Assembly: GCF_001547525.1 (NCBI RefSeq)
Contig: NZ_LNJP01000004.1
Location: forward strand, 558,001 to 622,000
Direction: 5' to 3'
DNA from: Burkholderia anthina
Lineage (GTDB): Bacteria > Pseudomonadota > Gammaproteobacteria > Burkholderiales > Burkholderiaceae
Length of the DNA stretch: 64,000 nt
In this document: in pieces, positions 1 to 64,000 of the stretch
Layout of the letters: each line of letters opens with the position of its first letter
Position numbering within the stretch: the first letter of the stretch is position 1
Translations under genes and position numbers: made by a program
Notes under the pieces: generated by a model
What the model was told of the DNA's origin: nothing
Databases searched by the model: none
The model's input: only the letters and a program-made list of their open reading frames with translations

Positions 1-185
1 ATGTAGAGGCCGTCCGCGACGAACGCGAACGCGATGCCGGCGGCTTCCGCCTTGCGCGCGACGCCGATCGCGAAGTCGAGGTTGATGCTGGCATCCGGCG
101 GGTTGCTCGGATGCCGCCATGCGTTCATGTGGCTGCCTGCGCCTTGCAGCATCAGGCCGAAGGGGATCGATCGTCGGGTCGTCAT
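1..185 (-). CDS. NtaA/DmoA-family FMN-dependent monooxygenase, N-terminal fragment (cut by window edge)
   Basis: Only the first 61 or so codons are in the window; the gene runs off the left edge on the minus strand. The translation opens MTTRRSIPFGLMLQGAGSH and continues with an AWRHP block and an FAFVADGLY block, which are the N-terminal hallmarks of the NtaA/SnaA/DszA branch of luciferase-like monooxygenases (a beta-barrel flavin enzyme using FMNH2 from a separate reductase). Members oxygenate sulfur compounds, nitrilotriacetate or N-acetylated S-substituted cysteines. It begins only 10 bases after the stop of the upstream luciferase-like gene, so it should be in the same transcript. By position it matches cmoJ (ytnJ) of Bacillus. 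Family is clear; the substrate is inference. Confidence 0.8.
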   Translation of the reverse strand, partial: MTTRRSIPFGLMLQGAGSHMNAWRHPSNPPDASINLDFAIGVARKAEAAGIAFAFVADGLY

Positions 186-195
186 GATGGGAGCG

Positions 196-1245
196 TCATG
201 CGTTCTGGTCGGGGGAGAGGGAGCGGTCGGCCGTGAGGGCCGCCTGCAACGGGGTGGTGGACAGCGCGCCGCCCAGCCATTCGACCGACGCGAGCCGCGC
301 CGCGTAGTCGGTGACCGGCGAATCGATCACGAACGCATCGACGTCGAGCCGCCGGCTCAATGCGTCGAGTGCGCGGTGGATGCGCTCGGGCGTATCGGCG
401 AGTACCGTCGGGCGCAACTCGTCGATCCGGTAGTCGGACGCGCCGCTTTGCCGCGCGAATTCCGCGGCCGCCTGTGCACTGGCGAGGTTGAAGCTCTGGC
501 CGCCCGCGAACTGCAGCTTGAAAATCTTCAGCGGCCCGATCAGTTGCTCGGCCTCGTCGCGCGTCGGCGCGGCGACCGCGTACAGCGCGACGAGCGGCTT
601 CTCGCCGCCCGCGCCGCGGTACGCGTCGAGCGAGCGTTCGAGATTCGCGTCGTCGCCGTTGAAATGGCCTGCGTAGCAGAAGCGCCAGCCGTTGCGCGCG
701 GCGAGCGCGCCGCTGTCCGGCGAGCCGCCGAGCAGGATGCGTTCGGGCAACTGCGGCGGCGCCGGCATCGCCACCGCGCCGGCGAGCGGATGATCTTCGG
801 CCACGCCCCAGCCGAGGAACGCGTCGAGCTCCGCGAGCTGCCCCGCGAAATCGGGCTTGCGCGCCTTGTCGTGGAACCACTGCAGCGCGCGCGTGGTCAG
901 CGGCAGCCCGCCGGGCGCCTTGCCGATGCCGAGATCGACGCGGCCCGGCGCGAGTGCGGCCAGCAGCTTGAATGTCTCGGCCACCTTGAACGGGCTGTAG
1001 TGCTGCAGCATCACGCCGCCGGAGCCGATACGGATGCGCGAGGTGTGCGCGAGCAGGTGCGCGACGACGATCTCCGGCGCCGAGCTGGCGAAACCCGGCG
1101 TGCCGTGATGCTCGGCGACCCAGAAGCGCGCGTAGCCGAGCTGTTCCGCGCGTTGCGCGAGCGCCGTGGTGAAGCGCAGCGCATCGGCGGCGGTCGCGCC
1201 GTCGGCAATCGGACTCTTGTCCAGCAGCGAAAGCGAATAAGACAT
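196..1245 (-). CDS. LLM-class flavin-dependent oxidoreductase (CmoO/MsnO-like)
   Basis: A 349-residue protein starting MSYSLSLLDKSPI, the usual opening of the alkanal-monooxygenase-like (luciferase-like) family. Typical blocks follow: the ARFWVAEHH segment with the conserved histidine near residue 45, an RIGSGGVMLQHYSP segment, RVDLGIGKAPGG, and the ERILLGGSPDS loop. These proteins are soluble TIM-barrel enzymes that oxygenate a substrate with reduced FMN and O2. The gene sits between a solute-binding protein and an NtaA-type monooxygenase, both on the same strand and closely spaced. That order recalls ytmO (cmoO) in the Bacillus ytm operon. Function in sulfur-compound breakdown is inference from this context; the family assignment is firm. 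Confidence 0.85.
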   Translation of the reverse strand: MSYSLSLLDKSPIADGATAADALRFTTALAQRAEQLGYARFWVAEHHGTPGFASSAPEIVVAHLLAHTSRIRIGSGGVMLQHYSPFKVAETFKLLAALAPGRVDLGIGKAPGGLPLTTRALQWFHDKARKPDFAGQLAELDAFLGWGVAEDHPLAGAVAMPAPPQLPERILLGGSPDSGALAARNGWRFCYAGHFNGDDANLERSLDAYRGAGGEKPLVALYAVAAPTRDEAEQLIGPLKIFKLQFAGGQSFNLASAQAAAEFARQSGASDYRIDELRPTVLADTPERIHRALDALSRRLDVDAFVIDSPVTDYAARLASVEWLGGALSTTPLQAALTADRSLSPDQNA

Positions 1246-1298
1246 GGTGAGCGACGTTCCTGCGTGAGCGTGGATGGACGGTTGCGGGCGCGCGGCGC

Positions 1299-2252
1299 TC
1301 AGCTCTTCGGCAGCCCGGGCGGATTCGTGCGCGACTGGTCGATCGCTTCGGATGCGAGGTTCCAGCGATCGAGCACCTGCTGGTAGCGGCCGCTTTTGAT
1401 GAGCCCGTTCAGCGCGACGGTCAGTGGATCGGCGAGGCCGCTGCCGCGGCGCGTCGCGATCGCGATGTCGGCCGTGCGCGGCCAGCCGCCGCTGATCGCA
1501 CCGACGAGCCGCGTCTTGCCTTGCTGCGCGCTTTGATACGCGAGCACCGAGTTCACGCTGAACACCGCGTCGGCGCGGCCCGACTGCACGGCGACGATGC
1601 GCATCGCCTGGTCGTCGTAGTACTGGATCTGCACCGGTTTCAGCCCGTGCGCGACGTTCTCGCGGTCCCACGCGAGCAGGATCTTTTCCTGGTTGGTGCC
1701 CGCATCGGTCACGATGCGCAGCCCGGCGACGTCCTTCGGCTCGCGGATCGCCTGGATCTTGCTGTCGTTGCGCACGTAGAAGCCGACCTGATCCTTGCGG
1801 TAGGTCGAGAAATCGAACTTCTGCTTGCGCTCCTCGGTGACGGTCACGTTCGAGATCACCGCGTCGACTTTCCCCGATTCGAGCGCCAGCGGCCAGTCGG
1901 CCCATGCGAGCGCGACGATCTTCAGCTTGCGGCCGAGGCTGTCGGACACGAGCTGGCCAATATCGGCGTCGAAGCCGACCACCGTGCGCGCGTCGGTCGC
2001 ATACGAGCTGATCGGCGGCAGGCTCGGTGCGATGCCGATCGTCAGCGTGCCGGGCTCGGCGAACTTGAACGACGCGGGCACCGCGCGCTCGACTGCCGCA
2101 TCGGCTGTGCCACGCGGCCGGCCGCGCTGCTCGGGGCTCAGGTCGAACGTCGCGGTGGCGGCGGCCGTGGCGGCGGCGAAGGCTGTCAGGCCGATCAGCG
2201 CGGCGGCCAGCGTGCGCGCGGCACGGGAGGAAAGCGATACGGCTCGATGCAT
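1299..2252 (-). CDS. ABC transporter substrate-binding protein, family 3 (polar amino acid / sulfur compound)
   Basis: A 317-residue secreted protein. Residues 1-30 form a signal peptide (positively charged start, then an Ala/Leu-rich stretch). The mature part has the SBP_bac_3 signatures: LTIGIAPSLPPIS near the start, VGFDADIGQLVSDSLG, a WADWPLALESGKVDAVISN segment, FSTYRKDQVGF, and DAVFSVNSVLAYQ near the end. Family 3 proteins bind amino acids such as cystine or S-substituted cysteines in the periplasm and deliver them to an ABC permease. No permease or ATPase gene is visible here; they may lie past the left edge. It lies between a GNAT gene and two flavin monooxygenases, which suggests uptake of the compound those enzymes degrade. 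Confidence 0.88.
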   Translation of the reverse strand: MHRAVSLSSRAARTLAAALIGLTAFAAATAAATATFDLSPEQRGRPRGTADAAVERAVPASFKFAEPGTLTIGIAPSLPPISSYATDARTVVGFDADIGQLVSDSLGRKLKIVALAWADWPLALESGKVDAVISNVTVTEERKQKFDFSTYRKDQVGFYVRNDSKIQAIREPKDVAGLRIVTDAGTNQEKILLAWDRENVAHGLKPVQIQYYDDQAMRIVAVQSGRADAVFSVNSVLAYQSAQQGKTRLVGAISGGWPRTADIAIATRRGSGLADPLTVALNGLIKSGRYQQVLDRWNLASEAIDQSRTNPPGLPKS

Positions 2253-2318
2253 GAAAGCGTCCTGTCGTGGAAGCGTGGAAGGCGGAATGGGCGAGGTGAA
2301 ATGCGGGACGCCGTGCGC

Positions 2319-2885
2319 TCAGCGCGGTAGCGCCGCTTCGGGCACGGGCGCCCACAAGTCGGTGAGCGTCGACGTGCGCGACGGATCGACGAGATCCTTG
2401 CCGAAGCGCAGGTGGAAATACGCTTCGGGATCGATCGACGAATCGAACAGCCGCGTATAGCCGGTGCGGTCGTACAGCGCCCACGCTTCGGGCTGGCGAA
2501 AGCCGGTGGTCAGGTAGAGGCGGCGATAGCCCTGTTGCACGGCGCGCAGTTCGAGCGCTTCGACGATGCGCCGCGCGAGGCCCTGGCGGCGCAGGTCGGT
2601 GCGCGTCCAGATGCGTTTCAGTTCGGCGGTTTGCGCGTCGTAGCGCTTGAACGCGCCGCCGCCGATCGTCTCGCCGTCGCGCAGCAAGAGCACGAACGCG
2701 CCTTCGGGCGGCGCGAACAATTCGGCCGGGTAGCGCGCGAGTTCGTCGCGGGCCGACGCTCGGCTGTCCGGGCGGTACGCGTCGTAACGGGTCGAATATT
2801 CGTCGATCAGCGCGTCGATCAGCGGCTGCGCGCGGACGTCGAGCGGCGTCGTGTCGATGATGCGGTCGTTCGTGGCCATGGGCAT
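2319..2885 (-). CDS. GNAT-family N-acetyltransferase (SnaA/YtmI-like)
   Basis: A 188-residue protein with one GNAT fold. The acetyl-CoA binding segment RRQGLARRIVEALE (the R-x-x-G-x-G/A loop followed by helix) lies near residues 115-130, preceded by the LKRIWTRTDL beta-strand and followed by LYLTTGFRQPEAWALYDRTGY. The start is ambiguous: ATG codons at 2885 and 2879 are equally plausible and neither has a clear ribosome binding site. It is the first gene of a four-gene minus-strand run with a solute-binding protein and two FMN monooxygenases. In Bacillus the equivalent first gene (ytmI/snaA) N-acetylates S-substituted cysteines before oxidation; the same role here is inference from gene order. 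Confidence 0.82.
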   Translation of the reverse strand: MPMATNDRIIDTTPLDVRAQPLIDALIDEYSTRYDAYRPDSRASARDELARYPAELFAPPEGAFVLLLRDGETIGGGAFKRYDAQTAELKRIWTRTDLRRQGLARRIVEALELRAVQQGYRRLYLTTGFRQPEAWALYDRTGYTRLFDSSIDPEAYFHLRFGKDLVDPSRTSTLTDLWAPVPEAALPR

Positions 2886-3362
2886 CGCGAATGGCGCGCG
2901 ATGCGGATGTTCCCGGCGGGGTGCGGGCACGCGGCCCGTCCGGTCTGTTCCGTTATCGCGACGCGGTTGTCGTGATGGCGGCGGCTGTCGTGCTGCGTGC
3001 GAGGCATTCGGCGCGCCGCCGCCGTTTTGAACACGTTAGCGGCGCGGCCGGGAAAGGCGAACGAAGCAATTTCGATAAGGATTTCGCGGGCGGTGGAAGA
3101 AGGCTTGCAGGGGGAGTGGGGTCGACGAACGGGCGTGGTGGGGGCGGTGCCCGTTCGAGGTGTGTACGACGTAGATGATCGCCGAGGATTGGGAGCACTG
3201 TCATTTCGATGGCCGACGGGCCATGCCGATTCGCGGCTGGCTCGTCAGGGTCGCGAGCGGCCGGTCGCGGCCCGCCGCCAGCGTGGCGACGGACCTCCTC
3301 GAATGGTCGCGTCATCGCGAATCCCCGCCGTCGTGGGCGACGATTCTCGACAACGACGGCGT
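2886..3362. other. Intergenic region without a supported gene
   Basis: About 480 bases between the GNAT gene and rdgC, both read on the minus strand. It should carry the promoter of the GNAT-monooxygenase operon and the 3' end of the rdgC transcript. Open frames present here on both strands (for example 2953-3315 minus) have Arg/Pro/Ala-rich translations with no recognisable domain and look like high-GC artefacts. Confidence 0.6.
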
Positions 3363-4286
3363 TCAGGCCGCTGCCGCCTGCTGAATCGCGTCGTGCTGTT
3401 CGCCACCCAGAATATCGACGAGACCGGTCAGCATCCGCGCCAGTTCACCCGTCATCAGCGTGAAGTCCGAGTCGAAGCGCTCGTCGTCATTCTGCGCGGT
3501 GGGATCCGCCGCCTCCTTGATCACGTCGAGCGGCGTGACACGCTTGATCGTCAGCGACGGTGTCAGCACGAACGAGATTCGATCATCCCAGGTCATCGCG
3601 AGGCGCATGCACTGTTTGCCTGCTTCGATGTGCCGGCGCATGTCGCTCGCTTCCAGCGCGTGGCCGACGTATCGCACCGTGGCGCCGCCTTCGCCGGTCG
3701 AACGCAACTCGGCGTCCTGGTCGACGGTGAATCCGCCCGGCGCCTCCCCGGACAGGAGCCAGTCCGTCATCGCGGCGACAGGCGAACGCGCCACCTGAAC
3801 GCCGGCGAGTGGCAGTTGATCGATCGACTTGACGAGCAGGCTGCGAACGTCGTCGGCAAGCGCTTGTGCCGCCGCATCGATGACGAGCCAGCCGTTCGCC
3901 GTGTCGATCCACACGCGGGTATCGCGGCGAATGCTGAACGCGCGCGGCAGCAGTTCGTCGGTCACCTGCTCCTTGAGTTCGCGCAGTTGTTTGCGGCCTA
4001 CCTTGAAGCCCTGCTGCTCCTCGACCTCGAGCGCACGCGCCTTGGTGACCTGATTGACGACCGACGCCGGGAGCAGCTTCTTTTCGGCGCGAAACACCAG
4101 CAGCATCTGCCGGTTGATCGAATAGACGAGCGCGCCGTCGTCACGCGGCGACGCCCATCCGACGCGCTGCATTTCGACGCTGCTGCCGGGCTGGAACGCG
4201 TGAGGCGCCAGCCATTTTTCCATCTGGTCGGGCGTGACGGCCCAAGGGGCCGGAAGACGATGAAGCTGAAGGTTCTTGAACCACAT
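3363..4286 (-). CDS. rdgC: Recombination-associated protein RdgC
   Basis: A 307-residue protein starting [12 protein letters not shown], the conserved N-terminus of RdgC; the frame stays open upstream but the family start fixes this ATG. Family blocks include the GWASPR segment, [19 protein letters not shown], and the [15 protein letters not shown] segment. RdgC forms a ring-shaped dimer that binds double-stranded DNA without sequence specificity and limits RecA filament activity; in Neisseria it affects pilin variation. Length equals the usual 300 or so residues, and no disruption is seen. The gene stands alone on the minus strand, head to head with the small-protein island at 4.4-5.2 kb. 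Confidence 0.95.
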
Positions 4287-4394
4287 GGGAGGACGGGCAA
4301 AGCGCGTCATTCTAGCTGACGCGGATGGCGGGTGGGCAGGAAGAGCTGTTCGACACCCTGATTCAGATCGTCGACAATTCCGCACAATCAACGA

Positions 4395-4568
4395 ATGCAG
4401 ACGGCCATGGCCTCGCTCCGACGATCCTGCCCGTTGCATTTGGCTGCGCTCCGTGTTCCGTTGTTGTTGGGCGTCTCGGCCATTCTCTACAACGAAGGCA
4501 AGCTTCGCGAGCAACTTGCTTTTGGCGCAGTGGCGGCCGTAGGTGTTGCACTTTTGTTCATGGGATGA
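4395..4568 (+). CDS. Possible small membrane protein (57 aa)
   Basis: A short frame ending 3 bases before the C39-like peptidase start. The translation begins [11 protein letters not shown] and then has two hydrophobic stretches, roughly residues 14-29 ([18 protein letters not shown]) and 40-56 ([16 protein letters not shown]), separated by a short charged loop (YNEGKLREQ). This is a pattern expected for a small two-helix membrane peptide. There is no strong ribosome binding site at 4395; the second ATG at 4407 is an alternative start. Tight spacing to the next gene suggests translational coupling. No family recognised. The hydrophobic pattern and spacing support it, but a chance frame is possible. 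Confidence 0.35.
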
Positions 4569-4571
4569 CAA

Positions 4572-5183
4572 ATGATTGATGTACCGTATTTTTCCCAATG
4601 GGAATCCAGGGCCCTGATCTCACGATTTCTATCGCGCGAACTGCGCGCCGAGGAAGATCCGCTCTGGCGTAACTCTGGTGCCAGCAGCCCGGACGAATAT
4701 GCGCAATGGAGCCCACATATTTGCGGCATCGCGTGCCTGAAGATGTTGCTGGCGCATCGCACCGCGCGAGTGGTCCCGCTGTTGGAACTCGTGCGCGACG
4801 CCGTAACCTTCGGTGTTTATCAACCAGAGATGGGCGACAAAGGAAAGCGCCTGCTCTACCGTCCATTCGTAAACTGGATCCGCGAACGCTTTCAGATTGA
4901 AGGTCGTGTCGTCGAGCATATGGAATCGTCCACGGTCGAGCGCAGTTTGCGTGACGGATATATGTTCATGGCGTCCGTTCATCCTGGCATCCGGCATGCC
5001 GGTTTTGAGCCTCCCTCTCGTGGCGGGCACCTTGTCCTGGTGCTTGGCGTCAATCCCGCGACCGACGAGTGGATTTTCCACAATCCGTCAGGCTTTGAAC
5101 CTGACACGCAGGAGAACGTAGCGATGCAGCGCGGTACATTCGATCGTTATTTCGCAAACAGGGGGATTTTGATTGCGCCATAA
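4572..5183 (+). CDS. C39-like (papain-fold) cysteine peptidase domain protein
   Basis: A 203-residue protein made of one domain resembling Peptidase_C39_2. It begins [12 protein letters not shown], the typical first strand and Gln of this fold (Q9 would help form the oxyanion hole). The likely catalytic residues are visible: C51 in the [13 protein letters not shown] helix, H153 in GGHLVLVLG, and N171 in WIFHNPSG. No signal peptide or membrane segment is seen, so the protein looks cytoplasmic. Local G+C is visibly lower than in the flanking genes, a sign of transfer. Family members cleave leader peptides or peptide bonds; the substrate here is unknown. Its neighbours are a possible small membrane peptide and two zinc-ribbon genes. 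Confidence 0.75.
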
Positions 5184-5256
5184 ACGCGAAAAAGGCGCTC
5201 AGCTCGCGTAGAACGTATTAACGTTGCCACTACATTAACCGGAGTCTACCGAGCCA

Positions 5257-5550
5257 ATGCATTGCCTCTGTTGCTCCGCTGAACGGGTCATAGTCGCGGG
5301 AGGAGAACTTCAATGTGCATTGACGGGCGCACTCTTTATCCGCTCCGTTCGAATGCAGTGCGAAGCACTCGGCACCGGCGTAACATCCGTTCTACCGTCG
5401 CGGTCCGACGTGGGGTAGTGGTTTTGTCCATGTTGTGGCGAGCAGACCGACAATAGCGTTTGTCCGGGTTGCGGCGTTGTGCCGACTATCAGGCTAGCCC
5501 GAGACCTCATCGAGCTAAACCCGCACGTTTCTCCGCAAATGTCGAGGTGA
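5257..5550 (+). pseudogene. Dual zinc-ribbon protein interrupted by an in-frame TAG
   Basis: From the ATG at 5257 a single frame reads MHCLCCSAERVIVAGGELQ through codon 53, then TAG at 5416-5418, then continues without shift as WFCPCCGEQTDNSVCPGCG and on to a TGA at 5548. Both halves look coded: CxxC at residues 3-6, then two CxxC pairs (CPCC, CPGC) forming a zinc ribbon after the stop, and a helical tail (TIRLARDLIELNPHVSP). The second half has no start codon of its own near the TAG. The simplest reading is a 97-codon gene inactivated by one nonsense mutation, for example Trp or Gln to TAG. A sequencing error or two separate peptides are alternatives. G+C is lower than the flanks. Confidence 0.6.
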
Positions 5551-5634
5551 CTATCCGCCATCGAAATAGAGACGATCGACGGTTGCATCAAGATTGACGA
5601 CAATGGAAACCATTCCAACAAGAGGGTAAAAACA

Positions 5635-6705
5635 ATGATGACTTCCGGCGACGGCCTGACCAGCCCGGCGCGGCTCCTGCGGCTCGCCTCCTGGGCGATT
5701 GCGATCGTTTTCGCGGTCTTTCTGAACATGCTCGGCAGCCTCGTGATCCGCGACATGGCGTTCGCGCCGAGCGGCGGGCCGCCGGTCGTCGAGCAATTCG
5801 CCGATGCGCCGGTAAAAGCGCGGCTGGACGCGGCGCGACGTCAACTGCAGGCGCAGCGCGACGCGCTTGCCGAGAAGGTCGACACGATGGAAGTGGCGCG
5901 CGGCCGCGCCGCGAAGGAGTACGCGGCCGAGAAGGAAAGTTTCCGCAACTGGCTGGCCACCCGCGCGGTGACGGGAGACGGTGCGACGGACCCGGACATT
6001 GTGGCGAGGACGCGCAAGCTGGATACGCTCCAGGCAGGCGTGGTCAACTGGCAGCATCAGATCGATGCGGTCGGTGATCAGCAACGGGCATTGGCATCGC
6101 AACTGACGCAAGTCGACACGCAAATCGCCGAAGCGGACGCAGCAGCCGAACGGCGCTTCGACCAGGCGACCCGGCGCTACGAGATGCAGGTGTTCGGGCT
6201 GCGGCTCGCGCTGACGTTACCGATCCTGCTGGTCGCGACCTGGCTGTTCATCCGCTACCGCAAGGCGCGTTATTGGCCGTTCGTGTACGGTTTCGGCCTG
6301 TTTGCGTTGAGTGCGTTTTTCATTGAACTGGTTCCGTACTTGCCGAATTTCGGCGGCTATGTCCGGGTCCTGGTCGGCATCGTGCTCACGGTATTCGCCG
6401 GTCTTTACATGATGAAGGCCTTTCAGCGCTATGCCGAACGCAAGCGGCTCGAATTGCAGCAGGATCAGGGCGAACGCGCGCGTACGATCGGATACGAAAA
6501 AGCCGTTCGGTCGCTCGAGAAAAAGCGTTGCCCGTCATGCGACAAACAGTGGAATCTCGGCGGCGACGACTCCACGTTTTGCGTGCATTGCGGATTGAGG
6601 CTTTTCAATGTCTGCGAATGCGGCGGCCGGAATTTCTTCTTCTTCCCGCATTGCCATCAATGCGGCGTTGCGCAGGGAAGCGCGTCGCCGGTGTCATCCG
6701 ACTGA
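5635..6705 (+). CDS. Membrane-anchored zinc-ribbon protein with coiled coil
   Basis: A 356-residue protein of unrecognised function. A transmembrane segment lies at residues 19-40; residues 60-185 are charged and Gln/Ala-rich with heptad character, probably a periplasmic coiled coil; three more membrane segments follow at about 188-206, 214-234 and 240-262; the C-terminus after residue 295 carries zinc-binding cysteine pairs (CPSC, CVHC, CECGG, and HCHQCG). Start is the first of two adjacent ATG codons with a GAGGG motif 9 bases upstream. The gene follows a broken zinc-ribbon gene on the same strand, so the two may be related in function. Zinc-ribbon membrane proteins of this kind are often sensors or scaffold proteins; no specific role can be given. 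Confidence 0.72.
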   Translation: MMTSGDGLTSPARLLRLASWAIAIVFAVFLNMLGSLVIRDMAFAPSGGPPVVEQFADAPVKARLDAARRQLQAQRDALAEKVDTMEVARGRAAKEYAAEKESFRNWLATRAVTGDGATDPDIVARTRKLDTLQAGVVNWQHQIDAVGDQQRALASQLTQVDTQIAEADAAAERRFDQATRRYEMQVFGLRLALTLPILLVATWLFIRYRKARYWPFVYGFGLFALSAFFIELVPYLPNFGGYVRVLVGIVLTVFAGLYMMKAFQRYAERKRLELQQDQGERARTIGYEKAVRSLEKKRCPSCDKQWNLGGDDSTFCVHCGLRLFNVCECGGRNFFFFPHCHQCGVAQGSASPVSSD

Positions 6706-6766
6706 CGGCCCGAGTGTACGTACCGGCATCGGCGTACGACGGTCGTGAACGCGTCGGTCGGGTTCA

Positions 6767-7801
6767 TCACCGGATGACACGCGGCGGCGTCGACAGCTCC
6801 GCCAACTGAAACAGGCAATCCCCGCGCCGCACCTGCGCAGGCACGCGCTTGCACACCACTTCGCCGTCGCCGTTGAACCGGTGCAGCACCGGTTCCCGCA
6901 ACGGCGTATCGGGGAAATGCACCCACGCGGCCGGCTGCCCGGCCTTCACCTGGTCGCCGAGTTCGACGAGCGGCTCATACAGCCCGCGCTCGTACGCATA
7001 GACGAAATGACGATCGCCGTCGACGCGCATGAAGCGCGTGACGGCGGGCGGTGCGTCGGGCACGAGCGCGCCGTGCAGCAGCCCGATATAGCCGAGGTAA
7101 TGCAGCAGCCCGTGGCGGCCGAGCCGGATCAGCGACGGATCGGCCATGCCGGCGCCGCCGAGTTCGGTCACGATCGAGATCGCGCCTTGCCGACGCGCGG
7201 CCGACGCCGAATGCACGGGATTCGGCGCGTGCAGCAGCGCATTCTGCAACCCGAACGCGACCAGCAGCCCGTTGAGCTTCTCGGCTTCGTCCGCGTCGAG
7301 CGGATCGATCGCGAGCATGTTGCCACCCTGGTACAGCAGCGAGCTGCCGCCCGAATGCAGATCGACCAGATACTGCGCGCGCGACAGCAGCGCGTGTTCG
7401 ATGTAGTGGGCGATCATCTGCGTCGGCGTGCCGGTCGGATCGCCGGGGAAGCTGCGGTTCAGGTTGCCCTCGTCGAGCGGCGACACGCGCAGGCCCGCAT
7501 CCGCCGCCGGGAAATTGGCCATCGGCAGCAGGATCAACTGGCCGCTGACCATCTCCGGCTCGATCTCGCGCATCAGTTGCGACACGATGATCTGGCCTTC
7601 GTACTCGTCGCCGTGGTTGCCGGCCATCACGAGCGCGACCGGGCCGTCGCCGTTGCGGATCGACGCGATCGGGATCGGCAGCCAGCCGTACGCGGAGCGG
7701 TGCACGGAGTGCGGCAGCCGCAGGTAGCCCGCGTGCTTGCCTTGCGCGTCGAGATCGATTTCGCAGTGAATGGGATTTCGGGAAGAGGAAGAGGCGGTCA
7801 T
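6767..7801 (-). CDS. Succinylglutamate desuccinylase/aspartoacylase-family zinc deacylase (DoeB-like)
   Basis: A 344-residue metallo-carboxypeptidase-fold enzyme. Zinc ligands are visible: His and Glu in the GNHGDEYEG motif at about residues 60-68 and His in the YLVDLHSGG motif at about 147-151. The catalytic glutamate is likely in the VTELGG segment near residue 214. The C-terminal beta-rich part (GLYEPLVELGDQVKAGQ) resembles a lipoyl-like subdomain common in this branch. Enzymes of this type remove acyl groups from N-acyl amino acids, for example N-acetyl-2,4-diaminobutyrate in ectoine breakdown (DoeB). No ectoine genes are adjacent, so the substrate is uncertain. It is convergent with the membrane zinc-ribbon gene and appears monocistronic. 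Confidence 0.8.
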   Translation of the reverse strand: MTASSSSRNPIHCEIDLDAQGKHAGYLRLPHSVHRSAYGWLPIPIASIRNGDGPVALVMAGNHGDEYEGQIIVSQLMREIEPEMVSGQLILLPMANFPAADAGLRVSPLDEGNLNRSFPGDPTGTPTQMIAHYIEHALLSRAQYLVDLHSGGSSLLYQGGNMLAIDPLDADEAEKLNGLLVAFGLQNALLHAPNPVHSASAARRQGAISIVTELGGAGMADPSLIRLGRHGLLHYLGYIGLLHGALVPDAPPAVTRFMRVDGDRHFVYAYERGLYEPLVELGDQVKAGQPAAWVHFPDTPLREPVLHRFNGDGEVVCKRVPAQVRRGDCLFQLAELSTPPRVIR

Positions 7802-8044
7802 GGCGGTATCGTTCGATGAACGGAATTTGCCATCTTATAGGGGAAAGCGGCAACGCGCGGCGGGCGGGCTCAACCGGGTGCGCGTGACGGCGGACGGGCG
7901 CGTTGTCGTGCGTTGCGGTGCCGATACGCGCGACCGCGCGCGATGTTGCAGCGATGAACGCATGCCGGCGCGCCAGCCGGCCGGTTCTTGCGCCGGATGT
8001 CGCGCCGGGCCCTTGTCGCGACAGGGCCGGCGCGTGCAACCGGC

Positions 8045-8320
8045 TTACCGGCCGGATGTTTCAGCTTCGAGACGTCCTTCTTCCCACAGCGCCCAGAAAC
8101 GGCTGCCGGCGCGATACGGATTCGCGCGCCGCGCGGCGTAATCGGCGATGCCCTGGCGAAACGCGCCGTACAGCGTAAGCGGCGGATTGTCGACGCATGC
8201 GGCTTCGTATGCGGCCGGCATCCGGCGGTCGGACACGAGCCGGCGGATCAGCGATGCGCCGTCGATCACCGCCTGTTCGTCGATGATTTCGGTTCGTGCG
8301 AGGACGTCGACGGTATTCAT
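8045..8320 (-). CDS. Conserved small hypothetical protein (91 aa)
   Basis: A 91-residue soluble protein starting MNTVDVLARTEIIDEQ. The start is supported by an AGGGAG ribosome binding site 7 bases upstream (minus strand); a longer frame begins at 8353 but lacks one. The sequence is mixed, not GC-artefact-like, with a hydrophilic first half and an aromatic C-terminus (NPYRAGSRFWALWEEGRLEA). No signal peptide, membrane segment or known motif is seen. It lies alone between the deacylase and the diguanylate cyclase genes. Function unknown. Confidence 0.6.
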   Translation of the reverse strand: MNTVDVLARTEIIDEQAVIDGASLIRRLVSDRRMPAAYEAACVDNPPLTLYGAFRQGIADYAARRANPYRAGSRFWALWEEGRLEAETSGR

Positions 8321-8562
8321 GTTGGGCTCCCTGAAACGTTCTTTCCGTATCAAGGAGCAATAAGGGTGCCAGTCGCGAAACGCCGCTCCCGGCCTCGATC
8401 GTGCGGGCTTCTGCCGTCATCGTGCTGCGTGCCGGACGGCGATGTTACGGAACACGTCACGTGACATGCGAACGCGCGGCGCCGCAAAGCGTTTCGGAAT
8501 TGAATCGTCGGGAAGATGCGGCGGGTAGGAAAAAGGAATGCGCGGCGCGGCGCGCGATCGGC

Positions 8563-10113
8563 TCAGCTTGCGGCAACCGGCGCCACGCGGCGGCTGCCGC
8601 TCGAATAGAAGCAGTAGATGCCCTTGCCGGCCGACTTCGCGTCGTACAGCGCGCTGTCGGCCTGCCGGATCAGCTCGTCGGGCGAGCCGTGCCCGTCGTC
8701 GAGCGCGATGCCGATGCTGATGCCGATGCAGACGGTCTCGCCGATCGACAGCACGTACGGCGCCGAAATCTGCCGGATGATCCGCGCGGCGAGGATCGAG
8801 CACGCGTCCATCGTCGTGTCGTCGATCGCGACGACGAACTCGTCGCCGCCGATGCGCGCCGCGAGCTCGCCGCGCGGCAACGTCTTGCCGAGCCGCTCGG
8901 CGACCTGCGTGAGCACTTCGTCGCCGGCCTGGTGGCCGAAGCGGTCGTTGATCGACTTGAAGCCGTCGAGGTCGAGATACATGACGGCGAACGCGGGGCT
9001 CGGCAGCCGCGGCCGGCGCGCGAGCAGCCGCTTGAGCTCCGCATGCAGTTCATGGCGATTCGGCAACCCCGTCAGCGCGTCGTGCCGCGCGAGGTGGCGG
9101 ATGTGCTGTTCGGTCTGGCGGCGCGCGGTGACGTCCTCGACGATGATCACCGCGTTGCCGTCCGGTACGCGGTGGCGCGTCAGTTCGAGCTGGCGCCCGT
9201 CAGCGAGCGCGATGTCGAGCGGCACGGGCTCGGCGCGGCTCAGCCACGCGGCACATTGCGCGGCGAGGCCGGCGCCGGCGGGATCGGTGGCCGCGTTCGC
9301 GCCGAGCGCGGCGACGACGGCCGGCAGCGGCGTATCGAGCATGACCTCGCGCGCCGAGCCGAACAGTTGCGCGGTGCGCCGGTTCACGACGATCACGCGG
9401 CTGTCGCCGTCGATCATGCACAGGCCGTGCGGCATGTAGGTGAGGGCGGCGTCGAAGCGCGCGACGAGTTCGGCGTTGCGCTGGCGCGCGGCGATCAGCG
9501 CGACGAGCACGCGGTAGTGGCGCTGCACGACCGTGCGCATCGCCGCGAGATAGATCGCGATCGGCGGCACCAGCAGCCACGCGCCCGGCCGAGGGGCCAG
9601 CAGCGCGCCGACGCCGATCGGCAGCACGCCGAGCACGACCTGCGTCATCGCGAGCCGCGGCAGCGCCGAATTGCGCGATGCGATCCCGCCGAACACGCCG
9701 CCCGCGACCATCACGGACAGCGTGCCGAGCTCGACGTCGGCGGCCTGTACGCAGCCCATCACGCCGAGGCCGAGCACGAAGCACGCGACGAGCGACACCG
9801 GCGCATAGCGACTCGCCCAGTATTCGGTGCGATCGTCGCCGGCGTCGCGCCGCACCGTGTAGGCCCGTACGATCGACAGGCGCGCAATGAGCAGGCCGAC
9901 GTCGACGACGAGCCACGCGAGGCACCACAGCTGCTGCAGCCGGATCAGCGCAACGGCCGCGACGAAGCCGCTCGCGAGCCCGGACAGCGCCATCGGGCGC
10001 ACGTCCTCGAACAGCGTCACGAGCATCGACGGACGCAGCGCGGCCGTCACGCGGTGGTTACCGGAGGGGGGAGTGGCGAGAACGGAGTTCAGGAGAGATG
10101 CCCTGACTGCCAT
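8563..10113 (-). CDS. Membrane PAS-GGDEF diguanylate cyclase
   Basis: A 516-residue inner-membrane protein. The start MAVRASLLNSV at 10113 is preferred over longer frames. Residues about 35-215 contain five or six hydrophobic segments; a PAS domain follows (about 225-340, with MIDGDSRVIVVNRRTAQLFG); then a GGDEF domain opening RHDALTGLPNRHEL and carrying the intact active site RIGGDEF at about 420-425 and a conserved YDAKSAGKG end. It should make cyclic di-GMP in response to a signal sensed by the membrane or PAS part. A canonical RxxD inhibitory site nine residues before GGDEF is not seen, so product inhibition may be absent. There is no EAL domain. Monocistronic by spacing. Confidence 0.92.
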   Translation of the reverse strand: MAVRASLLNSVLATPPSGNHRVTAALRPSMLVTLFEDVRPMALSGLASGFVAAVALIRLQQLWCLAWLVVDVGLLIARLSIVRAYTVRRDAGDDRTEYWASRYAPVSLVACFVLGLGVMGCVQAADVELGTLSVMVAGGVFGGIASRNSALPRLAMTQVVLGVLPIGVGALLAPRPGAWLLVPPIAIYLAAMRTVVQRHYRVLVALIAARQRNAELVARFDAALTYMPHGLCMIDGDSRVIVVNRRTAQLFGSAREVMLDTPLPAVVAALGANAATDPAGAGLAAQCAAWLSRAEPVPLDIALADGRQLELTRHRVPDGNAVIIVEDVTARRQTEQHIRHLARHDALTGLPNRHELHAELKRLLARRPRLPSPAFAVMYLDLDGFKSINDRFGHQAGDEVLTQVAERLGKTLPRGELAARIGGDEFVVAIDDTTMDACSILAARIIRQISAPYVLSIGETVCIGISIGIALDDGHGSPDELIRQADSALYDAKSAGKGIYCFYSSGSRRVAPVAAS

Positions 10114-10579
10114 GGTTGTCGACCTCGACACGATGTCTCGATGGCTGGCGGCGCCCGCACGGCACGTGGCGGAGGCCCGGCCTAGCCGGATGCGCACGAC
10201 ATTACCATGAAAAACCGGCAGTGCGGGGCAGCGGGCAGCCCCGGCGCATCGCTGCGAGCACGAGTCGTCAACCCCGGTTGCGAACGGCCCGCGGATTCGG
10301 CGGCGCGGAGGCGGCATCGTTGCGAACGGAACGATGTGCGGCTGCCACGCGGAAACTGGCGAGGCCGGCACAACGGTATCGAGCCGCACGCAAACGGCAT
10401 GCGAATCGCCCCCGCGATTGCCCGGCGCGGCCGGCTGAAACCCGTTATAAGAAATTCAATAAGTATTTCATGCGGGAAATACTATAGGCGATATATCAAA
10501 AACAATGCCAGAATGCGCGCCGCTCCGAACGCCGCGACACCCGATCGCCGTCCGAGCCGCCTCAGGAGGTTCCCCCCAA
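10114..10579. other. Intergenic region between divergent genes
   Basis: About 470 bases between the diguanylate cyclase (minus) and the first molybdenum hydroxylase operon (plus). No gene is supported. The right part is markedly AT-rich (10440-10505) and should hold the promoter of the plus-strand operon; it contains a perfect 8-base inverted repeat described separately. Confidence 0.6.
10462..10483. promoter_or_regulatory. Inverted repeat AGTATTTC-N6-GAAATACT, candidate operator
   Basis: A perfect 8-base inverted repeat with a 6-base spacer in the AT-rich stretch about 97 bases upstream of the Mo-subunit start. Its position in an otherwise GC-rich window and perfect symmetry make a regulator site for the hydroxylase operon likely. 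The regulator is unknown. Confidence 0.45.
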
Positions 10580-13456
10580 ATGAAAAACCACGGCCTGTCA
10601 CGGCGGGGTTTTCTGAAAGCCAGCGTGCTGGCGGGCGTCGCGGTGTATGTCGCGCCCATCGGCAGCCGCGCGTTCGCGGCGCTCTTCGAAGAAAAACTCC
10701 TCACCCCCGTCAAATGGGATAGCGTCACCGGCATCCCCCAATTCCGCATCGACGGAATCGCGAAGGTCACGGGCTCGAAAGTGTTTGCCCGCGACGTGCG
10801 CGCCGCCGACATGCCGCACTGGCCGCACCAGCAGTCGCACGCGCTGATCCTGCGCGTCACGCAGGCCGACCGCACGTACGAGGGCTTCGACCTGTCGCTG
10901 CTCGGCGATGAGCTGAAACCGGACCGCGTGGTCACGGCCGACGATCTCGCGCGCGACGGCGTCGCATTCCCGGCGTTCTACGGCGACGACATGCTGTTGC
11001 CGGCCGGCAAGACGCCCGCGTATCTCGGCCATGCGGTCGCGATCCTGATCTATCACGACTTCGCGCGCTTCCGCTTCGCGAAGAACGCGCTGAAGTTTCG
11101 CGACGACGTGATTCGCTACGGCGCGGTCACGGGCCCGCTCGAACGCGATCCGTGGGGCACCTTCCGCTATGTGCGCGTGGGCGGCAAGACAGCCTATGAC
11201 GACGACGTCTATTCGAGCCTGAAGGACGCGCCGATCTTCCCGAGCATGATGCGCAAGCACCTGCCGGTCTGGCCGGACGGCAAGGCGCACGGCAAGCTGG
11301 ACGAGCAGGGCATGTTCCTCGCCGGGCAGATCGGTGCCGAACTCGATCATCCGCCCGCCGAGTGGCTCGTGTTCGACCGCGAATACAACACGCAGTCGGT
11401 CGATACGGCCGCACTCGAACCGGACAACGCGAACTGCTGGTACGACGCTGCAACGCAATCGCTGCACCTCGTCGTGCCGACCCAGTCGCCGCTCGAGGTG
11501 TCGGAGAACGCGGCCGCGATGGTCGCGAAATGCCGCTTCCCGGTGAAGAAGCTGTTCGTGCATCCGTGCTACACGGTCGGCTACGGCTCGAAGGATCACT
11601 TCAACGTGCCGTTCTACGGCCTCGTCTGCGCGCTGTACGCGGACGGCCGCCCGGTGCGTTTCGCGAACGACCGCTACGAGCAGTTCCAGACCTCGTTGAA
11701 GCGTCACGCGTTCAAGATGCATTACCGGATCGCGGTCGACCGCAACACGGGCCTGCTGCAGTCGTTCAAGGGCGATTTCGAGGCGAACGGCGGCGGGCGC
11801 TCGAACTTCTCGCCGTCGGTGGCGATGGTCGGCGCCACGGCCGCGCAATCGATCTACTACTTCCCGAAGAGCGATCTCGCGGCCGTCGCGATCGCGTCGC
11901 GCGCGATCGACGCCGGTTCCGCACGCGGCTACGGCACGCTGCAGAGCATGGCCGCGACCGAGATGGCGATCGACGAGATCGCCGCGCAACTGAACATCGA
12001 CCCGATCGACTTCCGGCTGCGCAACGCGCTGCGTTCGGGGATGAAGAACACGCAGGGCGCGATTCCCGCCGGCGCGCTGCGCGTCGACGAAGTGCTCGAA
12101 CGGGCGAAGCAGCATCCGCTGTGGACGCGCCGTGCCGCGCGCAAGGCCGAGTTCGAGGCCGCGCATCCGGGCAAGCGCTACGGCGTCGGCTTCGCGTGCG
12201 TGCAGAAGGATTTCGGCACGGGCGCGGAAGCGTCGTTCGCGAAAGTCGAATTCGACGAGCACGGCAAGGTGTCGCTGCAGCATACGGCGGCCGAGATCGG
12301 CACGGGGATGTCGACGTCACAGGCCGTCGCGGTCGCGAAATGGCTCGGCCGCCCGGCGACCGACGTCCGCGTGGCGCTGACCGAATGGCCGGACCTGCCG
12401 ATCGAGACGAGCGGCGATCCGTATCTGATGTCGCAGGCCGACCAGGATCGGCTGAGCGCGAACCCGCGCTGGTCGCCGGGCTATGCATCGCCGTCGAGCG
12501 CGACGAACTCGGCGTACTACTTCACGCACAGCACGCGCGAAGCCGCGCGCGCCGTGTTCCGCTACGGGCTGTGGCCGGCCGCGATGTCGATCTGGACGCG
12601 CGGCCTCGGCGGCGGCCAGGCCGCGCCGTACACGATCCGCATCGAGGATGCGCGCTGGGTCGACGGCAAGCTGACCGCCGACGGCCTCGAGCCGCTGACG
12701 TTCGAGCAGCTCGCGAAGCAGGCGCATGCGCTCGGCCTGCCGACCGGCGCCGTCGTGCACGTGTTCAACCGCTGGCAGTGGACCGACGCCGAGTTCGAGG
12801 TGGGCGGCACGGTCGAGCGTCTGCCGATCGACGGGCTGTCGCTGCGTGTCGGCGCGCCGAAGACGGGCGACGACGGCCCGATCCCGGGCACCGCCGCCCC
12901 GGCCGGCGCGACCGCGTTGCGTGGCACGCTGCCGCCGACCGCGAACGGCTACCGCGTGCTGGACCGCAAGCGCGTGTTCATCCCGCCGACGAGCCGCAAC
13001 AACGCGGCCGTCACGTACTACACGGCGGTCGGCACGCTCGTCGAGCTGGCCGTGCACGAAGCGACCGGCAAGGTTGAACTGCTCACGCACCACTCGATCA
13101 TGGAATGCGGCAACCAGATTTCGCCGCAACTCGTGTCGGGCCAGTTGCAGGGCGGCCTCGCGATGGGCATCGGCCATGCGCTGCACGAGTACCTGCCGCT
13201 CTACGAGGACGGCCCCGGCAACGGCACGTGGAACTTCAACCGTTACCGGTTGCCGCGCGCGTCCGACGTCGCCGTCTGGACGCAAACGGGCGACGTGCTG
13301 CCGCCGCTGTCCGAGACCGATCCGCCGAAGGGTGTCGCCGAAGTGGTGATGATCCCCGTCGTCGGCGCGATCGTGAACGGCATCGCGCACGCGATCGGCC
13401 ATCGTTTCACCGACTTGCCGGTGACCCCGCAAAAGATTCAGGAGGTGCTCGCATGA
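10580..13456 (+). CDS. Xanthine dehydrogenase-family molybdopterin-binding subunit, Tat-exported
   Basis: A 958-residue large subunit of a molybdenum hydroxylase. The start ATG has a strong AGGAGGT site ending 9 bases upstream and gives a Tat signal (SRRGFLKASVLAGVAVYV), so the folded enzyme is periplasmic. Internal blocks typical of the family include the AAEIGTGMSTSQAVAVAKWLG segment and, near the C-terminus, GVAEVVMIPVVGAIVNGIAHA, which carries the active-site glutamate. It is longer than the 740-residue paralogue in the same window and ends as ATGA overlapping the 2Fe-2S gene. With that subunit and the triheme cytochrome it should oxidise an aldehyde or N-heterocycle with water as oxygen source and pass electrons to the respiratory chain. 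Substrate unknown. Confidence 0.9.
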   Translation: MKNHGLSRRGFLKASVLAGVAVYVAPIGSRAFAALFEEKLLTPVKWDSVTGIPQFRIDGIAKVTGSKVFARDVRAADMPHWPHQQSHALILRVTQADRTYEGFDLSLLGDELKPDRVVTADDLARDGVAFPAFYGDDMLLPAGKTPAYLGHAVAILIYHDFARFRFAKNALKFRDDVIRYGAVTGPLERDPWGTFRYVRVGGKTAYDDDVYSSLKDAPIFPSMMRKHLPVWPDGKAHGKLDEQGMFLAGQIGAELDHPPAEWLVFDREYNTQSVDTAALEPDNANCWYDAATQSLHLVVPTQSPLEVSENAAAMVAKCRFPVKKLFVHPCYTVGYGSKDHFNVPFYGLVCALYADGRPVRFANDRYEQFQTSLKRHAFKMHYRIAVDRNTGLLQSFKGDFEANGGGRSNFSPSVAMVGATAAQSIYYFPKSDLAAVAIASRAIDAGSARGYGTLQSMAATEMAIDEIAAQLNIDPIDFRLRNALRSGMKNTQGAIPAGALRVDEVLERAKQHPLWTRRAARKAEFEAAHPGKRYGVGFACVQKDFGTGAEASFAKVEFDEHGKVSLQHTAAEIGTGMSTSQAVAVAKWLGRPATDVRVALTEWPDLPIETSGDPYLMSQADQDRLSANPRWSPGYASPSSATNSAYYFTHSTREAARAVFRYGLWPAAMSIWTRGLGGGQAAPYTIRIEDARWVDGKLTADGLEPLTFEQLAKQAHALGLPTGAVVHVFNRWQWTDAEFEVGGTVERLPIDGLSLRVGAPKTGDDGPIPGTAAPAGATALRGTLPPTANGYRVLDRKRVFIPPTSRNNAAVTYYTAVGTLVELAVHEATGKVELLTHHSIMECGNQISPQLVSGQLQGGLAMGIGHALHEYLPLYEDGPGNGTWNFNRYRLPRASDVAVWTQTGDVLPPLSETDPPKGVAEVVMIPVVGAIVNGIAHAIGHRFTDLPVTPQKIQEVLA

Positions 13457-14151
13457 CGACCGCCCAAACCGCGGCTTCGGCCGCGAGCGCCAGCGCGGCT
13501 GCGACCGGCGCTTCCGTGCCGGCGGCGGCTTCGGCCGCCCCGGCGTCCGCTCCCGCCACGCCGGCTGCACCGGCACCGGCTGCCGTCGAACGTCCGCTCG
13601 TTCGGTTCCAGCAGAAGCCGCTGTCGGTCAGGATCAACGGCAACGCCGTCGGCCCGATGCAGGTGCCGGAAGGGCTGATGATGATCGAGTTCCTGCACGA
13701 GTACGTGGGCCTCACCGGTTCGCGGCTCGGCTGCGGGCAGGGCATCTGCCACGCGTGCGTCGTGATCGTCGACCAGCCGGACGGCACGAGCGAGGAAATG
13801 CGTACCTGCATCACCGGCGCGCACTTCTTTCATGGCCGTTCGATCCGCACGATCGAAGGCCACGCGAAGCGCAACGAGGCGGGCGAGGTCGTCGAGCTGT
13901 CGCCGATCCAGCAGAAGTTCCTCGAGCACTTCAGCTTCCAGTGCGGCTATTGCACGCCCGGCTTCGTCAACGCGGCGACCGTGCTGATCGAACGCCTGAA
14001 GCGCGAGCCGGTTGCGAAGGCCGACGTGGAACGCACGATCACCGACGCGCTCGATGCGCACCTCTGCCGCTGCACGGGCTACGTCCGCTACTACCAAGCC
14101 GTCAAGGACGTGGTGCTGACGACGCCGGGACTCGTGAAGGACGCCGCATGA
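13453..14151 (+). CDS. (2Fe-2S)-binding subunit of molybdenum hydroxylase
   Basis: A 232-residue protein. The first 50 residues are a low-complexity Ala/Pro/Ser stretch, unusual for this family (normally about 150 residues), followed by a plant-type ferredoxin fold with GCGQGICHACVV and a fourth Cys in MRTCIT, then a helical domain with the second cluster: CGYCTPGF and LCRCTGY. It carries electrons from the Mo centre to the cytochrome. The start codon overlaps the Mo-subunit stop by 4 bases and its own stop overlaps the cytochrome start, so the three are translationally coupled. No export signal is seen; it probably travels with the Tat-exported large subunit. Confidence 0.92.
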   Translation: MTTAQTAASAASASAAATGASVPAAASAAPASAPATPAAPAPAAVERPLVRFQQKPLSVRINGNAVGPMQVPEGLMMIEFLHEYVGLTGSRLGCGQGICHACVVIVDQPDGTSEEMRTCITGAHFFHGRSIRTIEGHAKRNEAGEVVELSPIQQKFLEHFSFQCGYCTPGFVNAATVLIERLKREPVAKADVERTITDALDAHLCRCTGYVRYYQAVKDVVLTTPGLVKDAA

Positions 14152-15410
14152 AACGCACTCTCGCTCATCGTGTCGCGCGGGCCGCGGGCCTGCCCGCGCT
14201 CGCCGCGGCCTGCGCGCTGCTGCTCGCCGCCTGCGGCGGCCACGACGCGCCGGCGTCGAGCGCGGCGTCCGGCGCGCCCGGCGCCGATGCGGTCGCGCGC
14301 GGCCGCTATCTCGTCAAGGCTGCCGACTGCGCAGCGTGCCACACCGCGAAGGACGGCGCGCCATTCGCCGGCGGCGCGGCGCTCGAATCTCCGTTCGGCA
14401 CGTTCTACGGCTCGAACATCACGCCCGACAAGGAACACGGAATCGGCAACTGGAGCGCGGACGACTTCTACGCCGCGCTGCACGACGGCAAGGCGCCGGG
14501 CAAGCGCCTGTATCCGTCGATGCCGTACACGTCGTACCGGCAGCTCACGCGCGCCGACGCCGATGCGATGTACGCATACCTGAAGACGGTGAAGCCGGTC
14601 GCGCAGGAAAACCGCGCGCACGACCTGAAGTTCCCGTACAACCTGCGCTTCGGCATGGTCTTCTGGGACATGCTGTTCCTGAAGGACAGCCTGCCGGATG
14701 CGTCGGCCGGGCAATCCGCCGACTGGCGGCGCGGCCGCTATCTCGCGGGCGCGCTCGGCCATTGCGCGGAATGCCACACGCCGCGCGCGTTCACGGGCCA
14801 GCTCGACGGGGCGAAGCCGTTCGCGGGGGCCGCGCTCGGCCGCGTGGCCGCGCCCGACATCACGCCGGGCGGCCTCGCCGCGCGCGGCTGGACGGGCGCC
14901 GACCTGCAGACGTTCTTCGGCGTCGGCATCGCGCCGCAAGGCTCGGCATTCGGCGAGATGTATCCGGTCGTGCACCTGAGCACGCAGTACCTGACGAAGG
15001 ACGACTTGCGCGCGCTGTCGGTGTACCTGCTCGGCGATACGCCGCCCGCGCCGCAACCGGTGAAGCCGGTGTCGGCCGATACTGCGCAGCTTGCCGCCGG
15101 CCGCTCGGTGTATCTCGCGGTCTGTGCGGGCTGTCACGGCTTCAACGGCGAAGGCAAGCCGCACGTGGCGGTGCCGATGAACGGCAACTCGACGGTGCGC
15201 CAGGACGACCCGCGCAACCTGCTGGTCGCGATGCTCGACGGCATCGACGAGCAGAAGTTCGCCGGCTTCGAGAACCTGCAGCCGATGCCGGGTTTCGCGC
15301 GCACGCTGAGCGACGACGAACTCGCGCAGCTCGCGAACTATCTGCGCGCGACGTGGGGCGGCCAGCCCGCGAGCGTCACGCCGGCCGACGTGAAGGCGAT
15401 GCGGCGATAA
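14148..15410 (+). CDS. Triheme cytochrome c, membrane-anchored electron acceptor
   Basis: A 420-residue protein with an N-terminal export signal containing a lipobox-like LLAACGG at about residues 24-30, so it may be a lipoprotein. Three haem sites are visible: CAACH near residue 62, CAECH near 205 and CAGCH near 327. The layout matches the cytochrome subunits of alcohol, gluconate and aldehyde dehydrogenases that feed electrons to ubiquinone or a terminal oxidase. It is the third gene of the Mo/2Fe-2S/cytochrome operon, start overlapping the previous stop. A similar but distinct triheme cytochrome serves the second module at 21.6-22.9 kb. Confidence 0.92.
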   Translation: MKRTLAHRVARAAGLPALAAACALLLAACGGHDAPASSAASGAPGADAVARGRYLVKAADCAACHTAKDGAPFAGGAALESPFGTFYGSNITPDKEHGIGNWSADDFYAALHDGKAPGKRLYPSMPYTSYRQLTRADADAMYAYLKTVKPVAQENRAHDLKFPYNLRFGMVFWDMLFLKDSLPDASAGQSADWRRGRYLAGALGHCAECHTPRAFTGQLDGAKPFAGAALGRVAAPDITPGGLAARGWTGADLQTFFGVGIAPQGSAFGEMYPVVHLSTQYLTKDDLRALSVYLLGDTPPAPQPVKPVSADTAQLAAGRSVYLAVCAGCHGFNGEGKPHVAVPMNGNSTVRQDDPRNLLVAMLDGIDEQKFAGFENLQPMPGFARTLSDDELAQLANYLRATWGGQPASVTPADVKAMRR

Positions 15411-15502
15411 ATCGGACGACGAAACAGGGCGTCGCGCGCGACACGGCCGAGTGCCGGCCGCGTTTGCGCGTGACGCCCCGTTCAAGCCAGTCCGGCGACG
15501 CG

Positions 15503-15661
15503 TCAGTAGCCGCCTCCGCCACTACCTCCACTGCCTCCCGAGCCGCCGTAGCGGCTCATGCCCGGTCCTTGCGACACGCCGCTGCCCGACGACGTACAGC
15601 CCGCCGACAGCACGAGCACCAGCGCCGCGATCAGCGTCGCAGCCAGCGTTGCCGATTTCAT
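15503..15661 (-). CDS. Small glycine-rich lipoprotein (52 aa)
   Basis: A 52-residue protein starting MKSATLAATLIAALVLVLS with a lipobox ending at C22 (LSAGC), followed by a short Ser/Gly tail that ends in Gly/Ser repeats and a tyrosine. An AGGAG site lies 6 bases upstream of the ATG, which makes it a convincing gene despite its size. The mature lipoprotein would be only about 30 residues, with no fold. Such Gly-rich small lipoproteins are common in Burkholderia and of unknown function. It lies downstream of, and in the same direction as, the OmpA-like lipoprotein gene. Confidence 0.7.
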   Translation of the reverse strand: MKSATLAATLIAALVLVLSAGCTSSGSGVSQGPGMSRYGGSGGSGGSGGGGY

Positions 15662-15794
15662 TGCAATCTCCTTGCAGCGCTCAGGCCACGGGAAAGGCGG
15701 TTCACGGGAACCGCGCGCCTGCGCGATGACAAGACGTTTCGGCGAAGCGTTTATTCCATGCTTTTCGCGTATCGCCGCGGCGGCGGCGCCTGGA

Positions 15795-16286
15795 TCAACG
15801 ATAGACGAGATCGGCGCGGCGGTTCTGCGCCCACGCTTCCTCGTCGTGGCCGAGCGCGACCGGTTTTTCCTTGCCGAGGCTGACCGCCTCGAGTTGCGTC
15901 GCCGGCACGCCGAGCGTTTCGAGCGCGCTCGCCACGGCCTGCGAGCGGCGCTGGCCGAGCGCGAGGTTGTATTCCGACGTGCCGCGCTCGTCGGTGTTGC
16001 CCTGGATCAGCACGCGCCGCGCGGGATGGCTGCGCAGATAGTCGGCATGCGCCTGCAGCAGCGACTGGAATTCGGGCTTCACCGAGTACTGGTCGAAATC
16101 GAAGTAGATGCTGCGCTTGGCGAGCGGGCTGTTCGGATTGTTCAGATCGTCGGCCGTCACTGTCGCGACGGCTTCGCTCGAGGGCGTCGGCGCCGCGCCG
16201 GCATTCTCGGGCGTTTTCGCCGCGTGGTGGCAACCGGCCAGCAGGACGAAAGTTGCCAGGACCGCAATTCGGTTCATTTTGCTCAT
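15795..16286 (-). CDS. OmpA-family peptidoglycan-associated lipoprotein (Pal-like)
   Basis: A 163-residue outer membrane lipoprotein. The signal MSKMNRIAVLATFVLLAGC ends in a lipobox with the acylated Cys at residue 19. The rest is an OmpA C-terminal domain: IYFDFDQYSVKPEF, then the peptidoglycan-binding region with QGNTDERGTSEYNLALGQRR, containing the conserved Asp and Arg that contact diaminopimelate, and a VSLGKEKP segment. A GGAGAA site lies 6 bases before the start. True Pal is normally next to tolB/ybgF; those genes are absent, so this is a paralogue rather than the Tol-Pal component. Confidence 0.88.
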   Translation of the reverse strand: MSKMNRIAVLATFVLLAGCHHAAKTPENAGAAPTPSSEAVATVTADDLNNPNSPLAKRSIYFDFDQYSVKPEFQSLLQAHADYLRSHPARRVLIQGNTDERGTSEYNLALGQRRSQAVASALETLGVPATQLEAVSLGKEKPVALGHDEEAWAQNRRADLVYR

Positions 16287-16703
16287 CGTTCTTCTCCAGC
16301 GGTTGACTGCGTTGAAAGCGGGGCGCGTGCCGTTCGCACGCAGCCGTCCGGCCGCCATGGCGCGAAATGTCCGGCTTCGTTGCCGCGATGCGGGTTCGTA
16401 AGCCGATGGTGCGCCAGATGGAAGAATGTTGCGACCGGAACGCCGGATCGCGGCGTCGCTGCAAACAGATTAGGAAAAATGTCACAACGCGACCAGTTTC
16501 TTCGCATTTTTTGCGCAAACGCGACAGCCGGGAGGCATTCTTGCTTCCGTCGGCGGTGCGCGGTGCGCAGCGCCTGCCACAGCGAAAACGGCCGCGCACG
16601 GGGCGCGGCCTCGTCGGTGCCGGTCATGGCGCTCGGGTGATGCGGGAAGCGCTGGCCCGATGCAGTCGGTCGGCAGCGTGACGCGGCGGTGCACGCCGCG
16701 TCG
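16287..16703. other. Intergenic region with porin terminator
   Basis: About 420 bases without a supported gene. It holds the promoter of the Pal-like lipoprotein and, at its right end, two hairpins belonging to the porin 3' end. Confidence 0.6.
16590..16610 (-). terminator. Rho-independent terminator of the porin gene
   Basis: Eight-base GC stem (GGCCGCGC/GCGCGGCC) with a 5-base loop; on the minus strand it is followed by GTTTTC. It lies about 95 bases after the porin stop. A second 9-base hairpin without T tract (16680-16702) sits immediately after the stop. Confidence 0.55.
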
Positions 16704-17915
16704 TCAAAACTTGTGCCGCAGCCCCAGCGCGACGACGGCCTGGTTGCTGTTCGCGGAAGGCGTCAAGGTCCAGACCGTCGCGTTGAACGCGGGGTTGCCG
16801 TTGCCGCCGCTCACGCGCTGATAGGTGCCTTCGAGATACGCATCCGTGCGCTTGGACAGCGCATAGTCGGCCTGCGCGACGACCTGGTTCCATTTCGGGC
16901 GCGTCTGGCCCGTGCGCGTATCGAAGCGGCCCATCGTGTACGTGTACGCGGCGGCGACGGTCAACGCCCGCGTGACGAAGTAGCGTCCGTCGATCGAAAA
17001 ATTGTCGAACACCAGCGATTCGCCTTTCAGCGGGGCGATGTTGCCGCCCTGGAGCACGCCCGTCACGCCGTCGGTGGCTGAATGCGACCACGCGACGCCG
17101 ACCGAGTGCGGCCCGAACGCATAACGGCCCGCCATCGCCCAGATCTGCTGGTTGCCGCCCGTGACCGTCGCCGAGCCGTCGACGGTGCTCAGTGCGCCGT
17201 CAGGGTTCGGTGCGTTGCGGTCGCGGCTGATCTTCAGGTAGCCGGCGCCGAGCTTCAGCGGCCCGTTCGCATACGACACGCCCGTGCTCCACACCGCGTT
17301 GTTGGAGAACTGGCCGGCCGTGTTCGAGAAACCGATCATCGCGCCGAACCTCAACCCGCGAACCGTCGGGCTCGTGTACTTCACCGCGTTGTTGACGCGC
17401 AGGTTGCGGTTCGAATCGTCGTTGTCGTACGGGTGGACCGCGAGGTTGCCGCCCCAGCCGGGGCCGGCCGCGCCGAGCGGCGTCACGAAATCGAGGATCA
17501 GGTCGTACTGGCGGCCGAAGGACAGCGTGCCGGCCGTCTCCGAACCCACGCCGATCCACGCCTGGCGGCCGAACAGGTCGACGCCTTTCTGCGACAGCTT
17601 GCCGGTGGTGCCGGAGAAGCCGTTCTCGAGCGTGAAGACCGCGGCCATCCCGCCGCCGAGATCCTCGCGGCCGTGCAGCCCCCAGCGCGACGCGTTCAGC
17701 GCGCCGCTCGTCATCGCGACGCTGCCGCCGCCGGGCGAGCCGGCGCCGCGCGTGCGCTGGTTGCTCGAGTAGGTGATCGACGTGTCGATCAGGCCGTACA
17801 GCGTCACGCTGCTCTGGGCAAGCGCGACATCCGGCACGAAGCCGGTCAGGCAGGCGGCAATGACGGTCCCCGCGATGCGCGCGCCGGCATGCGGGTTCAT
17901 TGTGCAGGAATGCAT
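16704..17915 (-). CDS. Gram-negative porin (Burkholderia OmpC-like)
   Basis: A porin of about 403 residues with a signal peptide and the mature start AQSSVTLYGLIDTSITYSSN, the standard opening of beta-proteobacterial trimeric porins. The body alternates short beta-strands and turns, contains the SRWGLHGREDLGGGMAAVF segment and LSFGRQYD, and ends in RHKF, the C-terminal aromatic residue needed for BAM-dependent assembly. It lets small hydrophilic solutes cross the outer membrane. Start is uncertain: ATG at 17915 or at 17900; neither has a clear ribosome binding site. Monocistronic, with a terminator downstream. Confidence 0.92.
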   Translation of the reverse strand: MHSCTMNPHAGARIAGTVIAACLTGFVPDVALAQSSVTLYGLIDTSITYSSNQRTRGAGSPGGGSVAMTSGALNASRWGLHGREDLGGGMAAVFTLENGFSGTTGKLSQKGVDLFGRQAWIGVGSETAGTLSFGRQYDLILDFVTPLGAAGPGWGGNLAVHPYDNDDSNRNLRVNNAVKYTSPTVRGLRFGAMIGFSNTAGQFSNNAVWSTGVSYANGPLKLGAGYLKISRDRNAPNPDGALSTVDGSATVTGGNQQIWAMAGRYAFGPHSVGVAWSHSATDGVTGVLQGGNIAPLKGESLVFDNFSIDGRYFVTRALTVAAAYTYTMGRFDTRTGQTRPKWNQVVAQADYALSKRTDAYLEGTYQRVSGGNGNPAFNATVWTLTPSANSNQAVVALGLRHKF

Positions 17916-18266
17916 AGGTGTTTTTGTTGTTGTGTTGAAGCGGCCTGACGGCCGATGGATCGAGCGGCCATTATTGGAGATCGTGCGGCCGTCGATTAAG
18001 ACATTGCACAGGAAAGGTCCTCTGCGGAATCGCTTGGAATTGCGATGCGTCGGCTGCACGGAGGCAGTCGGGGAGGGGGCGTGCGGGGGCGATGCGTGAG
18101 GTGCCGCGCACCCTTGCGCGATTGCGTGTCGGCCTGTCTGGCGGCTGGTGGCGGACATGCGGGGAGGGCGTGGCAGATGCCGGGGTTCGGCACCGGCCGC
18201 GACGGCGGCGGCGGCGATCGTCGCATTGGCGGCGTCGGCTCGACAGGGGCTATCGCTCGATGACGC
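17916..18266. other. Intergenic region upstream of the porin
   Basis: About 350 bases between the porin start and the LysR gene stop, both minus strand. No gene is supported; it should contain the porin promoter in the AT-richer part near 17915-18000. Confidence 0.5.
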
Positions 18267-19226
18267 TTACGTCGTATCCCAGGCCGGTGCGTGAGCGGGC
18301 GGCAGGCTCGCGTTTGTTTTTGCGGTTTCCGCACATCGATGCCCGGCAAATTCCCGAAGCACCCAGTCGCGCAATATTTCGGTTGCGTGTCTCGTCGCGG
18401 AGCGAGGGCTATAGACGAGATCGTACTGGAAGCTGTCCAGCGCCAGGTCGAACGGCCGGACCAAGGTGCCGTTGGCCAATTCGTCGGAGACCAGGGTCAG
18501 GCTTATCAGGCCGATTCCCTGTCCGGCAAGGGTCGCTTGCATCGCATGGACCTCGTCGTTGAACCGGAGGCCGTCGTTCGGATCGGTGCCGCGTATTTTG
18601 GCCGCCTCCAGCCAGCGCGCCCATGTAATCGCGCGTTGATCGTCGCGAACGGCGGGCCCCCAATCGAAGTGAATCAGCGTCGCGCGCTGCAGGTCTTTCT
18701 CGTCGGAGATCGACAAATGCGGACGACACACCGGCGTAAAACGGTCCCTGAAAAGCGGTTCCGAAATGAGCCCGGGATAGTAGCCCGAACCGTAACGAAT
18801 CGATGCATGCGCGGACTGATCGAGGTCCACGATGGCATTGGTGGCGTCGAGCCGAAGGGTCCAATCGGGATAGGCGGTACGAAATCCGCCTGCGCGAGCG
18901 GCAAGGCATTTTGCGGTGAATGCGACCGTGGACGTGAGCGTCGCGACCTTGGTTTCGTCGATGTTTCGCGCTGCCTCGATGGCGCGCTCGAAGCTGTCGA
19001 AGCCGTCACGGAGCGCCGGAAACAGCGCCTTGCCGTTTTCCGTCAACCGGACTCCGCGTGTCTCGCGCTCGAACAGTTTGACGTCGAGCCATTCTTCGAG
19101 TTGACGTATCTGGTGGCTGATGGCGGTAGGGGTGACATTGAGTTCGTCAGCCGCAGCTTTAAAGCCGGCGCGCCGCGCCGCGGCTTCGAATGCACGTAGC
19201 GCGCTCAACGGAGGCAGTTTGCGCAT
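18267..19226 (-). CDS. LysR-family transcriptional regulator (GcvA-like)
   Basis: A 319-residue regulator. The N-terminus MRKLPPLSALRAFEAAARRAGF with the helix-turn-helix AADELNVTPTAISHQIRQLEEWL and the wing LFERETRGVRLTENG is typical of the GcvA subgroup. The effector domain (residues 90-295) includes the family segments HASIRYGSGYYPGL and GIGLISLTLV. It is transcribed away from the ridA-like gene, 110 bases apart, so it probably controls that gene and itself; a candidate binding site lies just upstream of its start. The effector is unknown. Confidence 0.9.
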   Translation of the reverse strand: MRKLPPLSALRAFEAAARRAGFKAAADELNVTPTAISHQIRQLEEWLDVKLFERETRGVRLTENGKALFPALRDGFDSFERAIEAARNIDETKVATLTSTVAFTAKCLAARAGGFRTAYPDWTLRLDATNAIVDLDQSAHASIRYGSGYYPGLISEPLFRDRFTPVCRPHLSISDEKDLQRATLIHFDWGPAVRDDQRAITWARWLEAAKIRGTDPNDGLRFNDEVHAMQATLAGQGIGLISLTLVSDELANGTLVRPFDLALDSFQYDLVYSPRSATRHATEILRDWVLREFAGHRCAETAKTNASLPPAHAPAWDTT

Positions 19227-19238
19227 GGGTTAGAAAAG

Positions 19239-19255
19239 CTCATCTGTAAGGTGAG
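19239..19255. promoter_or_regulatory. Candidate LysR-type operator between lysR and ridA-like gene
   Basis: The imperfect inverted repeat CTCATC-N5-GGTGAG (5 of 6 pairs) lies 13 bases upstream of the LysR start in the divergent promoter region. It contains T-N11-A type symmetry expected of LysR sites. By position it could serve autoregulation and control of the divergent gene. Confidence 0.35.
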
Positions 19256-19336
19256 AATTGACCATTTGCTGCGCTCGAAAGCGCCATCGATACTCCGATC
19301 CTTGACAATCACGCGGAACTCGACGGAGAGCCTTCC

Positions 19337-19735
19337 ATGAAAATCGAACAGGTGCACACGAATCCCGATCCCTATGTACCGTTTGCATTATCTCAAGCAA
19401 TTCGGGTGGGCGGTTTCGTCTTCGTTTCCGGGCAGCCTGCCATTGGCGAGGACGGCGAAATCGAAGGTCCCGGCGATTTCGATCGTCAGGCGAGGCGCGC
19501 GTTCGGGAATCTGGAGCGTGCGTTGAAAGCGGCCGGTTCGGGAATGAACCAGGTCGTCAAGACGACGATCTTCCTGAAGTCGATGGCGTACCTCGACAGA
19601 ATGGTCGACGTGCGTCGGGAATGGTTTTCCGCGCCGTATCCGGCGGAAAGTCTCGTCGAAGTCTCGGCCCTGTATTCGCCGGACGCATTGATCGAGGTCG
19701 AAGCGATCGCGGTCGTATCGGAAGCGACGTCGTAG
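19337..19735 (+). CDS. RidA-family (YjgF/YER057c/UK114) protein
   Basis: A 132-residue trimer-forming family member. It begins with the typical block NPDPYVPFALSQAIRVGGFVFVSGQP, has the FGNLERALKAAGSGMNQVVKTTIFLK helix and the catalytic-type arginine in the RREWF segment, and ends with the EVEAIAV strand. RidA proteins hydrolyse reactive enamines/imines or act in specific catabolic pathways. The usual C-terminal ALVEVEAIA block is present. A GGAGAG site lies 6 bases before the ATG. It is divergent from a GcvA-like regulator, which suggests inducible expression and a pathway-specific role rather than the housekeeping RidA. Confidence 0.88.
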   Translation: MKIEQVHTNPDPYVPFALSQAIRVGGFVFVSGQPAIGEDGEIEGPGDFDRQARRAFGNLERALKAAGSGMNQVVKTTIFLKSMAYLDRMVDVRREWFSAPYPAESLVEVSALYSPDALIEVEAIAVVSEATS

Positions 19736-19930
19736 AAACGGTGGCCGTACGCGCGGCGGCTGGACAGCTTACGATAGGCCGAAAAGCGGACATCTGAACT
19801 TAGCTAGAAGCAAAGCTACTACAACGTGAACTATCGATAATTCGCGTTATGTCAAATAAGGAATAGACATGAACGCCCTCCATCGCGCGGATTCTGCAAT
19901 CCCGACGTGAGTCGAGGAATCCGCAAAACA

Positions 19931-19957
19931 GGCGCGCCGCACCCACAACGGCGCGCC
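19931..19957 (-). terminator. Rho-independent terminator after the aldehyde dehydrogenase
   Basis: Nine-base stem GGCGCGCCG/CGGCGCGCC with loop CACCCACAA; on the minus strand it is followed by TGTTTTG. It lies 17 bases after the aldehyde dehydrogenase stop and would end the 25.6-20.0 kb operon. Confidence 0.65.
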
Positions 19958-19973
19958 CGCATTCACCCGGCCA

Positions 19974-21572
<1,599 letters not shown>

Positions 21573-22877
21573 TCAGTGCGCGGCCGCCGTCGCCTTGCGG
21601 AGTTTCGCGACGTCCGCCGCCTGCACGGCCGGCGCGCCGTTGTTCCAGCCGGCGCGCATGAACGTCAGCACGTCGGCGATCTGCTGGTCGTTCAACTGGT
21701 TCGAGAACGCCGGCATCGGATACGCGGACGGCACGCCACCGATCACGAGCGTGTCGCTGCCGTTCAACGTCACGTTGATCAGCGACGATGCGTCCGCCTC
21801 CAGCACGTTCGGATTGCCGGCGAGCGGCGCGAGCAACGGTGCATAGCCGCGCCCGTCCACCCCGTGGCAATGCAGGCAGTAAGCGTTATACACCTTCGCG
21901 CCCGGATCGGCTGCCGGCCGGCCCAGCGCGACCTGCGTCGCCTTCGGATCATAGCGGTACGGCGGCGCGCCCGTGCCGCCTGCCGCCGGCAGCGATTTGA
22001 GATAGCGCGAGATCGCGGCCAGATCGTCGTCAGTCAGTTCCTGCGTGCTGTGGTTGATCACGCTCACCATCGAGCCGAACGCGGTCGCGTGCTGATTCGC
22101 GCCGGTCTTCAGGAACTGCGCGACGTCCGCCTCGTTCCAGCGGCCAAGCCCGGTGTTGTGCTCGCCGGTCAGGTTCGACGCGAACCAGTTGTCGATCGAC
22201 GCGCCCGACAGGAACGCCGCGCCGCTTTCGTCGAGCGCCTTCTCCTGGAAGCCGACGCCGCGCGGCGTGTGGCACGACCCGCAGTGCCCGAGCCCCTGCA
22301 CGAGATACGCGCCGCGGTTCCACACCGCATCCTTCGCCGGCTTGTCCGCGTACGGTGTGGAATCGAGGAACACCATGTTCCACAACGCGAGCGGCCAACG
22401 CATGTTGAGCGGCCACGGGATGTCGGACGGCCGGTTCGCCTGCTTCACCGGTTCGACGCCGTGCATGAAGTACGCATACAGCGCCTTCACGTCGTCGTCC
22501 TTCAGCTTCGCGTACGACGGATAAGGCATCGCCGGATACAGGTTGTGGCCGTCCTTCGCGACGCCCTTGCGCAACGCGCTGGCGAAATCGGCCTCGGTAT
22601 AGCCGCCGATGCCCGTATCCGGATCGGGCGTGATGTTGGTCGTGTAGATCGCGCCCATCGGCGTGACCATCTTCAGGCCGCCCGCGAACGGCGTGCCGCG
22701 CGGCGCGGTATGGCACGCGACGCAGTCGCCGGCTTTCGCGAGATACGCGCCGCGGGCGACGAGCGCGCTGTCGGCGGGCGCCGTTTGCGCGGCATGCGCG
22801 GCCGTGCCGGCCAGCAGTGCGGACAGTGCGAGCAGCGACGCGCGCAGCGCCTTCAGGTTCAAGGTGAGATGTCGCAT
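21573..22877 (-). CDS. Triheme cytochrome c subunit of second molybdenum hydroxylase
   Basis: A 434-residue exported protein: signal peptide to about residue 30 (ending AAHAAQ), then haem sites CVACH at about 52, CGSCH at about 200 and CLHCH at about 333. Conserved blocks such as NITPDPDTGIGGYTEADFASAL match the cytochrome subunits of membrane-bound dehydrogenases. It would take electrons from the 2Fe-2S subunit and pass them to the quinone pool or oxidase. It starts 14 bases after the Mo-subunit stop in the same operon. Similar in plan to, but clearly different from, the cytochrome at 14.1-15.4 kb. Confidence 0.92.
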   Translation of the reverse strand: MRHLTLNLKALRASLLALSALLAGTAAHAAQTAPADSALVARGAYLAKAGDCVACHTAPRGTPFAGGLKMVTPMGAIYTTNITPDPDTGIGGYTEADFASALRKGVAKDGHNLYPAMPYPSYAKLKDDDVKALYAYFMHGVEPVKQANRPSDIPWPLNMRWPLALWNMVFLDSTPYADKPAKDAVWNRGAYLVQGLGHCGSCHTPRGVGFQEKALDESGAAFLSGASIDNWFASNLTGEHNTGLGRWNEADVAQFLKTGANQHATAFGSMVSVINHSTQELTDDDLAAISRYLKSLPAAGGTGAPPYRYDPKATQVALGRPAADPGAKVYNAYCLHCHGVDGRGYAPLLAPLAGNPNVLEADASSLINVTLNGSDTLVIGGVPSAYPMPAFSNQLNDQQIADVLTFMRAGWNNGAPAVQAADVAKLRKATAAAH

Positions 22878-22891
22878 GGTCGTCCCTCCCC

Positions 22892-25111
22892 TCAGGCCGT
22901 TTTCAGCTGGTTGCCGACCGGCAGCTTGCGCAGCCGCGTGCCGGTGGCCGCGAAGATCGCGTTCGACAGCGCCGCCGCGGTCGCGGCCGTGCCCGGCTCG
23001 CCGATCCCGCCCGGCGCCTCGCCGCTCTTCACCAGATGGACTTCGATCGGCGGCACCTCGTTGATTCGCATCATCCGGTAGTCGGTGAAGTTGCTCTGCA
23101 CGACGCGGCCGTCCTCGATCGTGATCTCGCCGTACAGCGCGCCCGTGATCCCGAAGATGATGCCGCCCTGCACCTGCGCCTCGATCGTGTTCGGATTCAC
23201 GACCATCCCGCAATCGACCGCGCACACGGCGCGCTTGACCTGCACCTCGCCGCCGTCCACCGCGACGTCGATGACGATCGAGAAGAAGCTGCCGAACGCA
23301 TGCATCACCGATACGCCGCGCCCCTGCCCCTTCGGCAGCGACGCGCCCCAGCCGGCCGCCTTCGTCGCGACGTCGAGCACGTTGCGGGCGCGCGGCGACT
23401 TGTCGAGCAGCGCGCGGCGGTACTGCACCGGGTCGGTCTTGGTCTGCGCGGCGAGTTCGTCGATGAAGCTTTCGACGACGAACGTGCTGCGCGTCGGCCC
23501 GACGCCGCGCCAGAACGCGGTCGGCACGTGGCGCGGCTCCTGGCGCACGTAGTCAACGAGCTGGTTCGGCAGGTCGTACGGCAGTTCGGCCGCAACCTCG
23601 ACCGCGTCGGGATCGACGCCGTCCTTGACCGCGGGCGGCGCGAAGCGCGCGAGGATCGACGAGCCGACGATCCGGTGCTGCCACGCAACCGGCTTGCCGT
23701 TCGCGTCGAGGCCGGCGGAGATCTTGTCGTAGTAGCACGGCCGGTACATGTCGTGCTGAACGTCCTCCTCGCGCGTCCAGATCACCTTCACCGGGGCATT
23801 GACCTGTTTGCCGACCTTCACGGCCTGGCCGATCATGTCGGTTTCGAGCCGTCGGCCGAATCCGCCGCCGAGCAGATGGTTGTGCACGACGATCTTGTCG
23901 GGCGACAGCCCGGTCAACTGTTGCGCCGTGTCGCGTGCGCGGGTCGGCACTTGCGTGCCGACCCAGATGTCGCAGCCGTCGCCGCGCACGTGCACCGTGC
24001 AGTTCACCGGCTCCATCGTCGCGTGGGCGAGCAGCGGCTGTTCGTAGACGGCATCGACGCGCGTCTTCGCGTTCGCGAACGCCTTGCCGACGTCGCCCTC
24101 CTTGCGCGCGACCGCGCCCTTGCCGTTCGCCGCCGCCTGCGCGAGATCCGCGAACAGATCCTTCGTCGACACCTTCGCGCCCGCCCCTTCGTTCCACTTC
24201 ACGACGAGCGCCGATGCGCCGCGTTTCGCGGCCCACGTGTGATCGCCGACCACCGCGACCGCGTTGTCGACGCGCACGACCTGGCGCACGCCGGGGATCT
24301 TCTTCGCGGCCGTGTCGTCAACGCTCGCGACCGTGCCGCCGAACACCGGGCTGTTTACGATCACCGCGTACAGCATCCCGGGCAGGCGCACGTCCAGCCC
24401 GAACTGCGCGGTGCCGTCGACCTTCTCCGGCGAATCGAGGCGCTTCGCGGGCGTGCCGATCAGCTTGAAATCCGCCGGCTGCTTCAGCGCGACGTCCTTC
24501 GGCACCGGCAGCTTCGCCGCCGCGTCGGCCAACTGGCCGTACGATGCGCGCCGCCCGCTCGGCGGATGCTGCACTTCGCCGTTCGCCGCGCGGCAGCTCG
24601 CCGGATCGACGCTCCACTGCTTCGCGGCCGCCGAGACCAGCAGCGTGCGCGCGGTGGCGCCCGCGCGGCGCAGCGGCTCCCACGCGTAGCGCACCGACGT
24701 CGAGCCGCCGGTGAGCTGGCCGCCGAGCAGCGGGTCGAGGAACAGTTTCTCGTTGGGCGGCGCATGATCGAGCGTCACGCTCGACAGCGGCACTTCGAGC
24801 TCTTCCGCGATCAGCATCGGCAGCGCCGTATAGACACCCTGCCCCATCTCGACCTTCGGCATCACCAGCGTGACCTTGCCGGCGCGGTCGATCTGCACGA
24901 ACGCGTTCGGCGCGAACACGCCCGGCGGCGCGGGTTCGGCGGCGTCGCCGCCGATTACCGAGCGACGTGTATCGTCACCGGCCGCCGGCAGGCTGAAGCC
25001 GAGCAGCAAGCCGCCGCCGGCGGCGGCGCCGAGCGACATGCCAAGTTTCAGAAACGACCGGCGCGACACGCCCGCGCCGGCCCGACCTGCTTCGATCAGT
25101 CCGCGTGACAT
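22892..25111 (-). CDS. Xanthine dehydrogenase-family molybdopterin-binding subunit (IorB-like), Tat-exported
   Basis: A 739-residue large subunit. Residues 1-45 form a Tat signal with SRRSFLKLGMSLG. Family blocks: PKVEMGQGVYTALPMLIAEELE, LGGGFGRRLETDMIGQAV, RGVGPTRSTFVVESFIDELA and, at the C-terminus, GGIGEPGTAATAAAL containing the catalytic Glu. This length and pattern match isoquinoline 1-oxidoreductase beta subunits and related periplasmic aldehyde oxidases. It follows the 2Fe-2S gene with one base between stop and start, and is followed by cytochrome c and ALDH genes. Substrate (N-heterocycle or aldehyde) cannot be told from sequence. Confidence 0.92.
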   Translation of the reverse strand: MSRGLIEAGRAGAGVSRRSFLKLGMSLGAAAGGGLLLGFSLPAAGDDTRRSVIGGDAAEPAPPGVFAPNAFVQIDRAGKVTLVMPKVEMGQGVYTALPMLIAEELEVPLSSVTLDHAPPNEKLFLDPLLGGQLTGGSTSVRYAWEPLRRAGATARTLLVSAAAKQWSVDPASCRAANGEVQHPPSGRRASYGQLADAAAKLPVPKDVALKQPADFKLIGTPAKRLDSPEKVDGTAQFGLDVRLPGMLYAVIVNSPVFGGTVASVDDTAAKKIPGVRQVVRVDNAVAVVGDHTWAAKRGASALVVKWNEGAGAKVSTKDLFADLAQAAANGKGAVARKEGDVGKAFANAKTRVDAVYEQPLLAHATMEPVNCTVHVRGDGCDIWVGTQVPTRARDTAQQLTGLSPDKIVVHNHLLGGGFGRRLETDMIGQAVKVGKQVNAPVKVIWTREEDVQHDMYRPCYYDKISAGLDANGKPVAWQHRIVGSSILARFAPPAVKDGVDPDAVEVAAELPYDLPNQLVDYVRQEPRHVPTAFWRGVGPTRSTFVVESFIDELAAQTKTDPVQYRRALLDKSPRARNVLDVATKAAGWGASLPKGQGRGVSVMHAFGSFFSIVIDVAVDGGEVQVKRAVCAVDCGMVVNPNTIEAQVQGGIIFGITGALYGEITIEDGRVVQSNFTDYRMMRINEVPPIEVHLVKSGEAPGGIGEPGTAATAAALSNAIFAATGTRLRKLPVGNQLKTA

Positions 25112-25112
25112 G

Positions 25113-25568
25113 TCAGGCTCCTTTTGCGGCTTGTTTGACGGCCGCGCGAATCCGGTGGTACGTGCCGCAGCGGCAGATGTTGCCGGCCATGGCCGCGTCG
25201 ATATCCGCATCGCTCGGGTTCGGGTTCGATGCGATCAGCGCGGTGGCGGCCATCACCTGCCCCGACTGGCAGTAGCCGCACTGGACGACGTCGAGCTCGC
25301 GCCACGCCTGCTGGACCTTGTGGCCGGCCGGCGTCGCGCCGACGGCCTCGATCGTCGTGATCTTGCGGCCGGCGACGGCCGCGACCGGCAGCACGCACGA
25401 ACGTGCGGCCACACCGTCGAGATGCACGGTGCACGCGCCGCATTGCGCGATGCCGCAGCCGAACTTGGTGCCGGTGAGGCCGACGACGTCGCGCAGCACC
25501 CAGAGCAAGGGCATGTCGTCGGGGGCGTCGACCGAGCGGGTTTCGCCGTTGATGTTGAGGGTGATCAT
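25113..25568 (-). CDS. (2Fe-2S)-binding subunit of molybdenum hydroxylase (IorA-like)
   Basis: A 151-residue protein of normal family length. First cluster: [16 protein letters not shown] plus Cys in RSCVLP; second cluster: [10 protein letters not shown] and [10 protein letters not shown]. It shuttles electrons between the Mo cofactor and the external acceptor. First gene of the operon 25568 to 19974, adjoining the Mo subunit with one intervening base. Unlike the paralogue at 13.5 kb it has no long Ala/Pro leader. Confidence 0.93.
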
Positions 25569-25717
25569 TCAGCCTCCGGGGCCGTTGTATTTGGGGAAGC
25601 GGCGCGAACGAGGCGCGCTGCGCCGCAGGGTCGTCGTCATCGCCGTTGCGTCGTGCGCAACGGGTGCCCCGCGGCCCGGGTGCGGGCGAGCCGCGGCGGT
25701 GTTGCTTGCTTGCGTCG

Positions 25718-26017
25718 TTAGTCGGCCACGTCGATGGCCGACAGCACCTTGATCACCGGAGGTGCGGTGAACCACTCGGCCGACTTCGTGCGGAATTCGC
25801 CGAAATACGGGCTCGCGAGGTGCGCGTCGAATGCCGCCTGGTCGTCGTAGATCTCGTACAGATGCAGGTTCGGCGATCCGTCCTGCTCGCGGAACAGGTC
25901 GTAGCGGCGATTGCCCGGCTCGGTGCGCGTCTTCGCGACCATGCTGCGCAGTTCGGCCTCGGCGGCCTGCGCGTGTTCGGGTTTCAGGAACAGCGAAGCG
26001 ATCACGTGAAGCGCCAT
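25718..26017 (-). CDS. Antibiotic biosynthesis monooxygenase (ABM)-domain protein, putative quinol monooxygenase
   Basis: A 99-residue single ABM domain of the YgiN type: IASLFLKPEHAQAAEAEL, then the NRRYDLFREQDGSPNLHLYEIYDDQAAFDAHLASPYF block and a terminal HxxxF-like strand region. These small dimers act on quinols or serve as accessory domains. The AAAGGAG site 7 bases upstream supports the start. It lies between the Mo hydroxylase operon and an NADP-dependent oxidoreductase, on the same strand as both; 90 bases separate it from the latter, so they may be co-transcribed and both be redox-stress functions. Confidence 0.85.
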   Translation of the reverse strand: MALHVIASLFLKPEHAQAAEAELRSMVAKTRTEPGNRRYDLFREQDGSPNLHLYEIYDDQAAFDAHLASPYFGEFRTKSAEWFTAPPVIKVLSAIDVAD

Positions 26018-26107
26018 TTTTCACTCCTTTGAAAACGGAAACGAGCATGCCACAAGCCGGCGTCTCGCGGCGCCAGCGTGCAGCGGGTATGTCGCCGTGC
26101 GGCGGGA

Positions 26108-27166
26108 TCAGGCCAGCTCGTCCGGGCCGACGCGCACGACCACCTTGCCGAAATTCTTGCCGGCGAGCAGGCCGATCAGTGCTTGCGGCGCGTCGGCGAG
26201 ATCGGGAACGACGTCCTCGCGCGTCTTCACCTTGCCCTGCGCGACCCATTCGGTCATGTCCTTCAGGAACGGCGCATAGCCGGTCGCATAGTGATCGAGG
26301 ATGATGAAGCCCTGCACGCGGATGCGCTTGCGCAGGATCGCGCCCATCAGCGCCGGCACGCGGTCACGGCCGGTCGACACGGCCTTGTCGTCGTAGGCCG
26401 CGTCGTTGTAATGCGCGATGATTCCGCAGACGGGCACGCGCGCATGGTCGTTCAGCAGCGGCCACACCGCGTCGAACACGGCGCCGCCGACGTTCTCGAA
26501 ATAGATGTCGATGCCGTTCGGGCACGCGTCCTTCAGCTTCGCGGCAAACGCCGGATCGTGGTGGTCGACGCATGCGTCGAAGCCGAGCGTACCGGTCACG
26601 TACGCGCACTTGTCGGCGCCGCCTGCGACGCCGACCACGCGGCAGCCCTTCAGCTTCGCGATCTGGCCGACCACCGCGCCGACCGCGCCGCTCGCGGCCG
26701 CGACGACCACGGTTTCGCCGGCCTTCGGCTCGCCGATCTTCAACAGGCCCGTGTAGGCGGTGAAGCCCGGCATGCCGAGCACGCCGAGCGCGTACGACGG
26801 GTGCGCGAAGTCGCGGCCGAGCGGGATCAGGTCGCGCCCGTCGGACAGCGCATAGTCCTGCCAGCCGGCGCCGGCGACGACGAGATCGCCTTCGCGAAAC
26901 GCCGGCAGATTCGACGACACCACGCGGCTGACCGTGCCGCCGACCATCGGCTGGCCGAGTTCGGCCGGCGGTGCGTAGGACGGCGCGTCGCTCATCCGGC
27001 CGCGCATGTACGGGTCGAGCGACAGCCAGACGGTGCGCAGCAGCACCTGGCCGGCGCCGGGCACCGGCACGTCGCCGGTTTCGACGCGGAAGTTGTCCGG
27101 TGTCGGTGCGCCGACCGGGCGCGAATTCAGGACGATCTGGCGGTTTGCGGTCTTGCTTTGCGGCAT
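26108..27166 (-). CDS. NADP-dependent oxidoreductase, zinc-independent MDR family (CurA/YncB-like)
   Basis: A 352-residue medium-chain reductase. N-terminus NRQIVLNSRPVGAPTPDNF is the family opening; the nucleotide-binding motif is AASGAVGAVVGQIAKLKGCRVVG (GxxGxxG) at about residues 157-180, and GIDIYFENVGG follows. No catalytic zinc ligands are seen. Members reduce alpha,beta-unsaturated aldehydes and ketones, such as curcumin or prostaglandin analogues. Start ATG at 27166 is supported by a GGAGGC site. A TetR operator lies 180 bases upstream and the tetR gene is next on the same strand, so induction by reactive electrophiles is a reasonable inference. Confidence 0.88.
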   Translation of the reverse strand: MPQSKTANRQIVLNSRPVGAPTPDNFRVETGDVPVPGAGQVLLRTVWLSLDPYMRGRMSDAPSYAPPAELGQPMVGGTVSRVVSSNLPAFREGDLVVAGAGWQDYALSDGRDLIPLGRDFAHPSYALGVLGMPGFTAYTGLLKIGEPKAGETVVVAAASGAVGAVVGQIAKLKGCRVVGVAGGADKCAYVTGTLGFDACVDHHDPAFAAKLKDACPNGIDIYFENVGGAVFDAVWPLLNDHARVPVCGIIAHYNDAAYDDKAVSTGRDRVPALMGAILRKRIRVQGFIILDHYATGYAPFLKDMTEWVAQGKVKTREDVVPDLADAPQALIGLLAGKNFGKVVVRVGPDELA

Positions 27167-27345
27167 GTGAGCCTCCGTCAACAGGAATGAACGTGCGTCG
27201 TGGGCACGATCGGATCAGGGATGGACCAGCAGGAAGTGCGCGCCCCCGACGGCATCGGCGGTGTGGCCGGGGCGGTCGCAGGCAAGCGGTGGGAAAGATC
27301 GGGACAGCGTAACGCGGCGTGTAGCGTTCGTCATGAATGATTGAG

Positions 27346-27360
27346 TAGACCAGTCGTCTA
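27346..27360. promoter_or_regulatory. TetR operator copy 1, TAGAC-CAGTC-GTCTA
   Basis: A 15-base palindrome in the gap between tetR and the oxidoreductase gene, upstream of the latter. It differs at only one base from the copy in front of tetR, so both should be bound by the TetR-family product. Confidence 0.7.
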
Positions 27361-27399
27361 TAATCAAGGCAAAAACAAGGCGCGCCATGCGCGCCGGAA

Positions 27400-28020
27400 T
27401 TACGACTGCGCGCCGTCGGACGCGGCCGGCGGCAGATTCAGCATGCGCCGCGTTTCGATCATCGCCCTCTCGAGCGGTTTGCGGTTGCGGTGAATCTTTT
27501 CCAGCAGTGTCGCGCCCAGCCACAGCTCGTACAGGATCGCGGCCGCGTGCGACGGATCGTCGACGCCGCTCAGCGAACCGTCGGCCAGCCCGGCCTCGAT
27601 GCCGCCCGCGAGCCGCTCGATGATCTGACTGGTGCCGCGCCGCAGTACCGCGCGCATCGCTTCCGACAGGTCCGACACTTCGGCGCCGAGCTTGACCGCG
27701 AGGCACTTGCCTTCCGGATCGTCCGCGCACTGCGTGTGCAGCCAGTTGCCCCAGTACGTCATCAGGCGCTCGGCGCCCGTGCCGGCCTGCTGCTTGAACA
27801 GCTTGTCGAGATGCGCGAGATAGCCTTCGAAATACGATTCGAGCAACGCTTCGCCGAATGCCTCTTTCGAGCCGAAGTAATGGTAGAACGAGCCCTTCGG
27901 GATGCCCGCCGCGGCGAGAATCTCGTTCAGACCGACCGCCGAAAAGCCCTTGTGGAGCATGATCGGCTTCGCGATGTTCAGGATGTGCTGGCGGACTTCG
28001 GCGCCTGAAGATGCATTCAT
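27400..28020 (-). CDS. TetR/AcrR-family repressor (NemR-like)
   Basis: A 206-residue regulator. The N-terminal helix-turn-helix is typical: HILNIAKPIMLHKGFSAVGLNEILAAAGIPKGSFYHYFGSKEAF. The C-terminal domain (residues 80-190) includes the TetR_C motif ADDPEGKCLAVKLGAEVSD with a cysteine, recalling NemR and related electrophile sensors that use Cys. Start MNASSGAEVR chosen over a longer frame. Palindromic operators lie both in front of this gene (28043-28057) and in front of the oxidoreductase (27346-27360). Predicted to repress both and release on an electrophile or quinone signal. Confidence 0.9.
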   Translation of the reverse strand: MNASSGAEVRQHILNIAKPIMLHKGFSAVGLNEILAAAGIPKGSFYHYFGSKEAFGEALLESYFEGYLAHLDKLFKQQAGTGAERLMTYWGNWLHTQCADDPEGKCLAVKLGAEVSDLSEAMRAVLRRGTSQIIERLAGGIEAGLADGSLSGVDDPSHAAAILYELWLGATLLEKIHRNRKPLERAMIETRRMLNLPPAASDGAQS

Positions 28021-28042
28021 GATGGCGTATGGTAGCAACGAT

Positions 28043-28057
28043 TAGACCGGTCGTCTA
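28043..28057. promoter_or_regulatory. TetR operator copy 2, TAGAC-CGGTC-GTCTA
   Basis: A 15-base palindrome 22 bases upstream of the tetR start, overlapping the expected promoter. Near-identical to the copy at 27346-27360, implying autoregulation. Confidence 0.7.
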
Positions 28058-28190
28058 GTAACGTCGAGCCGGCATGTTGAGCGGCACTTTACCCGATCCC
28101 CGTCGGGCGCCCAATGCCCCGGCCGGCGTTCTCCTCGCTTGTCCGTGCCGTCTGCGTGCGGCGCGTCATATCGGCGACCCGGTTTCGATG

Positions 28191-29210
28191 TTAGCGCGGC
28201 GCTTCGTCGGCGCGCTTTCTGGTGCGCGCCCGCCGCTCGCTGCGCTCGGCGGCCGGGACGGTCTTGACGCCGCGCAACGGCGGCCGGCGCACGAGCGCTG
28301 CCATCTCGCGCCTCAGCGCGTCGAGTTCGTGGCTGCGCGCCGCGCCGGTCGCCAGTGCGCCGTCGAGTTGCCCCTGAAGCACGCCGCAGCGATGCAGCGC
28401 ATCGCCGAGTTGGGCCTGTAGCGCCGCCATTTCCTTTCGCTGCTGCGAGTCGCGTTGTTCCGCGCGCGATGTCGCTGCGTCGAGTTCCTTTTGCAATCGC
28501 GCGGCCGCGAGCCGCTCGCGATCGATTTCCTGAAGCGCCCGCTTCTCCGACGCGCGCAGCCGCTCTTCGGCGCGGCCGGCATCGTCGCGCAACCTGTCGA
28601 GCTGGGCGGTGAAATCCGCGCGGGCCTGCGCGAGCGCGCGGTCGCCCGCCGCGTTGTCGGCTTTCAGGCGCTCGATATCCGCTTGCAGCGCTTGCCGCGA
28701 TGCATCGTCCGCCGCCCTCGCCTGCTCGAGCTCCTGAATGCGAACCTGCGCGGCCAGCAAGGCTGCCGTGCGTTGCTCCAGCGCGGTTTCGGTGCGGGCC
28801 AGGTCGGCCCGCACCGTCGCGACTTCCGTTTGCGCCGCGGCCCGCTGGGCTTCGACTTCCGCGCGCAGCGCATCGAGCGCGGCGGCCGCGTCGGTACTCG
28901 ATCGATTCCACAACGCCGCGACGAGTTCGCCTGCCGCCGCCTGCAAGTCGGCCGGCAGGTCGGGATGCTCGATGCGCACGCGGCTCTTTTCCCGCAACTC
29001 GGCCCAGAACTCGCCGAGGACGGCCGTCGGCGTGCTCATGCTGCCCTTGCGAACGAGTTGATACAGGCGGTTCGCCGTCGGCGTGATACCGAAGCGAAAG
29101 AACAGCAGCGCACACACTTCGCGGTACAACTCGCGCGTTTTCGGGAAGGCGGCCTTGAGCCGCTCGATTTCGGCGGTCAGGCGGGGTTCGTCGGCAGCGA
29201 GATCGGACAT
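28191..29210 (-). CDS. KfrA-like DNA-binding protein with long coiled coil
   Basis: A 339-residue protein. Residues 1-115 match the KfrA N-terminal DNA-binding domain (helices around IERLKAAFPKTRELYREVCALLFFRFGITPTANRLYQLVRKGSMSTPTAVLGEFW in pieces); residues 120-310 are an almost continuous coiled coil rich in Ala, Glu, Arg and Gln; the C-terminus is basic. KfrA is known from IncP plasmids, where the alpha-helical tail helps partition and the N-terminus represses its own promoter. Chromosomal copies occur in beta-proteobacteria. The ATG at 29210 is preferred to a TTG at 29237. Two palindromes upstream are candidate autoregulatory sites. Confidence 0.85.
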   Translation of the reverse strand: MSDLAADEPRLTAEIERLKAAFPKTRELYREVCALLFFRFGITPTANRLYQLVRKGSMSTPTAVLGEFWAELREKSRVRIEHPDLPADLQAAAGELVAALWNRSSTDAAAALDALRAEVEAQRAAAQTEVATVRADLARTETALEQRTAALLAAQVRIQELEQARAADDASRQALQADIERLKADNAAGDRALAQARADFTAQLDRLRDDAGRAEERLRASEKRALQEIDRERLAAARLQKELDAATSRAEQRDSQQRKEMAALQAQLGDALHRCGVLQGQLDGALATGAARSHELDALRREMAALVRRPPLRGVKTVPAAERSERRARTRKRADEAPR

Positions 29211-29242
29211 GGCGGGTTTGGTCGAGAATTTCGTCAATAATA

Positions 29243-29257
29243 TAACGTAAACCGTTA
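29243..29257. promoter_or_regulatory. Inverted repeat TAACG-N5-CGTTA upstream of kfrA-like gene
   Basis: A perfect 5-base inverted repeat with 5-base spacer, 33 bases upstream of the start, in an AT-rich promoter stretch. A plausible KfrA operator. Confidence 0.45.
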
Positions 29258-29286
29258 AATATCCAATTAATCAAACGATGTAATTT

Positions 29287-29306
29287 GACATTATTTCTAT
29301 AATGTC
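29287..29306. promoter_or_regulatory. Inverted repeat GACATTAT-N4-ATAATGTC upstream of kfrA-like gene
   Basis: A perfect 8-base inverted repeat with a 4-base spacer, 77-96 bases upstream of the kfrA-like start and 145 bases upstream of the divergent CDF gene. Such symmetry by chance is unlikely; it could be bound by the KfrA-like protein or control both divergent genes. Confidence 0.5.
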
Positions 29307-29450
29307 GAGACCACATGAATCCAGGTGATTCATCTGGCGCGTCGGGAAGGCCGGATTCCTCTCGCGGCGCCTTCGTTCAGCGTGTCATCGGCGTGCCACC
29401 GCAGGCCGGTAACGTTCGAAGCCGTCCCCGATTCCGACAAGCGATCCGCC

Positions 29451-30116
29451 ATGCAGCGCCCGTCGCGCGCCACGCCCCACGTCTACGCGGCCACGTCCCG
29501 CGCCCTCGCCGTCAGCCTCGCGATCAACCTCCTGCTGCTCGCCGTCGAGACGGCGGCGGCATGGTCCGCGCATTCGTCGGGTTTGCTCGCGGACGTCGTG
29601 CATGCGGCGATCGATCTCGCGGCCGATGCGCTGATCCTCGTCGCCTGCCGGCTCGACGCGCGCCTGCCGCCGGCGCGCCGCCCGACCTACGAGCCGCTCG
29701 CGCTCGCGGGCCTTGGCGCGTTGCTGGCCGCGACCGGCGGGCGGATGATCTGGCATGCACTGACCGGGTTCGATACGCCGCCCGTCGTGCAGCCGGGCGC
29801 GACCGCATTCGCGCTGGTTGTCGTCATGCTCGCCGGCAAGGCCGTGCTGTCGTACTGGATGCTGCGCAAGGCGCGCGAGACCGGCTCCGCGCTGCTCGAG
29901 GCGAGCGGCTGGCACGTGCGAACCGATGCGCTGTCGTCGTTGCTCGCGGCGCTCGCGATGAGTGCGGCGCTGGTCGGCTTCGGCCGGCTCGACGATCTGG
30001 CCGCGCTCGCGATCGGCGCGCTCGTGATCCGCACGGGCGCCGGATTCATCCGGCGCGGCTGGACGCAGTGGCCGGCAGGGGCCGATTGGGCGAATCGCTC
30101 GACGCGCGGATCGTGA
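29451..30116 (+). CDS. Short CDF-family cation transporter lacking the cytoplasmic domain
   Basis: A 221-residue membrane protein with about six hydrophobic segments. It has the two-half metal site of the family: LLADVVHAAIDLAAD in segment 2 and HVRTDALSSLLAAL in segment 5 (FieF uses DxxxD and HxxxD at these places). It ends soon after the sixth segment (GAGFIRRGWTQWP), so the usual 80-90-residue C-terminal cytoplasmic domain is missing. It should export divalent metal such as zinc, iron or cobalt by proton antiport if functional. Divergent from the kfrA-like gene. The family is clear; activity of the short form is uncertain. Confidence 0.78.
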   Translation: MQRPSRATPHVYAATSRALAVSLAINLLLLAVETAAAWSAHSSGLLADVVHAAIDLAADALILVACRLDARLPPARRPTYEPLALAGLGALLAATGGRMIWHALTGFDTPPVVQPGATAFALVVVMLAGKAVLSYWMLRKARETGSALLEASGWHVRTDALSSLLAALAMSAALVGFGRLDDLAALAIGALVIRTGAGFIRRGWTQWPAGADWANRSTRGS

Positions 30117-30180
30117 ACGCCGCAGGTATCGCCTGACGGCCGATTCGTGCCGTTGCCTGCCCGATCGGGCTGCCTTTAAC

Positions 30181-30261
30181 AGGCTATCGTTTGTTTTTTG
30201 TCAATACAGGCTATCATTTGTATTTTTGCAATACATGCCATAGACTGTATTTTCCGATTAC
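30181..30261. repeat. Three 27-bp tandem imperfect repeats in the hipBA promoter
   Basis: Units at 30181-30207, 30208-30234 and 30235-30261, each beginning like AGGCTATCRTTTGT and ending CAATAC or GATTAC. The first two match at most positions, the third is diverged. An inverted copy of the unit core (ACAAACGATCGCC) follows at about 30259-30273. The array lies 33 bases upstream of hipB and is AT-rich; it most likely is a multi-site HipB operator. Confidence 0.6.
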
Positions 30262-30293
30262 AAACGATCGCCTGTCATCTCGCGGAGCGCCCG

Positions 30294-30701
30294 ATGGCCT
30301 TTCCTGTCCAGACCTTGACCCAGTTGCGTCCGATACTCGTCGGCTTCCGCAAATCCGCGGGGCTCACGCAGGCGCAACTGGCCGCGCGCCTCGGCATCAC
30401 CCAGCAATCCTATGCGCACCTCGAAGCCAACCCGTCGGCGGCCAGTATCGAACGGCTTTTGAAGGTGTTGAACGCGCTCGGCGTTCGCATGATGCTCAGC
30501 CTGGACGAACGGAATGCGCGGGCGGAAGCGGCCGATCCGGCTTCCGATGCCGAGCCGCCGGCGCGCCGCAAGCCGGCCGCGAGCAAGCGCGGCACCACGG
30601 CCGCGCAATCCCCGGCCGGGGCCGCGGCCGACGCGGCGCGGAAGCGCCCGGCAGCGACGACTCGGGCCAGGCCACGCGTGTCGAAGCGGGAGGACTGGTG
30701 A
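30294..30701 (+). CDS. hipB: HipB-like antitoxin and autorepressor
   Basis: A 135-residue protein with an HTH_3 domain at residues 8-70: LVGFRKSAGLTQAQLAARLGITQQSYAHLEANPSAA, as in E. coli HipB (88 residues). It differs by an extended Ala/Pro/Lys/Arg-rich tail (about residues 75-130) before ending in REDW. E. coli HipB also ends in a Trp (LEW), reported as a Lon degradation signal, so the terminal Trp may be kept for the same purpose. Binds and neutralises HipA and represses the operon. A CGGAG ribosome site precedes the ATG; the stop lies 2 bases before the hipA start codon. Confidence 0.88.
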   Translation: MAFPVQTLTQLRPILVGFRKSAGLTQAQLAARLGITQQSYAHLEANPSAASIERLLKVLNALGVRMMLSLDERNARAEAADPASDAEPPARRKPAASKRGTTAAQSPAGAAADAARKRPAATTRARPRVSKREDW

Positions 30702-30703
30702 CG

Positions 30704-32044
30704 ATGGCCGCACGCGCCCGCCATGATCGGCTCGACCTGTGGATGAACGGCATTCCAGTCGGCTATTGGGAAATCCGGCGCGGGGTCGAGCGTCTCGTGT
30801 ACCTGCCGGACTGGCTCGACGATCCCCAGGGCCGGCCACTGTCGCTGTCGCTGCCCTTTACGCCCGGCAACCAGCCGCACCAGGGCGCGATCGTGGCCGA
30901 CTACTTCGACAACCTGCTGCCCGACAGCGAGCCGATCCGCCGCCGCATCGCGCAGCGTTATCGGCTCGGATCGACGGCGCCGTTCGAGTTGCTCGCATCG
31001 ATCGGCCGCGATTGCGTCGGCGCGATCCAGATGCTGCCGCCCGGCGAGACGCCCGCCGATCTCGAGGCGATCGAAGGCGCGACGCTCGACGATGCAGCCG
31101 TTGCCGACGTGCTGCGCCACGCGACCGCCGCGCCGCTGCCCGGCCACGCGGAGCCGGAAAGCGACCTGCGCCTGTCGATTGCCGGCGCGCAGGAAAAAAC
31201 CGCGCTGCTGCGTCAGGGAAACCGCTGGCTGCGTCCGTCGGGCAGCACGCCGACGACCCATATCTTCAAGCTGCCGCTCGGGCGCGTCGGCAACATGCAG
31301 GCCGACATGCGCACCTCCGTCGAAAACGAATGGCTGTGTTCGAAGCTCGTCGCCGCGTACGGCCTGTCGGTCGCGCCGTGCGAGATCGGCCGGTTCGACG
31401 ACCAGAAGGCGCTGATCGTCGAGCGCTTCGACCGGCGTCCGTCGCGCGACGGCTCGTGGATCCTGCGACTGCCGCAGGAGGACATGTGCCAGGCGACCGG
31501 CACGCCGTCGGGGGCGAAATACGAATCGGACGGCGGCCCCGGCATCGAGACGATCATGGGCATCCTCGCGAATTCGGCCGATGCGGCCCGCGACCGGATG
31601 AATTTCTTCGTCGCCCAGCTCGTGTTCTGGGTGCTGGCCGCGATCGACGGCCACGCGAAGAACTTCAGCATCGCGCACCTGGCCGGCAATGCGTATCGCA
31701 GCACGCCGCTGTACGACGTGCTGTCCGCGCATCCGATCATCGGTACGCGCCGCAACCAGATTCCGCCGCGCCGCGCACGCCTCGCGATGGCCGTCTGCGG
31801 GAAGAACCGGCATTACGTGATCGGTGAAGTCCAGCCGCGCCACTGGATCGCGCAGGGCCGGCGCGTCGGCCTGACCGAAGACGACGTGCGCGCCGCGATG
31901 GCGGCCGTCGCCGCCCGCACGGAACCCGCGATTGCCGAAGCCGCCGCGCAGATCCCGGCGGATTTTCCGGCGGACGTCGCGGATGCGATTTTCGCCGGCA
32001 TGCGTCGGCACAGCCGCAAGCTCGCAACGGCCGATTCTGCGTGA
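30704..32044 (+). CDS. hipA: HipA-family serine/threonine kinase toxin
   Basis: A 446-residue kinase closely resembling E. coli HipA. Motifs are intact: RLSIAGAQEKTALL (the Ser equivalent to autophosphorylated S150), PTTHIFKLPLG (ATP-binding Lys), LRLPQEDMCQ, KYESDGGPGI, the catalytic loop DGHAKNFSIAH and the metal-binding LYDVLSAHP. E. coli HipA phosphorylates glutamyl-tRNA synthetase, slows translation and promotes persistence. GTG at 30698 is a possible alternative start, but ATG at 30704 has the better spacing from GGAGGA. Neighbour hipB is the antitoxin. No damage seen; the module should be functional. Confidence 0.92.
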   Translation: MAARARHDRLDLWMNGIPVGYWEIRRGVERLVYLPDWLDDPQGRPLSLSLPFTPGNQPHQGAIVADYFDNLLPDSEPIRRRIAQRYRLGSTAPFELLASIGRDCVGAIQMLPPGETPADLEAIEGATLDDAAVADVLRHATAAPLPGHAEPESDLRLSIAGAQEKTALLRQGNRWLRPSGSTPTTHIFKLPLGRVGNMQADMRTSVENEWLCSKLVAAYGLSVAPCEIGRFDDQKALIVERFDRRPSRDGSWILRLPQEDMCQATGTPSGAKYESDGGPGIETIMGILANSADAARDRMNFFVAQLVFWVLAAIDGHAKNFSIAHLAGNAYRSTPLYDVLSAHPIIGTRRNQIPPRRARLAMAVCGKNRHYVIGEVQPRHWIAQGRRVGLTEDDVRAAMAAVAARTEPAIAEAAAQIPADFPADVADAIFAGMRRHSRKLATADSA

Positions 32045-32201
32045 CGAACCGACGGGCCGCGACGGGCTGTCGGCCTTCGCGTCAACACGTCAGCCCTGGA
32101 TCGACGGGCAGCCCCGACGGAACCGAAGCCGTGACGCCGTCGGCGATACGGCATCGAGCGCCCCGCGCCGAACCGCGCGCCGGCCGCCGGCGCTTGATCG
32201 T

Positions 32202-33329
32202 TCAGCCCGCGTCGCGCGCGCGGGCGAGTGCCGCGAGGTTGCCCTCGCCGAACCCGTGATGCCCCTTGCGCTGCACGATCTCGAAGAAGATCTCGCCGGG
32301 CCGGCGCTTGACGAAGGTCTGGAAGAACAGCCTCGGCACGCCGTCGCGGCCGATCTCGCCGTCGACCAGCACCGCGCGGCGGCGCAGCGCATCGAGATCG
32401 ACGCCGTGCCCGGGCAGCCGCGCATCGACGTCGTCGTAATAGCGTGCGGGCGGCTCGATGAACTCGACGCCGTTCGCACGCAGCGCATCGACGCACGACA
32501 GGATGTCGTCGGTCGCCAGTGCGACGTGCTGGACGCCCTCGCCCGGATGGTCGGGCAGGTACGCATGCATCAGCTCGGTGCGCCGCGTGCCTTCCTCGTA
32601 CACGGGAATCCGCACCGCGCCGCACGGCGACACCATCACGCGCGATTCCTCCGACACATGCCAATGCGCGTCGATCTGGTGGATCTCGCGAAAATGCAGC
32701 AGGTCGTGGTAGAAATCGAGCCACTCCTGCATGCGGCCCGCGCCGACGGTTTGCGTGAAGTGGTCGACCTGCTGCAGGCCGACGCCGGCGCAATCGAGGT
32801 CGGTATGGGCGGTCGCGATGTCGATCGGCCGGAAATCGATGTCGAAGATCGAGATGTCGCCGACGCCGCCGCGCTGGCCGTCCCGCCCGCGCCAGCGGTC
32901 GACGAAATACAGGTGCGAATCGCCGATGCCCTGGATCGCCGGAATCTTGAGTTCGCCGACGCCGACCTTTTCGCCCTCGAACGCCCAGGCACCGAGCTGG
33001 ATCGCGCGCTCGAACGCGCGCCGGGCGTTCGCCACGCGCAACCCGATCGCGCAGACGCCCATCCCGTATTCCTCCGCATAGCGCGCGGCGAACGAATCGG
33101 GCTCGGCGTTGATGAGGAAATGCATCTGCCCCTGCCGATACAGCGTGACGTTCTTGCTGACGTGGCGCGCGATCGCCTTGAATCCGAGCTGCTCGAAGCG
33201 TTGCGCGAGTGCGTCTGGCACGGGCGCCGCGAATTCGACGAATTCGAGGCCGGCCATCCCGAGCGGATTGGCGGCCGGATCGGCGACGGGCGGCGTATCG
33301 CTGGACAGGGGGTGGGAATTGCCGGGCAT
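32202..33329 (-). CDS. hpd: 4-hydroxyphenylpyruvate dioxygenase
   Basis: A 375-residue non-haem iron enzyme that converts 4-hydroxyphenylpyruvate to homogentisate in tyrosine breakdown. The iron ligands are visible: His in LQQVDHFTQTV, His in GVQHVALATDD and Glu in GEIFFEIVQRKGHHGFGEGN, the last also being the family C-terminal signature. FYHDLLHFREIHQID and RIPVYEEG are further family blocks. Start MPGNSHPLSS is supported by a GGAG site 7 bases upstream. Divergent from an MHS-family transporter 357 bases away, which may import the aromatic substrate. Similarity is also possible to 4-hydroxymandelate synthase, but the length and C-terminus favour HPPD. Confidence 0.88.
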   Translation of the reverse strand: MPGNSHPLSSDTPPVADPAANPLGMAGLEFVEFAAPVPDALAQRFEQLGFKAIARHVSKNVTLYRQGQMHFLINAEPDSFAARYAEEYGMGVCAIGLRVANARRAFERAIQLGAWAFEGEKVGVGELKIPAIQGIGDSHLYFVDRWRGRDGQRGGVGDISIFDIDFRPIDIATAHTDLDCAGVGLQQVDHFTQTVGAGRMQEWLDFYHDLLHFREIHQIDAHWHVSEESRVMVSPCGAVRIPVYEEGTRRTELMHAYLPDHPGEGVQHVALATDDILSCVDALRANGVEFIEPPARYYDDVDARLPGHGVDLDALRRRAVLVDGEIGRDGVPRLFFQTFVKRRPGEIFFEIVQRKGHHGFGEGNLAALARARDAG

Positions 33330-33685
33330 TCCAGTCTCCGGGGACATGCGTCGATGGGGTAGCGTGCCTGTCGCGCGCGGCAGGCGCGGCCGAGGTGGCG
33401 GCCGCACGTGCGCCCGGACGGGCGAGTTGTCGATGCTGCAGATTTTAACCAGATCGTTCACGGCGGCACACCCCGGCCGAACGGGATATCGTCGCGCCGC
33501 CTAGTGCAAACCCGAAAATCGTTCGATAATCGCACGGACTTGAACGATAACCGCGCAATTTATCCGATTGGCCGATTGCCGCCGTGCGGCGCGCGCCCTA
33601 TTCTCCGTTCACTCATCGACTTCAATGCAGCATCGGACGCGGCGCCGCCACGATTCCACGATGCGCCGTGCCAGGAGACATCGCC
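33330..33685. promoter_or_regulatory. Divergent promoter region of hpd and MHS transporter, with CGATAAYCGC direct repeats
   Basis: About 355 bases without a gene. At 33524-33533 (CGATAATCGC) and 33545-33554 (CGATAACCGC) there is a direct repeat with 21-base spacing, that is two helical turns. The first copy is identical to a sequence 41 bases upstream of the IclR gene (37324-37333). GATAAT within it could instead be a -10 element. Confidence 0.4.
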
Positions 33686-34993
33686 ATGACCCCCACCTTC
33701 GACACGCTCGACGCCGCCGCCGGCGCCCGTGCGCGCAACCAGGCCCGCAAGGCCGCGATCGGCAGCTTCGTCGGCGCCGTCGTCGACTGGTACGACTTCC
33801 TGCTGTACGGGATCGTCGCCGCGCTGGTGTTCAATTCGGAGTTCTTCCCGAAAGTCAGCCCGACGATGGGCACGCTCGCGGCGTTCGCCACCTTCGGCGT
33901 CGGCTTCCTGTTCCGGCCGCTCGGCGGCATCGTGTTCGGCCATTACGGCGACCGGCTCGGCCGCAAGCGGATGCTCGTGCTGACCGTGATGCTGATGGGG
34001 CTGTCGACCGTCGCGATCGGCCTGCTGCCGACGTTCTCGACGATCGGCTGGTGGGCGCCCGTGCTGCTGGTGCTGATGCGCGCGATCCAGGGTTTCGCGG
34101 TCGGCGGCGAATGGGGCGGCGCGGCGCTGATGGCCGTCGAGAGCGCGCCGAAGCAGAAGAAGGCGTTCTACAGCAGCGGCGTGCAGGTCGGCTACGGCGT
34201 CGGGCTCGTGCTGGCCACGGGCATCGTATCGATCCTGAGCCATACGCTAGGCGAGGCCGCGTTCAAGTCGTGGGGCTGGCGCCTGCCGTTCGTGTTCAGC
34301 ATCGTGCTGGTGCTGATCGGGCTGTGGGTGCGCAAGAACATGGACGAATCGCAGGAATTCGTCGAGAAGGTCGAGCACGGCAACCGCAAGCTGCGCCTGC
34401 CGGTGCTGGAAGCGCTGACGCGCCACCCGAAGGCGTTCCTGCTGATCGTCGCGCTGCGGCTCGCCGAACTGTTCACGATGTACATCGTCACCGCGTTCGC
34501 GCTCAGTTATTCGACGACGAACCTCGGCATGTCGCGCGACCTGTTCCTGAACATCGGCCTGCTGGTGGGCGCGGTGAGCTGCGTGACGATCCCCTGCTTC
34601 GCGTGGCTGGCCGATCGCTACGGCCTGCGCCGCATCTATCTGATCGGCGCGCTGATCGGCGTTGCGTCCGCGGTGCCGTTCTTCCTCGCACTGGAAGCGC
34701 GGTCGATCGCGTGGATCGTGATCTTCTCGATCCTGCTGGCGAACGCCGCGCACGACATGGTCGTGAGCGTCCAGCAACCGCTGTTCACCGAGCTGTTCGG
34801 CGCCGAGTACCGCTACAGCGGCGCGGGCGTCGGCTACCAGTTCGCGAGCGTCGTCGGCGGCGGGTTCACGCCGTTCATCGCGGTCGGCCTCGTCAGCGTG
34901 GCCGGCGGTTCGTGGCACCTCGTCGCCGGCTATCTGGCGGCCGGCTGCCTGATCTCGCTGGTGGTCGCCGCGCGGATGCGGGCGGCGCAATGA
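33686..34993 (+). CDS. MFS transporter, metabolite:H+ symporter (MHS) family
   Basis: A 435-residue permease with 12 predicted membrane segments. It shows the MHS signatures: IGSFVGAVVDWYDFLLYGI in segment 1, GGIVFGHYGDRLGRKRMLVLTV between segments 2 and 3, IQGFAVGGEWGGAALMAVESAP, and the long cytoplasmic loop after segment 6. MHS proteins import organic acids such as shikimate, ketoglutarate, proline/betaine or aromatic acids. An AGGAG site lies 9 bases upstream. Because it faces hpd across a shared promoter region, uptake of an aromatic keto acid or related compound is a fair guess, not shown. Confidence 0.88.
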   Translation: MTPTFDTLDAAAGARARNQARKAAIGSFVGAVVDWYDFLLYGIVAALVFNSEFFPKVSPTMGTLAAFATFGVGFLFRPLGGIVFGHYGDRLGRKRMLVLTVMLMGLSTVAIGLLPTFSTIGWWAPVLLVLMRAIQGFAVGGEWGGAALMAVESAPKQKKAFYSSGVQVGYGVGLVLATGIVSILSHTLGEAAFKSWGWRLPFVFSIVLVLIGLWVRKNMDESQEFVEKVEHGNRKLRLPVLEALTRHPKAFLLIVALRLAELFTMYIVTAFALSYSTTNLGMSRDLFLNIGLLVGAVSCVTIPCFAWLADRYGLRRIYLIGALIGVASAVPFFLALEARSIAWIVIFSILLANAAHDMVVSVQQPLFTELFGAEYRYSGAGVGYQFASVVGGGFTPFIAVGLVSVAGGSWHLVAGYLAAGCLISLVVAARMRAAQ

Positions 34994-35003
34994 CGCGATG
35001 AGC

Positions 35004-35036
35004 GCGTGGCCGGTCGCCCTCCGCGGTCGGCCACGC
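35004..35036 (+). terminator. Stem-loop after MHS transporter
   Basis: Nine-base inverted repeat GCGTGGCCG/CGGCCACGC with a 15-base loop starting 11 bases after the transporter stop. No T tract follows, so it may be an mRNA 3' stabilising hairpin rather than a true terminator. Confidence 0.35.
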
Positions 35037-35209
35037 GGCTGGTCATTCGGCCATGCCGGCCGGCATTCGACCTGCTGCATCACGGGCGCGACGTCAAACA
35101 CTGTCAGTTACGTGCGCCGATTCCCCTTTTCCCCTGCGAACATTCCACGCCGCGTGCCGACCAATGGCATCATATGGGCCTACGTCAGTCACCGATACGC
35201 CCCCATATC

Positions 35210-36511
35210 ATGTCGAATCTCATCGTCCACGGCGGCACTCCGCTGCGCGGGGACATCAAGCCGTCCGCGAACAAGAACGCCGTCCTGCCGATTCTGTGCG
35301 CCACCCTGTTAACCGATCAGCCGCTGCGCCTCGTCGGCGTGCCCGACATCACCGACGTGCGCAAGATCCTCGACATCTTCCGCACGCTCGGCAGCGACGT
35401 GTCGGTCGATTTCACGACGGGTCTGCTCGAGCTTCACCATCGCAACACGACGTTCGATCCGGCCGTCCATCGGCTGCCCGAGGCGATGCGTTCGTCGATC
35501 ATGCTGATTCCGCCGCTGCTCGCGCGCTTCGGCGTCGCGCGCCTCGAGAACGACGTGAAAGGCTGCACGCTCGGCGTGCGCGAGATCGATCCGCACGTCG
35601 AGGTGTTCGAGCGGTTCGGCGCGCACATCGAACGCACGCCCGATTCGCTGATCGTCCGTACCGACGGCCCGCTGACGGCCAACGATCACTGGCTCGACTA
35701 CGCGTCGGTGACGACCACCGAGAACTTCGCGCTGTGCGCGACGGCCGCGAACGGCACGTCGACGCTGATGAACGCGGCATCCGAGCCGCACGTGCAGGAG
35801 TTTTGCCAGTTCCTCGCGATGATCGGCGTCGCGATCGAGGGGATCGGCACGTCGCGGCTGTGCGTGACGGGCGGCGGCAAGCTCGGCGGCGGCGAGTTCC
35901 GCTTCGCCGAGGATTTCCACGAGATCGCGACGTTCCTCGCGCTCGGCGCGATCACGGGCGGCGACATCACGGTGCGCAACTCGTCGCCCGAGCATTTCCC
36001 GCTGATCGACCGCACGTTCGCGAAGTTCGGCGTCACCGTCACGCACCGCGACGGCTGGTCGCGCGCGGAGCGCGACGGCCCGCTGCGCGTGCGCCGGCCG
36101 TTCACGCAGAACATCCTGACCAAGGTCGAGGCCGCGCCGTGGCCGTACCTGCCGGTCGACCTGCTGCCGATCTTCATCGCGCTCGGCGTGCGCGCGGAAG
36201 GCAGCGCGATGTTCTGGAACAAGGTCTACGACGGCGCGCTCGGCTGGTCCGGCGAACTGTCGAAGTTCGGCGCGCACGTGCTGCTGTCCGATCCGCACCG
36301 GCTGATCACGTTCGGCGGGCTGCAACTGACGCCGGCGCGCGTCGAGAGCCCGTACATCATTCGCGTCGCGATCGCGCTGCTGATGGTGGCCGCGAGCATC
36401 GAAGGCCGCTCGGAAATCATGAACGCGCTGCCGATTCGCCGCGCGCATCCGCATTTCGTCGAGAACCTGCGTTCGGTCGGTGCGAACGTCGAGTGGACGA
36501 GCAGCGAGTAA
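35210..36511 (+). CDS. UDP-N-acetylglucosamine 1-carboxyvinyltransferase paralogue (MurA-like)
   Basis: A 433-residue EPSP-synthase-fold enzyme. Key MurA residues are kept: K22 and N23 in ANKNAVLPIL, the catalytic and fosfomycin-reactive Cys at 120 in VKGCTLGVREID with R125, and the Asp in PYLPVDLLPIF. The C-terminal RGY motif of E. coli MurA is changed to RRAHPHF. MurA makes the first committed step of peptidoglycan synthesis in the cytoplasm; a core murA normally sits in another locus (with hisG or divIVA-type neighbours), so this is probably a second, diverged copy. No cell-wall genes adjoin. A different carboxyvinyl transfer substrate cannot be excluded. Confidence 0.85.
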   Translation: MSNLIVHGGTPLRGDIKPSANKNAVLPILCATLLTDQPLRLVGVPDITDVRKILDIFRTLGSDVSVDFTTGLLELHHRNTTFDPAVHRLPEAMRSSIMLIPPLLARFGVARLENDVKGCTLGVREIDPHVEVFERFGAHIERTPDSLIVRTDGPLTANDHWLDYASVTTTENFALCATAANGTSTLMNAASEPHVQEFCQFLAMIGVAIEGIGTSRLCVTGGGKLGGGEFRFAEDFHEIATFLALGAITGGDITVRNSSPEHFPLIDRTFAKFGVTVTHRDGWSRAERDGPLRVRRPFTQNILTKVEAAPWPYLPVDLLPIFIALGVRAEGSAMFWNKVYDGALGWSGELSKFGAHVLLSDPHRLITFGGLQLTPARVESPYIIRVAIALLMVAASIEGRSEIMNALPIRRAHPHFVENLRSVGANVEWTSSE

Positions 36512-36581
36512 GGTCATGACGGATGCGGCGCGCGCAACGGCCGCGTCGCATCCGGTTGCTGCTTTTCCCGTTCGCCGGTCT

Positions 36582-37001
36582 TCAGGCAAACGGATTTCGC
36601 AAGACCGGACCGCCATCCACTTGCAAGCCGTCGTGCATGTCCTCGGTGTACAGGTATTCACACCCCTCGATCGAAGCAGTTGCCACGATGCAGGCGTCGT
36701 AGAAAGACAAGCGATGCCACTCCGCCAGCCGCCGCGCGAGGTCATGCGCATTGACGGTGAGCGGCACGACATGGCACAAACTCCTGATCGGCTCCAGAAA
36801 CTCCCCTACCTCGCGCCACGGCATCCGCAGTTTGCGGTTGCAGACACTGGCGACCTCATTCAATACCTGGACGCTGATGGTTGGCCGCCGAAGGAACAGC
36901 GCCTCCGCTCGATTTGCCTTGATTGCGTCCTCGGACAGCAGATAAAGCACGACATTGCTGTCGACGAATGATTTCTCCGCCTCAATCCTGCTCATTCGCA
37001 T
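36582..37001 (-). CDS. vapC: PIN-domain ribonuclease toxin (VapC family)
   Basis: A 139-residue PIN domain. Acidic active-site residues are visible in FVDSNVVLYLLSED (first Asp), the Glu of VLNEVASVCNRK, and the Asp residues in LSFYDACIVATA and YTEDMHDG. VapC toxins cut tRNA or rRNA in the cytoplasm and are held by VapB. The start overlaps the antitoxin gene by 20 bases (or 14 if the ATG at 36995 is used), as expected of a coupled pair. The metal-site pattern is intact, so it should be active. Confidence 0.88.
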   Translation of the reverse strand: MRMSRIEAEKSFVDSNVVLYLLSEDAIKANRAEALFLRRPTISVQVLNEVASVCNRKLRMPWREVGEFLEPIRSLCHVVPLTVNAHDLARRLAEWHRLSFYDACIVATASIEGCEYLYTEDMHDGLQVDGGPVLRNPFA

Positions 37002-37215
37002 CGTCCCGGCTGAACTTGAAATCGGCGGGCAACTTGCCCCTGAAACGCCGCAGCCGTTCCAGAAGCTCGTCGGGCCTCGGCTTGCGGCTTACCGCGAACA
37101 CCCGGGGACTGTCGACCACAATCTCGATATCGTCGCCTTCGCGGAGTTCCAGTGCGTCGACCACACTGGCCGGAAGGCGAACCGCCAGGCTATTGCCCCA
37201 CTTTGCAACCTGCAT
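36982..37215 (-). CDS. vapB: AbrB/MazE-type antitoxin (VapB family)
   Basis: A 77-residue antitoxin with a swapped-hairpin AbrB DNA-binding domain at residues 1-45 (MQVAKWGNSLAVRLPASVVDALELREGDDIEI in pieces) and a C-terminal toxin-binding tail (FRGKLPADFKFSRDDANEQD). A GGAG site 9 bases upstream favours the ATG at 37215 over one at 37227. It represses its own operon; a perfect 7-base inverted repeat lies directly upstream. Confidence 0.9.
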   Translation of the reverse strand: MQVAKWGNSLAVRLPASVVDALELREGDDIEIVVDSPRVFAVSRKPRPDELLERLRRFRGKLPADFKFSRDDANEQD

Positions 37216-37228
37216 ATGAGTCTCCATG

Positions 37229-37252
37229 GATATACGGAATGGATTGTATATC
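37229..37252. promoter_or_regulatory. vapBC operator, GATATAC-N10-GTATATC
   Basis: A perfect 7-base inverted repeat with one-turn spacing just upstream of the vapB start, in an AT-rich stretch. Spacing and symmetry fit binding by an AbrB-type VapB dimer pair. Confidence 0.6.
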
Positions 37253-37373
37253 TTTACTGCAAATCCGCAAGTCGGCTGAACGGACAATTCGGCGCCTCGC
37301 GCGTCCCGCTCCCACAACTCGCGCGATAATCGCCCACTTCCGCGCGAACACCGCGCGCCACCGCTCACCCGTG

Positions 37374-38147
37374 ATGACGAAAAAGCCCGACCTCGACCGA
37401 CGCGACTGGATTGCCGGCCTCGAAAAAGGCCTGATGATCCTGGAGGCGTTCGACAGCCAGCACGCGCGCATGACGCCCACGCAAGCCGCCGCGCGCACCG
37501 GCCTCACGCGCACGGCCGCGCGGCGTTACCTGCTGACGCTGGAATCGCTCGGCTACGTGTACACCGACGGCAAGCTGTATGGCCTCACGCCGCGCGTGCT
37601 GCGGGTCGGCTGGTCGTATTTCGATTCGGCGCGCCTGCCGCGCACGGTCCAGCCTTATCTGCAGCAGTTGAGCGCGTCGCTGAACGAATCGGCGTACGTC
37701 AGCGTGCTCGACGGCTGGGAGCTCGTGTTCATCGCGCGCAACGGCGTGTCGCGCGTGATGACGACGGGCTTCGTGCTCGGCGCGCGCGTGCCGGCGCCGC
37801 TGACGTCGCCCGGTGTCGTCCTGCTCGCCCATCATCCCGATCGAGAAGCCGTGCGCGCGTGGCTCGACGAGACCGAGTTGGCGCCGTTCACGCCGCACAC
37901 GATCACCAACAAGGCGCGGCTGCTCGAACAGGTCGACCGGGCGCGCGAAGCCGGCTACGCGGCGATCGAGCAGCAATTGCAGGTCGGCGTACGCGGGATC
38001 GCGGTGCCGCTGAAGAACCGTCACGGCGAAGTCGTCGCCGCGCTGAGCACGAACATGCCGATCGGCGCGGAGACGACCGACGCGGCCGTGCGGCGCGTGC
38101 TGCCGCATCTGCAGGAAGCCGCGCTCGCGATGCTCAACGTGCTGTAG
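37374..38147 (+). CDS. IclR-family transcriptional regulator (PcaR/PobR subgroup)
   Basis: A 257-residue regulator. The N-terminal winged helix-turn-helix includes IAGLEKGLMILEAFDSQHARMTPTQAAARTGLTRTAARRYLLTLESLGYV; the effector domain has the family block QVGVRGIAVPLKNRHGEVVAALSTNMP. This subgroup controls aromatic acid catabolism (protocatechuate, 4-hydroxybenzoate, homogentisate pathways). A palindrome GCGATAATCGC lies 41 bases upstream of the start, and the same CGATAATCGC core is found in the hpd/MHS promoter region 3.8 kb away, so it may regulate those genes. The GATAAT core could alternatively be its own -10 box. Confidence 0.9.
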   Translation: MTKKPDLDRRDWIAGLEKGLMILEAFDSQHARMTPTQAAARTGLTRTAARRYLLTLESLGYVYTDGKLYGLTPRVLRVGWSYFDSARLPRTVQPYLQQLSASLNESAYVSVLDGWELVFIARNGVSRVMTTGFVLGARVPAPLTSPGVVLLAHHPDREAVRAWLDETELAPFTPHTITNKARLLEQVDRAREAGYAAIEQQLQVGVRGIAVPLKNRHGEVVAALSTNMPIGAETTDAAVRRVLPHLQEAALAMLNVL

Positions 38148-38162
38148 CAGCCGGCGCCGCCG

Positions 38163-40460
38163 TTACCCGATCCGCCACCACCGCGGCAGCAAATTGCGCA
38201 CTTCGCGCCGCCGGTAACGGTCGTCGAGATGCACGACGCCCTCGTCGTGCTCGGTGCGGATCACGCGCCCGGCCGCCTGCACGACCTTCTGCAGCCCCGG
38301 ATACAGGTACATGTAGTCGTAACCGTTGCCGAAGCGCGCGTCCATCGCGCGCCGCATCTGCTCGTTGATGTCGTTGACCTGCGGCAGTCCGAGCGTCGCG
38401 ATGAACGCGCCGATCAACCGCTCGCCGACCAGGTCGACGCCTTCCGAGAAGGCGCCGCCCAGCACCGCGAAGCCGACGCCGCGTCCGCCCGCGTCGAAGC
38501 GCGCGAGAAACGCGTCGCGCTCGCTTTCGGCCATGCCGGGCGCCTGCGCCCACACGGGGACGTCCGGATGGCGCGTCTGCATCAGCGCGACCACACGCCC
38601 GAGGTAGTCGAAGCTGCTCAGGAAGCCGAGATAGTTGCCGGGCCGTGCCGCGTATTGCGCGGCGATCAGGTCGGCGATCGGCTCGAGCGAACGATCGCGG
38701 TCGCGCCAGCGCGTCGACACGTGGCTCGCGACGCGCACCGTCAGTTGTTCGGCGCGGAACGGCCCGTCGACGTCGAGCCAGCCGGTATCGCCCGGCAGCC
38801 CGAGCGTGTCGCGATAGAAATGGAACGGGCTCAGCGTGCCCGAGAACAGCACGGTCGCGCGCGCGGCTTCGTAGCGCGGCGCGAGGAACCCGGCCGGGAT
38901 CACGTTGCGCACGCACAGCGTCGACTGGACACGGCGCCGGCGGCCGGCCGTCGCGACGCCGTCGAGCGCCGGCTGGCGCGGCATCGGTTCGCCATGCAGC
39001 GTCGCGTCGAAGATCGACGCGCTGTCGAACGCCTCGGCCAGCACGCCGAACTGGATCGCCTCGAAATGGAAACGCAGCAGCGCGTCGTCGTTCGCGCGAG
39101 GCGCGTCGGTCAGGTGTTCGCCGATCGCCGCGACGAGGTTCTGCACGGCCGACACGATCGGGCCCGGCACCTCGGGATAGGCGGCATAGCGCTCCGCCTG
39201 CGCGCGATTGAGCGTCCCCCACGCGCGGGCGAGCCGGTCGAATGCCTTGCGCAGCGCGGCGGGCGCGGCTTCGCGCGCGGCCGCGAACGCGAATGGATCG
39301 AGCGACGCGCTGTACATCTTGCGGGCGCGGTCGAGCAGGTTGTGCGCTTCGTCCACGAGCACGCCGACGCGCCACTGGTTCTGCTGCGCGAGCGTATGCA
39401 GCATCGCGCTGCCGTCGTAGTAGTAGTTGTAGTCGCCGATCATCATGTCCGACCAGCGCGCGAGCTCCTGCGCCAGGTAGTACGGGCAGACGTCGTGCGC
39501 GAGCGCGGCGGCGCGCACGGTCTCGCGATCGAGGAGCCCGGCCTCGATCGCCGCATCGCGCGCGGCCGGCAGCCGGTCGTAGAAGCCCTTCGCGAGCGGG
39601 CACGATTCGCCGTGGCACGCGTTGTCCGGATGCTCGCACGCCTTGTCGCGCGCGACGAGTTCCAGCACACGCAGCGGCAAAGCGGGCGTGCCGGCGCCGA
39701 GCGTCGTCGCCGCTTCGAGCGCGAGCGCGCGGCCGGGTGTTTTCGCGGTCAGGAAAAATACGTGATCGAGTTCGCCCTCGCCGCAGGCCTTCAGCAACGG
39801 GAACACGGTGCCGAGCGTCTTGCCGATGCCGGTCGGCGCCTGCGCCATCAGGCAGCGTTCGTCGCGTGCCGCGCGATAGACGGCCACCGCCAGCTCGCGC
39901 TGGCCGCTGCGGAACTGCCCATGCGGAAACGCGAGCGCGCGCAGCGCCGCGTCGCGCGCGGCGCGATGGGCCGTCTCGCGTTCGGCCCAGCCGACGAAGC
40001 ACGCGCACTGCTCGGCGAAGAACGTCGCGAGCGCGCCGGCATCGAGCGTTTCCGTCAGCACGGTCTCGCGCTCGGACACGATGTCGAAATACACGAGCGC
40101 GACGTCGATTTCATTCAGATCGCGCGCAGCGCACATCAGGTGCGCATAGACCTTCGCCTGCGCCCAATGCAGCGCGCGGTGGTTGGCCGGCATCGCATCG
40201 AGGCTGCCGCGGTAGGTCTTGATTTCCTCGAGCCGGTTCGCCACCGGATCGTAGCCGTCCGCGCGGCCGCGCACGGTGAGCATGCCCCACGTGCCCGTCA
40301 GCGCGATCTCGGTTTCGTAGCGCGCGCCGCGCTTCGACGTGACCGCGCCGTGGCCGGCGATGCCTTCGAGCGCGGTCGGTGCGGGCGTGAAGCGCAGGTC
40401 GAGATCGCCGCGCCGCGCGGTGAACTCGCACATCGCCCGCACCGCGACGACGTAGCTCAT
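38163..40460 (-). CDS. PD-(D/E)XK nuclease fused to XPD/Rad3-like DNA helicase
   Basis: A 765-residue protein. Residues 30-110 show RecB/Cas4-type nuclease motifs: H37 in GIAGH, D68 in GRADGYD, E79-x-K81 in LEEIKTYRG, and Q101-x3-Y105 in HWAQAKVYAHLM. From residue 180 it is a superfamily 2 helicase: Q-motif FRSGQREL, Walker A APTGIGKT (208-215), cysteines for an iron-sulfur cluster (KACEHPDNACHGESCPL and CPYY), DEAH box LVDEAHNL, and the C-terminal GFAVLGGAFSEGVDL and QAAGRVIR motifs. It would unwind DNA 5' to 3' and cut it. The start overlaps the FAN1-type nuclease stop by 4 bases; both follow a LexA-type box. Confidence 0.88.
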   Translation of the reverse strand: MSYVVAVRAMCEFTARRGDLDLRFTPAPTALEGIAGHGAVTSKRGARYETEIALTGTWGMLTVRGRADGYDPVANRLEEIKTYRGSLDAMPANHRALHWAQAKVYAHLMCAARDLNEIDVALVYFDIVSERETVLTETLDAGALATFFAEQCACFVGWAERETAHRAARDAALRALAFPHGQFRSGQRELAVAVYRAARDERCLMAQAPTGIGKTLGTVFPLLKACGEGELDHVFFLTAKTPGRALALEAATTLGAGTPALPLRVLELVARDKACEHPDNACHGESCPLAKGFYDRLPAARDAAIEAGLLDRETVRAAALAHDVCPYYLAQELARWSDMMIGDYNYYYDGSAMLHTLAQQNQWRVGVLVDEAHNLLDRARKMYSASLDPFAFAAAREAAPAALRKAFDRLARAWGTLNRAQAERYAAYPEVPGPIVSAVQNLVAAIGEHLTDAPRANDDALLRFHFEAIQFGVLAEAFDSASIFDATLHGEPMPRQPALDGVATAGRRRRVQSTLCVRNVIPAGFLAPRYEAARATVLFSGTLSPFHFYRDTLGLPGDTGWLDVDGPFRAEQLTVRVASHVSTRWRDRDRSLEPIADLIAAQYAARPGNYLGFLSSFDYLGRVVALMQTRHPDVPVWAQAPGMAESERDAFLARFDAGGRGVGFAVLGGAFSEGVDLVGERLIGAFIATLGLPQVNDINEQMRRAMDARFGNGYDYMYLYPGLQKVVQAAGRVIRTEHDEGVVHLDDRYRRREVRNLLPRWWRIG

Positions 40461-42151
40461 GCGGACAACCCCGCCGCCTCGGCGTGCGCGACGCCCTCGC
40501 CGGCCCACTCGACGTCGACGACGCGTACCGGCATGCGGTGCGCGAGGCAGTAGGCGAGCCAGCGCGTCTGGTTGTCCTGCAGCCGGTCGCCGGGGCCCTT
40601 CACCTCGATCAGCTCGTAGCGGCGTTCGTCGGGCCAGAAGCGCACGAGATCGGGCAAGCCGGACCGGTTGCCGCGGATATCCGCGAGCAGGCGCGTGAAC
40701 CACAGCCGCAGGTGCTCGGGCGGCAGGCACGCGAGCGCTTCGTCGAGCAACGCGTCGGTCAGCACGCCCCAGAACACGAACGGCGACTGCACGCCGGCCT
40801 TCGTCGCGAAATGCCGACGGATCGTGTCGCGGTACGCGCCCGAATCGAGCTGCGCGAAGCACGCGTCGAAGGCCGCCGCGCGACGCGCGGCGAAATCGGG
40901 CGCGTGCAGGTCGGCCGGGCCGCGCTGGAACGGGTGAAAGAACGCGCCGGGCACCGCCGCGAACACAGGTTCCCAGCACAGCAGCCCGAACAGCGAATTG
41001 ATCAGCGTGTTTTCGACGTAGTGGACCGGCGACGCCGGCTGCGCGAGATGGTCGCGCACCGCGAATTCGACGCTGACGGATGCGTCGGGACGCGCGAGCA
41101 CGAGCGTCTCGCGCGGGACCGCCGCGGCGGCGGCCGCGCGTTCGACCCGCTGGCCGGCGCGGCGCTGCAGGCGCGGCAGCATGCGCTCGACGCGCTGGCG
41201 CTCCTCGTCGCTCTCGAAGCCGCCGCGCGCGTCGAGCGCCAGCGCGAGCGCGTCGCCGTCGCGCCCGCAGCGTTCGAGTACGCGGATGCGCCGATGGCGG
41301 CTGCCGGGCCATGCGCTGCGTGTGTACGCGTCGAGCGCGGCGCACCAGTCGGCACGGCGTTCGCATGCCTGGCCCAGCGCGAACAGCAGCTTCGCGCGGC
41401 GCGTCGCGAGCCACGGCTGCGCACAGTCGACCGCGTCCAGCGCGCGGATCAGATCGTCGAACGGCAGATCGTCGGGCCATGCGTCGAGCGCGTCGCGGCA
41501 CATCTGCAGCGCGAGATATGCATCGACGTCGCCACGCTGCTGGAACGCGCGCGACGACGGCGCGATCGGCACGCTTTCGTACTGGAACACGCCGAGATCG
41601 GCGAGCACGAACTCGCTCCAGTCTTGATGCAGATTGCCGAAGAACATCAGCCGCAGCCGATCGCACAGCGGGCCGACCGTCACGCGCAGCGCGCGGTCGT
41701 CGGCCTGCGCGCACCACGCGTCGAGCGGTTGCGCGACGTCGTGCGCGGGCCTCAGCCGTTCGAGCCAGTCGGCCTTGCGCTCGCCAGCATGCGCGGCGAG
41801 CGACGGAAAGATGCGCAGCAGATCGGCCTTGGTCGACAGCGCGAACAGCTCGTCGAGCGTGAGCGCGGGCGCCGGATCGACCCAGCCGAGCGCGACGAGC
41901 GGCGCGGCGGCGTCGAGCGTGCAGCCGATCTCGTCGTACACGAGCTTGCTCGCGCGGAAGTCGCACCCGTTGCGCATCAGCATCCGCACGAGCAGCGCGC
42001 GCGACGCCTGCGGCAGCGCCGCGAACTGCCGGACGAACGCATGCTCGTGCGCGTCGAACAGGTCGTCGTAACGCTCGCCGAGCCAGGCCAGCGCGCGTTC
42101 GAAATTGGTCAGGTAGTAAAACGCCGGAGGCGTCGGCGAAGCAGGCGTCAC
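40457..42151 (-). CDS. FAN1-type VRR-NUC structure-specific nuclease
   Basis: A 564-residue protein. The N-terminal half begins with the family block YYLTNFERALAWLGERYDDLF and includes LMFFGNLHQDWSEFVLADLG, both characteristic of bacterial FAN1 homologues. The C-terminal VRR-NUC domain holds the PD-(D/E)XK site: GLPDLVRFWP (Asp) and YELIEVKGPGDRLQDNQTRWLAY (Glu-Val-Lys). FAN1 trims 5' flaps and unhooks DNA interstrand crosslinks. The start is a GTG at 42151 because the frame opens just there. It lies 12 bases from a perfect LexA-type box and overlaps the downstream nuclease-helicase gene, so the two should be induced together by DNA damage. Confidence 0.9.
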   Translation of the reverse strand: MTPASPTPPAFYYLTNFERALAWLGERYDDLFDAHEHAFVRQFAALPQASRALLVRMLMRNGCDFRASKLVYDEIGCTLDAAAPLVALGWVDPAPALTLDELFALSTKADLLRIFPSLAAHAGERKADWLERLRPAHDVAQPLDAWCAQADDRALRVTVGPLCDRLRLMFFGNLHQDWSEFVLADLGVFQYESVPIAPSSRAFQQRGDVDAYLALQMCRDALDAWPDDLPFDDLIRALDAVDCAQPWLATRRAKLLFALGQACERRADWCAALDAYTRSAWPGSRHRRIRVLERCGRDGDALALALDARGGFESDEERQRVERMLPRLQRRAGQRVERAAAAAAVPRETLVLARPDASVSVEFAVRDHLAQPASPVHYVENTLINSLFGLLCWEPVFAAVPGAFFHPFQRGPADLHAPDFAARRAAAFDACFAQLDSGAYRDTIRRHFATKAGVQSPFVFWGVLTDALLDEALACLPPEHLRLWFTRLLADIRGNRSGLPDLVRFWPDERRYELIEVKGPGDRLQDNQTRWLAYCLAHRMPVRVVDVEWAGEGVAHAEAAGLSA

Positions 42152-42163
42152 GGGGATCGATCA

Positions 42164-42179
42164 CTGTACATTTGTACAG
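42164..42179. promoter_or_regulatory. LexA (SOS) box CTGTACATTTGTACAG
   Basis: A 16-base near-perfect palindrome (CTGTACA-TT-TGTACAG) that satisfies the CTGT-N8-ACAG consensus of proteobacterial LexA. It ends 12 bases upstream of the FAN1-type start, overlapping the likely promoter, where LexA would block transcription. Confidence 0.8.
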
Positions 42180-42248
42180 GTCGCAATCATATCAAATGTG
42201 GCGGCCAATGCCGCACGCGGCATTGCCGTTCCGCTGCCCCGGCTTCGG

Positions 42249-43151
42249 TCAGAACTGGTAATTCACCGACATGTCGAACACGCCGTTGGTCGACTGCTGC
42301 GTGATCGGGCTGCGCGCCGCGCGGCCGACGAGCTGCTCGAGCGCGCCGTCCATCGTGACGAACCAGTGCTTGTTCACGAACCACACCATCGTCACGCCCA
42401 CGCCGGCCGACTTGATCCCGGCCCCGGACGAATAGGCCGGCAGCCCCGAGCGCGCCGCCGCCCCCTGGTTCACGCCGAACCAGCTGTTCATGTAGCGGGA
42501 ATCGGCGAATGACACGGTGGGCCCCGCGAACCAGAAGAAGCGTTCGTTGCTGCCGGGCATCGGCATGTACGCGGAAAAATCGCCGGTCCAGCCGTTCGAC
42601 CCGCCGATGCTGCGCCGCACGTCCGCGCGCAGCACGAGCGGGAAATCCTTCGAGACCACGTAGTCGGCCGCGAGCTTCATCACGGGCGCCGCATTGATGT
42701 TGTCGAGACCGTTCAGATGGCCGAGATCATCGGCCGAACGGCGCCCGAGGTCATAGCCGACCGACAAACTCACGCGCCAGTTCGGCCCGCGCAGCACGTT
42801 CGCGCCGAGCCCCTCGCCGGTCGACAGGAAGAACAGGTCGCGATAGCGGATATCGAAATTCGGGCCGCCCATCACGCGATAGCGGTCGGAGCCCGCATAG
42901 CGCGGCTGCAGCGTCATCGCGGCGCCGACGCTGACCTGCCAGGTCGGGATATTCGGATCGAAGAGTTTGCGCAGCGGCACGCCCGCCGTGTATTGCCATT
43001 CCCCGAGCGGCGAAGGCGTCTGGGCCGACGCGTCGCGGGCGCCGGCGGCGGCGAGCGCCGCGAATGCCGACAGGCTGGATACGAACCGGCGTGCGCCGGG
43101 GGACAGCAACAGGCGAGCAACAGGGGTCAAGGCGGTCTCCGTCGGTTGCAT
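42249..43151 (-). CDS. MipA/OmpV-family outer membrane protein
   Basis: A 300-residue beta-barrel protein with a signal region ending near DASAQ (about residue 43). Family features: the VSVGAAMTLQPRYAGSDRYRVMGGPNFDIRYRDLFFLS block, LGRRSADDLGHLNGLDNI, and a final aromatic NYQF for outer membrane insertion. MipA was described as a scaffold between MltA and PBP1B; OmpV-type members act as porin-like or osmotic stress proteins. The start ATG at 43151 gives the better signal peptide than an upstream frame. Monocistronic. Confidence 0.85.
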   Translation of the reverse strand: MQPTETALTPVARLLLSPGARRFVSSLSAFAALAAAGARDASAQTPSPLGEWQYTAGVPLRKLFDPNIPTWQVSVGAAMTLQPRYAGSDRYRVMGGPNFDIRYRDLFFLSTGEGLGANVLRGPNWRVSLSVGYDLGRRSADDLGHLNGLDNINAAPVMKLAADYVVSKDFPLVLRADVRRSIGGSNGWTGDFSAYMPMPGSNERFFWFAGPTVSFADSRYMNSWFGVNQGAAARSGLPAYSSGAGIKSAGVGVTMVWFVNKHWFVTMDGALEQLVGRAARSPITQQSTNGVFDMSVNYQF

Positions 43152-43274
43152 GAAAGGAACCTGAGGGAAAGCGCGTCGCGCTTCGTCGGCTGCAACGGCA
43201 CGCAGCCTGCGGCGCGAACGTAGCATGCGCTGAATTAATGGACATCCTACGCGACGCGCGCACAGACGCAAAGC

Positions 43275-43291
43275 GCCCGCTGTATGCGGGC
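43275..43291 (-). terminator. Hairpin downstream of the minus-strand small-protein operon
   Basis: Six-base stem GCCCGC/GCGGGC with a TGTAT loop, about 45 bases after the stop of the 103-residue gene; on the minus strand it is followed by GCTTTG. A weak intrinsic terminator. Confidence 0.4.
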
Positions 43292-43333
43292 ACTTTGCCG
43301 GAAGCCGGCATGAGCCGGCGGATGATTGCGGAA

Positions 43334-43645
43334 TCAGAAACGCTCGACGTGATAGTCGCCGGCGAGCGCGGCCGGACTGCGCGTCGACATCATCCGGGAG
43401 AAACCGTCGGCGAGCCGGCCGAGCGCCAACTGCTTCTGGCTGGCGTCCCAGTGCGTAAAGGTGTCGTACGCGGCATCGTCGAACGAAACGGTCACGGCGA
43501 CCGGGCGGCCGCTCGCGCGAAAGCCGATCTGCAGCACGCCGCCCGGCAATTCCTCGATGTGATAGTGCAGCGAACGCGATTCGAAATAGCGGCCCAGTAC
43601 CTGAGCGATCGCGCGCTTGTCTGGCGATTGCACGTGAATGTCCAT
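43334..43645 (-). CDS. Conserved hypothetical protein (103 aa)
   Basis: A 103-residue soluble protein starting MDIHVQSPDKRAIAQVLGRYF, with mixed alpha/beta character (VAVTVSFDDAAYDTF in the middle). A good AGGAGG site lies upstream of the ATG. No domain recognised. It is the last of two or three small genes read leftwards, each with its own strong ribosome site, in the stress-protein region. Function unknown. Confidence 0.65.
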   Translation of the reverse strand: MDIHVQSPDKRAIAQVLGRYFESRSLHYHIEELPGGVLQIGFRASGRPVAVTVSFDDAAYDTFTHWDASQKQLALGRLADGFSRMMSTRSPAALAGDYHVERF

Positions 43646-43659
43646 GACGGTCCTCCTTT

Positions 43660-43857
43660 TCAGTGTTCGCGCGGCCGGTGGTGGCGCACTGCCCCGGCCG
43701 GCATCCGCATCGGCGGCGGATTCGACGGCGGGTCGCCCTGCGGCAGCCCGTCGGGCACGGGCGGGTCGACCGGGTCGTCGTGCCCGGGCGGCGGCGGATC
43801 CGGTTCGACGTCGGGTGTCGTCGGTTCGGGGCGGTGCAGCATGGATGGCGTCTTCAT
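43660..43857 (-). CDS. Proline-rich small protein (65 aa)
   Basis: A 65-residue protein with over a quarter proline, including PDVEPDPPPPGHDDPVDPPV and similar acidic/proline runs, ending RHHRPREH. An AGGAG site 8 bases before the ATG supports translation. It probably is unstructured. It precedes the 103-residue gene by 14 bases on the same strand. Unknown function; low-complexity sequence makes similarity searches unreliable. Confidence 0.5.
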   Translation of the reverse strand: MKTPSMLHRPEPTTPDVEPDPPPPGHDDPVDPPVPDGLPQGDPPSNPPPMRMPAGAVRHHRPREH

Positions 43858-43938
43858 GTCACTCCTGCGCGACGGCGCGCGCATCTCGATGGCGAGGCGA
43901 GCCCCGCAAGCGCCGTGCCCGCTTTCGCGCCATTCCGT

Positions 43939-44238
43939 TCAATCGTCGTAAGCGGCCATGACGAGCCACATCGTGCGCCCCTCGGCGGTCAGTTGCACGG
44001 CGAGCGCGAACGGGTCGGACGGCTCGCATTGCGCGACCAGCGCCTGCTGGGCCCGCTCCGGGCTGTCGTAGACGACGTCGTTCAACTCGCGCACCTCGTC
44101 CTTGCCGTCGAACATGCGCCGCTCCGGGCGGTAGACCCGCGACTCGCGCTTCCACGTATCGAATCGCTCGCGCACGTGGCCGAAATCGCCGCCGCATACG
44201 TTCGCGTCGTAACGTATCCTTTCCCTGGCTGCATTCAT
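43939..44238 (-). CDS. Conserved hypothetical protein (99 aa)
   Basis: A 99-residue soluble protein starting MNAARERIRYDANVCGGDFG. The middle (ESRVYRPERRMFDGKDEVRELNDVVYDSPERAQQAL) is strongly charged; the end is a beta-like stretch TMWLVMAAYDD. A shorter, codon-consistent start at 44238 is chosen over the longer frame. It is divergent from the small acidic-motif gene at 44360, 121 bases apart. No family recognised. Confidence 0.6.
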   Translation of the reverse strand: MNAARERIRYDANVCGGDFGHVRERFDTWKRESRVYRPERRMFDGKDEVRELNDVVYDSPERAQQALVAQCEPSDPFALAVQLTAEGRTMWLVMAAYDD

Positions 44239-44359
44239 CACGATGTCCTCTCGTCCAGACCGGACGCGTGCCCGGCCGTTCTGGCCGGCTTGCAAGCGCC
44301 GTGCCGCGCGCGCCGCGGGTACGTCGCTTGCGGCTGCTCATCGACAAGGAGGTCCGACC

Positions 44360-44608
44360 ATGATCGTTCACGCCACCGGCCGCCGCGACGCCGTGTCACC
44401 GGTTGCCGGAGTGCTCCGCCTCGCCACGTCGCGCCCGCCGTCCGAAGACAAGACGGAGGAGCGCATCGACGAAGGGCTCGAGGAGACGTTCCCGGCCAGC
44501 GATCCGCCCGCCGTCGGCGGTGCGACCCGTATCGACCCCGCCAAGCCGTCCGGCGAGCACGAACGTCGCGCGCCGCACGTCCCTTCACCGCCCCCCGATC
44601 ACGGCTGA
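44360..44608 (+). CDS. Small conserved protein with EETFPASDPPA motif (82 aa)
   Basis: An 82-residue hydrophilic protein. The stretch ERIDEGLEETFPASDPPAV (residues 34-52) is a recurring motif of small proteobacterial proteins of unknown function often found near stress and sensory genes. The rest is Pro/Arg-rich and probably disordered. A strong AAGGAGG site lies 8 bases before the ATG. First of a run of plus-strand genes (44.4-46.0 kb) with a small membrane protein, a CBS protein and a PRC-barrel protein. Confidence 0.7.
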   Translation: MIVHATGRRDAVSPVAGVLRLATSRPPSEDKTEERIDEGLEETFPASDPPAVGGATRIDPAKPSGEHERRAPHVPSPPPDHG

Positions 44609-44671
44609 CGGCGGCACCCGGCCCGCGGTGCGGCAGCGCATGCGCGGGCCGGCGAAATCAGGAGCGATTCG

Positions 44672-44791
44672 ATGAAAGTCCTTGAACGCAGATGGCATGA
44701 AATCAGTGGCGCGGCCGGCGTCGCGGCATTGGCCGCGATCGAAAGCGCGGTGGTGCTGGCGATCGTCACGATGACGGGGATTGGCCACTGA
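44672..44791 (+). CDS. Very small membrane protein (39 aa)
   Basis: A 39-residue frame starting MKVLERRWHEISGAAGV and continuing as one hydrophobic helix (ALAAIESAVVLAIVTMTGI, residues 19-37) ending GH. An AGGAG site 8 bases upstream and the basic-then-hydrophobic layout support a genuine inner-membrane peptide. It sits 63 bases after the ETFPASDPP gene and 163 bases before the CBS gene. No known family. Confidence 0.5.
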   Translation: MKVLERRWHEISGAAGVAALAAIESAVVLAIVTMTGIGH

Positions 44792-44954
44792 CGTCCCACG
44801 TTGATACCGCTGCCGCGAGGCGGCGGCCGCCGTGGAAGATGTACAAGCCGGCTGGCAAATTTCTCCGTCCTCCGGCCGTCCGGGCCCTGCGTGCGCGCAT
44901 CGCGCGCGGCACGCGGCCTGCTCCCGTCTGGATTCGATCACGAAGGAGGCGTTC

Positions 44955-45386
44955 ATGTATCGCGTCAACGAGATCATGTCGCGCGACGTAGTATGCGTCG
45001 CACCGACCGACACGATTCGCCGTGCGGCCGAATTGATGCAGCGCTTCGACATCGGCGTGCTGCCCGTGTGCGAGGGCACCGAGCTCGTCGCGATCGTGAC
45101 CGACCGCGATCTGGCGGTGCGGGCGCTGTCGCACGGTCATTCGCCCGATACGCCGGTGCACGCGGTGGCGTCCAGACCCGTGCAGTGGTGCGTGGAAGAC
45201 GACGGCGTCGGCGACATTCAGCAGCGGATGGCCGACGTGCAGTTGCACCGGCTGCCGGTGCTCGATCGCAGCCGGAAGCTGGTCGGCATGGTGTCGCTCG
45301 GCGACATCGCGACGCGCGCGGGCGGCCCGGCGCGCGACGAGCTGGCCAATACGCTCGAGGACGTATCGCTGCCGCGCCGCCGCTGA
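44955..45386 (+). CDS. CBS-pair domain protein
   Basis: A 143-residue protein made of two CBS motifs: residues 7-60 (MSRDVVCVAPTDTIRRAAELMQRFDIGVLPV in pieces, then VTDRDLAVRAL) and 75-130 (QWCVEDDGVGDIQQRMADVQLHRLPVLD, then MVSLGDIATRAG). CBS pairs bind adenosine nucleotides and sense energy charge; stand-alone pairs in Burkholderia are common in low-oxygen and stress loci. An AAGGAGG site lies 5 bases before the ATG. Same strand and style as its PRC-barrel neighbour. Confidence 0.9.
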   Translation: MYRVNEIMSRDVVCVAPTDTIRRAAELMQRFDIGVLPVCEGTELVAIVTDRDLAVRALSHGHSPDTPVHAVASRPVQWCVEDDGVGDIQQRMADVQLHRLPVLDRSRKLVGMVSLGDIATRAGGPARDELANTLEDVSLPRRR

Positions 45387-45486
45387 CCGGCATCTCTCAT
45401 TGTTCTGCGTGGCCCGCCCCCCGGCGCCGTACCCGCGCGATGAATTTGCGCGCGGACCGCGGCGCCGCTTCGACCAGGAGGTTTCG

Positions 45487-45990
45487 ATGACAACGGACGA
45501 ACCGTCGCGCGACGCCGCGCGCATCGTCGGCGCGAACCCGCGCACGGCCGCCGGCGGGCCGGGGCCCGACGTGATGGCCGCGCGCACGCTCGAAGACGAT
45601 CGCGTGCTGACGATGGACGGCGACGACATCGGCAAGGTGAGCCACATCATGCTCGACGTACGCGCTGGACGGATCGCGTACGCGGTCGTGTCGTCGGGCG
45701 GCTTGCTCGGGATTGGCGACAAGCTGCTCGCGGTGCCGTGGAACGCGCTCGTTCTCGACGCCGAGCGCCAATGCTTCGTGCTGCCGGTCGACACCGCGCG
45801 CGTGCGCGAGGCGCCCGGCTTCGACAAGAGCCGGTGGCCCGCGATGGCCGACCCCGAATGGGCCGAGGCGCTGCATGCGTACTACGGCAGCTCGCCTTAC
45901 TGGCTGATCGAGGAAGGCGAAACGGCGCTCGATTCGCCGCCGTACGAGGCATCCCCCGGCGGCCCCGAAGACGGCACGCGGCAGCACTGA
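45487..45990 (+). CDS. PRC-barrel domain protein
   Basis: A 167-residue protein with one PRC barrel at residues 25-100 (ARTLEDDRVLTMDGDDIGKVSHIMLDVRAGRIAYAVVSSGGLLGIGDKLLAVPW in pieces). The C-terminal tail (YYGSSPYWLIEEGETALDSPPYEASPGGPEDG) is acidic. Such proteins are small soluble adaptor or RNA-related domains; stand-alone copies are stress-associated in proteobacteria. It follows the CBS gene by 100 bases on the same strand. Confidence 0.88.
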   Translation: MTTDEPSRDAARIVGANPRTAAGGPGPDVMAARTLEDDRVLTMDGDDIGKVSHIMLDVRAGRIAYAVVSSGGLLGIGDKLLAVPWNALVLDAERQCFVLPVDTARVREAPGFDKSRWPAMADPEWAEALHAYYGSSPYWLIEEGETALDSPPYEASPGGPEDGTRQH

Positions 45991-46012
45991 AGCGCACCCG
46001 CCGCAATGCGGG

Positions 46013-46639
46013 TCACTGCGCGGTGGCCACCGTCTTCGCGAGTTGCCGCGCGGCGCCCAGGTGCGCGTTCAGCGTCGGCAGCGTGCGGGCCGCGAACGCG
46101 CGAAGCTGCGGGTCGCGACCGTCTTTCGCCTCGGTTTCGTAGAGCCGGACCGCCGCTTCGTGCGCGCGGGGCCCGGCCAGCGCCACGTACGCCGTATCGA
46201 ATGCGTGCCCGTCCTTCGCTCGCAATGCTGTCACCTCCGGATCCACGAGCATCCGCGTCTGGACCGGCACGCCCTTCTGCGCGCCGAGATGCCGCAATTC
46301 GTCTGCAATACGCGCGTGATCGTCGACCATCCGGCGGGCGAAGGCTTTCACGTCCGCGTTCGATGATCGATCGAGCGCGAGCTGGCCGGCCTGTCGTTGT
46401 ACCTTGCCGATCATGCCGGCCTTGTCGACGAACTCGGCGTCGAGGCCGGCCGGCCGCTGCGTCATACCGGCCTCGTCGGCGGTCGAGCCCGGCCGGATGA
46501 CGCCCGGCGCGACGTGCGCGGACGAAGCGGGCGGCGCCTGCGCGTGCGATAGCGCGAACGTCCCGACACCGGCGGCGGCCATCAGCATGATGACTGCCGG
46601 CCCACGCCCGCGTTGTTTCATCCGGTTCGTTTTATTCAT
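46013..46639 (-). CDS. DUF4142-domain exported protein
   Basis: A 208-residue protein with an N-terminal signal (basic, then VIMLMAAAGVGTFALSHAQA). Residues 75-200 are the ferritin-like helical DUF4142 domain: EFVDKAGMIGKVQRQAGQLALDRSSNADVKAFARRMVDDHARIADELRHL in pieces. DUF4142 proteins are periplasmic and often induced under stress or in stationary phase; no enzyme activity is established. Start ATG at 46639 with GGAGG 8 bases upstream. Convergent with the PRC-barrel gene. Confidence 0.87.
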   Translation of the reverse strand: MNKTNRMKQRGRGPAVIMLMAAAGVGTFALSHAQAPPASSAHVAPGVIRPGSTADEAGMTQRPAGLDAEFVDKAGMIGKVQRQAGQLALDRSSNADVKAFARRMVDDHARIADELRHLGAQKGVPVQTRMLVDPEVTALRAKDGHAFDTAYVALAGPRAHEAAVRLYETEAKDGRDPQLRAFAARTLPTLNAHLGAARQLAKTVATAQ

Positions 46640-46690
46640 CCGGGCCTCCGATGTCGGGCGACGAAGCGGGGCCGGCCGCACGCCTTCCCT

Positions 46691-47236
46691 TCACGCGGGA
46701 CGATGGGCCGACGTGAAGAAATCGGTCCACGCGCCGTTGTGCCATGCGCCCTCGGTGCGCTCCACCGACAGCGCGCCGGCGGCGAGCATCGTCCGCTCCG
46801 CGAACGCGATCGTGCGCCGCGTCACGTGCGCGGCCAGCACGACGCCGTTTTCGCATTGCTTCAGTGCGCCATGTCCCTCGGGTGCATCGCCGCGCATCCG
46901 GCCGAGCGCGCCGCACAACGCGCCGACATAGGCGCCGACGAGCGGCACGCCGATCCACGCGAGCGCGGAATGAAGCCCGCCCAGATGGAGCACCGCGGCC
47001 CCGGCGAGCCCGACGATCGCGCCGATGGCCACGCCTTCCAGCGCGCCGAGGCCGCCCGGCCGCGCGGCGGAGTCCGCATAGACGTCGCCGCCGAGCCAGA
47101 ACAGCGCGTGCTGCCCGGGCGGATTGAGAAAGAAGACCTTCACGTCGTCCCGATGGATGGCGTGGCCGCGCAGTTGCTCCGCGCAGCGTTCCGCCTGCTC
47201 GAGCCGCGAGAAACGGCCCGCGATGATGGTGTCCAT
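46691..47236 (-). CDS. Conserved hypothetical membrane-associated protein (181 aa)
   Basis: A 181-residue protein. Residues 1-40 (MDTIIAGRFSRLEQAERCAEQLRG) look like the N-terminal module of general-stress 17M-type proteins; residues 66-110 are Gly/Ala-rich and hydrophobic (GLGALEGVAIGAIVGLAGAAVL and IGVPLVGAYVGALCGALG), consistent with a glycine-zipper membrane hairpin; the C-terminus is charged. Three small proteins of this type occur in the stress region on the same strand. Role unknown; likely envelope stress. Confidence 0.72.
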   Translation of the reverse strand: MDTIIAGRFSRLEQAERCAEQLRGHAIHRDDVKVFFLNPPGQHALFWLGGDVYADSAARPGGLGALEGVAIGAIVGLAGAAVLHLGGLHSALAWIGVPLVGAYVGALCGALGRMRGDAPEGHGALKQCENGVVLAAHVTRRTIAFAERTMLAAGALSVERTEGAWHNGAWTDFFTSAHRPA

Positions 47237-47316
47237 GTCGAACCCTCCTGCCCGGTGACGCGCAGGGTCGCGGGCGCGCGATGCCCGGTCGGCCCGGCGC
47301 TGGCCCGCGCATCACA

Positions 47317-47727
47317 TTACTTCCGGCGGATCTGCAGCTTGTCGCGCACGCCGCTCACGCCGCTGACGTCGTGCGCGACGCGGACCGCGGCCGCGCGTTG
47401 CCGCTCGTCGGGCACGTTGCCCGTCAATTCGACCACGCGGTCATGGACCTGCACGTCGATGTCGCCGGAAGCGAGGCCGCGTTCGGCGACGAGCGCGGCC
47501 CTGACGCGGGACGCGAGCGTCGCGTCGCGGATCTGGCCCCCGACGGCCGACGCCTGGCTCGCCAGCTTCGCACGCGTGCCCTCCTCGGCGGATGCGTAGC
47601 GGGGCGTCGCGATCCATGCACACGACAACATCAGTATGCTCGCGATCCGCCCGATCGGCGTCCTGCGTCGCGTGCGTGCCGGTTTGCCGCCCGTGCCGTC
47701 GCGCCGCGTGCTTTCCGTTGCGTCCAT
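47317..47727 (-). CDS. BON-domain exported protein
   Basis: A 136-residue protein. After a signal peptide (ASILMLSCAWIATPRYASA, about residues 28-46), a BON domain follows: ATLASRVRAALVAERGLASGDIDVQVHDRVVELTGNVPDERQRAAAVRVAHDVSGV in pieces. BON domains bind phospholipid and occur in OsmY and other periplasmic stress proteins. A GGAGGC site supports the ATG. The stop of the downstream hybrid kinase gene family lies upstream on the same strand, 68 bases away. Confidence 0.87.
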   Translation of the reverse strand: MDATESTRRDGTGGKPARTRRRTPIGRIASILMLSCAWIATPRYASAEEGTRAKLASQASAVGGQIRDATLASRVRAALVAERGLASGDIDVQVHDRVVELTGNVPDERQRAAAVRVAHDVSGVSGVRDKLQIRRK

Positions 47728-47795
47728 CGTGCCTCCTTTTTCGTATGCGGCCGGGGCGGTCAGGCGGCCGGATAGCCGCGCCCGTGTATTGGCCG

Positions 47796-49778
47796 TCACC
47801 GCTCGCGCGGCTTCGGGTCGCCCGCGTCGTCCGGGGCGACATCGACGATCACGCTCGCGAGCGTGGGCATGTCGACCGGCTTGCACAGATACGCATCGAA
47901 CCCGGCGGCCATCACGCGGCGCCGGTCGGTCTTGCCGGCGTGCGCGGTCACCGCGACGACCGGCAGATGCCCGCCGCCGTTGGGCAGGCGCCGGATCCGG
48001 TCCAGCAGCCAGTAGCCATCGCCGTCCGGCATCGCGAGATCCGACAGCACCACGCTCGGCGGCTGCCGCGCCACCGCTTCGAGCGCGTCGTGCCCCGAAC
48101 GCGCGGTCGATACCTGCGCGCCCATCGTTTCGAGCGCGGCCGCGAGGCTGGTGCGCGACGTCGCGTCGTCGTCGACCACCAGCACGCGCTGACCGTCGAG
48201 TGCGACCGTATTGGCCATGCCCTTCGCGCGCGCCGGCCGCTCCACCGGATCGTCGGCATCCCAGCCGGCCGGCAGCGTCACCGTGACGGTCGTTCCGCGC
48301 CCCGCGCCCGCGCTCGTCGCGACGACGTCGCCGCCGTGCAGCTGCGCGATGTGGCGCACGATCGACAAGCCGAGCCCGAGGCCGCGCTTCGGCGACGTGA
48401 ACGCGCCTTCCGGCCGGCTGAACGTCTCGAACAGATGCGGCAGGCGTTCCGGCGCGATACCTTGCCCGGTGTCGGCGACCGACAACCGTACGCGTTCGCC
48501 CGCGCGCGTCAGCGACACGTTGATGCGGCCGCCCGGCGGCGTGAACTTGATCGCGTTCGACAGCAGGTTCGACAGGACCTGGCGCAGGCGTTCGCCGTCC
48601 GCCGGAATCACGCAGGCCGGCATCGCGTACTCGGTCGACAGCACGAGCCCGTTTGCCTGCGCCGTCGCGTCGAGTTCGCGCGCCGCATCGCGCACGATCC
48701 GCACGAGATCGACCGGCACGCGTTCGAGGCGCAGCCGGCCGGTCGCGAGGGACGACGCGTCGAGCAGATCGGCGACCATGTGCGACAGCGACCGCGCGCT
48801 GCGGTCGATCGCATCGACCGCCTGTTGCGCGAAGCCCTGCCCGTCGGCGTTGCGCAGTACCTCGACCCAGCCGTAGATCACGTTCAGCGGCGTGCGCAGT
48901 TCGTGCGAGACCGTGGCCAGCAGCTCGTCCTTCAGCCGGTTCGACGCATCGGCCTGCACGCGCGCGTCGCGAGCGCCACGCAGCGAACGCAGGTCGCGGC
49001 GCTCGCTGCGGCGGCGTTCGCCCGCTTCGCGCAGCATCAGCGACAGGCCCGTGCAACGGCCCTCTGCATCGACGATCGGCGAAGCGGCGAAGGTGGCGCG
49101 AAACCGGCCGCCGTCGTGGCGCACGCAGAGTACGTCGAGCGGCCCGACCGGCGCGCGCAGGTCCGCGAACGACGCCGGCACCGCATGCCGGCGCAGCCAG
49201 CGCGGCGCGATCATCGTGACGATGTCGCGTCCGCTCGCCTGCGCCGCATCGATGCCGAAGATTCGTGCCGCGGCCGGATTCCAGCTGGTGATGCGGCGCG
49301 CGGCGTCGATCCCGACGATCGCATCGGGCGACGCATCGACCACCTGACGCAGCAGCCCGTCGTCGCGCACGCCCGCGCCGGCGGAAGGCTCGCGGTGCGG
49401 CGGGTGCGGCTCGCCGCGGGCGGCGTCGAACGCGCGCGGACGATCGTTCGCGACCAGCGGCTTCACGGCCGCCACCAGCACGCATTCGACGAAGCCGATC
49501 GCGACGAACGTGCCGGCTTGCGCGAGCAGCGTCGCCAGCGGCGCGGCGCGCCACCACCATGCGGCGATCACGCCGATGCTGGCGACGGTCGCGACCAGAC
49601 CGCCGCCGAACGACGTCAGCCATGCGGCAGCCGCCACGCCGGCATAAAAAGGCAGCGGCGCAAATGGCGCGTGCTCGCCGACAGCCCGGATCGCCCACGC
49701 CTGCAGCGCGGACGCGAGCCCGACGGCCAGTACGACCCATGCACCCTGCCGGAACAGCTCACGGGTCAGAGTCCTCAT
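47796..49778 (-). CDS. Membrane hybrid histidine kinase (DUF4118-PAS-HisKA-HATPase-REC)
   Basis: A 660-residue sensor. Residues 8-105 have four hydrophobic segments like KdpD/DUF4118 (APFAPLPFYAGVAAAAWLTSFGGGLVATV). A PAS domain spans 145-255 (DASPDAIVGIDAARRITSWNPAAARIFG). The HisKA phosphoacceptor His is in ATVSHELRTPLNVIYGW (about 300); the ATPase has NLLSNAIKFTPPGG, VADTGQGIAPERL and GLGLGLSIVRHIAQLHGG. A C-terminal receiver (535-650) carries VLVVDDDATSR, the phospho-Asp in VLSDLAMPDGDGYW and the Lys in YLCKPV. No Hpt domain is encoded nearby. It is divergent from a receiver-less sigma-54 activator. Confidence 0.92.
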   Translation of the reverse strand: MRTLTRELFRQGAWVVLAVGLASALQAWAIRAVGEHAPFAPLPFYAGVAAAAWLTSFGGGLVATVASIGVIAAWWWRAAPLATLLAQAGTFVAIGFVECVLVAAVKPLVANDRPRAFDAARGEPHPPHREPSAGAGVRDDGLLRQVVDASPDAIVGIDAARRITSWNPAAARIFGIDAAQASGRDIVTMIAPRWLRRHAVPASFADLRAPVGPLDVLCVRHDGGRFRATFAASPIVDAEGRCTGLSLMLREAGERRRSERRDLRSLRGARDARVQADASNRLKDELLATVSHELRTPLNVIYGWVEVLRNADGQGFAQQAVDAIDRSARSLSHMVADLLDASSLATGRLRLERVPVDLVRIVRDAARELDATAQANGLVLSTEYAMPACVIPADGERLRQVLSNLLSNAIKFTPPGGRINVSLTRAGERVRLSVADTGQGIAPERLPHLFETFSRPEGAFTSPKRGLGLGLSIVRHIAQLHGGDVVATSAGAGRGTTVTVTLPAGWDADDPVERPARAKGMANTVALDGQRVLVVDDDATSRTSLAAALETMGAQVSTARSGHDALEAVARQPPSVVLSDLAMPDGDGYWLLDRIRRLPNGGGHLPVVAVTAHAGKTDRRRVMAAGFDAYLCKPVDMPTLASVIVDVAPDDAGDPKPRER

Positions 49779-50233
49779 TGCATCCTTGCATCGCGCCGGC
49801 TCCCGTCGTGCGGGGGGAATGCCGCCTTTCGGCCATCCGGCATGCCGTCGAACGCGCCGGGGCGAGCTTGAGGGCGTCAGCAAAGAACGTACCCGGGTGG
49901 CGGCGCATTCGCGGCCCGCGGCAGCCGATGGCCGGCCCCGCGCCGGCGCCCGGTGCGACCGGGCCGGTGGCGGGCGGGTTCGCCGGGCGCGCCGCCGCGA
50001 TATGTCGCCGGCCGCTTTTTTCATCGGGTTTCTGTAAAAAAGCGCTGGTCCTGACCGAACGCGTCATCACGCCGGGGCCGGCGACAAAACCGATGGCCTG
50101 TTGCTTTCACTCACGCCGCGTGCATTGGAATTTTCTATTCGGCGGCACCTTCGCGGTCGTTTCGCTGTCGATGATAAATATTGCAATCAACGGAACGTGC
50201 GATGCCGTTTTTCAAAACGGCCCGTGAACGCCT
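49779..50233. other. Divergent promoter region with GCCGTTTT-N2-AAAACGGC palindrome
   Basis: About 455 bases between the hybrid kinase and the sigma-54 activator; no gene supported. The right half is AT-richer. A perfect 8-base inverted repeat with a 2-base centre lies at 50204-50221, ending 12 bases before the activator ATG; it may bind the activator's own Fis-type helix-turn-helix (autoregulation) or mask the ribosome site. Confidence 0.5.
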
Positions 50234-51211
50234 ATGGGTGAATCCGCCAACCGGACGAAGCAGCGCGCAGACGGTCGCCGGCTGTCCGGCCGGTCCGCCG
50301 CGATGCGCACGCTGCTCGCCCGTATCGAGAAAATCGCGCCGACCCGCGCGAGCGTGATGATTGCCGGCGAAAGCGGGGTCGGCAAGGATATCGTCGCGCG
50401 GCGGTTGCACGATCTGAGCGCGCGACGCGACGGTCCGTTCGTGCCGATGAACTGCGGCGCGATTCCGCCCGACCTGGCCGAGGCGCATCTGTTCGGGCAC
50501 GAGAAAGGCAGCTTTACCGGTGCGATCACGCAGCGTGAAGGCTTCTTCGAAGCCGCGCGCGGCGGCACGCTGCTGCTCGACGAGGTCGCGGAAATGCCCG
50601 CGGCGCTGCAGGTGAAGCTGCTGCGGGCGATCGAGTCGAACACGATCGTGCGCGTGGGCGGCACCGAATCGATTCCGCTCGACGTGCGGTTCGTTTCGGC
50701 CACCCGTCACAATCCGGCCGACGCCGTGCGCGACGGCCGGTTGCGCGAGGACCTGTTCTACCGGCTCGCCGCGTTCGCGATCTACGTGCCGCCGCTGCGC
50801 CAGCGCGACGGCGACGTCGAGACGATCGCGCAGGAGTTCGTCGACACGCTGAACGCGCGGCATCGCGCGCACAAGCGGCTGACCGACGCGGCGATCGCCG
50901 CGTTGCGCGCGTATTCGTGGCCCGGCAACGTGCGCGAACTGCACAACACGATCGAGCGTGCATACATCCTGTCGGACGAAGGTATCGACGTCGCGCTGCC
51001 GAAGCAGCCGCTGCCGGCGGCCGCCAGCACGTCGGAAGGCGCGATGGCGCTGCCGCTCGGCGCGACGCTGCACCATGTGCAGCAACGCTTCATCGCGGAG
51101 ACGTTGCGTCACTTCGACGGCAACAAGCCGCGGGCGGCCAAGGCGCTCGGCATCAGCCTGAAGACGCTCTACAACCGGCTCGCGCTGATGCGCGACCAGG
51201 GCGGCTCGTGA
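50234..51211 (+). CDS. Sigma-54 interaction-domain transcriptional activator without receiver domain
   Basis: A 325-residue bacterial enhancer-binding protein. The AAA+ domain starts almost at the N-terminus: Walker A GESGVGKD (about 45-52), the sigma-54 contact loop as GSFTGA instead of GAFTGA, Walker B GGTLLLDEVAEM, sensor and arginine-finger region RLREDLFYRL, and WPGNVRELHNTIERAYI. A Fis-type helix-turn-helix closes the protein (NKPRAAKALGISLKTLYNRL). With no receiver, GAF or PAS domain, control must come from elsewhere, as in PspF/HrpR-type activators. The neighbouring hybrid kinase faces it across a shared promoter. Confidence 0.92.
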   Translation: MGESANRTKQRADGRRLSGRSAAMRTLLARIEKIAPTRASVMIAGESGVGKDIVARRLHDLSARRDGPFVPMNCGAIPPDLAEAHLFGHEKGSFTGAITQREGFFEAARGGTLLLDEVAEMPAALQVKLLRAIESNTIVRVGGTESIPLDVRFVSATRHNPADAVRDGRLREDLFYRLAAFAIYVPPLRQRDGDVETIAQEFVDTLNARHRAHKRLTDAAIAALRAYSWPGNVRELHNTIERAYILSDEGIDVALPKQPLPAAASTSEGAMALPLGATLHHVQQRFIAETLRHFDGNKPRAAKALGISLKTLYNRLALMRDQGGS

Positions 51212-51216
51212 GCGGC

Positions 51217-51239
51217 GCGGCCCGCATGGCGCGGGCCGC
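51217..51239. terminator. Bidirectional hairpin between convergent genes
   Basis: Nine-base stem GCGGCCCGC/GCGGGCCGC with a 5-base loop in the 50-base gap between the activator stop and the chemoreceptor stop. Lacks a T tract. Confidence 0.4.
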
Positions 51240-51262
51240 GAGCCACCCGGCCACGGGGCGCG

Positions 51263-53062
51263 TCAGGCGACCTTGAACTGCCCGACCGTCGTCGCCAGCG
51301 CATTCGCCTGCGACTGCAGCGCGGTGGCCGCCGCCGTCGACTGTTCGACGAGCGCCGCGTTCTGCTGCACCATTTCGTCGAGCTGGCTGACCGCGCGGTT
51401 CACTTCCTGGATGCCGCGCGTCTGCTCGTTCGCCGCGTGCGTGATCTCGGAGATGATGGTCGTCACGTTCGCCACGTTGGACACGATCTCGCGCATCGTG
51501 TCGCCGGCCTGGCGCACCTGCCCGGACCCCGCCGACACGCTCGCGACCGTCGATTCCACCAGCACCTTCACTTCGCGCGCTGCCTGCGCGCTGCGTTGCG
51601 CGAGGCTGCGCACTTCCTGCGCGACGACCGCGAAGCCGCGGCCCTGCTCGCCCGCCCGCGCCGCTTCGACGGCCGCGTTCAGCGCGAGGATGTTGGTCTG
51701 GAACGCGATCCCGTCGATCACGCCGATGATGTCGCCGATCCGGCCCGACGCTTCCTCGATCTTCCCCATCGTCGCGACGACGTCCGACACGACCACGCCG
51801 CCGTGCGACGCGATCCGCGACGCGGCCGCCGCGCGTTCGTCGGCCTGGCTGGCGGCGGCGGCCGACTGACCGACGGTCGCGGTGATCTCTTCCATCGACG
51901 CCGCGGTTTGCTCGAGGCTCGCCGCCGCCGATTCGGTACGCGACGACAGGTCCTGGTTGCCGGCCGCGATCTCGTTCGCGGCCGTGCGCACCGATTCGCT
52001 CGCGTCGCGGATCTGGCGCATCACGTCGTTCAACTTGTCGACGAAGCTGTTGAACGAGCGCGCGATGTCGGCCACTTCGTCTCGGCCGGCGGCCGGCAGG
52101 CGCTGCGTCAGGTCGCCGGCGCCCGAGCCGATCGCGGCCATCGCCTGGCGCACCTGCGACAGGCGGCGGAATGCCGTCGTGGTGATCGCGCCGATGATCA
52201 GCGACGCCACGCCGACGATCACGATCAGCGTAATCAGCGACGCGGTCAGCAGCGAACGCATGCCGGCCGTCGCTTCGGCCTTGTCGAGCAGCACCAGCGC
52301 GTACCAGTCGGTGCCGGGCACGGGCTTCGCGCGCACCAGCTTCGCGTCGCCGCCGACGCCGACCTCGACCGGCGCGTTCGCCGCCGCGATCGATGCGACG
52401 CCGAGCGAACCGAGTTCGGGCGATACGTCGGCGACCGGCTTCAGCGTGAGCTTCGCATCCGGGTGCGCGACGACGTGGCCGCTGCTGTCGATCAGCATCC
52501 CGAAGCTCGCCGGCGTCGGGCGGATCGACTTGACGTTGGCGATCACGCTGTCCATCGACAGGTCCGCGGCGACCACGCCCTTCAGCGCGCCGTCGCGCAG
52601 GATAGGCACCGCGAACGTGACGACGAGGTTGCCGGTGCCGGCATCGACGTACGGCGGCGTCACGACCGGCTTGCCGGCCTGCGCGGCCTGCTTGTACCAC
52701 GGGCGGCCGGTCGGGTCGTAGTCGGGCGGGATGCCGGTCGGGTCGGAGAAGTGGAACGCCTTGTCCGCATAACCGGCATAGACGTTCGTGAAGCCACCGG
52801 CCGCGGCCATCTGCTTGAACACCGGCAGCGGATCGGGCGTCAGCGCGGCATCCTGCAGCGACGCGATCATCCGGCTGCGGGTCGCGACCCAGTCGGCGAT
52901 CCCCACCACGTGGCCGCTCGCGACCGAGACCAGGTTGCGGTCGATCGCGTCGTCGTTGTACGAGCGTGCGATGAAATAGTTGATCAGGGTCGTGGCGACG
53001 AGCGCGAATACGACGATGGAGACGCACGCGGCGAGAATGCGGGCGCGAATGGACGAAAACAT
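51263..53062 (-). CDS. Methyl-accepting chemotaxis protein with dCache sensor domain
   Basis: A 599-residue chemoreceptor. One membrane helix at residues 8-30, a periplasmic dCache_1 domain to about 275 (including [33 protein letters not shown] and [15 protein letters not shown]), a second helix at 285-305, HAMP, then a cytoplasmic signalling domain whose tip is conserved: [30 protein letters not shown]. dCache domains of this type often bind amino acids or carboxylic acids. No C-terminal NWETF-like pentapeptide; it ends QFKVA. Monocistronic, convergent with the sigma-54 activator. Confidence 0.93.
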
Positions 53063-53245
53063 GGCAACGACTCGGTAAGAGCGGGCGAACGCCCGGTGGA
53101 CGAATTCACCGGGTAAACGGCAAATCGCACCACTTTCTTGAGGTCGTTGTGACGATTCAGTGAAACATATGACGAAAGGCGCCGGCGACTGTCGGCGGAC
53201 CGTCAGGATGGCTGGCGCGACGGGTCCCCATCCGGCCGCCATCCG

Positions 53246-53500
53246 CTACAGCCGACGGCTCGGCCGCGGATCGGTATCCGCGGGCGCCGCATCGGCGCGC
53301 GTGTCGCGGTCGAGGTCGTCCTTCTGGCGCATCCGCTCGCGCAGATGGCGGATCGCGAATACGTGGATGTAGTCGTGCACGCGTGCGCCGGACGACAGCG
53401 CGCGCACTTCGTCGTCGAGCATCGCACGCAGCTGATCCGCGCCGATCGCGCGCCGCTCGGCGGCTTCCTTCAGTGAATCGAGCAAATTGTCCTTGGACAT
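53246..53500 (-). CDS. Small hypothetical protein, DUF3562-like (84 aa)
   Basis: An 84-residue soluble protein. The part EVRALSSGARVHDYIHVFAIRHLRERM (residues 32-58) resembles the C-terminal helix pattern of DUF3562, a Burkholderia small-protein family; the tail is acidic/basic and probably disordered. Start ATG at 53500 is preferred. An FNR-like sequence (TTGCG-N4-ATCAA) lies about 95-110 bases upstream. Function unknown. Confidence 0.6.
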   Translation of the reverse strand: MSKDNLLDSLKEAAERRAIGADQLRAMLDDEVRALSSGARVHDYIHVFAIRHLRERMRQKDDLDRDTRADAAPADTDPRPSRRL

Positions 53501-54042
53501 CGACGGACTCCTGGCGGTCGAGGAACGAAACGGATGACGGTACTGGAAGCTTAAGACTAGATGGACGCGCGGCGTACGATGCGCCGACGCGTGTTTGCGC
53601 GCGATCAACGGCACGTTGCGTGCCGCCGCGCCGATCCGTTTCCGGACCGGCCCCGCGAAGTTCGCGAGGCACATGGCCTGCGAACGACACTGGAAACCCT
53701 GCCACGCCACCCGGGGCGCGGCACTGGCGACGACGGCGGGCGAAACGCCGTGCGGCGCCGGTGCAGACGCGAACTTAGACCGGCCGAAATCATGCGTCAA
53801 GCAGCGCCGCGCGCGTACCGTCCATTCGTCGAACGAACGCGCCGAACCGGCCGGTCGGCCGCCACGCGTGTCAGCGGATTCCGATACGCGTCGCGCCATT
53901 TCCTGACAGCGACTTCAGCACGCACCGCTTGGCAGCGCGCCGCCGCCACACGATACTGATCACATGAACCACGCGTTCATACCGGAGCATCGCTCAGCCG
54001 GCCACCGAGCCGGCACGCGGGGTTCCGCGCAGGAGACCAACC
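53501..54042. other. Intergenic region, about 540 bases
   Basis: No convincing gene. Open frames on both strands are Arg/Ala/Thr-rich and without domains. An FNR-like half-palindrome TTGCG-CGCG-ATCAA lies at 53595-53608. It should hold the promoter of the 84-residue gene and of the plus-strand gene at 54043. Confidence 0.5.
53595..53608. promoter_or_regulatory. FNR/ANR-like site TTGCG-N4-ATCAA
   Basis: Eight of ten positions match TTGAT-N4-ATCAA. It lies about 95-108 bases upstream of the 84-residue small gene. Weak alone, but two similar sites occur upstream of the universal stress protein genes. Confidence 0.3.
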
Positions 54043-54477
54043 ATGGCACATCGCAACTTACCGGGCCGGGACGGCCAGCGGCGCACGTCGGGCAACGCGC
54101 GCGCCCTGCCCGCCCGGGCCGCGTCGGCCGGCAACCGTCCGTCCGACGACCTCGACACCTTGCTCGCGCTCGCACGCGAGGCCGGATTGCTCGTCACGCT
54201 GGACGGGCAGATCGGCCGCGAAAAATATCAGAGCGTCGCGGGCTCGGTCCTCGCATTGCAGCGGTTCGCCGCGGCACTGTGTGCGCGAAACGCGGCCGAC
54301 GTGCCGGCCGCATCGGAGCCGCGTCGCAAGGCGCGCCCGGGCTGGCCGCATGCGAATCGTTTGCGCAGCCGCACGTGTAGCGCATGCGCACCGCTGCATG
54401 TCGTACGTCCGCACGCGCGGGTACGACGCGGCGCGGGCCGCCGGCACGACCTGCGATCGATTCTTCGTACCCTCTGA
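54043..54477 (+). CDS. Conserved small hypothetical protein, possibly altered C-terminus
   Basis: A 144-residue frame. Residues 33-80 (DDLDTLLALAREAGLLVTLDGQIGREKYQSVAGSVLALQRFAAAL in pieces) look like a genuine folded small protein; the flanking N-terminal 30 and C-terminal 60 residues are Arg/Ala-rich and not family-like. The start has a GGAGACC site. A frameshift or read-through after about residue 85 is possible, making the true protein shorter. No known function. Located among stress genes. Confidence 0.5.
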   Translation: MAHRNLPGRDGQRRTSGNARALPARAASAGNRPSDDLDTLLALAREAGLLVTLDGQIGREKYQSVAGSVLALQRFAAALCARNAADVPAASEPRRKARPGWPHANRLRSRTCSACAPLHVVRPHARVRRGAGRRHDLRSILRTL

Positions 54478-54987
54478 TCCGCGCACGTAACCGATGCGCG
54501 GCACGGGGCCGTGCAATGGTTGCGCGCGTCACGACCCGGCCGCCACGCCGGCGTCGCGCCGTGCATCCGCCATGCTCGACGCGATCCGTATCGAGGTGAC
54601 CGCGCGCGACGACGCGCCGCTCGACGCAGCCGCGTTCCAAATCATTCGTTCGGGGAGGTGAATTCGACGGGGCCACGCGGAAAGCGGACGGGGTGACTTC
54701 CACCCCGCCCGTCCTCCAAGGCAACCGTCGGTTGCCTACCCTCGTGCCAGAGAGTTCCCGGTCGGACGACGCGCCGGACAAATACGTGGCGCGATTCCTG
54801 AAACGATGTGACATGTGACGGCGGCGCGTGCGACCGTGATCGCCACTCGCATGCAGGCGCGGCGAGGAACGCGCCTGCACGGCAGACCGGCCGCGTCGCA
54901 GGATGTTCCATCACTGTCTCACGCGATATGCGCGGCGTTTCTGATGCAGGTCAATCCAGAACCGCTTCCACCGTCACGATGCGCGAC
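54478..54987. other. Intergenic region with two adjacent hairpins
   Basis: About 510 bases without a supported gene. Two strong hairpins occur close together: CGGGGTG-ACTTC-CACCCCG (54689-54707) and AGGCAACCG-T-CGGTTGCCT (54719-54737). They may be transcript ends, part of a structured RNA, or DNA sites; nothing links them to a known riboswitch. Confidence 0.4.
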
Positions 54988-55923
54988 TCAGTCCGCGCCG
55001 CGCACCAGCAGCACGGGCACTTCCGCGAGATGCGCGACCCGCCGCGCGACGCTGCCGATCAGCCAGGCGGCGATGCCGCGACGGCCATGCGTGCCGACCA
55101 CCAGCAGCTCCGCCCGCCAGTGCACGGCATCGCGCATCAGCGCATGGGCCACGTCGTCGCTGGTCGGACGCGTTTCGACGATGGCGCGCTTGGTCGGATT
55201 GCCCGTCGCATGGAACAGCGGGCCGACCTTCGCGAGCGCATCCTCGCCTTCCGCGCGGTATGCATCCTCGAGCGCGCGTACCGGCACGACATCCGTCAGA
55301 CGAACCGCGCGATCGATCACATACGCCGCATACAGCAACGTCGTCGGCGCCGCGAAGCCGAGGCCGACGCGCACCGCGTGCAGCGACGGCTCGCTGCCGT
55401 CGACCGCGAACATCAGCCGCTGCAGCGTGCCGTCCGACGGCCGTCCATAGGTGCCCGGCACGATCAGCAGCGCGCAGCGCGCGCGTTTCGTCAGCATGTC
55501 CGACATCGCGCCTTCGACGAGCCGCAACAGCCCGTGATGCGGATTCGCGCCGATCACCAGCACGTCCGCATGCCACGTCGACGTATCGTTCACCAGCGCG
55601 TCCGCTACCGAGCCGCCCGTGACCGACGTATCGATGACCGCCAGTTCGACTTCGATGTCGCTGTCGTCGAACAGCGCCGCGATCCGCTCGCCGGTAGCCT
55701 GCGCTTCGCGCATCATGTCCTCGCGCGCGGACGTCAGTAGCGCGTCGATGCGCGGAATGTCGGGCAGCACGAGACGCGGATTGTCGACCGCGCAAATGAT
55801 GCGCAATCGCATGCCGGGACGCAGCAGCGTGCGCACGTAACGCGCGGCGGTCAACGATTCGGGCGTCGAATCGACGGCCAGCGCGATCCGCGCGAGCGTC
55901 GGGATGGGCTGGGCAGGCTGCAT
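54988..55923 (-). CDS. Universal stress protein with two UspA domains
   Basis: A 311-residue protein of two tandem Usp domains (about 8-155 and 163-308). The second keeps the ATP-binding signature, GTHGRRGIAAWLIGSVARRVAHLA, and ends VPVLLVR; the first has a divergent loop (GANPHHGLLRLVEGAMSDML). Tandem Usp proteins are induced in stationary phase, anoxia and oxidative stress. GGAGG lies 9 bases before the ATG. An ANR-like site (ATGAC-N4-ATCAA, 56095-56108) is found about 170 bases upstream. Confidence 0.92.
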   Translation of the reverse strand: MQPAQPIPTLARIALAVDSTPESLTAARYVRTLLRPGMRLRIICAVDNPRLVLPDIPRIDALLTSAREDMMREAQATGERIAALFDDSDIEVELAVIDTSVTGGSVADALVNDTSTWHADVLVIGANPHHGLLRLVEGAMSDMLTKRARCALLIVPGTYGRPSDGTLQRLMFAVDGSEPSLHAVRVGLGFAAPTTLLYAAYVIDRAVRLTDVVPVRALEDAYRAEGEDALAKVGPLFHATGNPTKRAIVETRPTSDDVAHALMRDAVHWRAELLVVGTHGRRGIAAWLIGSVARRVAHLAEVPVLLVRGAD

Positions 55924-56094
55924 GGCGAAGGCCTCCGTGCGTGCACGTCGTCGCTGAACGACGACGGGCGCTTCGCGCGGTAGCGGCACGCGGCGGCCGG
56001 ACTGCCGCCGCGGTCGCGGGGACCGGCGCGGTGCCACGCGAAGCGCGGACAAGCAATGCGTTCGTTCAGCATAGGCCGTCCGGCCCGCGCGTGC

Positions 56095-56108
56095 ATGACC
56101 GCGATCAA
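56095..56108. promoter_or_regulatory. FNR/ANR-like site ATGAC-N4-ATCAA
   Basis: On the minus strand it reads TTGAT-CGCG-GTCAT, 8 of 10 matching the FNR/ANR consensus. It lies 172 bases upstream of the tandem Usp start, a position compatible with oxygen control. Confidence 0.4.
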
Positions 56109-56146
56109 TGATCGCGAACGGTCGCGCGGCATCTTCCCCGCGCGGC

Positions 56147-57529
56147 TTACGACTTCGTCGGCATCGACTCGGCCGGACGGTTCGCATGGAACAGCGCGTA
56201 CGCGATGCCGAGCAGCGCGATCCACACCGGCCCGATCACGAGCGCGACGCGCGTGTCGGGCGTGAGCGCCATCAGCACGACGACCAGCGCGAGAAAGCCG
56301 AGCGCGACGAACGAACCGAGCGGATAGAACGGCACGCGGATCGGCAGGCGCGCGATCCTGTCGGCCGACAGCGTGCGACGAAAACGCATCTGCGCGATCA
56401 GGATCACGCACCACGTCCAGATCGCGCCGAACGTCGACACCGACGTGAGCCATGTGAACACGTGCTGCGGCGCGAGATAGTTGAGCAACACGCCGATCAG
56501 CAGCAGCGCGACCGACACGGCCACGCCGTACACGGGCACGCCGCTGCGGTTCACGCGACCGAGCGCGGCCGGCGCCTGGCCCTGCTGCGCGAGGTTATAG
56601 AGCATCCGCGCGGTGCTGAACAGGCCGCTGTTGCACGACGACAGCGCCGCGGTCAGCACGACGAAGTTGATGATGCCGGCGGCGGCGGGAATGCCGAGCC
56701 GCGAGAACGTCATCACGAACGGGCTGCCCTGCGTGCCGATCTGGTCCCACGGATAGAGCGACATGATCACGAACAGCGCGCCGATGTAGAAAATCAGCAC
56801 GCGCCAGAACACCGAATTCACGGCTTTCGTCAGCGACTTCTCCGGGTTGCGCGCCTCGCCGGCCGTGAGGCCGAGCATCTCCACGCCGAGATACGCGAAC
56901 ATCACGATCGGCAGCGCGGCGATCACGCCATGGATTCCATTCGGCATGAATCCGCCGTGCGACCACAGATTCGAGATGCCGGTCGCGATACCGCCGTTGC
57001 CGATACCGAACGCGATCATCAAGCCGCCGCCGACGATCATCAGCACGATCGTGACGATCTTGATCAGCGCGAACCAGAATTCGAATTCGCCATACAGTTT
57101 CACCGCGATGAAGTTCACCGAGCCCATCGCCAGCAACGCCGCGAGCGCCCAGATCCAGTTCGGCACGCCGGGGACCCACATGTGCATGTAGACGCCGACC
57201 GCCGTGATTTCCGCCATGCAGGTGACGATCCACACGAACCAGTAGGTCCAGCCCGTCAGGTAACCGGCAAACGGGCCGAGGTAGTCGCGCGCATAGCGGC
57301 TGAAGGCGCCGGCGACCGGGTTGGTGATCGCCATTTCGCCGAGCGCGCGCATGATCAGGAAGATCGCGAGGCCGCCGAGCAGGTAGGTCAGCAGGATGGC
57401 CGGGCCGGCCGTGCGGATCGCGGTGGCCGAGCCGAGGAACAGGCCGACGCCGATCGTCGCACCGAGCGCCATCAGGTTGATGTGCCGTTCTTCCAGCCCG
57501 CGGTGCAGTTGGTCTTCTGGTTGTTTCAA
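56147..57529 (-). CDS. APC-family amino acid permease (proline/histidine type)
   Basis: A 460-residue membrane protein with 12 predicted segments. The opening LHRGLEERHINLMALGATIGVGLFLGSATAI is the signature of the AAT group (ProY, HutT, AroP); further blocks are FSRYARDYLGPFAGYLTGWTYWFVW and VEMLGLTAGEARNPEKSLTKAVNSVFWR. It imports an amino acid with protons; the pattern is nearest to ProY/HutT. The start is TTG at 57529 with an AGGAG site 7 bases upstream, an unusual initiation codon. Lies in the stress region and may be unrelated in function. Confidence 0.9.
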   Translation of the reverse strand: MKQPEDQLHRGLEERHINLMALGATIGVGLFLGSATAIRTAGPAILLTYLLGGLAIFLIMRALGEMAITNPVAGAFSRYARDYLGPFAGYLTGWTYWFVWIVTCMAEITAVGVYMHMWVPGVPNWIWALAALLAMGSVNFIAVKLYGEFEFWFALIKIVTIVLMIVGGGLMIAFGIGNGGIATGISNLWSHGGFMPNGIHGVIAALPIVMFAYLGVEMLGLTAGEARNPEKSLTKAVNSVFWRVLIFYIGALFVIMSLYPWDQIGTQGSPFVMTFSRLGIPAAAGIINFVVLTAALSSCNSGLFSTARMLYNLAQQGQAPAALGRVNRSGVPVYGVAVSVALLLIGVLLNYLAPQHVFTWLTSVSTFGAIWTWCVILIAQMRFRRTLSADRIARLPIRVPFYPLGSFVALGFLALVVVLMALTPDTRVALVIGPVWIALLGIAYALFHANRPAESMPTKS

Positions 57530-57968
57530 ATTCGTCTCCTGGCAGCCACGAGGGGCGCCGTCATTGTGTCGATGGCAATGCGCGCCCGGTCATGCCGATT
57601 TTTGAGCCGAAAACGAAATAATCCCTGGTGTCGATTTCTGAATGAGAAACGACGTGGACGCCGTGTCAATTCGGTTGGAATTGCTGCGGATTATCCGAAT
57701 TTGCCGGAGCAATCTGGAAATACGGATAGCCTTTCACGGAATACACCCGGGGTCGACCGCCTGACGCGGCTGTGCGCGTGACGAGCGGCAAACGGGGGGC
57801 ATCGTTTTCGGCGCGAACGAACGCGCGTCGAATGTGCGCAATCTCGCGCACGGAATATGCAGGCGGGATTATAGGGAGGATCGGCAGTTTCACGCCAGGC
57901 GATTTTGAGAAAATCACCGTAGGTGAAAGCAGTGGAGAATTCGAATGCGCGCGGCGCGGCGCACGTGT
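57530..57968. other. Intergenic region upstream of the permease, AT-richer
   Basis: About 440 bases between the permease and DedA-rhodanese genes, both minus strand. G+C is lower than in neighbouring genes. A perfect palindrome CGGAT-T-ATCCG lies at 57687-57697. No gene is supported. Confidence 0.45.
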
Positions 57969-59015
57969 TTATTTCGACAACGTCGCCCGCACCGTATATT
58001 CGCCTTCCAGCCCGCCGTGATCGGGCCGCACGAAGTACCGCGACGAATCCAGATCGGCCGGCAGCGGCTCGACCGGATAACCGTGCTTTTCCCACGCATC
58101 GAGGCCGCCCTTCAGCGCCCGGATGTTGTGGATCATCTTCTTGCGCTGCATCTTCGCGATCAGACGCTTGGCCGTGGCCTCGTTCGGGCACACGCAATAG
58201 ACGACGATCGGCCGCTTCAGCAGTTCCGGGTCGAGCAGGTCAGGGGAATCGAGATCGACCGGCAGCGCGCCGGCAATCCGGTACGGCTCGCGTTCGCGAA
58301 TCGCTTTCGGCCGCGCATCGAAGATCAGCGGCGGTTCGTCGGACGTCATCATCTCGACGAGCTGCGGTGGCGAGATGCGTACCTGCGCGAGATAGCGGCG
58401 GAACTGCACGCGGCGCACCCAGCGGTACAGCAGGAACGTGATGAAGATCGCGAGGAACGCGTCGAGGATCGTGCCGCCGCTCGCGCGTACCCACAGCACG
58501 AACTGGACGATCTGGTCGTGAATGGCCGCGCCGCCGATCAGCCAGAACGCCGCCCACAGCGACGCGCCGGCCAGATCCCAGAACAGGAACACGCCAATGC
58601 CGATCGCGGTCGTGCCGAGCAGCGGCGCCGACACGAGGCCGAGACCCGGCAGGAATTTCGACAGCACGAGCAACGGCGCGCCGTACCTTTCGAATACGTT
58701 ACGGGCGAAGCGCAGCGTCGTGTCGAGCGACAGCGAGAAGCGCACGAGGCCATTCAGCAGGCGCCGGCCGCGCGTGCGGCCCATGAAGAACCACAGCGAA
58801 TCGGCCAGCATCGTCGCCCCGATCGCCGCCGCGAACATGCTGGCCCAGGACGCCTGCCCCATCGCCGCCATCGTGCCGCCGAGAATCAGCATCGGCACGG
58901 CCGGCACCGGCACGCCGAGCTGCGTGATCAACACGCTCGCGAAGACGGCCCACGGGCCGAGCGACGATGGAATAGCAATCGGAAAGTGCCACACGGCGGC
59001 GCTCCTGGAAGACAT
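57969..59015 (-). CDS. DedA/VTT membrane protein fused to a rhodanese domain
   Basis: A 348-residue fusion. Residues 15-200 are a DedA (SNARE-associated/VTT) domain with five or six membrane segments: GGTMAAMGQASWASMFAAAIG and the conserved LSKFLPGLGLVSAPLLGTTAI. Residues 222-330 are a cytoplasmic rhodanese: PLIFDARPKAIREREPYRIAGALPVDL, then the active-site loop YCVCPNEATAKRL with a Cys. DedA proteins act in membrane lipid (undecaprenyl phosphate) recycling and proton-motive force homeostasis; rhodaneses move sulfane sulfur. The fusion is known in proteobacteria but its joint role is not. Confidence 0.9.
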   Translation of the reverse strand: MSSRSAAVWHFPIAIPSSLGPWAVFASVLITQLGVPVPAVPMLILGGTMAAMGQASWASMFAAAIGATMLADSLWFFMGRTRGRRLLNGLVRFSLSLDTTLRFARNVFERYGAPLLVLSKFLPGLGLVSAPLLGTTAIGIGVFLFWDLAGASLWAAFWLIGGAAIHDQIVQFVLWVRASGGTILDAFLAIFITFLLYRWVRRVQFRRYLAQVRISPPQLVEMMTSDEPPLIFDARPKAIREREPYRIAGALPVDLDSPDLLDPELLKRPIVVYCVCPNEATAKRLIAKMQRKKMIHNIRALKGGLDAWEKHGYPVEPLPADLDSSRYFVRPDHGGLEGEYTVRATLSK

Positions 59016-59179
59016 GCGGGCCGCGCGACAGGGCCGTCGGTACGGCGGCGCAACGGCCGCCGCGGCATGTCCGCGACCGACCGGTGCATCCTGCGCATTC
59101 TAAACGGGTTTGGCCGCGCTCGCGCGGAACACCGACCATCGGCACGGGCTTCGCGCCCGGCGTGACGCGGCCGTGACAG

Positions 59180-59686
59180 TCACACGTCCGAGCGCGGCGC
59201 GAGCTGCGCGACGTGTTCCGCGTAGTCGGGAAACGCGGCCGCCAGCGCGGCCGCATCCGCGAGCTCGAATTCCGCGAATTCGAACCCCGGCGCCACCGTG
59301 CAGCCGACGAGCGCGACATGCTCGGGCGATGCACAGCGCGCGCCGAACCAGCTTCCGGCCGGCACGACCGCCTGGAACACGGTGCCGGGATGCGTGAGCG
59401 GGTTGCCGAGCCGGTGGATCGTCAGCCCGTCGCGCGCGTCGAGTACCCACACTTCGATCGGGTCGCCCGCATAGAAATGCCAGACCTCGTCGGAGCGGAT
59501 GCGATGCCACGACGAATACGCGCCGTCGCACAGCAGATAGTAGATCGCGGTCGATGCGGCGCGTCGCGCGCCATCGGCCGGGCGCACGACCGAATCGGTC
59601 GCGCGGTAGGTTTCACGGAAATAGCCGCCTTCGGGATGCGGCTGCAGGTCGAACTGGCGAATCAGGTCGGTCGCGGAAATCGGCAT
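59180..59686 (-). CDS. Cupin-superfamily protein (DUF985)
   Basis: A 168-residue beta-barrel protein. It begins MPISATDLIRQFDLQPHPEGGYFRETYR, the DUF985 opening, and shows cupin histidines in SSWHRIRSDEVWHFYAGDPIEV and the VPAGSWFGARC motif. Members related to RmlC-like cupins bind metal, but no reaction is established for DUF985. It lies between the DedA-rhodanese and a Usp gene on the same strand, with gaps of 164 and 306 bases, so it may be transcribed alone. Confidence 0.88.
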   Translation of the reverse strand: MPISATDLIRQFDLQPHPEGGYFRETYRATDSVVRPADGARRAASTAIYYLLCDGAYSSWHRIRSDEVWHFYAGDPIEVWVLDARDGLTIHRLGNPLTHPGTVFQAVVPAGSWFGARCASPEHVALVGCTVAPGFEFAEFELADAAALAAAFPDYAEHVAQLAPRSDV

Positions 59687-59992
59687 GGCGGATGACGTCG
59701 GTAAGGTTGGAAACCGGCATTCGGCGGCCCGTCCGGTCCCGATTCAGGCGACCGGTGCCGCCGGATGTCCGTGCGTCGATCGCCGCGGCCATGCGCGCGG
59801 CGAACAAGCGGACACCGGCCGATGCTGCCAGAACTGCGTGCCGGGACGCAACCGTCGACGCTCAATCGCTCACCGCCAAGACTCCCGGCGGCCCGCCCCG
59901 GCACGCGGATCGCGCCGATATCCGGCCAGGCGCGCGAGGCAGCCCGCTGCCCGCAGATGCACGGGCGGCATCGCCAACCGTACCGCCGTCGA
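59687..59992. other. Intergenic region, about 305 bases
   Basis: Gap between the cupin and Usp genes, both minus strand. No gene or clear regulatory element was found. Confidence 0.5.
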
Positions 59993-60463
59993 TTACGCGG
60001 TCGCCGACGCCCGCGCCTCGCCGTGCCGCACCAGCAGCACGGGCCGGTCGGCCGCGCGCAGCAGCGATTCCGCCACGCTGCCGAGCAACAGCCTGCGCAG
60101 GCCGTGCCGGCCGCTCGTGCCCATCACGATCAGGTCGGCGTCGGTTTCGGCCGCCGTGCGCATCAGCACCGCCGCGATGTCCTCGCCATACGCGTCGAGC
60201 GCGCGCACCGTGCCCCGCACATGCTGCTGCGCGAGCGCCGCTTTCGCGTCGTCGAGCACCGGCGTCGCGGCGTCGGTCGCCGCGATATCGCCGTCGCGCT
60301 CGGCGGCGAAGCCTGCGTCGACGTCGACGAGCTGCGGCCGATGTTCGACGACATACGCACAGGTCACTTCGCCGCCGGACGCCGCCGCGATCCGGATCGC
60401 CTCGTTCAGCGCGAGACGCGCGCTCGGGCTGCCGTCGAGCCCGACGAAAATCCGCTTGTACAT
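59993..60463 (-). CDS. Universal stress protein, single UspA domain
   Basis: A 156-residue protein of normal family length. It begins MYKRIFVGLDGSPSARLALNEAIRIA and carries the nucleotide-binding loop GTSGRHGLRRLLLGSVAESLLRAADRPVLLVR (in pieces). Probably a dimer that binds ATP and is induced under stress. An FNR/ANR-like box TTGAC-N4-ATCAA lies 118 bases upstream, the best such site in the window. Second Usp gene of the region. Confidence 0.92.
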   Translation of the reverse strand: MYKRIFVGLDGSPSARLALNEAIRIAAASGGEVTCAYVVEHRPQLVDVDAGFAAERDGDIAATDAATPVLDDAKAALAQQHVRGTVRALDAYGEDIAAVLMRTAAETDADLIVMGTSGRHGLRRLLLGSVAESLLRAADRPVLLVRHGEARASATA

Positions 60464-60781
60464 GGTCCGTCCCTCCGACCGGGCACGCATCGCGCGTTGC
60501 GCGACCACGGGCCGTTGCCGCAAGCCGGCCCAGCGCTGGCTTGCCTGCCGAACAGTCTGCCCCACGTGCCGACACGCGCGTTGACGCGCATCAAGCGCGG
60601 CCGGCGCGCCGCTGCTTCACGCCGTTTGCCGCGATTTCAACCGACCCCATTACAAAAAACGTGTAAAACGCGCACAATTTCATCTTCAAAATAGTCGTTG
60701 CACGCAGCCGGTGCGAGGTTTTCCGATTTTGCCGCCCTGCCCGAGCGCCCTGGGTAGCCCGAACAACAGAATGGCCATCGA
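60464..60781. promoter_or_regulatory. Divergent promoter region of usp and PAS histidine kinase, with ANR-like box
   Basis: About 320 bases without a gene. It includes an FNR/ANR-like site (60581-60594) and an AT-rich stretch (60640-60740) suited to the kinase promoter. Confidence 0.5.
60581..60594. promoter_or_regulatory. FNR/ANR box TTGAC-N4-ATCAA
   Basis: Nine of ten positions match TTGAT-N4-ATCAA. It lies 118 bases upstream of the Usp start and 188 bases upstream of the divergent kinase gene, so it could serve both. Confidence 0.55.
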
Positions 60782-62884
60782 ATGACCGCCAGTGGAACCC
60801 CGACGCGTGGCGCCCGAGGGCCCGCGCCCCTGCAGATCATGTTACGCCAGCCGCTCGCGGCCGGCGTCGTTGCGCTGTGCGCGGGCGCGGTGTTGTCGCT
60901 CGGCGTCGCGCTGCTGGTGCGCGAGCAGTGGCAAGCCGCCGTTCATACGCGTTTCGAACGCCGCACGGCGCACGTGACCGCGATGCTGCGCCACGAGCTG
61001 CAGACCGGCGTCGCGGTGCTCGAAGGCGCGCGCGGCGCGTTCGGCCTCGTCCCGACCATGACGCCCGAGCAATGGCGTCGCTATGCGGAGACGCTCGATC
61101 TCGACAGCGCCCGCTCGCCGGTCCGGCAGATCGGTTATGCGCCGCTGACGCTCGCGGCGCGCAGCGCCCTCGCCGGCACGAAACCGCCGGCGGCCGGCCC
61201 GCTCGCGGCAGCGACGCTCAGCGCCCCCGCGTCGAATGCGCCGGTCGAGCGCTTCGGCGCGTCCGACGCGGCGCCGCTCGCGCATGCGCTGCGGACCGGC
61301 GATATCGCGCTCGGCGTTCATTCGGCCGACGACGATACGTCCCGCGACGCCCGCACGTTGACGCTGTTCCTGCCCGCGACGGCCTCGCCGCTTGCGGCGT
61401 CCAGACCGTCCGGCGCGCGCGAAACCGCCGCCGACGGCGTGCTGTTCGCGGCGTTGAGCCCGCGGCGCCTGATCGAGCGCGCGCTCGATACTGAACGCGG
61501 GATCGACCTGTGGATGAGTGCCGGCGGCGATCCGCGCGCGATCGCCAGCGTCGAGACGACGACCGACGAAGCGTCGGCGTCGCCCGACCTGATGCGGCGC
61601 ACCGACGTGCTGAATTTCGGCGGCACCGCGCTGACGCTCGCCTATTCCGCGGACGGCCGGCCGAGCGCGACCGGCGCGCAGCGTGCTGCCGGCACCGTGC
61701 TCGCCGCCGGGCTGATCGCGTCGTTCGGGTTCGCGGCGCTCGTCCATGCGCTGCTGCGCAGCCGCGCCGATGCCGGCGCGAGCAGCCGCGGCCTCCTCAA
61801 CGAGGCACGGATGATGGGCATCATCCGCTCGTCGATGGAAGCGATCATCACGATCGACGAGAAGCAGACGGTCGTGATCTTCAATCCGATGGCCGAGCAG
61901 GTGTTCGGCGTGTCCGCGATGGAGGCGATCGGTGCGCCGCTGTCGCGCTTCATTCCCGAGCGGTTCCGCGCCGCGCACGCGAAACACGTCGACCAGTTCG
62001 GCGTGACGGGCGTATCCGAGCGGCAGATGGGCCGCCAGCGCGTACTGTTCGGGCTGCGGGCCAACGGCGAGGAATTCCCGATCGAAGCGTCGATCTCGCA
62101 GATCCGCGACGCGTCGGGCAAGCTTTATACGGTGATGCTGCGCGACATCACCGAGCGGCTGCGGGCCGAGAACGCGCTGAAGCGATCGCGCGAGGAATTG
62201 CGCGAACTGTCGGCGAACCTGCAGAACGTGCGCGAAGAGGAGAAGACGCGCATCGCGCGCGAGCTGCACGACGACCTCGGGCAGCAGCTCACCGCGCTGA
62301 AGATGGACCTGTCGGTCGTCGAGCAGCAACTGCGCATGCCCGGCCGCGCGCACCCCGACGATGGCGTGCAGACCCATCTGCAAGGCATGCGGCGGCTGAT
62401 CGACGCGACGGTCGCGTCGGTGCGGCGCATCGCGGCCGACCTGCGGCCGGTGATGCTCGACGATCTCGGCCTCGTGCCCGCGATCGAATGGCTCGCGAAC
62501 GATTTCACGAACCGCTACGGGATCGATGTCGAGCGCCACATCGAGACGGGCGGCCTCACGTTCACCAGCGCGGGCGCGACCACGCTGTTCCGCATCGTCC
62601 AGGAAGCGCTGACGAACGTCGCGCGCCATGCGGATGCGACGCGCGTGGCGTTGCGGCTCGACATCGAGGAAGACTTTTGCGTGCTGCGCGTCGCGGACAA
62701 CGGCCGCGGCGCGGCGCCCGGCGGTGCGGCCCACGAAGACAAGTCGTTCGGCCTGATCGGCATTCGCGAACGCGCACATATGCTGGGCGGCACCGTGACG
62801 ATCGACACCGCGCTTGCGCGTGGCTTCTCGATCACCGTCGCGTTTCCGCTCGCCACCGTTCAACAGGACACGCTCATCACATGA
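60782..62884 (+). CDS. Membrane PAS histidine kinase, NarX/HisKA_3 type, CHASE-like sensor
   Basis: A 700-residue sensor. A membrane helix at 24-46, a periplasmic sensory part of about 240 residues with the CHASE-type ARGAFGLVPTMTPEQWRRY block, a second helix at 305-325, a PAS domain (350-460: IIRSSMEAIITIDEKQTVVIFNPMAEQVFG), then HisKA_3 with the phosphoacceptor in RIARELHDDLGQQLTALKMDL, and HATPase motifs (RIVQEALTNVARHADATRV, VADNGRG, FGLIGIRERAHMLGG). The stop overlaps the response regulator start by 4 bases. It phosphorylates that regulator in response to an unknown, perhaps envelope or oxygen-related, signal. Confidence 0.93.
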   Translation: MTASGTPTRGARGPAPLQIMLRQPLAAGVVALCAGAVLSLGVALLVREQWQAAVHTRFERRTAHVTAMLRHELQTGVAVLEGARGAFGLVPTMTPEQWRRYAETLDLDSARSPVRQIGYAPLTLAARSALAGTKPPAAGPLAAATLSAPASNAPVERFGASDAAPLAHALRTGDIALGVHSADDDTSRDARTLTLFLPATASPLAASRPSGARETAADGVLFAALSPRRLIERALDTERGIDLWMSAGGDPRAIASVETTTDEASASPDLMRRTDVLNFGGTALTLAYSADGRPSATGAQRAAGTVLAAGLIASFGFAALVHALLRSRADAGASSRGLLNEARMMGIIRSSMEAIITIDEKQTVVIFNPMAEQVFGVSAMEAIGAPLSRFIPERFRAAHAKHVDQFGVTGVSERQMGRQRVLFGLRANGEEFPIEASISQIRDASGKLYTVMLRDITERLRAENALKRSREELRELSANLQNVREEEKTRIARELHDDLGQQLTALKMDLSVVEQQLRMPGRAHPDDGVQTHLQGMRRLIDATVASVRRIAADLRPVMLDDLGLVPAIEWLANDFTNRYGIDVERHIETGGLTFTSAGATTLFRIVQEALTNVARHADATRVALRLDIEEDFCVLRVADNGRGAAPGGAAHEDKSFGLIGIRERAHMLGGTVTIDTALARGFSITVAFPLATVQQDTLIT

Positions 62885-63528
62885 TCAAGGTGCTCATCGC
62901 CGACGACCATACGCTCGTACGCGACGGTCTGCGGCACATCCTCCAGAACGCCACCGGATTCGAGGTGGCCGGCGAGGCCTGCGACGGCCCGTCGACGATC
63001 GCGCTGGTGCGTGCGACGCCCGCGCAGGTGCTCGTGCTCGACCTGTCGATGCCCGGTCGCAACGGTGTCGAGCTGATCAAGCAGATCAAGGACGAGAAGC
63101 CCGCGCTGCGCGTGCTCGTGCTGACGATGCACGCGGAGCAGCAGTACGCGGTGCGCGCGTTCCGCGCGGGCGCGTCCGGCTATCTGACGAAGGAAAGCGC
63201 GAGCGCGGAGCTGGTCGGCGCGGTCACGAAAGTGGCGTCGGGCGGCGTCTACGTGAGCCTGGCGATGGCCGAGCAGTTCGCGCAGAGCCTGAACGAGCCG
63301 GCCGAAACGCTGCCGCATCAGCGGCTGTCCGATCGCGAATTCGACGTGTTCCGGCGAATCGCCGCGGGCCAGACGCTGACCGAGATCGCGAATGCGCTGT
63401 GCGTGAGCGCGAAGACGGTCAGCACCTACAAAACCCGGATCCTCGAAAAGATGCAGATGCCGCATGAAGCGGCGCTCGTGCGTTACGCGATGCGGCACAA
63501 GCTGCTCGACGAAACGGACGACGTGTAA
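62881..63528 (+). CDS. NarL/FixJ-family response regulator
   Basis: A 215-residue regulator. The receiver has MIKVLIADDHTLVRDGL, the phospho-Asp in VLVLDLSMPGRNGVELI (residue about 54), the Thr/Lys switch residues (VLTMHAEQQ, GYLTKESAS), and a C-terminal LuxR-type helix-turn-helix (RLSDREFDVFRRIAAGQTLTEIANALCVSAKTVSTYKTRILEKMQM in pieces). Translationally coupled to the upstream kinase. Predicted to control nearby or distant stress genes; target sites are unknown. Confidence 0.94.
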   Translation: MIKVLIADDHTLVRDGLRHILQNATGFEVAGEACDGPSTIALVRATPAQVLVLDLSMPGRNGVELIKQIKDEKPALRVLVLTMHAEQQYAVRAFRAGASGYLTKESASAELVGAVTKVASGGVYVSLAMAEQFAQSLNEPAETLPHQRLSDREFDVFRRIAAGQTLTEIANALCVSAKTVSTYKTRILEKMQMPHEAALVRYAMRHKLLDETDDV

Positions 63529-63550
63529 CGGACGACGTGTAGCCGGCGCG

Positions 63551-63574
63551 GCGCGGGCCTCGGCGGGCCCGCGC
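63551..63574. terminator. Hairpin between convergent genes
   Basis: Nine-base stem GCGCGGGCC/GGCCCGCGC with a 6-base loop in the 53-base gap between the response regulator and the LprI-like gene. No clear T tract; may serve both strands. Confidence 0.45.
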
Positions 63575-63581
63575 ATGGCGG

Positions 63582-63986
63582 TTACTTCGCCGGCACCGGG
63601 CACGCGAGGTCGCCCTCCTCGCAGGCGAGATAGCCCTTCAACGTTTCGGTGCGCGCTTTCGTCAGATCGTCGAGGCAGGTCGATACGACCATCGGGTATG
63701 CACTGCCGCCCTCGACATTCGCGCTCGAGAAACGGCACTCCGCATCGCGGTACGCGATCCACGCGCGCTGCGCGCTCACGAGCTTGTCGGCAAGCGGCTG
63801 CGCATCGCGCAGGCGCGCGGTGACGGCCTGGTAAGTCCGGTTCAGTTCCCCGTCGGATTTCTTGTACGCGCGATCGGCACACGCCGTCATCGTCGCCTGA
63901 TCCGTCGCGTCCGCGCAATTCGCCTGCGCATGGGCGACGCCCGCCACCAGCGCCAGCGAGCCCAGCAGACCAGTCAAGACACGCAT
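63582..63986 (-). CDS. LprI-family (DUF1311) secreted protein, lysozyme inhibitor-like
   Basis: A 134-residue exported protein: signal peptide to about residue 21 (GLLGSLALVAGVAHAQA), then a cysteine-rich LprI domain with ADATDQATMTACADRAYKKSDGELNRTYQAV and AQRAWIAYRDAECRF (in pieces), and paired Cys near the end (STCLDDL, LACEEGDLACPVPAK) suggesting disulfide bonds. The family includes Mycobacterium LprI, reported as a lysozyme inhibitor; for most members function is untested. AAAGGAGC lies upstream of the ATG. Convergent with the response regulator. Confidence 0.87.
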   Translation of the reverse strand: MRVLTGLLGSLALVAGVAHAQANCADATDQATMTACADRAYKKSDGELNRTYQAVTARLRDAQPLADKLVSAQRAWIAYRDAECRFSSANVEGGSAYPMVVSTCLDDLTKARTETLKGYLACEEGDLACPVPAK

Positions 63987-64000
63987 GGATGCTCCTTTGT

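Follow-up and report, generated by a model that had tools for sequence, protein, structure and literature searches.

A FAN1-type nuclease gene overlaps a nuclease-helicase gene behind a conserved LexA-type box in Burkholderia anthina

Gene order and the FAN1-type nuclease

The window analyzed here, by which we mean the whole stretch of 64,000 nucleotides from Burkholderia anthina (contig NZ_LNJP01000004.1), contains on its reverse strand a complete gene for a FAN1-type nuclease that is directly followed by a gene for a DinG/XPD-type helicase with an N-terminal nuclease domain (Table 1). Both genes overlap by four nucleotides (ATGA), and a perfect CTGT-N8-ACAG LexA box lies upstream, its near end 12 nt from the start of FAN1. 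This arrangement had been observed in a preliminary description of the DNA and is confirmed by our analysis; the interpretation given there of the locus overall, as a damage-inducible repair operon, is supported.

Table 1. Features of the FAN1/nuclease-helicase locus, in positions of the window.
Feature	Position	Strand	Remarks
LexA (SOS) box, CTGTACAAATGTACAG on the operon strand	42164..42179	-	CTGT-N8-ACAG; conserved before FAN1 in many relatives
Extended -10-like promoter element	42186..42194	-	TGA-TATGAT; read by eye
FAN1 nuclease gene	40457..42151	-	GTG start, 564 aa
FAN1_HTH domain, residues 11-92	41876..42121	-	PF21315, E 1.2e-35
FANC_SAP DNA-binding domain, residues 96-146	41714..41866	-	PF18081, E 6.7e-13
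VRR_NUC nuclease domain, residues 438-549	40505..40840	-	PF08774, E 1.8e-33
Stop/start overlap FAN1/helicase, 4 nt	40457..40460	-	ATGA; read from sequence
DinG/XPD-type nuclease-helicase gene	38163..40460	-	ATG start, 765 aa
RecB-type PD-(D/E)XK nuclease domain, residues 1-175	39936..40460	-	H37, D68, E79-x-K81, Q101-x3-Y105
XPD/DinG helicase part, residues 176-765	38166..39935	-	G211-x-G-K214, D370-E-A-H373, Q728..R735
Iron-sulfur cluster region	39486..39638	-	C275, C282, C287, C325; DEAD_2; invariant in 63/63

The domains FAN1_HTH, FANC_SAP, and VRR_NUC lie in one chain with scores far over the Pfam cut-offs, which bears out the earlier reading of the upstream gene as a FAN1-type VRR-NUC nuclease, a relative of human FAN1, which serves in crosslink repair. 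The protein matches the crystallized FAN1 of Pseudomonas aeruginosa (PaFAN1, PA1865; PDB 4r89, 5y7g) with 601 bits over residues 3-550, and in the alignment its catalytic D501, E516, and K518 correspond to D507, E522, and K524, which the accessible part of the source gives as the catalytic residues of PaFAN1 (PMC9635880). PaFAN1 is described in the accessible portions of two papers as a 5'-flap endonuclease with crosslink unhooking activity (PMC9635880; PMC12796719), and by analogy with this published work on relatives the FAN1 protein of the window may be expected to cut 5' flaps and to unhook crosslinks. According to the text accessible to us, most VRR-NUC groups, including that of FAN1, adjoin DNA-metabolism genes (PMC9635880).

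The two parts of the nuclease-helicase

The C-terminal part of the second protein is an iron-sulfur helicase of the Rad3/XPD type, as had been proposed. It carries DEAD_2 and Helicase_C_2 (Pfam), the motif residues G211, G213, K214, D370, E371, H373, Q728, G731, R732, and R735 are invariant in all 63 aligned homologues, and the four cluster cysteines are present in every one of them, while the third position of the DEAH motif is A in 46 and S in 17. The protein stays below the NCBIfam equivalog cut-offs of YoaA (74 bits vs 680) and DinG (63 vs 598) and is therefore considered a relative rather than DinG or YoaA of Escherichia coli itself.

A different assignment is offered by PADLOC, whose model PDLC01439 (typeIV_DinG, CAS-IV-A) matches residues 177-761 with 369 bits. 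By this reading the helicase would be the DinG of a type IV CRISPR system or would belong to a defence against phages; CasDinG structures have the same helicase fold, and distant relatives (~25% identical) are found on three plasmid records from Legionella with lengths of 74-137 kb. Gene context and relatives speak against this, however, and the reading was set aside as hardly credible. FAN1 has no PADLOC match, the helicase gene is the conserved partner of FAN1, and no cas genes were seen among the ORFs of the window that were read. A search of 72,556 plasmid records returned 15 matches at E up to 1e-5, of which those outside Legionella lie on records of 0.48-3.5 Mb. The closest solved relative is DinG of Finegoldia magna; the single-sequence PDB search returned no CasDinG entry, the family profile matches 8s35 (a DEAD/DEAH helicase of a type IV-A3 complex) weakly (E 0.00068), and CasDinG ranks far lower in the fold search.

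The N-terminal domain had been described as a RecB/Cas4-type nuclease, and its motif residues H37, D68, E79, K81, Q101, and Y105 are found exactly at the positions claimed and are invariant in 63/63 aligned homologues, the most distant of which are ~30% identical. The RecB-like motif stands, but the likeness to Cas4 goes no further than this motif, because the domain has no conserved cysteine set: C11 and C152 are cysteine in 21/63 homologues each and C110 in 35/63, and a Cas4/AddB-like iron-sulfur cluster was accordingly rejected. The predicted nuclease fold agrees with a full-length model (pLDDT 89) in which residues 30-140 follow the alpha-beta-beta-beta-alpha-beta order of the PD-(D/E)XK core. 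The single-sequence model of the isolated residues 1-170 is poor (pLDDT 40). An N-terminal profile built without the Finegoldia members matches residues 5-183 of F. magna DinG (PDB 9kqh; E 1.4e-44), and the construct crystallized there carries a D-to-A change at the equivalent of D68. Among the structural matches listed, F. magna DinG alone reaches residues 1-158 and the others span 159-765, which excludes no fold. Pfam PDDEXK_1 is found at E up to 0.1 in 16/63 homologues, the helicase of the window not being among them, and the structure 4ic1 is matched with the full profile (E 0.007) but does not appear among the matches of the N-terminal profile, for which E up to 1 was allowed. A match of the N-terminal profile to Internalin-J (E 0.00016) is taken as spurious since all five of its stretches are weak.

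The LexA box at the locus and in other genomes

The box (CTGTACATTTGTACAG) is the sole perfect CTGT-N8-ACAG in the window, where 0.28 are expected; since 26 of 100 shuffled windows hold such a site, a single perfect one counts for little alone. The pattern is also not specific in the genome, in which 33 sites compare with 18 for the reversed control, so that about half of the sites may be chance. Both figures would suit a palindrome that is bound by another repressor or that arose by chance and drifts with the lineage. This we regard as very improbable, as the same motif precedes genes read as lexA, recA, uvrA, an imuA-like gene, and others in this genome, the box recurs at the same place and in the same form in several families, and separated genes carry independent boxes; a chance origin was set aside after the conservation counts given below. 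In 28 Burkholderia loci, 15 of the 16 box positions are invariant. The -10-like element upstream of the box is largely, though not fully, conserved in these loci and would place the start point at the edge of the box; a consensus -35/-10 scanner reported no promoter at the locus. In this strain the operon would be repressed by LexA and induced by DNA damage.

Of a phylum sample of 398 genomes, 36 have both genes, and in these the last 120 nt before FAN1 were searched for the box. It occurs with no or one mismatch in 25/36 genomes (9 perfect, 16 one-mismatch), compared to 0.07% perfect and 1.6% one-mismatch sites (1.7% together) in random windows. Two of the 16 one-mismatch boxes (genomes G138 and G174, CTGGCCAGCAAAACAG) are of different form and may be chance; the remaining 11 genomes, seven of them in a single family, show neither a perfect nor a one-mismatch box in these 120 nt. 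A second set, 69 FAN1-helicase loci from named genomes with enough flank, gave as best box within 250 nt upstream 35 perfect, 30 one-mismatch, and 4 two-mismatch sites, with 0.45% perfect and 7.8% one-mismatch in random 440-nt windows. The genus to which the closest relative of PaFAN1 belongs is represented by 25 genomes, and all of them have a box with 0 or 1 mismatch before FAN1.

Separated copies of the genes extend this picture. In draft genome G249, the only one of the 36 with unlinked genes, FAN1 and the helicase lie on different contigs, and each gene is preceded by its own perfect box. Seven genomes with a helicase and no FAN1 show two perfect boxes, one with one mismatch, and four none; counted as eight lone or unlinked helicases, four show neither a perfect nor a one-mismatch box over 400 nt. 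The lone helicases of G255 and G328 have perfect boxes, as have helicase records of Caballeronia and Cupriavidus with no FAN1 within 3 kb. Four of the 13 genomes with FAN1 and no helicase were examined, and in none of them is FAN1 preceded by a box within one mismatch. Among five Gram-positive helicase records, the two from Listeria, both of one species, carry a box of the Gram-positive type with one mismatch and Paenibacillus has a two-mismatch site, while upstream of the Enterococcus and Acetoanaerobium helicases no such box is found within three mismatches. In 3,000 random 214-nt windows of these loci, sites included, the best match has one mismatch in 1.7% and two in 6.4%. SOS control of the Gram-positive helicase is only a lead. 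The weight of the LexA box rests on its conservation across Burkholderia loci and its recurrence before FAN1 in other, although not all, families. Together with its presence before some separated copies of each gene, this agrees with the earlier view of the box as a putative SOS operator.

Pairing of the genes, proposed mechanism and comparison with known systems

The adjacency of both genes, on which the preliminary description relied, extends across genomes: they are neighbors in 35 of the 36 genomes of the phylum sample that have both, with gaps from -13 to +62 nt. Of 80 helicase loci in named genomes, 71 likewise have the pair side by side. Such tight adjacency, with a stop/start overlap or short gaps, argues that the two proteins have a task in common or, at the least, are made in matched amounts. 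The helicase does not need FAN1, since it is present without FAN1 in 7/43 genomes and in the five Gram-positive records, whose fetched flanks contain no FAN1; a more distant FAN1 is found without the helicase in 13/49 genomes. These separate occurrences, and the boxes kept by both unlinked genes in G249, would fit two independent SOS repair tools that share no more than a promoter, each dealing with lesions of its own and not encountering the other on the same DNA molecule. Given the adjacency and overlap, this alternative is considered rather unlikely. The pairing or its SOS control was not stated in the literature searched, which was mostly open-access; Iyer et al. are said to have given an account of VRR-NUC gene neighbourhoods in 2006, which may mention the adjacency.

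The explanation we favor as probable is a LexA-repressed two-gene DNA-repair operon in which FAN1 and the nuclease-helicase would act together. LexA would occupy the box, which coincides with the predicted start point of the promoter, and so block the operon, and following DNA damage and LexA cleavage one message would be made for both proteins, with the nuclease-helicase produced by translational coupling across the overlap. The helicase would most likely find its loading site in single-stranded DNA next to a lesion, stalled fork, or flap and travel 5'-to-3' like its family, its RecB-type nuclease would trim strand ends, and FAN1 would bind the resulting 5' flap and cut stepwise so that interstrand crosslinks are unhooked. 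Joint processing of crosslinks or flaps by both proteins is plausible, and the conserved arrangement suggests that they are made together under severe DNA damage in Burkholderia and many related bacteria. A more far-reaching version, which we regard as doubtful, is an SOS-induced two-protein crosslink-unhooking machine in which FAN1 cooperates closely with an XPD/FANCJ-like helicase that has a nuclease of its own. It would be a pared-down counterpart to the human FAN1-FANCJ axis, with the helicase still controlled by LexA across phyla, even in places where FAN1 is missing and the box is of another type, as before the Listeria gene.

The conserved LexA box and the usual partner helicase offer a simple cause for an unexplained observation in P. 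aeruginosa. PA1865 (FAN1) and PA1866 are reported, in the accessible part of the source, as induced by UV-C without known membership of the LexA, Prt, or Alp regulon, and PA1865 as repressed by hydrogen peroxide and not assigned to LexA (PMC12796719). In our genome set the closest PaFAN1 relative (G407; 93% identity over the 387 aa searched) has a perfect LexA-type box upstream of FAN1, and its helicase starts within ~30 nt of the aligned FAN1 end. The UV-C induction and this box together point to PA1865/PA1866 as a putative overlooked direct LexA target. PA1044/PA1045, a DinG pair of P. aeruginosa known to be under LexA control, were rejected as orthologues because the paper, as far as accessible, puts FAN1 at PA1865.

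The iron-sulfur helicases XPD/Rad3 and FANCJ, which work within TFIIH or in the Fanconi pathway, are alike in the helicase part, and the family profile matches XPD and FANCJ (9ej9, E 3.7e-35); we know of no N-terminal nuclease in them. Staphylococcus aureus DinG (8zef, 9ii8) is a bacterial DinG helicase whose record name includes a 3'-5' exonuclease, and its N-terminal part, which we take to be of the DnaQ type, differs from the RecB-type PD-(D/E)XK domain described here. The full-length match is F. magna DinG with single-stranded DNA (PDB 9kqh, released 2025-12-03), from a Gram-positive species and ~30% identical, on whose structure or helicase no paper was found in the literature searched. 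PaFAN1 is treated alone, without a partner helicase, in the literature as far as accessible, and to our knowledge the cellular use of bacterial FAN1 has been little explored, although the structure of PaFAN1 has been solved and there is work on its chemistry. FAN1 and the helicase are both enzymes of known kinds, and the novelty lies in their SOS wiring and pairing rather than in the enzymes; the conserved LexA box and the usual partner helicase would make bacterial FAN1 part of the SOS response and identify the protein with which it probably works.

Operon layout and encoded proteins

The operon consists of two minus-strand genes that share an ATGA, and the 4-nt overlap, the FAN1-type VRR-NUC nuclease and the perfect LexA-type palindrome claimed in the preliminary description all stood up to re-examination. 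Between the box and the FAN1 start lie 12 nt, and no other perfect CTGT-N8-ACAG occurs within the 64-kb window (0.28 expected). An extended -10 element, TGA-TATGAT, was read by eye immediately upstream of the box and the transcription start is therefore predicted at the box edge; a consensus scanner requiring a -35 returned no promoter. A VapBC-like toxin-antitoxin pair, a MazE/AbrB-type antitoxin gene (PF04014) followed by a PIN-domain gene (PF01850), lies ~0.8 kb from the operon end.

Features of the operon and its surroundings
Feature	Position	Strand	Remark
VapBC-like pair	36582-37368	-	
IclR-type regulator gene	37152-38147	+	convergent on operon end
Helicase gene	40460-38163	-	ATG start, 765 aa
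FAN1 gene	42151-40457	-	GTG start, 564 aa
LexA-type box	42164-42179		perfect palindrome
MipA-family protein gene	42249-43271	-	upstream flank of operon

FAN1 contains the Pfam domains FAN1_HTH, FANC_SAP and VRR_NUC; searches against NCBIfam and PADLOC gave no match at E up to 0.001. Its top solved-structure match is FAN1 of Pseudomonas aeruginosa, PaFAN1 (601 bits, residues 3-550), and the alignment pairs the catalytic residues D501, E516 and K518 with D507, E522 and K524, the residue names being those of PMC9635880. At helicase residues ~744-748 the protein reads VVHL-DDR, while the other 20 aligned members contain one residue more (e.g., LIDDR); one codon has been lost in-frame from the helicase of this strain. 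Distant plasmid relatives of the nuclease-helicase (~25% identical, 92-99% of length) occur on three Legionella plasmids (H13-H15, 74-137 kb).

Conservation of the gene pair and its operator

The adjacency proposed for the two genes was confirmed by a survey of 398 genomes of the phylum (E cut-offs of 1e-30 for the helicase and 1e-20 for FAN1), in which the helicase was found in 43, FAN1 in 49 and both in 36; they are same-strand neighbours in 35 of these 36, and the distance between them ranges from -13 to +62 nt. The Fisher odds ratio for co-occurrence is 135, a statistic that ignores shared ancestry. Among named genomes, FAN1 adjoins the helicase in 71 of 80 loci (the best 80 of 489).

Sixty-nine of these 71 loci have sufficient flank. 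The best box within ~250 nt of FAN1 is perfect in 35 of them, has one mismatch in 30 and two in 4, compared with 0.45% (0 mismatches) and 7.8% (1 mismatch) of random 440-nt windows; a few of the one-mismatch boxes are at a long distance from the gene (L050, L066) and could be chance matches. Since many named loci are close Burkholderia relatives, the phylum sample was counted too: the last 120 nt before FAN1 contain a box with 0, 1, 2 or 3 mismatches in 9, 16, 10 and 1 of the 36 genomes with both genes (5,912 random windows: 0.07% with 0 mismatches, 1.6% with 1). Families f1, f2, f5 and f15 have perfect boxes; in f20, one of eight genomes has a one-mismatch box. In three f20 loci missing the standard box (L169, L170, L174), a two-mismatch ATGGAT-N4-GAACAG recurs 26-53 nt before FAN1. 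No box within two mismatches was present in the four FAN1-only genomes examined (of 13). Over 28 Burkholderia loci, identity is 97% in the box columns, 91% from box to start, 85% in the 30 nt before the box and 68% at 31-80 nt before it.

LexA control seems to be tied to each gene, beyond the operon alone, because boxes also precede separated genes, yet it is not universal. In the draft genome G249, FAN1 and helicase lie on different contigs, each well inside its contig and each with its own perfect box. Among seven helicase genomes lacking FAN1, two have a perfect box (G255, G328), one has a one-mismatch box (G379) and four have none within one mismatch (G207, G389, G225, G019). A perfect box also precedes the helicase in one Caballeronia and one Cupriavidus record, with FAN1 absent within 3 kb. 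The nine FAN1-less named loci include no perfect box and six one-mismatch boxes within 400 nt; the looser CTG[TG]-N8-[AC]CAG, a form picked after the sites were seen, occurs in 7/9 vs 74/2,255 random windows. The main rival explanation is that FAN1 and helicase are independent SOS tools with a common promoter; the separated genes of G249 speak for it, the adjacency described here against it. In Listeria, a Gram-positive LexA-type box with one mismatch, CGAACGTAGGTTCT, lies ~52 nt before the gene for the helicase homologue (L221, L227), beside a likely -10 element.

Genome-wide, CTGT-N8-ACAG occurs at 33 sites vs 18 for the reversed control, and therefore half of the sites are perhaps due to chance. 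For 21 of the 33 sites, the operon's own excluded, the neighbouring ORFs were read; seven of these boxes precede what we take by eye to be lexA (two boxes), recA, uvrA, imuA-like, YedK/SRAP-like and PA0069-like genes. The sequence CTGTAGGCGAAAACAG occurs at six places in this genome, including C1:214162 and C3:1689846, and the two copies read (L001, L092) adjoin the same spurious-looking ORF; it is probably a repeated element, e.g., of rRNA operons, rather than a LexA site.

Proposed function and known relatives

The evidence is best read as a repair operon under LexA repression, with genes, residues, arrangement and conserved operator directly observed. LexA would repress the operon; damaged or crosslinked DNA would be opened by the helicase, presumably 5'-to-3' as its family suggests, ends would be trimmed by its predicted RecB-type nuclease, and FAN1 would cut the 5' flap and unhook crosslinks. 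For nuclease polarity, cooperation of FAN1 with the helicase and the substrate, this is what we infer.

FAN1 chemistry and operon induction are adopted by analogy from relatives. A P. aeruginosa study counts PA1865, the PaFAN1 locus, and PA1866 among UV-C-induced genes that belong to none of the LexA, Prt and Alp regulons as known so far; according to that study, ciprofloxacin also induces PA1865, and hydrogen peroxide represses it (PMC12796719). P. aeruginosa itself lies outside the 25 congeneric genomes searched, of which G407 is nearest to PaFAN1 (93% over the stretch searched); it contains the perfect box CTGTATGCATGAACAG, 18 nt between the box end and the GTG taken as FAN1 start, and a helicase ~28 nt beyond the aligned FAN1 end. 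All 25 genomes have a 0- or 1-mismatch box and a helicase match beside FAN1, which is seemingly interrupted in G412. From this gene order, PA1866, the second UV-C-induced locus, would be the helicase.

In those parts of the literature covered by the search, neither assignment of the operon to LexA nor treatment of the two proteins as a pair was found. Both enzymes are of already known kinds with solved relatives, in an operon that is placed here as a probable member in the SOS regulon.
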